From NCBI GenBank assembly GCA_030691725.1, contig JAUYDQ010000064.1, positions 1 through 11,642 of the forward strand: a stretch of DNA of 11,642 nucleotides, given 5' to 3'. The stretch is from Candidatus Omnitrophota bacterium. GTDB lineage: Bacteria > Omnitrophota > Gorgyraeia > Gygaellales > Profunditerraquicolaceae. Of this stretch, positions 1-11,642 are shown in pieces; the first letter of the stretch is position 1, and the number at the start of each line of letters is the position of its first letter. The position numbers were made by a program, and so were the translations under genes. The notes under the pieces are model-generated. The model was given only the letters and a program-made list of their open reading frames with translations, was not told where the DNA came from and searched no databases.

Positions 1-18
1 ATTCCGTTAATTACGAAT

Positions 19-558
19 ATGAAACTATTACTCCATACCTGTTGTGCACCGTGCCTGATATATCCCTTAGAAAAATTAAGGGAAAAAGGATTTAAGGTGA
101 CGGGATTATTTTATAACCCCAATGTCCATCCCTTTGCCGAATACCAGAATAGAAGGCAGGCAGTAGAAAATTTTATTAAGTTGAATAATATTGAGGTTAT
201 TTTTCCGGAATATAACCCTACTGAGTTTTTTCAGGCAGTGCATCTTAAAGAAAAAAACGGCAGATGTTCTATGTGTTGGTCATTGCGGCTTAAGGCAACA
301 GCCAAGGCTGCTAAAGAGAAAGGATTTAATCATTTTTCTACCACCCTATTAGTTAGCCCTTATCAAGGCCAGGAATTATTGAAAAAGATAGGTAACGATA
401 TTTCCAGGGAAGAAGGAATAGAATTTTATTACGAAGATTTTCGCACCGGGTTCAAAAAGGCACACGATATTGCCCGCGCCCAAAACATATATTGTCAGAA
501 ATATTGCGGATGCATTTATTCGGAGATAGAGCGATGCAAGAAATCGGCAAAACACTAA
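19..558 (+). CDS. queH: Epoxyqueuosine reductase QueH
   Basis: Reduces epoxyqueuosine to queuosine in tRNA, the last step of queuosine synthesis; it is the cobalamin-independent alternative to QueG. The 179-residue protein opens with the family signature HTCCAPC (C8, C9, C12), has a central CSMC pair (C83, C86), and ends with YCGC (C163, C165). These cysteines fit the iron-sulfur and iron site known for QueH. C159 (IYCQKYCGC) is an additional cysteine where I recall Arg being usual. The ATG at 19 is chosen because QueH proteins begin directly with this Cys motif; no Shine-Dalgarno sequence is visible before it. queA and tgt lie downstream on the same strand, which supports the role. The end overlaps the next gene by 25 bases. 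Confidence 0.93.
   Translation: MKLLLHTCCAPCLIYPLEKLREKGFKVTGLFYNPNVHPFAEYQNRRQAVENFIKLNNIEVIFPEYNPTEFFQAVHLKEKNGRCSMCWSLRLKATAKAAKEKGFNHFSTTLLVSPYQGQELLKKIGNDISREEGIEFYYEDFRTGFKKAHDIARAQNIYCQKYCGCIYSEIERCKKSAKH
522..525 (+). promoter_or_regulatory. Shine-Dalgarno site deciding the DUF2905 start
   Basis: GGAG eight bases before the ATG at 534. It favours that start over the upstream in-frame start at 492, whose extra residues would be charged and are not part of the family. Confidence 0.6.
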
Positions 559-749
559 TTATCTTTGGTATTATTTTGATAGGTGTTGGGGTATTATTGA
601 CTTTTTTTAATAAGATACCTTTTTTAGGTAAGCTACCCGGGGATATTTATATTCAAAAGAAGAATTTTACTTTTTATTTTCCTTTAGCAACCTCTATATT
701 AATAAGCATTATCCTTTCTCTAATATTTTGGCTATGGCCTCGCCGTTAA
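534..749 (+). CDS. DUF2905 family small membrane protein
   Basis: A 71-residue integral membrane protein of unknown function. Two hydrophobic segments (about residues 5-25 and 46-68) flank the family motif GKLPGDI (residues 32-38), and the C-terminus is basic (WPRR). Length and layout match DUF2905. The ATG at 534 is chosen for its GGAG site and because the chain then starts at the usual family position. It overlaps the end of queH by 25 bases and the start of the SpoIID-like gene by 16 bases, so translation is probably coupled. From memory, DUF2905 genes often sit beside spoIID-like, queA and tgt genes in other bacteria, so its place here looks inherited. No function is assigned. Confidence 0.85.
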   Translation: MQEIGKTLIIFGIILIGVGVLLTFFNKIPFLGKLPGDIYIQKKNFTFYFPLATSILISIILSLIFWLWPRR

Positions 750-1915
750 AAAAAGTTATATGTTATAAGTTATGGGTTATAAGTTTAATCATTTTTTTAT
801 TTTTAACTCATAACTCAGCACTCATAACTCAATACTACTCTTTTGCCCAATCGTCTCGTTATGTCAGGGTAGCTATTTTTCAGGATGTTTCTTCTCTGAG
901 GCTTAAGATAAAGGGCTCTTACGAAATCATTGATTCAGTAAGCAATAAAGTTTTAAACCGCGGTAAAAACCTGAATACAACTGTTACGGTATATACCGAC
1001 GGAATTCTGCTCGGAAATACAAGGGCTAAAACAAATAAACTGTTTATTAAGCCGTATTACCCAGAGTCTGTTATCATTAATGGCCGTATATTTAGAGGTG
1101 ATATTCAACTTATAAAGAACAATATGAAACTCTCGGTAGTTAACCATATTGACCTGGAGGATTACGTCAAAGGAATCTCTGTGCGGGAAACATCTCATTA
1201 CTGGCCGATTGATTCATTAGAGGCAGAGGTAATAGTATTTCGCACATTCGCACTTTATAAAATGCAGGAAAATAGTAAAAAAGATTTTGATTTAACCAGT
1301 GATGTCTATTCTCAGGTATATAGCGGAAGAGCTGCTGAACGTTACCGTATAAATAAAGCAGTGGATGAAACGAAGGATTTGGTTCTTACTTATCAAGGTA
1401 AAATATTCCCTGCCTTTTATCATGCTACGTGTGCTGGCTACACCGAGGATGCTGCTTTGTTGTGGAATATAGATATACCCCCCCTTAAGGGAGTCTCTTG
1501 TAATTTTTGCCAGGACTCCCCGCATTTTAAATGGCACAATGTTTTATCGCAGGAAGAAGTCAAAGACGCATTAGTAAAAGGCGGATTAAGAATAGAGAAT
1601 ATAAAAGATATTCTAATAATTGGCAGGGACAAATCCGACCGCATCACAGATTTAAAAATAGTGAACGATAAAAAAGATATGAAAATTTCCGCTAAGGATT
1701 TTAGGAATATACTAGGGCCCAATATAATCAAAAGCACAAATTTTCAGGTAAGAGTAATTGACCACGATATAGTGTTTGAAGGTTTTGGCTGGGGCCATGG
1801 CGTAGGCCTTTGCCAGTGGGGCGCTTATTTTATGGCAAAACAAGGCTACACCTACAAGCAGATCCTTGAATATTATTATCCGGGAGCCCAAGTTTCATTA
1901 ATCACTAATCGTTAA
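734..1915 (+). CDS. Secreted SpoIID/LytB-domain protein, probable peptidoglycan lytic enzyme
   Basis: A 393-residue exported protein. Residues 1-38 form a signal peptide with a basic start (KK), a hydrophobic core (about 14-30) and a plausible cleavage site after SFA. The SpoIID/LytB domain follows: RETSHYWP (151-158, with E152 at the likely catalytic position), VFRTFAL, YHATCAGYTEDA (229-240), and the C-terminal FGWGHGVGLCQWGA (351-364). SpoIID is known as a lytic transglycosylase acting on stripped peptidoglycan glycans; homologues occur in many non-sporulating bacteria, so sporulation is not implied. A CxxC pair (C256, C259) lies inside. The start at ATG 734 is uncertain; TTG 728 is in frame and adds only two residues. 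No ribosome site is seen. The signal-peptide codons are built from a 7-base inverted repeat. Confidence 0.88.
   Translation: MASPLKKVICYKLWVISLIIFLFLTHNSALITQYYSFAQSSRYVRVAIFQDVSSLRLKIKGSYEIIDSVSNKVLNRGKNLNTTVTVYTDGILLGNTRAKTNKLFIKPYYPESVIINGRIFRGDIQLIKNNMKLSVVNHIDLEDYVKGISVRETSHYWPIDSLEAEVIVFRTFALYKMQENSKKDFDLTSDVYSQVYSGRAAERYRINKAVDETKDLVLTYQGKIFPAFYHATCAGYTEDAALLWNIDIPPLKGVSCNFCQDSPHFKWHNVLSQEEVKDALVKGGLRIENIKDILIIGRDKSDRITDLKIVNDKKDMKISAKDFRNILGPNIIKSTNFQVRVIDHDIVFEGFGWGHGVGLCQWGAYFMAKQGYTYKQILEYYYPGAQVSLITNR
756..832 (+). repeat. Inverted pair of 7-base tandem arrays inside the SpoIID-like gene
   Basis: Left arm, four units at 756-783: TTATATG, TTATAAG, TTATGGG, TTATAAG. Right arm, four units at 805-832: AACTCAT, AACTCAG, CACTCAT, AACTCAA. 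The reverse complement of the left arm reads as ACTTATA-type units, matching the right arm's ACTCATA, so the arms are imperfect inverted copies around a 21-base T-rich spacer. The whole element is read as signal-peptide codons. Confidence 0.75.
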
Positions 1916-1922
1916 TACATTT

Positions 1923-4113
<2,191 letters not shown>

Positions 4114-4120
4114 AAATAAT

Positions 4121-4807
4121 ATGCGTATCGACATAATTACTATATTTCCCAGAATGTTTGAGCCGGTGCTGAATGAATCCATCATCAAACGGGCACAAAA
4201 TAAGAAGAAGGTTAAAATTTATATCCATAATCTGAGATATTACTCTGCGGACAAACACAAAAAAGTTGATGATCGTCCTTTTGGCGGCGGTTCTGGTATG
4301 GTGATGCGGCCAGAGCCAATTTTTAATGCAGTAGAAGAGATAAAGTCAAAGGCCAAAATTCAAAAATCAAAAATTATTTTATTATGTCCACAGGGACAAA
4401 AATTAAATCAAAAGATCGCCAAAAGATTAGCAAAATATAAGCACATTATTTTAATCTGCGGTCATTACGAGGGTATAGATGAAAGAGTCAGGCAATACTT
4501 AGTAGATGAAGAGATTTCTATCGGCGATTATGTTTTAACCGGGGGAGAGCTTCCGGCAATGGTTTTGGTGGATTGCCTGGTGCGGCTTATACCCGGCGTA
4601 TTAGGTGATAAAAATTCCTTGAATTTTGAATCATTTACAGGTAATCTATTGGAGTATCCCCAGTATACAAGGCCTGCCAATTATCGTAGGATGAAAGCGC
4701 CAGCAATTCTTTTATCGGGTAATCATAAAAAAATCGCACAATGGAGAAGAAACCAAGCATTTAAGAGAACCAAGAAGATAAGGCCGGATTTATTAACGAG
4801 GACATAA
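4121..4807 (+). CDS. trmD: tRNA (guanine-N1)-methyltransferase TrmD
   Basis: Methylates G37 of tRNAs using S-adenosylmethionine, preventing frameshifts. The 228-residue protein shows the SPOUT-knot blocks: [10 protein letters not shown] at the start, [17 protein letters not shown] (50-66), [19 protein letters not shown] (112-123), [17 protein letters not shown] (131-147), RLIPGVLG (155-162) and LEYPQYTRP (177-185). E170 (ESF) stands where E. coli has the general base D169 (DSF); I believe this variant occurs elsewhere in the family. Residues 75-84 are a Lys-rich segment encoded by a 7-base repeat. No Shine-Dalgarno sequence is seen; the inverted array ends 7 bases upstream. The rpsP-rimM genes that often precede trmD are absent; rplS follows as usual. 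Confidence 0.96.
4345..4372 (+). repeat. Short 7-base tandem array inside trmD
   Basis: Four units in register: GTCAAAG, GCCAAAA, TTCAAAA, ATCAAAA, consensus NNCAAAR. It encodes a Lys-rich surface-type segment in a part of TrmD that varies between species. Only one orientation is seen, with no inverted partner. The A-rich composition makes chance periodicity possible. Confidence 0.5.
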
Positions 4808-4839
4808 TTTAGCGAGACTCTAAAAGAGCGAGCTAAATT
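4806..4839 (+). other. Inverted repeat (hairpin) at the trmD stop codon
   Basis: AATTTAGC (4806-4813) is a perfect inverted copy of GCTAAATT (4832-4839), with an inner CTCT-AAA-AGAG hairpin and a small internal loop. It overlaps the trmD stop. No run of T follows, so it is not a classical intrinsic terminator. It could protect or end the upstream transcript, or be the first element of the rplS leader. Confidence 0.5.
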
Positions 4840-4892
4840 ATAAGTCCGAGTTAACCCTCGACATTTTATCTTCGGAAAACAGCATTCATCGG

Positions 4893-4983
4893 TAAATTGT
4901 CATGGGTTCAATTCGCAGACGCCTAGTCAATATTAATAACATGTGCTACAATTTATGTCGTCCTTCGAATTCCATAAATTGTC
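4893..4983 (+). promoter_or_regulatory. Candidate rplS leader with two mutually exclusive stems
   Basis: ACAATTTATG (4948-4957) is perfectly complementary to CATAAATTGT (4973-4982), giving a 10-bp stem with a 15-base loop that ends 10 bases before the rplS Shine-Dalgarno site. The same ACAATTTA (4948-4955) is also complementary to TAAATTGT upstream (4893-4900). The middle strand could therefore pair either way, as in attenuator-like leaders. L19 leader RNAs are known in other bacteria; I cannot assign this one to a described family. An alternative is a DNA operator, since the repeat overlaps a possible -10 box. Confidence 0.4.
4924..4952 (+). promoter_or_regulatory. Possible sigma-70-type promoter for rplS-rnhB-yraN
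   Basis: Extended -10 TGCTACAAT (hexamer at 4947-4952) with a weak -35 TAGTCA (4924-4929) at a 17-base spacing. Transcription would start near 4959, inside the 197-base gap. The -10 fit is good and the -35 matches 4 of 6 bases. In AT-rich DNA such matches also arise by chance. Confidence 0.35.
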
Positions 4984-4992
4984 TGCTCATTG

Positions 4993-4999
4993 AAGGAGG
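4993..4999 (+). promoter_or_regulatory. Shine-Dalgarno site deciding the rplS start
   Basis: AAGGAGG five bases before ATG 5005. It rules against the in-frame TTG at 4990, which overlaps the site itself. Confidence 0.8.
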
Positions 5000-5004
5000 A
5001 TAAA

Positions 5005-5367
5005 ATGGATAAGATGAAGCTTGTCGAATCTGAATATATAAAAAAAGATATCCCTGCATTTAATGTTGGTGATACAGTAAGAGTAATGGTCAGGATTCCT
5101 GAGGCCGATAAAGTGCGCCTGCATCCCTTTGAAGGCGTAGTTATTGCAAAGCGCGGCAGTGGCATAAAAGAGAATTTTACCGTAAGAAAGGTATCTTACG
5201 GAGAAGGCATTGAGCGCGTCTTTCCCGTACATTCACCTAGTATCGACACTATTGAAGTGATTCGTTCAGGCAGGGTAAAAAGAGCAAAGCTTTATTATCT
5301 AAGAGGTAAAGTAGGAAAACGGGCTACCAAAATTGACAGCGAGGAAACCAAGTCACAAAGTTCCTAA
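5005..5367 (+). CDS. rplS: 50S ribosomal protein L19
   Basis: Ribosomal protein of the large subunit, located at the interface with the small subunit. The 120-residue length is usual (about 115). Recognisable blocks are [12 protein letters not shown] (16-27), [11 protein letters not shown] (43-53), [17 protein letters not shown] (58-74), and the signature [18 protein letters not shown] (90-107). A short Ser/Glu-rich tail ([10 protein letters not shown]) follows. ATG 5005 is set by the strong AAGGAGG site. It is the first gene after the 197-base gap, which holds a possible promoter and a leader with alternative stems, so it is the likeliest regulated gene in this block. rnhB begins 3 bases after its stop. 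Confidence 0.97.
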
Positions 5368-5370
5368 AAA

Positions 5371-5973
5371 GTGCTTTATTACGAAAGAAAATTCAAAAGA
5401 AAAGGCTACGGTCTGATTATCGGAGTAGATGAGGTTGGGAGAGGACCTCTGGCTGGCCCGGTAGCCGCAGCAGCAGTTACCTTAAAGACAGTCCGCTTTA
5501 AAAATCGTATAGATGATTCTAAGAAATTGTCTCCTTCCCAGAGAGAGCATGCGTTCGCAGAGATTATTAATAAGTCTGTATTTGGCATCGGCATAATAAA
5601 CGAGCATATTATTGACCGCCTGAATATCCAAGTAGCAACGCGCATGGCAATGGAGCAGGCAATATCAGGGCTCATTGATAAATTGAAACCCAATCATAGG
5701 CAACGTATCCACATACTCGTGGACGGAAATGTAAAACTGGATATCGATTTACCTTTTACCAATATCATAAGAGGTGATTCCAAATCCAAAAGTATTGCCT
5801 GCGCTTCTATTTTGGCCAAGGTCATTCGAGACAAGATTATGTCTTTATACGATAGAATTTATCCGCAATACGGATTTATAAAACATAAGGGTTATCCTAC
5901 AAAGGAACATCGGACGGCATTAAAGAGATTCGGGCCGTCTTTAATTCACAGAACCAGCTTTTGCGGTGTCTAA
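5371..5973 (+). CDS. rnhB: Ribonuclease HII
   Basis: Cuts RNA in RNA-DNA hybrids and removes single ribonucleotides from DNA. The 200-residue protein has the family signature GVDEVGRGPLAGPV (18-31) with metal ligands D20 and E21, and the further acidic ligands D118 (LVDGN) and D136 (RGDSKSKSIACASILAK). The C-terminal YGFIKHKGYPTKEH is also typical. The start is a GTG at 5371, 3 bases after rplS; no ATG lies before the active-site motif and no clear Shine-Dalgarno site is seen, so translation probably depends on rplS. The rplS-rnhB-yraN order is common in bacteria. Confidence 0.96.
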   Translation: MLYYERKFKRKGYGLIIGVDEVGRGPLAGPVAAAAVTLKTVRFKNRIDDSKKLSPSQREHAFAEIINKSVFGIGIINEHIIDRLNIQVATRMAMEQAISGLIDKLKPNHRQRIHILVDGNVKLDIDLPFTNIIRGDSKSKSIACASILAKVIRDKIMSLYDRIYPQYGFIKHKGYPTKEHRTALKRFGPSLIHRTSFCGV

Positions 5974-6346
5974 ACAGGATTTATATTTAGGTAAAAAGGG
6001 AGAAGAAATAGCAGTCGGTTTATTGAAAGAAAACGGCTATAAAATCCTGATAAGAAATTATAAAACAAAGTTAGGCGAGATAGATATTATAGCCTCTGAC
6101 AAAGATACAATCTGTTTTATCGAAGTAAAGACGCGTCAATCTGACAGGTTCGGCTTACCTTCTGAGGCAATATCCGGGTCCAAGCAAAGACAGATTTCTA
6201 AAGTAGCGCTTATGTTTCTTAAAGAAAAAGGCCTTTTAGATAAAAAAGCGAGGTTTGATGTTGTCTCCATACTGTATTCAAAAGATAAACCACAAGTAGA
6301 TTTGATTAAGAATGCATTTGAGCTAGATAATGATTTTGTTTATTAG
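5966..6346 (+). CDS. yraN: YraN / UPF0102 family nuclease-fold protein
   Basis: A 126-residue member of UPF0102, whose fold belongs to the PD-(D/E)xK nuclease group; the cellular role is not settled. The nuclease-like core is visible: GEIDIIASD (37-45), with D40, and FIEVKTR (51-57), with E53 and K55. The conserved N-terminal GKKGEEIAVGLLKENGYKIL (9-28) precedes it. The start is a GTG at 5966, overlapping the end of rnhB by 8 bases, with no obvious Shine-Dalgarno site. The rnhB-yraN pairing is common. The next gene opens a different functional block (folate one-carbon metabolism), whose ribosome site overlaps the yraN stop. Confidence 0.92.
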   Translation: MSKQDLYLGKKGEEIAVGLLKENGYKILIRNYKTKLGEIDIIASDKDTICFIEVKTRQSDRFGLPSEAISGSKQRQISKVALMFLKEKGLLDKKARFDVVSILYSKDKPQVDLIKNAFELDNDFVY

Positions 6347-6354
6347 GAGCGTTT

Positions 6355-8049
6355 ATGCTATCTGATATTGAGATTGTCAGCAAGGCCAAAAAAGACCCCA
6401 TAGAGAAGATAGCTGGAAAACTTAAAATTGATAAAAAATACCTTATCCCTTATGGCCAATATATTGCCAAGATAGATTTAAGTATTTTGGATAAGATTCA
6501 GGATAACAAAATTGGTAAATATATTTTAGTTACTGCTATTACCCCTACTCCTTTGGGTGAAGGAAAGACTGTAACCACTATAGGCCTGTCCATGGCTTTA
6601 AATAAATTAGGAAAACTTACTTCGACCTGTATTAGGCAGCCTTCACTAGGGCCTGTGTTTGGCATAAAAGGTGGTGCAGCAGGAGGCGGATATTCTCAAG
6701 TGTTACCCATGGAGGACTTTAATCTTAATTTTACCGGCGATGTGCATGCAGTGGGCCTCGCCCATAATCTGACAGCGGCATTCTTAGATAATTCTGTATT
6801 TAAAGGTAATATACTAAATATCAATCCTGATAAAATTTACTGGCGCAGGGTAGTAGATGTAAGCGACAGGTTTTTAAGAAATGTGAGGATTGGTTTAGGC
6901 ACAAAAGAAGACGGGATTCCCCGGGATGCCGGCTTTGATATTACGGTTGCTTCAGAAATAATGGCAATATTAGCCCTAAGTAGTGGCTTACAGGACCTGC
7001 GGCAGCGCATCGGCAGAATAGTTTTAGCAGATACTTTTGATGGTAAACCTGTAACCGCGCAAGATTTAAAGGTCGCAGGTAGTACGACGGCCCTCCTGAA
7101 ATACGCTATAAAACCAAATCTCATCCAGACAATTGAGAATACGCCTTGTTTTGTGCACGCAGGGCCTTTTGCTAATATTGCGCACGGAAATAGTTCGATA
7201 TTGGCGGATAGGATTGCCTTAGCTTTTTCCGACTATGTGGTTACTGAGGCAGGTTTTGGCGCTGACTGCGGCGCAGAGAAATTCTTTGATATCAAATGCC
7301 GTGAAAGCGGACTCATACCAGATGCAGCTGTGATTGTCTGCTCTATAAGGGCACTTAAGGCCCATAGCGGAAGATTTAAGATTGTGGCAGGCATGCCTTT
7401 AGATACCTGCCTTGAAAAAGAAGATATAAAAGCTATAGAGGAAGGGATTTGTAATTTAGAGAAACAAATAGAGAATGTTCGGGTTTTTGGTATTCCGGTG
7501 GTAGTAGCAATAAACAGATTTTCTTGTGACACTGACAAAGAGATAGAATTTGTAAAAAAGAAAGCTAAAGAATTCGGTGCCTATGATTGTTGTGTAAGCG
7601 AGGTCTGGCGAAATGGCTCAAAAGGCGGAATAGATTTAGCCGAGGCAATAATTAAAGCAGCAAATTTACCCAAGAAATTTAATTTCCTTTATCCGCTGGA
7701 TTTACCCATAAAGGAAAAGATTAAAATTATTGCGACTTCGATTTACGGTGCTAAGGATGTCGAATACGCGGATTTAGCTGAATCTAAAATTAAACTATTT
7801 ACCGAACGCGGCTGGGATAAACTGCCTATATGCATGGCTAAGACGCATCTTTCTTTATCCCATGACCCGAATCTTAAAGGCAGACCTAAAGATTTTATTT
7901 TGCCGATAAGAGATATCCGCGCCTCTATCGGTGCAGGATTTTTATATCCTCTCTGCGGTAAAATGCAGACTATGCCTGGATTACCGAGTCACCCCGTAGG
8001 TGAAAATATTGATATTGACGAGAAAGGCAATATTATAGGATTGTCATGA
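6355..8049 (+). CDS. fhs: Formate-tetrahydrofolate ligase
   Basis: Joins formate to tetrahydrofolate at the cost of ATP, giving 10-formyl-tetrahydrofolate, the entry to the methyl branch of the Wood-Ljungdahl pathway. The 564-residue length is standard. The P-loop TPTPLGEGKT (63-72) is followed by TCIRQPSLGPVFGIKGGAAG (91-110) and GDVHAVGLAHNLTAAF (128-143); the C-terminus has DIRASIGAGFLYPLCG and TMPGLPSHP. AGGAG lies 5 bases before ATG 6355. The stop overlaps the fchA start as ATGA. Neighbours fchA, folD, metF and cooS make an acetogenic or autotrophic role more likely than simple formate assimilation. Confidence 0.98.
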   Translation: MLSDIEIVSKAKKDPIEKIAGKLKIDKKYLIPYGQYIAKIDLSILDKIQDNKIGKYILVTAITPTPLGEGKTVTTIGLSMALNKLGKLTSTCIRQPSLGPVFGIKGGAAGGGYSQVLPMEDFNLNFTGDVHAVGLAHNLTAAFLDNSVFKGNILNINPDKIYWRRVVDVSDRFLRNVRIGLGTKEDGIPRDAGFDITVASEIMAILALSSGLQDLRQRIGRIVLADTFDGKPVTAQDLKVAGSTTALLKYAIKPNLIQTIENTPCFVHAGPFANIAHGNSSILADRIALAFSDYVVTEAGFGADCGAEKFFDIKCRESGLIPDAAVIVCSIRALKAHSGRFKIVAGMPLDTCLEKEDIKAIEEGICNLEKQIENVRVFGIPVVVAINRFSCDTDKEIEFVKKKAKEFGAYDCCVSEVWRNGSKGGIDLAEAIIKAANLPKKFNFLYPLDLPIKEKIKIIATSIYGAKDVEYADLAESKIKLFTERGWDKLPICMAKTHLSLSHDPNLKGRPKDFILPIRDIRASIGAGFLYPLCGKMQTMPGLPSHPVGENIDIDEKGNIIGLS

Positions 8050-8609
8050 GCTATAAAGACGAGACTCTGAAAAAATATTTAGATGATTTAGCGGCAAAGC
8101 TCCCTGCGCCAGGAGGTGGCTCAGCCGCAGCCTTGACTGCTGCAATAGGCGCCTCTTTAATCAGTATGGTAGTTAATTTTACTATAGGAAAATCTAAATA
8201 CGCCAGCTTCGAAGAAGAATTAAAAACCATTTTAGAAAAATCTGAAAAACTAAAAGAAGAATTCTTACGTTTAGTGGATTTGGATGTCATTGCTTACGAG
8301 AGTAAAAATATAAGAGATGCACTGGATGTTCCTTTTATGGTTTGCCGGTTATGCTTTGAAGGCATAAAATTATGCCCCCCACTTATAACCAAGGGTAATG
8401 TTAATCTTATCAGTGATGTTGGAGTGGCAGCGGTTTTATTAGAGTCTGCATTCGCCTCGGCATACTTTAACGTAGAAATAAATCTAAAATCACTCGGTGA
8501 CAAGAAGTTAACTCAACCGATAAGAAAAGAATTAGTACAGAAAGAAAAAGTAATCAAAAGAATAAGACATGAGACGGAGGAGAAAGTTGGCAAAATTATT
8601 AGAGGGTAA
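8046..8609 (+). CDS. fchA: Methenyltetrahydrofolate cyclohydrolase FchA (cyclodeaminase/cyclohydrolase family)
   Basis: Converts 10-formyl-tetrahydrofolate to 5,10-methenyl-tetrahydrofolate. The 187-residue protein shows the family pattern: LPAPGGGSAAALTAAIGASL (19-38), MVVNFTIGKSKY (41-52), the Asp-containing DLDVIAY (78-84), KGNVNLISDVGVAA (116-129) and NVEINLKSLGD (142-152). It is a little shorter than the roughly 205 residues I recall for the family. The ATG overlaps the fhs stop (ATGA), with AGGA five bases upstream. Relatives include formiminotetrahydrofolate cyclodeaminases, but the place between fhs and folD supports the cyclohydrolase role. The folD partner lacks its cyclohydrolase lysine, so this gene may be essential for the step. 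Confidence 0.9.
   Translation: MSYKDETLKKYLDDLAAKLPAPGGGSAAALTAAIGASLISMVVNFTIGKSKYASFEEELKTILEKSEKLKEEFLRLVDLDVIAYESKNIRDALDVPFMVCRLCFEGIKLCPPLITKGNVNLISDVGVAAVLLESAFASAYFNVEINLKSLGDKKLTQPIRKELVQKEKVIKRIRHETEEKVGKIIRG
8576..8582 (+). promoter_or_regulatory. Shine-Dalgarno site deciding the folD TTG start
   Basis: GGAGGAG inside the end of fchA, placed correctly for the TTG at 8587. The upstream in-frame ATG at 8569 would add an untypical MRRRR extension and lacks such a site. Confidence 0.75.
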
Positions 8610-9432
8610 GCCGTTGGCAGAGAAAATAAAAGAGGAGATAAAGAGTGAGATCAGCTCTTTAAAGAAAAAACCTGTTTTAGCCAGTATTCAGGTAGGCGAT
8701 AACGCCGGTGCGGAAGCCTATGTAAAATCACAGAAGAAAACTGCAGAAACCTTAGGGATAGAATATCAATTCCATAAATTAAGTCAGGATACTACTGAGG
8801 TATCGCTTATTGAATTTATCCAAAAATTAAATTCAGATAAATCTGTAAATGGCGTTATTATCCAGATGCCCTTACCCGGCCAAATAGATTATAAAAAGAT
8901 AAGCCAGTTTATCTTACCCGAGAAAGATGTAGAAGGAATGCATCCTGCTAATATAGGTAAGATTGTTTTTGGTAAGGCTAAAATCTTACCCTGCACACCG
9001 GCAGCAGTGATGGAATTACTGAACTCTACAGGTGTAAATCTTTATGGTAAAGAAGTAGTCGTGGTAGGCCATAGCGAAATTGTAGGTAAGCCTCTTTCAC
9101 TTTTATTATTAGATAAATTTGCCACCGTTACTATCTGTCACATTGGTACATCTGGGGCAGGAAAATTAGAAGAGCATGTAAGAAAAGCTGAGGTTTTAAT
9201 TGTAGCTGTAGGTAAAGCCGGGCTAATTAAAGGTGAATGGATTAAAGAAGATGCGATTGTTATTGATGTTGGAATAAATAGAGTAGGCGATAAAATCGTC
9301 GGTGATGTGGAATTTGAAACCGCAGAAAAACGTGCATCTTATATTACTCCAGTTCCGGGTGGCGTCGGCCCTTTGACCGTAACCATGTTAATGCGTAACG
9401 TCGTCGAAGCAGCAAAGTTACAGCAACAGTAG
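8587..9432 (+). CDS. folD: Methylenetetrahydrofolate dehydrogenase FolD, probably without cyclohydrolase activity
   Basis: Interconverts methenyl- and methylene-tetrahydrofolate with a nicotinamide cofactor. The 281-residue chain is full length: MAKLLEGKPLAEKIKEEI at the start, folate site YVKSQKKTAE (45-54), QMPLP (93-97), PEKDVEGMHP (111-120), dinucleotide-binding VVVVGHSEIVGKPL (157-170), and PVPGGVGPLT (255-264). In ungapped alignment with E. coli FolD, catalytic K54 is Q49 here and D121 is E116; Q98 is kept as Q93. In human MTHFD1 the matching lysine (K56) is needed for the cyclohydrolase step. I infer a mainly dehydrogenase enzyme, complemented by FchA just upstream. The TTG start fits the family N-terminus and the GGAGGAG site; it overlaps fchA by 23 bases. 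The stop lies in a REP-like hairpin. Confidence 0.95.
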   Translation: MAKLLEGKPLAEKIKEEIKSEISSLKKKPVLASIQVGDNAGAEAYVKSQKKTAETLGIEYQFHKLSQDTTEVSLIEFIQKLNSDKSVNGVIIQMPLPGQIDYKKISQFILPEKDVEGMHPANIGKIVFGKAKILPCTPAAVMELLNSTGVNLYGKEVVVVGHSEIVGKPLSLLLLDKFATVTICHIGTSGAGKLEEHVRKAEVLIVAVGKAGLIKGEWIKEDAIVIDVGINRVGDKIVGDVEFETAEKRASYITPVPGGVGPLTVTMLMRNVVEAAKLQQQ

Positions 9433-9465
9433 GGACGTCTTTGAAACCAATCGGAAGGGTGTCCC
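9429..9465 (+). repeat. REP-like GTAG-plus-hairpin element between folD and metF
   Basis: GTAG (9429-9432) leads directly into an inverted repeat: GGGAC (9432-9436) with GTCCC (9461-9465), and an inner ACC (9446-9448) with GGT (9458-9460), leaving a 9-base bulge on one side. GTAG followed by a bulged stem is the known layout of REP sequences recognised by REP-associated tyrosine transposases. The folD stop codon is inside it. Only one copy is present in this window, so family membership is inferred. Confidence 0.35.
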
Positions 9466-9490
9466 CCTTATTTAAAAACCTTAATTAAAT

Positions 9491-10360
9491 ATGACCTTTA
9501 AAGAGAAAATACAATCAGGGAAGTTTTTGGTGACTTCGGAGATTGGGCCGCCGAAGGGGATAGAGACTAAGACAATCTTAGAAGACGCTGAACTTATCAG
9601 GAGCCGGGTCGATGCCATAAATGTCACGGATTTACAGAGTTCAGTGATGCGCCTGGGCTCTTTAGTAGTTTGTGGGCTATTGAAACAAAAAGATTTTGAG
9701 CCGATATTCCAGGTTACCTGCCGCGACAGGAACCGTCTGGCGTTGCAGTCTGATATATTATCTGCAGCAGCATTGGGCATAGAAAATTTGCTTATCTTGA
9801 CCGGTGACCACCCTACCTTAGGAGACCACCCCGAAGCAAAACCCGTATTTGACCTGGATTCCGTACAATTATTACAGGTGGTAAAAATACTTCAGGAAGG
9901 TTCTGATATGAACGGCAATAAACTGGAAGGCCAACCTCCTAAGTTTTGCGTGGGTGCAGTGGTTAATCCCGGCGCAGACCCCATAGAGCCGCAGATTCTC
10001 AAGATGGAGAAGAAGATTGAAGCAGGCGCAGAATTTTTTCAGACCCAGGCAGTATATGACATTAAGGTTTTCGAAAATTTTCTTTCTAAAATTAAGCATT
10101 TAAAGACCACCATATTAGCAGGGATTGTCTTATTAAAATCCGCAGGCATGGCTCGCTATATGAATAAAAATGTAGCAGGTGTAAATGTTTCGGATAATTT
10201 GATAAAGGAAATGGAAGAAACTAAAGACAAGGTAGCAACGTCAGTCGCGATTGCCACCAGACTCATAAAAGAATTAAAGCCAATGTGCCAGGGCATACAC
10301 ATTATGCCCATTGGTTGGGATAAAAGGGTTCCGTTCGTTTTAGACGCAGCAGGATTATAG
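9491..10360 (+). CDS. metF: Methylenetetrahydrofolate reductase, MetF family (acetogen-type)
   Basis: Reduces methylene- to methyl-tetrahydrofolate with flavin, the last folate step before methyl transfer to the corrinoid protein. The 289-residue TIM-barrel protein has SEIGPPKG (16-23), with E17 at the catalytic glutamate position, VTDLQSSVMRLG (45-56), LILTGDHP (101-108) with D106 at the flavin-contacting position, FFQTQAVYD (182-190), and GIHIMPIGW (268-276). ATG 9491 has no Shine-Dalgarno site; a 58-base gap with a REP-like hairpin separates it from folD. Acetogens of the Moorella type pair MetF with a zinc protein MetV; no metV is in this window. The position before cooS supports a Wood-Ljungdahl role over methionine synthesis. 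Confidence 0.93.
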   Translation: MTFKEKIQSGKFLVTSEIGPPKGIETKTILEDAELIRSRVDAINVTDLQSSVMRLGSLVVCGLLKQKDFEPIFQVTCRDRNRLALQSDILSAAALGIENLLILTGDHPTLGDHPEAKPVFDLDSVQLLQVVKILQEGSDMNGNKLEGQPPKFCVGAVVNPGADPIEPQILKMEKKIEAGAEFFQTQAVYDIKVFENFLSKIKHLKTTILAGIVLLKSAGMARYMNKNVAGVNVSDNLIKEMEETKDKVATSVAIATRLIKELKPMCQGIHIMPIGWDKRVPFVLDAAGL

Positions 10361-10364
10361 TTAT

Positions 10365-10371
10365 GGAGGAG
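10365..10371 (+). promoter_or_regulatory. Shine-Dalgarno site deciding the cooS start
   Basis: GGAGGAG just before ATG 10375. An in-frame ATG at 10363 overlaps the site and would add only MEEK, so 10375 is preferred. Confidence 0.65.
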
Positions 10372-10374
10372 AAG

Positions 10375-11642
10375 ATGTCCGATATTGAAAAAAAATCTAT
10401 AGACTTAGCCACGCAGGAAGTCTTGAAAAAAGCTAAAGACGAAAATATAAAGACTGCCTGGGATAGATTGGAATCGCAAGAACCTCAATGCGGGTTCGGA
10501 CAACTTGGTTTATGTTGCACTGTCTGTAATATGGGTCCTTGCAGAATTGACCCTTTTGGCGAAGGGGCAAAGGAAGGTGTCTGCGGCGCAAATGCAGATA
10601 CAATTACAGCAAGAAATTTAGCCCGTAAAATAGCAGTGGGAGCCTCTGCACATTCTGACCACGGCAGGGATGTGGCGCATACTTTGTCTTCATTATCCGA
10701 AGGCCATGCCCATGACTATGAAATCTTGGATATTGAGAAACTAAAAACGCTGGCAGAGGAATTCGGTATTGATACTAACAAGCCAGCGGGCAGTGGTTTG
10801 GCTTCCGATAGCCAAAGCCACAAGCCAGCGGGCAGTGGTTTGGCTTCCGATAGCCAAAGCCACAAGACAAAAGAACAAATAGCCAAAGATTTGAGTAAAA
10901 AACTTTTAGAAGAATTCGGGAAACAGGAGGGAGAGCTTGTATTTTCTAAACGAGCACCTAAAAAACGGCAGGCTATTTGGAAGAAATTGGGTATTACGCC
11001 CCGCGGCATAGATAGAGAAGTAGTAGAGTTATTGCACACCACGACCATGGGCGTAGATAACGATTATAAAAATATCATTACTACAGGTATGCGCTGTAGC
11101 CTTTCCGATGGCTGGGGCGGCTCGATGATTGCGACAGATGTGCAGGATATTATTTTAGGTAGTCCTGTTCCCATAAGAGGTAAAGTTAATTTAGGTGTGT
11201 TAAAGGAAAATTACGTAAATATTGTGGTGCATGGACATGAGCCGGTTTTATCCGAGATGGCAGTAAAAGCCAGTAAAGACCCGGAATTGATAAAATTAGC
11301 GAAAGCCAAAGGAGCGGAGGGCATAAATTTAGCGGGAATCTGTTGCACTGCCAACGAAGTATTGATGCGCCATGGTATTGCCGTAGCAGGGAATTTCTTA
11401 CAACAGGAACTGGCAATTATTACGGGTGCGGTGGAAGTGATGATGGTGGATGTGCAATGTATTATGCCGGCGCTACAGGAAGTGGCTGCCTGTTTTCACA
11501 CTAAACTTATTACCACCAGTCCCAAGGCGCGTTTTCCGGGAGTTACCCACATTGAGTTTGAGTCAAAAAAGGCTTATGAAGTAGCCAAGCAGATTATTAA
11601 ATTGGGTATTGAGAATTTCTCTAATAGGAATAAAGAAAGGGT
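10375..11642 (+). CDS. cooS: Carbon monoxide dehydrogenase catalytic subunit, 3' end beyond the window
   Basis: Ni-Fe-S enzyme interconverting CO2 and CO; in the Wood-Ljungdahl pathway it feeds CO to acetyl-CoA synthase (then called acsA). The visible 422 codons are about two thirds of a usual chain. N-terminal cysteines C39 and C47 (D-cluster) and C48, C51, C56, C70 (B-cluster) fall at the same numbers I recall for Carboxydothermus CODH-II. C-cluster ligands in VHGHEPVLSE (285-294), GICCTANE (321-328) and VDVQCIMP (359-366) follow, shifted by about 27-29 residues. The shift matches a 28-residue in-frame tandem insertion (KPAGSGLASDSQSH twice, 136-163). ATG 10375 follows GGAGGAG; metF ends 14 bases upstream. 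The remaining cluster ligands lie outside the window. Confidence 0.96.
   Translation, partial: MSDIEKKSIDLATQEVLKKAKDENIKTAWDRLESQEPQCGFGQLGLCCTVCNMGPCRIDPFGEGAKEGVCGANADTITARNLARKIAVGASAHSDHGRDVAHTLSSLSEGHAHDYEILDIEKLKTLAEEFGIDTNKPAGSGLASDSQSHKPAGSGLASDSQSHKTKEQIAKDLSKKLLEEFGKQEGELVFSKRAPKKRQAIWKKLGITPRGIDREVVELLHTTTMGVDNDYKNIITTGMRCSLSDGWGGSMIATDVQDIILGSPVPIRGKVNLGVLKENYVNIVVHGHEPVLSEMAVKASKDPELIKLAKAKGAEGINLAGICCTANEVLMRHGIAVAGNFLQQELAIITGAVEVMMVDVQCIMPALQEVAACFHTKLITTSPKARFPGVTHIEFESKKAYEVAKQIIKLGIENFSNRNKER
10778..10866 (+). repeat. Perfect tandem duplication of a 42-base palindromic unit inside cooS
   Basis: Copies at 10778-10819 and 10820-10861 are identical, and ACAAG begins a third copy at 10862-10866. 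Each unit holds a hairpin: GTGG plus TTTGGCT, loop TCCGAT, AGCCAAA, one bulged G, then CCAC (10793-10821 and 10835-10863). The length is a multiple of three and the reading frame stays open, adding KPAGSGLASDSQSH twice. Removing both copies joins DTNK to TKEQIA, which reads like an uninterrupted CODH. Confidence 0.95.

Follow-up and report, generated by a model that had tools for sequence, protein, structure and literature searches.

A probable 42-nucleotide protein-coding palindromic element of Omnitrophota, present as a tandem pair within cooS

The carbon monoxide dehydrogenase (CODH) gene cooS at the end of the window (the whole analysed stretch of 11,642 nt from an Omnitrophota genome) very probably carries a protein-coding palindromic element of this phylum, a non-autonomous, dispersed unit of 42 nt that would have been inserted in frame and then doubled. 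The insert of 84 bases consists of two 42-nt units with 100% identity and is directly followed by a third ACAAG, giving the pattern (ACAAG + 37-nt core) x2 + ACAAG (Table 1). The listed open reading frame stays open across it. In the minimum-energy fold, each unit forms one hairpin of 11 bp with a single bulge; the fold of the insert has a z of -6.3, with none of 200 dinucleotide shuffles equally stable. The earlier observation of a duplicated, in-frame palindromic insert in cooS, made of two identical 42-base units with 11-bp hairpins, is confirmed. Its interpretation as a palindromic element inserted in frame is supported by comparison with related sequences. The insert lies far above chance: a second contig of this genome bears the 37-base core again, its stem changed in a compensated manner.

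Table 1. Position of cooS and of the element features in the window
Feature	Position	Strand	Remarks
cooS, anaerobic CO dehydrogenase catalytic subunit	10363..11642	+	426 codons present; ends at contig end
Element copy 1 (ACAAG + 37-nt core)	10778..10819	+	42 nt; covariance model 76.2 bits
Left-flank base C of copy 1, column 2	10779	+	covaries with interior column 16 (G, 10793)
Hairpin 1, copy 1 (GCC-AGCG-GGC)	10782..10791	+	C-G/T-A/G-C pair exchange among copies
Hairpin 2, copy 1 (TGGTTTGGC / GCCAAA-G-CCA, loop TTCCGATA)	10794..10820	+	fold, covariation
Element copy 2	10820..10861	+	42 nt, same as copy 1; covariance model 76.2 bits
Hairpin 1, copy 2	10824..10833	+	sequence identical to copy 1
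Hairpin 2, copy 2	10836..10862	+	sequence identical to copy 1
ACAAG past the last copy	10862..10866	+	empty sites: AACAAG in G258, AATAAG in own contig C44

Empty and filled sites in cooS and other genes

The cooS product matches the Prismane/CODH family PF03063 (E 8e-114) and scores 427 bits against TIGR01702, under the cut-off of 478 because the contig end shortens the gene. In a PDB search it matches the CODH 6t7j; chain residues 142 and 143 are adjacent in this alignment, query residues 140-166 (27) are unmatched, and CODHs of solved structure run uninterrupted across the insert site. An AlphaFold2 model of the two-copy CODH is too poor for use (mean pLDDT 55.6, pTM 0.34), and the insert region has no predicted secondary structure in it. 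Upstream of cooS lie a match to formate-THF ligase and, below the respective cut-offs, a partial cyclohydrolase match and matches to FolD and MTHFR-type models. The source genome is a fragmented MAG of 143 contigs (774 kb, 83% complete). The same assembly (G000) holds a second cooS, without the element, on contig C44 (locus L217 628-1812); it is 92.2% identical to the window gene over 395 residues and would be either a paralogue or the copy of a second strain in the MAG.

At the insert site, 26 of the 28 readable distinct cooS genes are empty, one copy being present in G003 and two in the window. These genes come from a survey in which 27 of 59 related genomes matched and 30 loci were fetched; one further locus ended too early to be read. 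At the place where the window has gatactaacaag-84 nt-acaaaagaa, the sequence of the empty G258 gene is gatacaaacaag-actaaagaa. The ACAAG past the last copy is read here as probable host sequence of the insertion site, because the closest empty sites have a lysine codon there. The segment is not shared by all related CODHs, most relatives being empty. Nor is the core confined to cooS: other places in this genome and in related ones also have it, for the most part in frame within unrelated protein genes.

Among public relatives of cooS (the best 120 of 8000 scored), 110 have no copy, nine have one and one has two. The allele P0007, with no copy, is 97.5% identical to the window gene over 398 aligned residues; it is without exactly the 28 insert residues and has DTNKTKEQIAKD at this place, so that the restoration of DTNKTKEQIA by excision, as originally predicted, is realized in a natural allele. 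P0002 has one copy (96.8% identical) and P0001 has two. P0001 is 97.2% identical over 422 residues and is therefore distinct from the window's own sequence. These alleles show, at the level of sequence, that the cooS copy number varies between 0, 1 and 2 within very close relatives (96.8-97.5% identity).

Empty sites are shorter by 14 aa per copy in cooS, enolase and aspartate-semialdehyde dehydrogenase (ASADH). For enolase, 40 matches were obtained, 30 of them with loci; G004 is the carrier, and all 29 other fetched loci are shorter by exactly 14 residues, three of the empty ones sharing the genus of the carrier. In ASADH the carriers are three genomes, each from a different genus. The site can be read in 29 further loci, and all 29 are empty; locus L267 of G020 is left out of this count because its contig starts at the site, inside an apparent copy tail. 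Ribosomal protein bL25 is empty in the own genome and filled in G200 and G222, and the element-bearing ketol-acid reductoisomerase (KARI) has 14 residues more than its PDB relative 5e4r. At L267 1-15, the contig with the C-terminal part of ASADH starts within the apparent element end; because of this, the element may break assemblies and hence be under-counted in MAGs.

Stem covariation, flanks and distribution

The consensus of 29 copies (A1) is ACAAG CCAGAGGGC AGTGG TTTGGC TTCCGATA GCCAAA G CCA, in which hairpin 1 is formed by GCC and GGC and hairpin 2 by TGGTTTGGC and GCCAAA(G)CCA. The first search put no constraint on columns 24 and 35, and yet they pair in all 29 copies, 21 times as G-C and 8 times as C-G. 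Among 146 unique 47-mers, column pair 6/13 is CG in 132, TA in 8 and GC in 2, pair 22/37 is TA in 135, CG in 9 and GC in 1, and pair 24/35 is GC in 119 and CG in 24. G-T occurs in 0-4 sequences per listed column pair, except at 16/44 (21). The stem exchanges in these 146 copies (C-G/T-A, T-A/C-G, G-C/C-G) are nearly all Watson-Crick and few G-U pairs are seen, which favours a DNA palindrome over an RNA stem; the pair counts are also shaped by protein-level constraint and shared descent. The paired percentage in the larger set is biased because the covariance model rewards pairing, and the 29-copy result for columns 24/35 is unaffected. A sub-family with the stem GTGCGGC/GCCGCA (L041 1772, L057 1550, L071 1555 and L047 12), encoding the peptide KPEGDGAASDSRSH and variants, appears to be the main stem, doubly compensated.

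The left flank is YAAG-like in most copies. Column 2, in this flank, and the interior column 16 are C-G in 80 and T-A in 52 of 144 unique copies and have the highest mutual information among all column pairs; column 16 also shows a tendency to match the first host base behind the insert (97 of 144). Since column 2 covaries with column 16, the left AYAAG behaves as if it belonged to the element or were a target selected via pairing, and ACAAG on both sides is by itself no proof of a target-site duplication. Identical 5-nt flanks are found in 24 of the 146 unique copies (shuffled mean 10.5, maximum 22), a mild excess that could also come from both flanks pairing with column 16. In enolase and ASADH, the right flank matches the empty site more than the left does; in bL25 of G200, the left flank matches exactly the empty site in the genome of the window and the right flank differs. 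The ASADH flanks differ in two of the three carriers, and enolase is compatible with a 4-nt duplication. The original observation that ACAAG precedes each copy and follows the last holds, and the reading of this motif as a target duplication is not established by these mixed flank data.

The covariance model, trained on 29 copies and used within Omnitrophota only, finds 14 copies in the genome of the window. On its contig C140 the 37-base core is found again with three changes, and two of these exchange the partners of a stem pair (GGC..GCC to GCC..GGC); this copy is read in the same frame, close to the N-terminal end of a BamA/POTRA protein. A degenerate core pattern is present in 11 of 40 related genomes, and the same pattern reversed as a control in none of the 40. 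Across the phylum, at E <= 1e-4, the model detects the element in 77 of 384 genomes (among those of good quality, in 55 of 249), with a patchy distribution over 45 of 283 genera. Because this search scored about 16 candidates in each genome, the per-genome counts are lower bounds. An exact-pattern scan of one genome per species (84,980 species) gives four records, all from Omnitrophota; the pattern is narrow, and the element may have relatives outside the phylum. No match is found in viral contigs with three exact patterns, in plasmids and phages with a 131-base query at E <= 1e-5, or in Rfam at the insert site up to E = 1.

For closer inspection, 168 distinct copies were used, mostly top-scoring matches rather than a random sample; they include 80 fetched places that the phylum search gave without a locus, and places already present under another locus number were dropped before counting. 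Second tandem copies, the window's own among them, are under-counted in this set, since cmsearch drops the overlapping neighbour of a tandem pair. Several insertions are common to different genera or families, namely those in an electron transfer flavoprotein (ETF)-alpha/ferredoxin protein (five genomes), ASADH (three) and an MMPL-family protein (three), so that a part of the distribution reflects descent or transfer and not recent movement, and the 168 copies do not count as independent events. In the ETF-alpha/ferredoxin protein, the element lies at the same place in L072, L078, L099, L129 and L179 with one or more units of differing sequence, which suggests an old insertion site under continuing change. 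The shared MMPL site (L086, L161 and L188, from three families) would reflect descent, gene transfer or a hot spot. In G172, the 47-base copies of five loci (L134-L138) are identical and also share their flanks (GCAAG...CACACC), which looks as though they were embedded in a longer dispersed repeat.

Reading frame and host proteins

The element encodes a 14-residue peptide, found as variants of KPxGxGLxSxxQSH; copy 1 gives K-PAGSGLASDSQS-H in the cooS frame. Copies were classed by the longest ORF in which they lie, with a minimum of 120 aa. On this basis 97 of the 168 copies lie in sense frame 0, 13 in frame +1, one in +2 and 16 in antisense, while 41 are in a short or no ORF. The frame-0 copies belong to 86 proteins in 66 homologous clusters. 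In the own genome, 13 of the 14 copies were classed, the fourteenth being the second cooS unit: seven are in sense frame 0, four in antisense and two in no long ORF. Their frame-0 hosts are cooS, BamA, the ETF-alpha/ferredoxin protein (two copies; named after its cluster-mate L072), a Cons_hypoth95 methyltransferase, a T2SSE ATPase and a PPDK_N enzyme.

A Pfam scan of 30 of the 86 host proteins assigns a family to 29. Most are enzymes and some are membrane proteins; among the families are enolase, ketol-acid reductoisomerase, glutamate synthase, leucyl-tRNA synthetase, UvrD helicase, ribosomal protein L25, guanylate kinase, a CheA-type kinase and apolipoprotein N-acyltransferase. In the guanylate kinase of G304 (L175 1899-2579), the element lies near the N-terminus; gmk of Rickettsia is described, in excerpts of the source, as the host of an experimentally studied palindromic insert (PMC2229807).

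The preferred frame exceeds what the target motif offers. In 159,627 nt of ORFs from 80 of the copy-bearing loci, the end of RYAAG coincides with a codon boundary in 33% of all cases and in 62% of the sense ones. Frame 0 is taken by 97 of 127 long-ORF copies against the 33% (p 2e-23), by 97 of 111 sense copies against the 62% (p 4e-9) and, in a conservative count by host clusters, by 66 of 96 (p 1e-12). Antisense copies (16 of 127) are fewer than RYAAG would give (47%). Target availability explains the frame bias in part, and the bias beyond the motif is best explained by selection against other readings. Indels are seen in two of the 97 frame-0 copies, both multiples of 3, compared with 10 of the 41 copies in a short or no ORF, nine of which are not multiples of 3 (Fisher p 9e-5). 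Since indels are nearly absent from in-frame copies, we infer that these are translated. Among the 30 of 127 long-ORF copies in another frame or in antisense, four have indels, three of them multiples of 3, so that those frames may also be coding.

Alternative readings, known elements and possible mode of movement

A local tandem duplication of cooS sequence by slippage, with no mobile element, would account for two perfect 42-nt units side by side, and with P0002 and G003 each having a single unit there, the second may well have been added by slippage. As a whole explanation it is very improbable: 26 of 28 related cooS genes have no unit at all, and dozens of unrelated genes and genomes do contain it. 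Slippage is refuted as the origin of the unit and is kept as a candidate for its doubling. An equally small probability is given to an artefact of assembly or binning, by which the second unit or the whole insert would stem from misassembly or mixed strains. The MAG is fragmented (143 contigs, 83% complete), its contig C44 bears a second, empty cooS, and assemblies can break at the element, as in the ASADH contig of G020. This worry is reduced because P0001, a separate sequence, likewise has two units, and tandem units also occur in several other genomes (G034, G039 and G172).

That the unit serves in mRNAs as a structural or regulatory RNA module, such as a hairpin for processing or attenuation, is a little less remote than these and still very unlikely. 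The hairpins are stable (z -6.3) and conserved by covariation, but the hosts are unrelated, orthologues exist without the element, Rfam gives no match up to E = 1 at the site, and the Watson-Crick exchanges with few G-U pairs fit a DNA palindrome better. Translational bypass, in which the ribosome hops a hairpin insert within a conserved gene as described in excerpts on Magnusiomyces mitochondrial genes (PMC6649704), has an almost negligible probability, since it needs neither the fixed frame, nor the multiple-of-3 length, nor the scarcity of indels, all of which are seen. A classical REP tagged with GTAG/CGTC, mobilized by a RAYT and intragenic by chance, deserves more weight and is nonetheless improbable. 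Size, hairpin dimensions and intragenic copies are alike, intragenic REPs are on record in excerpts of PMC3733652 for Rickettsia conorii and Opitutus terrae ('O. terrae', read as Opitutus), and Y1 transposase genes (PF01797, a model that does not separate RAYTs from other Y1 transposases) are common here, in 95 of 117 genomes. Against it, the consensus of 29 copies is without GTAG/CGTC, with GTAG anywhere in seven and CGTC in two of the 168 copies; only 41 of 168 copies lie outside long ORFs, REPs being described as mostly intergenic; and the presence of the element is not associated with Y1 genes.

Among the sources used here, the best-studied protein-coding palindromes are those of Rickettsia (PMC2229807, PMC3767692); in excerpts of these sources, Rickettsia palindromic elements (RPEs) are 100-150 bp long, lie in frame in conserved genes and also occur in Wolbachia. 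The Omnitrophota element is likewise a dispersed palindromic repeat found in frame in unrelated, often conserved genes and also outside genes, with hosts that in both cases include aminoacyl-tRNA synthetases, DNA helicases and guanylate kinase. It has many palindromic copies per genome (14 here, with covarying stems) and keeps the frame on insertion (97 of 168 in sense frame 0, 66 host clusters). Unlike the RPEs, it measures 42 nt (14 aa), resides in Omnitrophota rather than Rickettsia or Wolbachia, and has two short hairpins, an exact 42-nt tandem register and a natural 0/1/2 polymorphism at one site. Compared by description, the originally proposed resemblance to RPEs stands for behaviour and fails for length and phylum.

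Other small repeats share some of these traits, as far as excerpts of the sources describe them. REP/RAYT repeats belong to the same 20-40 bp class of dispersed, sometimes intragenic palindromes (PMC3733652), but the Omnitrophota element is without GTAG/CGTC at one end, is not predominantly intergenic (41 of 168 copies in a short or no ORF) and has one preferred frame. PARCEL is a palindromic coding repeat with tandem arrays and presence or absence between relatives, consisting of amphipathic domain repeats of variable sequence mainly in membrane proteins (PMC2996958), whereas the present peptide is short, well conserved, polar as judged from sequence and found in many unrelated proteins, mostly enzymes. 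Coding MITEs (ERIC/RU-1, YPAL/RU-2, Correia/NEMIS) are also small non-autonomous repeats with open frames fused to genes; they measure about 100-200 bp, usually have terminal inverted repeats and lie mainly between genes (PMC2229807). The Omnitrophota element differs from them in its 42 nt, its mostly intragenic position and its unproven target-site duplication. It is filed here, from its sequence features, among the protein-coding palindromic elements, as a variant in another phylum. In the open-access literature on Omnitrophota repeats and protein-coding palindromes, as far as titles and abstracts show, no description of it is found. The element extends the RPE-like kind to a much shorter form in 45 of 283 sampled genera of an uncultured phylum. 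It sits in enzymes of structurally solved families (CODH, KARI), and its natural 0/1/2-copy alleles make the effect of a coding palindrome on its host protein, and its mode of movement, testable. Protein sequences from Omnitrophota can contain an element-derived insertion of 14 aa.

For the preferred reading, a mobile protein-coding palindrome, the following course is proposed. Copies would spread as hairpin-forming DNA, landing beside AYAA-like sequence, and most insertions in other frames or strands would be lost. The surviving frame would give a short, polar, flexible peptide (K, P, G, S, D, Q) that the host protein could accommodate as an additional loop, its 14-codon length and open frame making it harmless enough to persist. 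The palindrome would be maintained because structured copies keep moving or because selection acts on the DNA structure, and not for the benefit of any single host. In cooS, insertion would have taken place at a lysine codon, with subsequent tandem doubling via slippage or via re-insertion at the AYAAG-like end of an existing copy.

Insertion by IS200/IS605 elements is single-stranded and guided by hairpins. A speculative extension, which we regard as doubtful, is that the element has an internal base-pairing guide of this type, column 16 selecting the left-flank base, so that a unit of 14 codons would insert at an AYAA-type target in an IS200/IS605-like manner. If so, few protein-coding mobile elements would be smaller, and proteomes in many lineages of this one phylum would be receiving a standard flexible loop from it.

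A Y1 transposase as the mobilizer gains no support from gene presence: in the 78 genomes covered by both searches, such a gene is found in 50 of the 58 that have the element and in 18 of the 20 that do not (p = 1). The single Y1 gene of the own genome lies on contig C60, which has no element copy.

Elsewhere in the window, imperfect 7-nt repeat arrays with apparent inverted pairs (AGTTATA/TAACTCA; AGTAACT/TTACTAG) are found at 753-831 and 4004-4114. One is located at the start of a SpoIID-like ORF and the other between tgt and trmD, and they are possibly another small palindromic repeat type of this genome.
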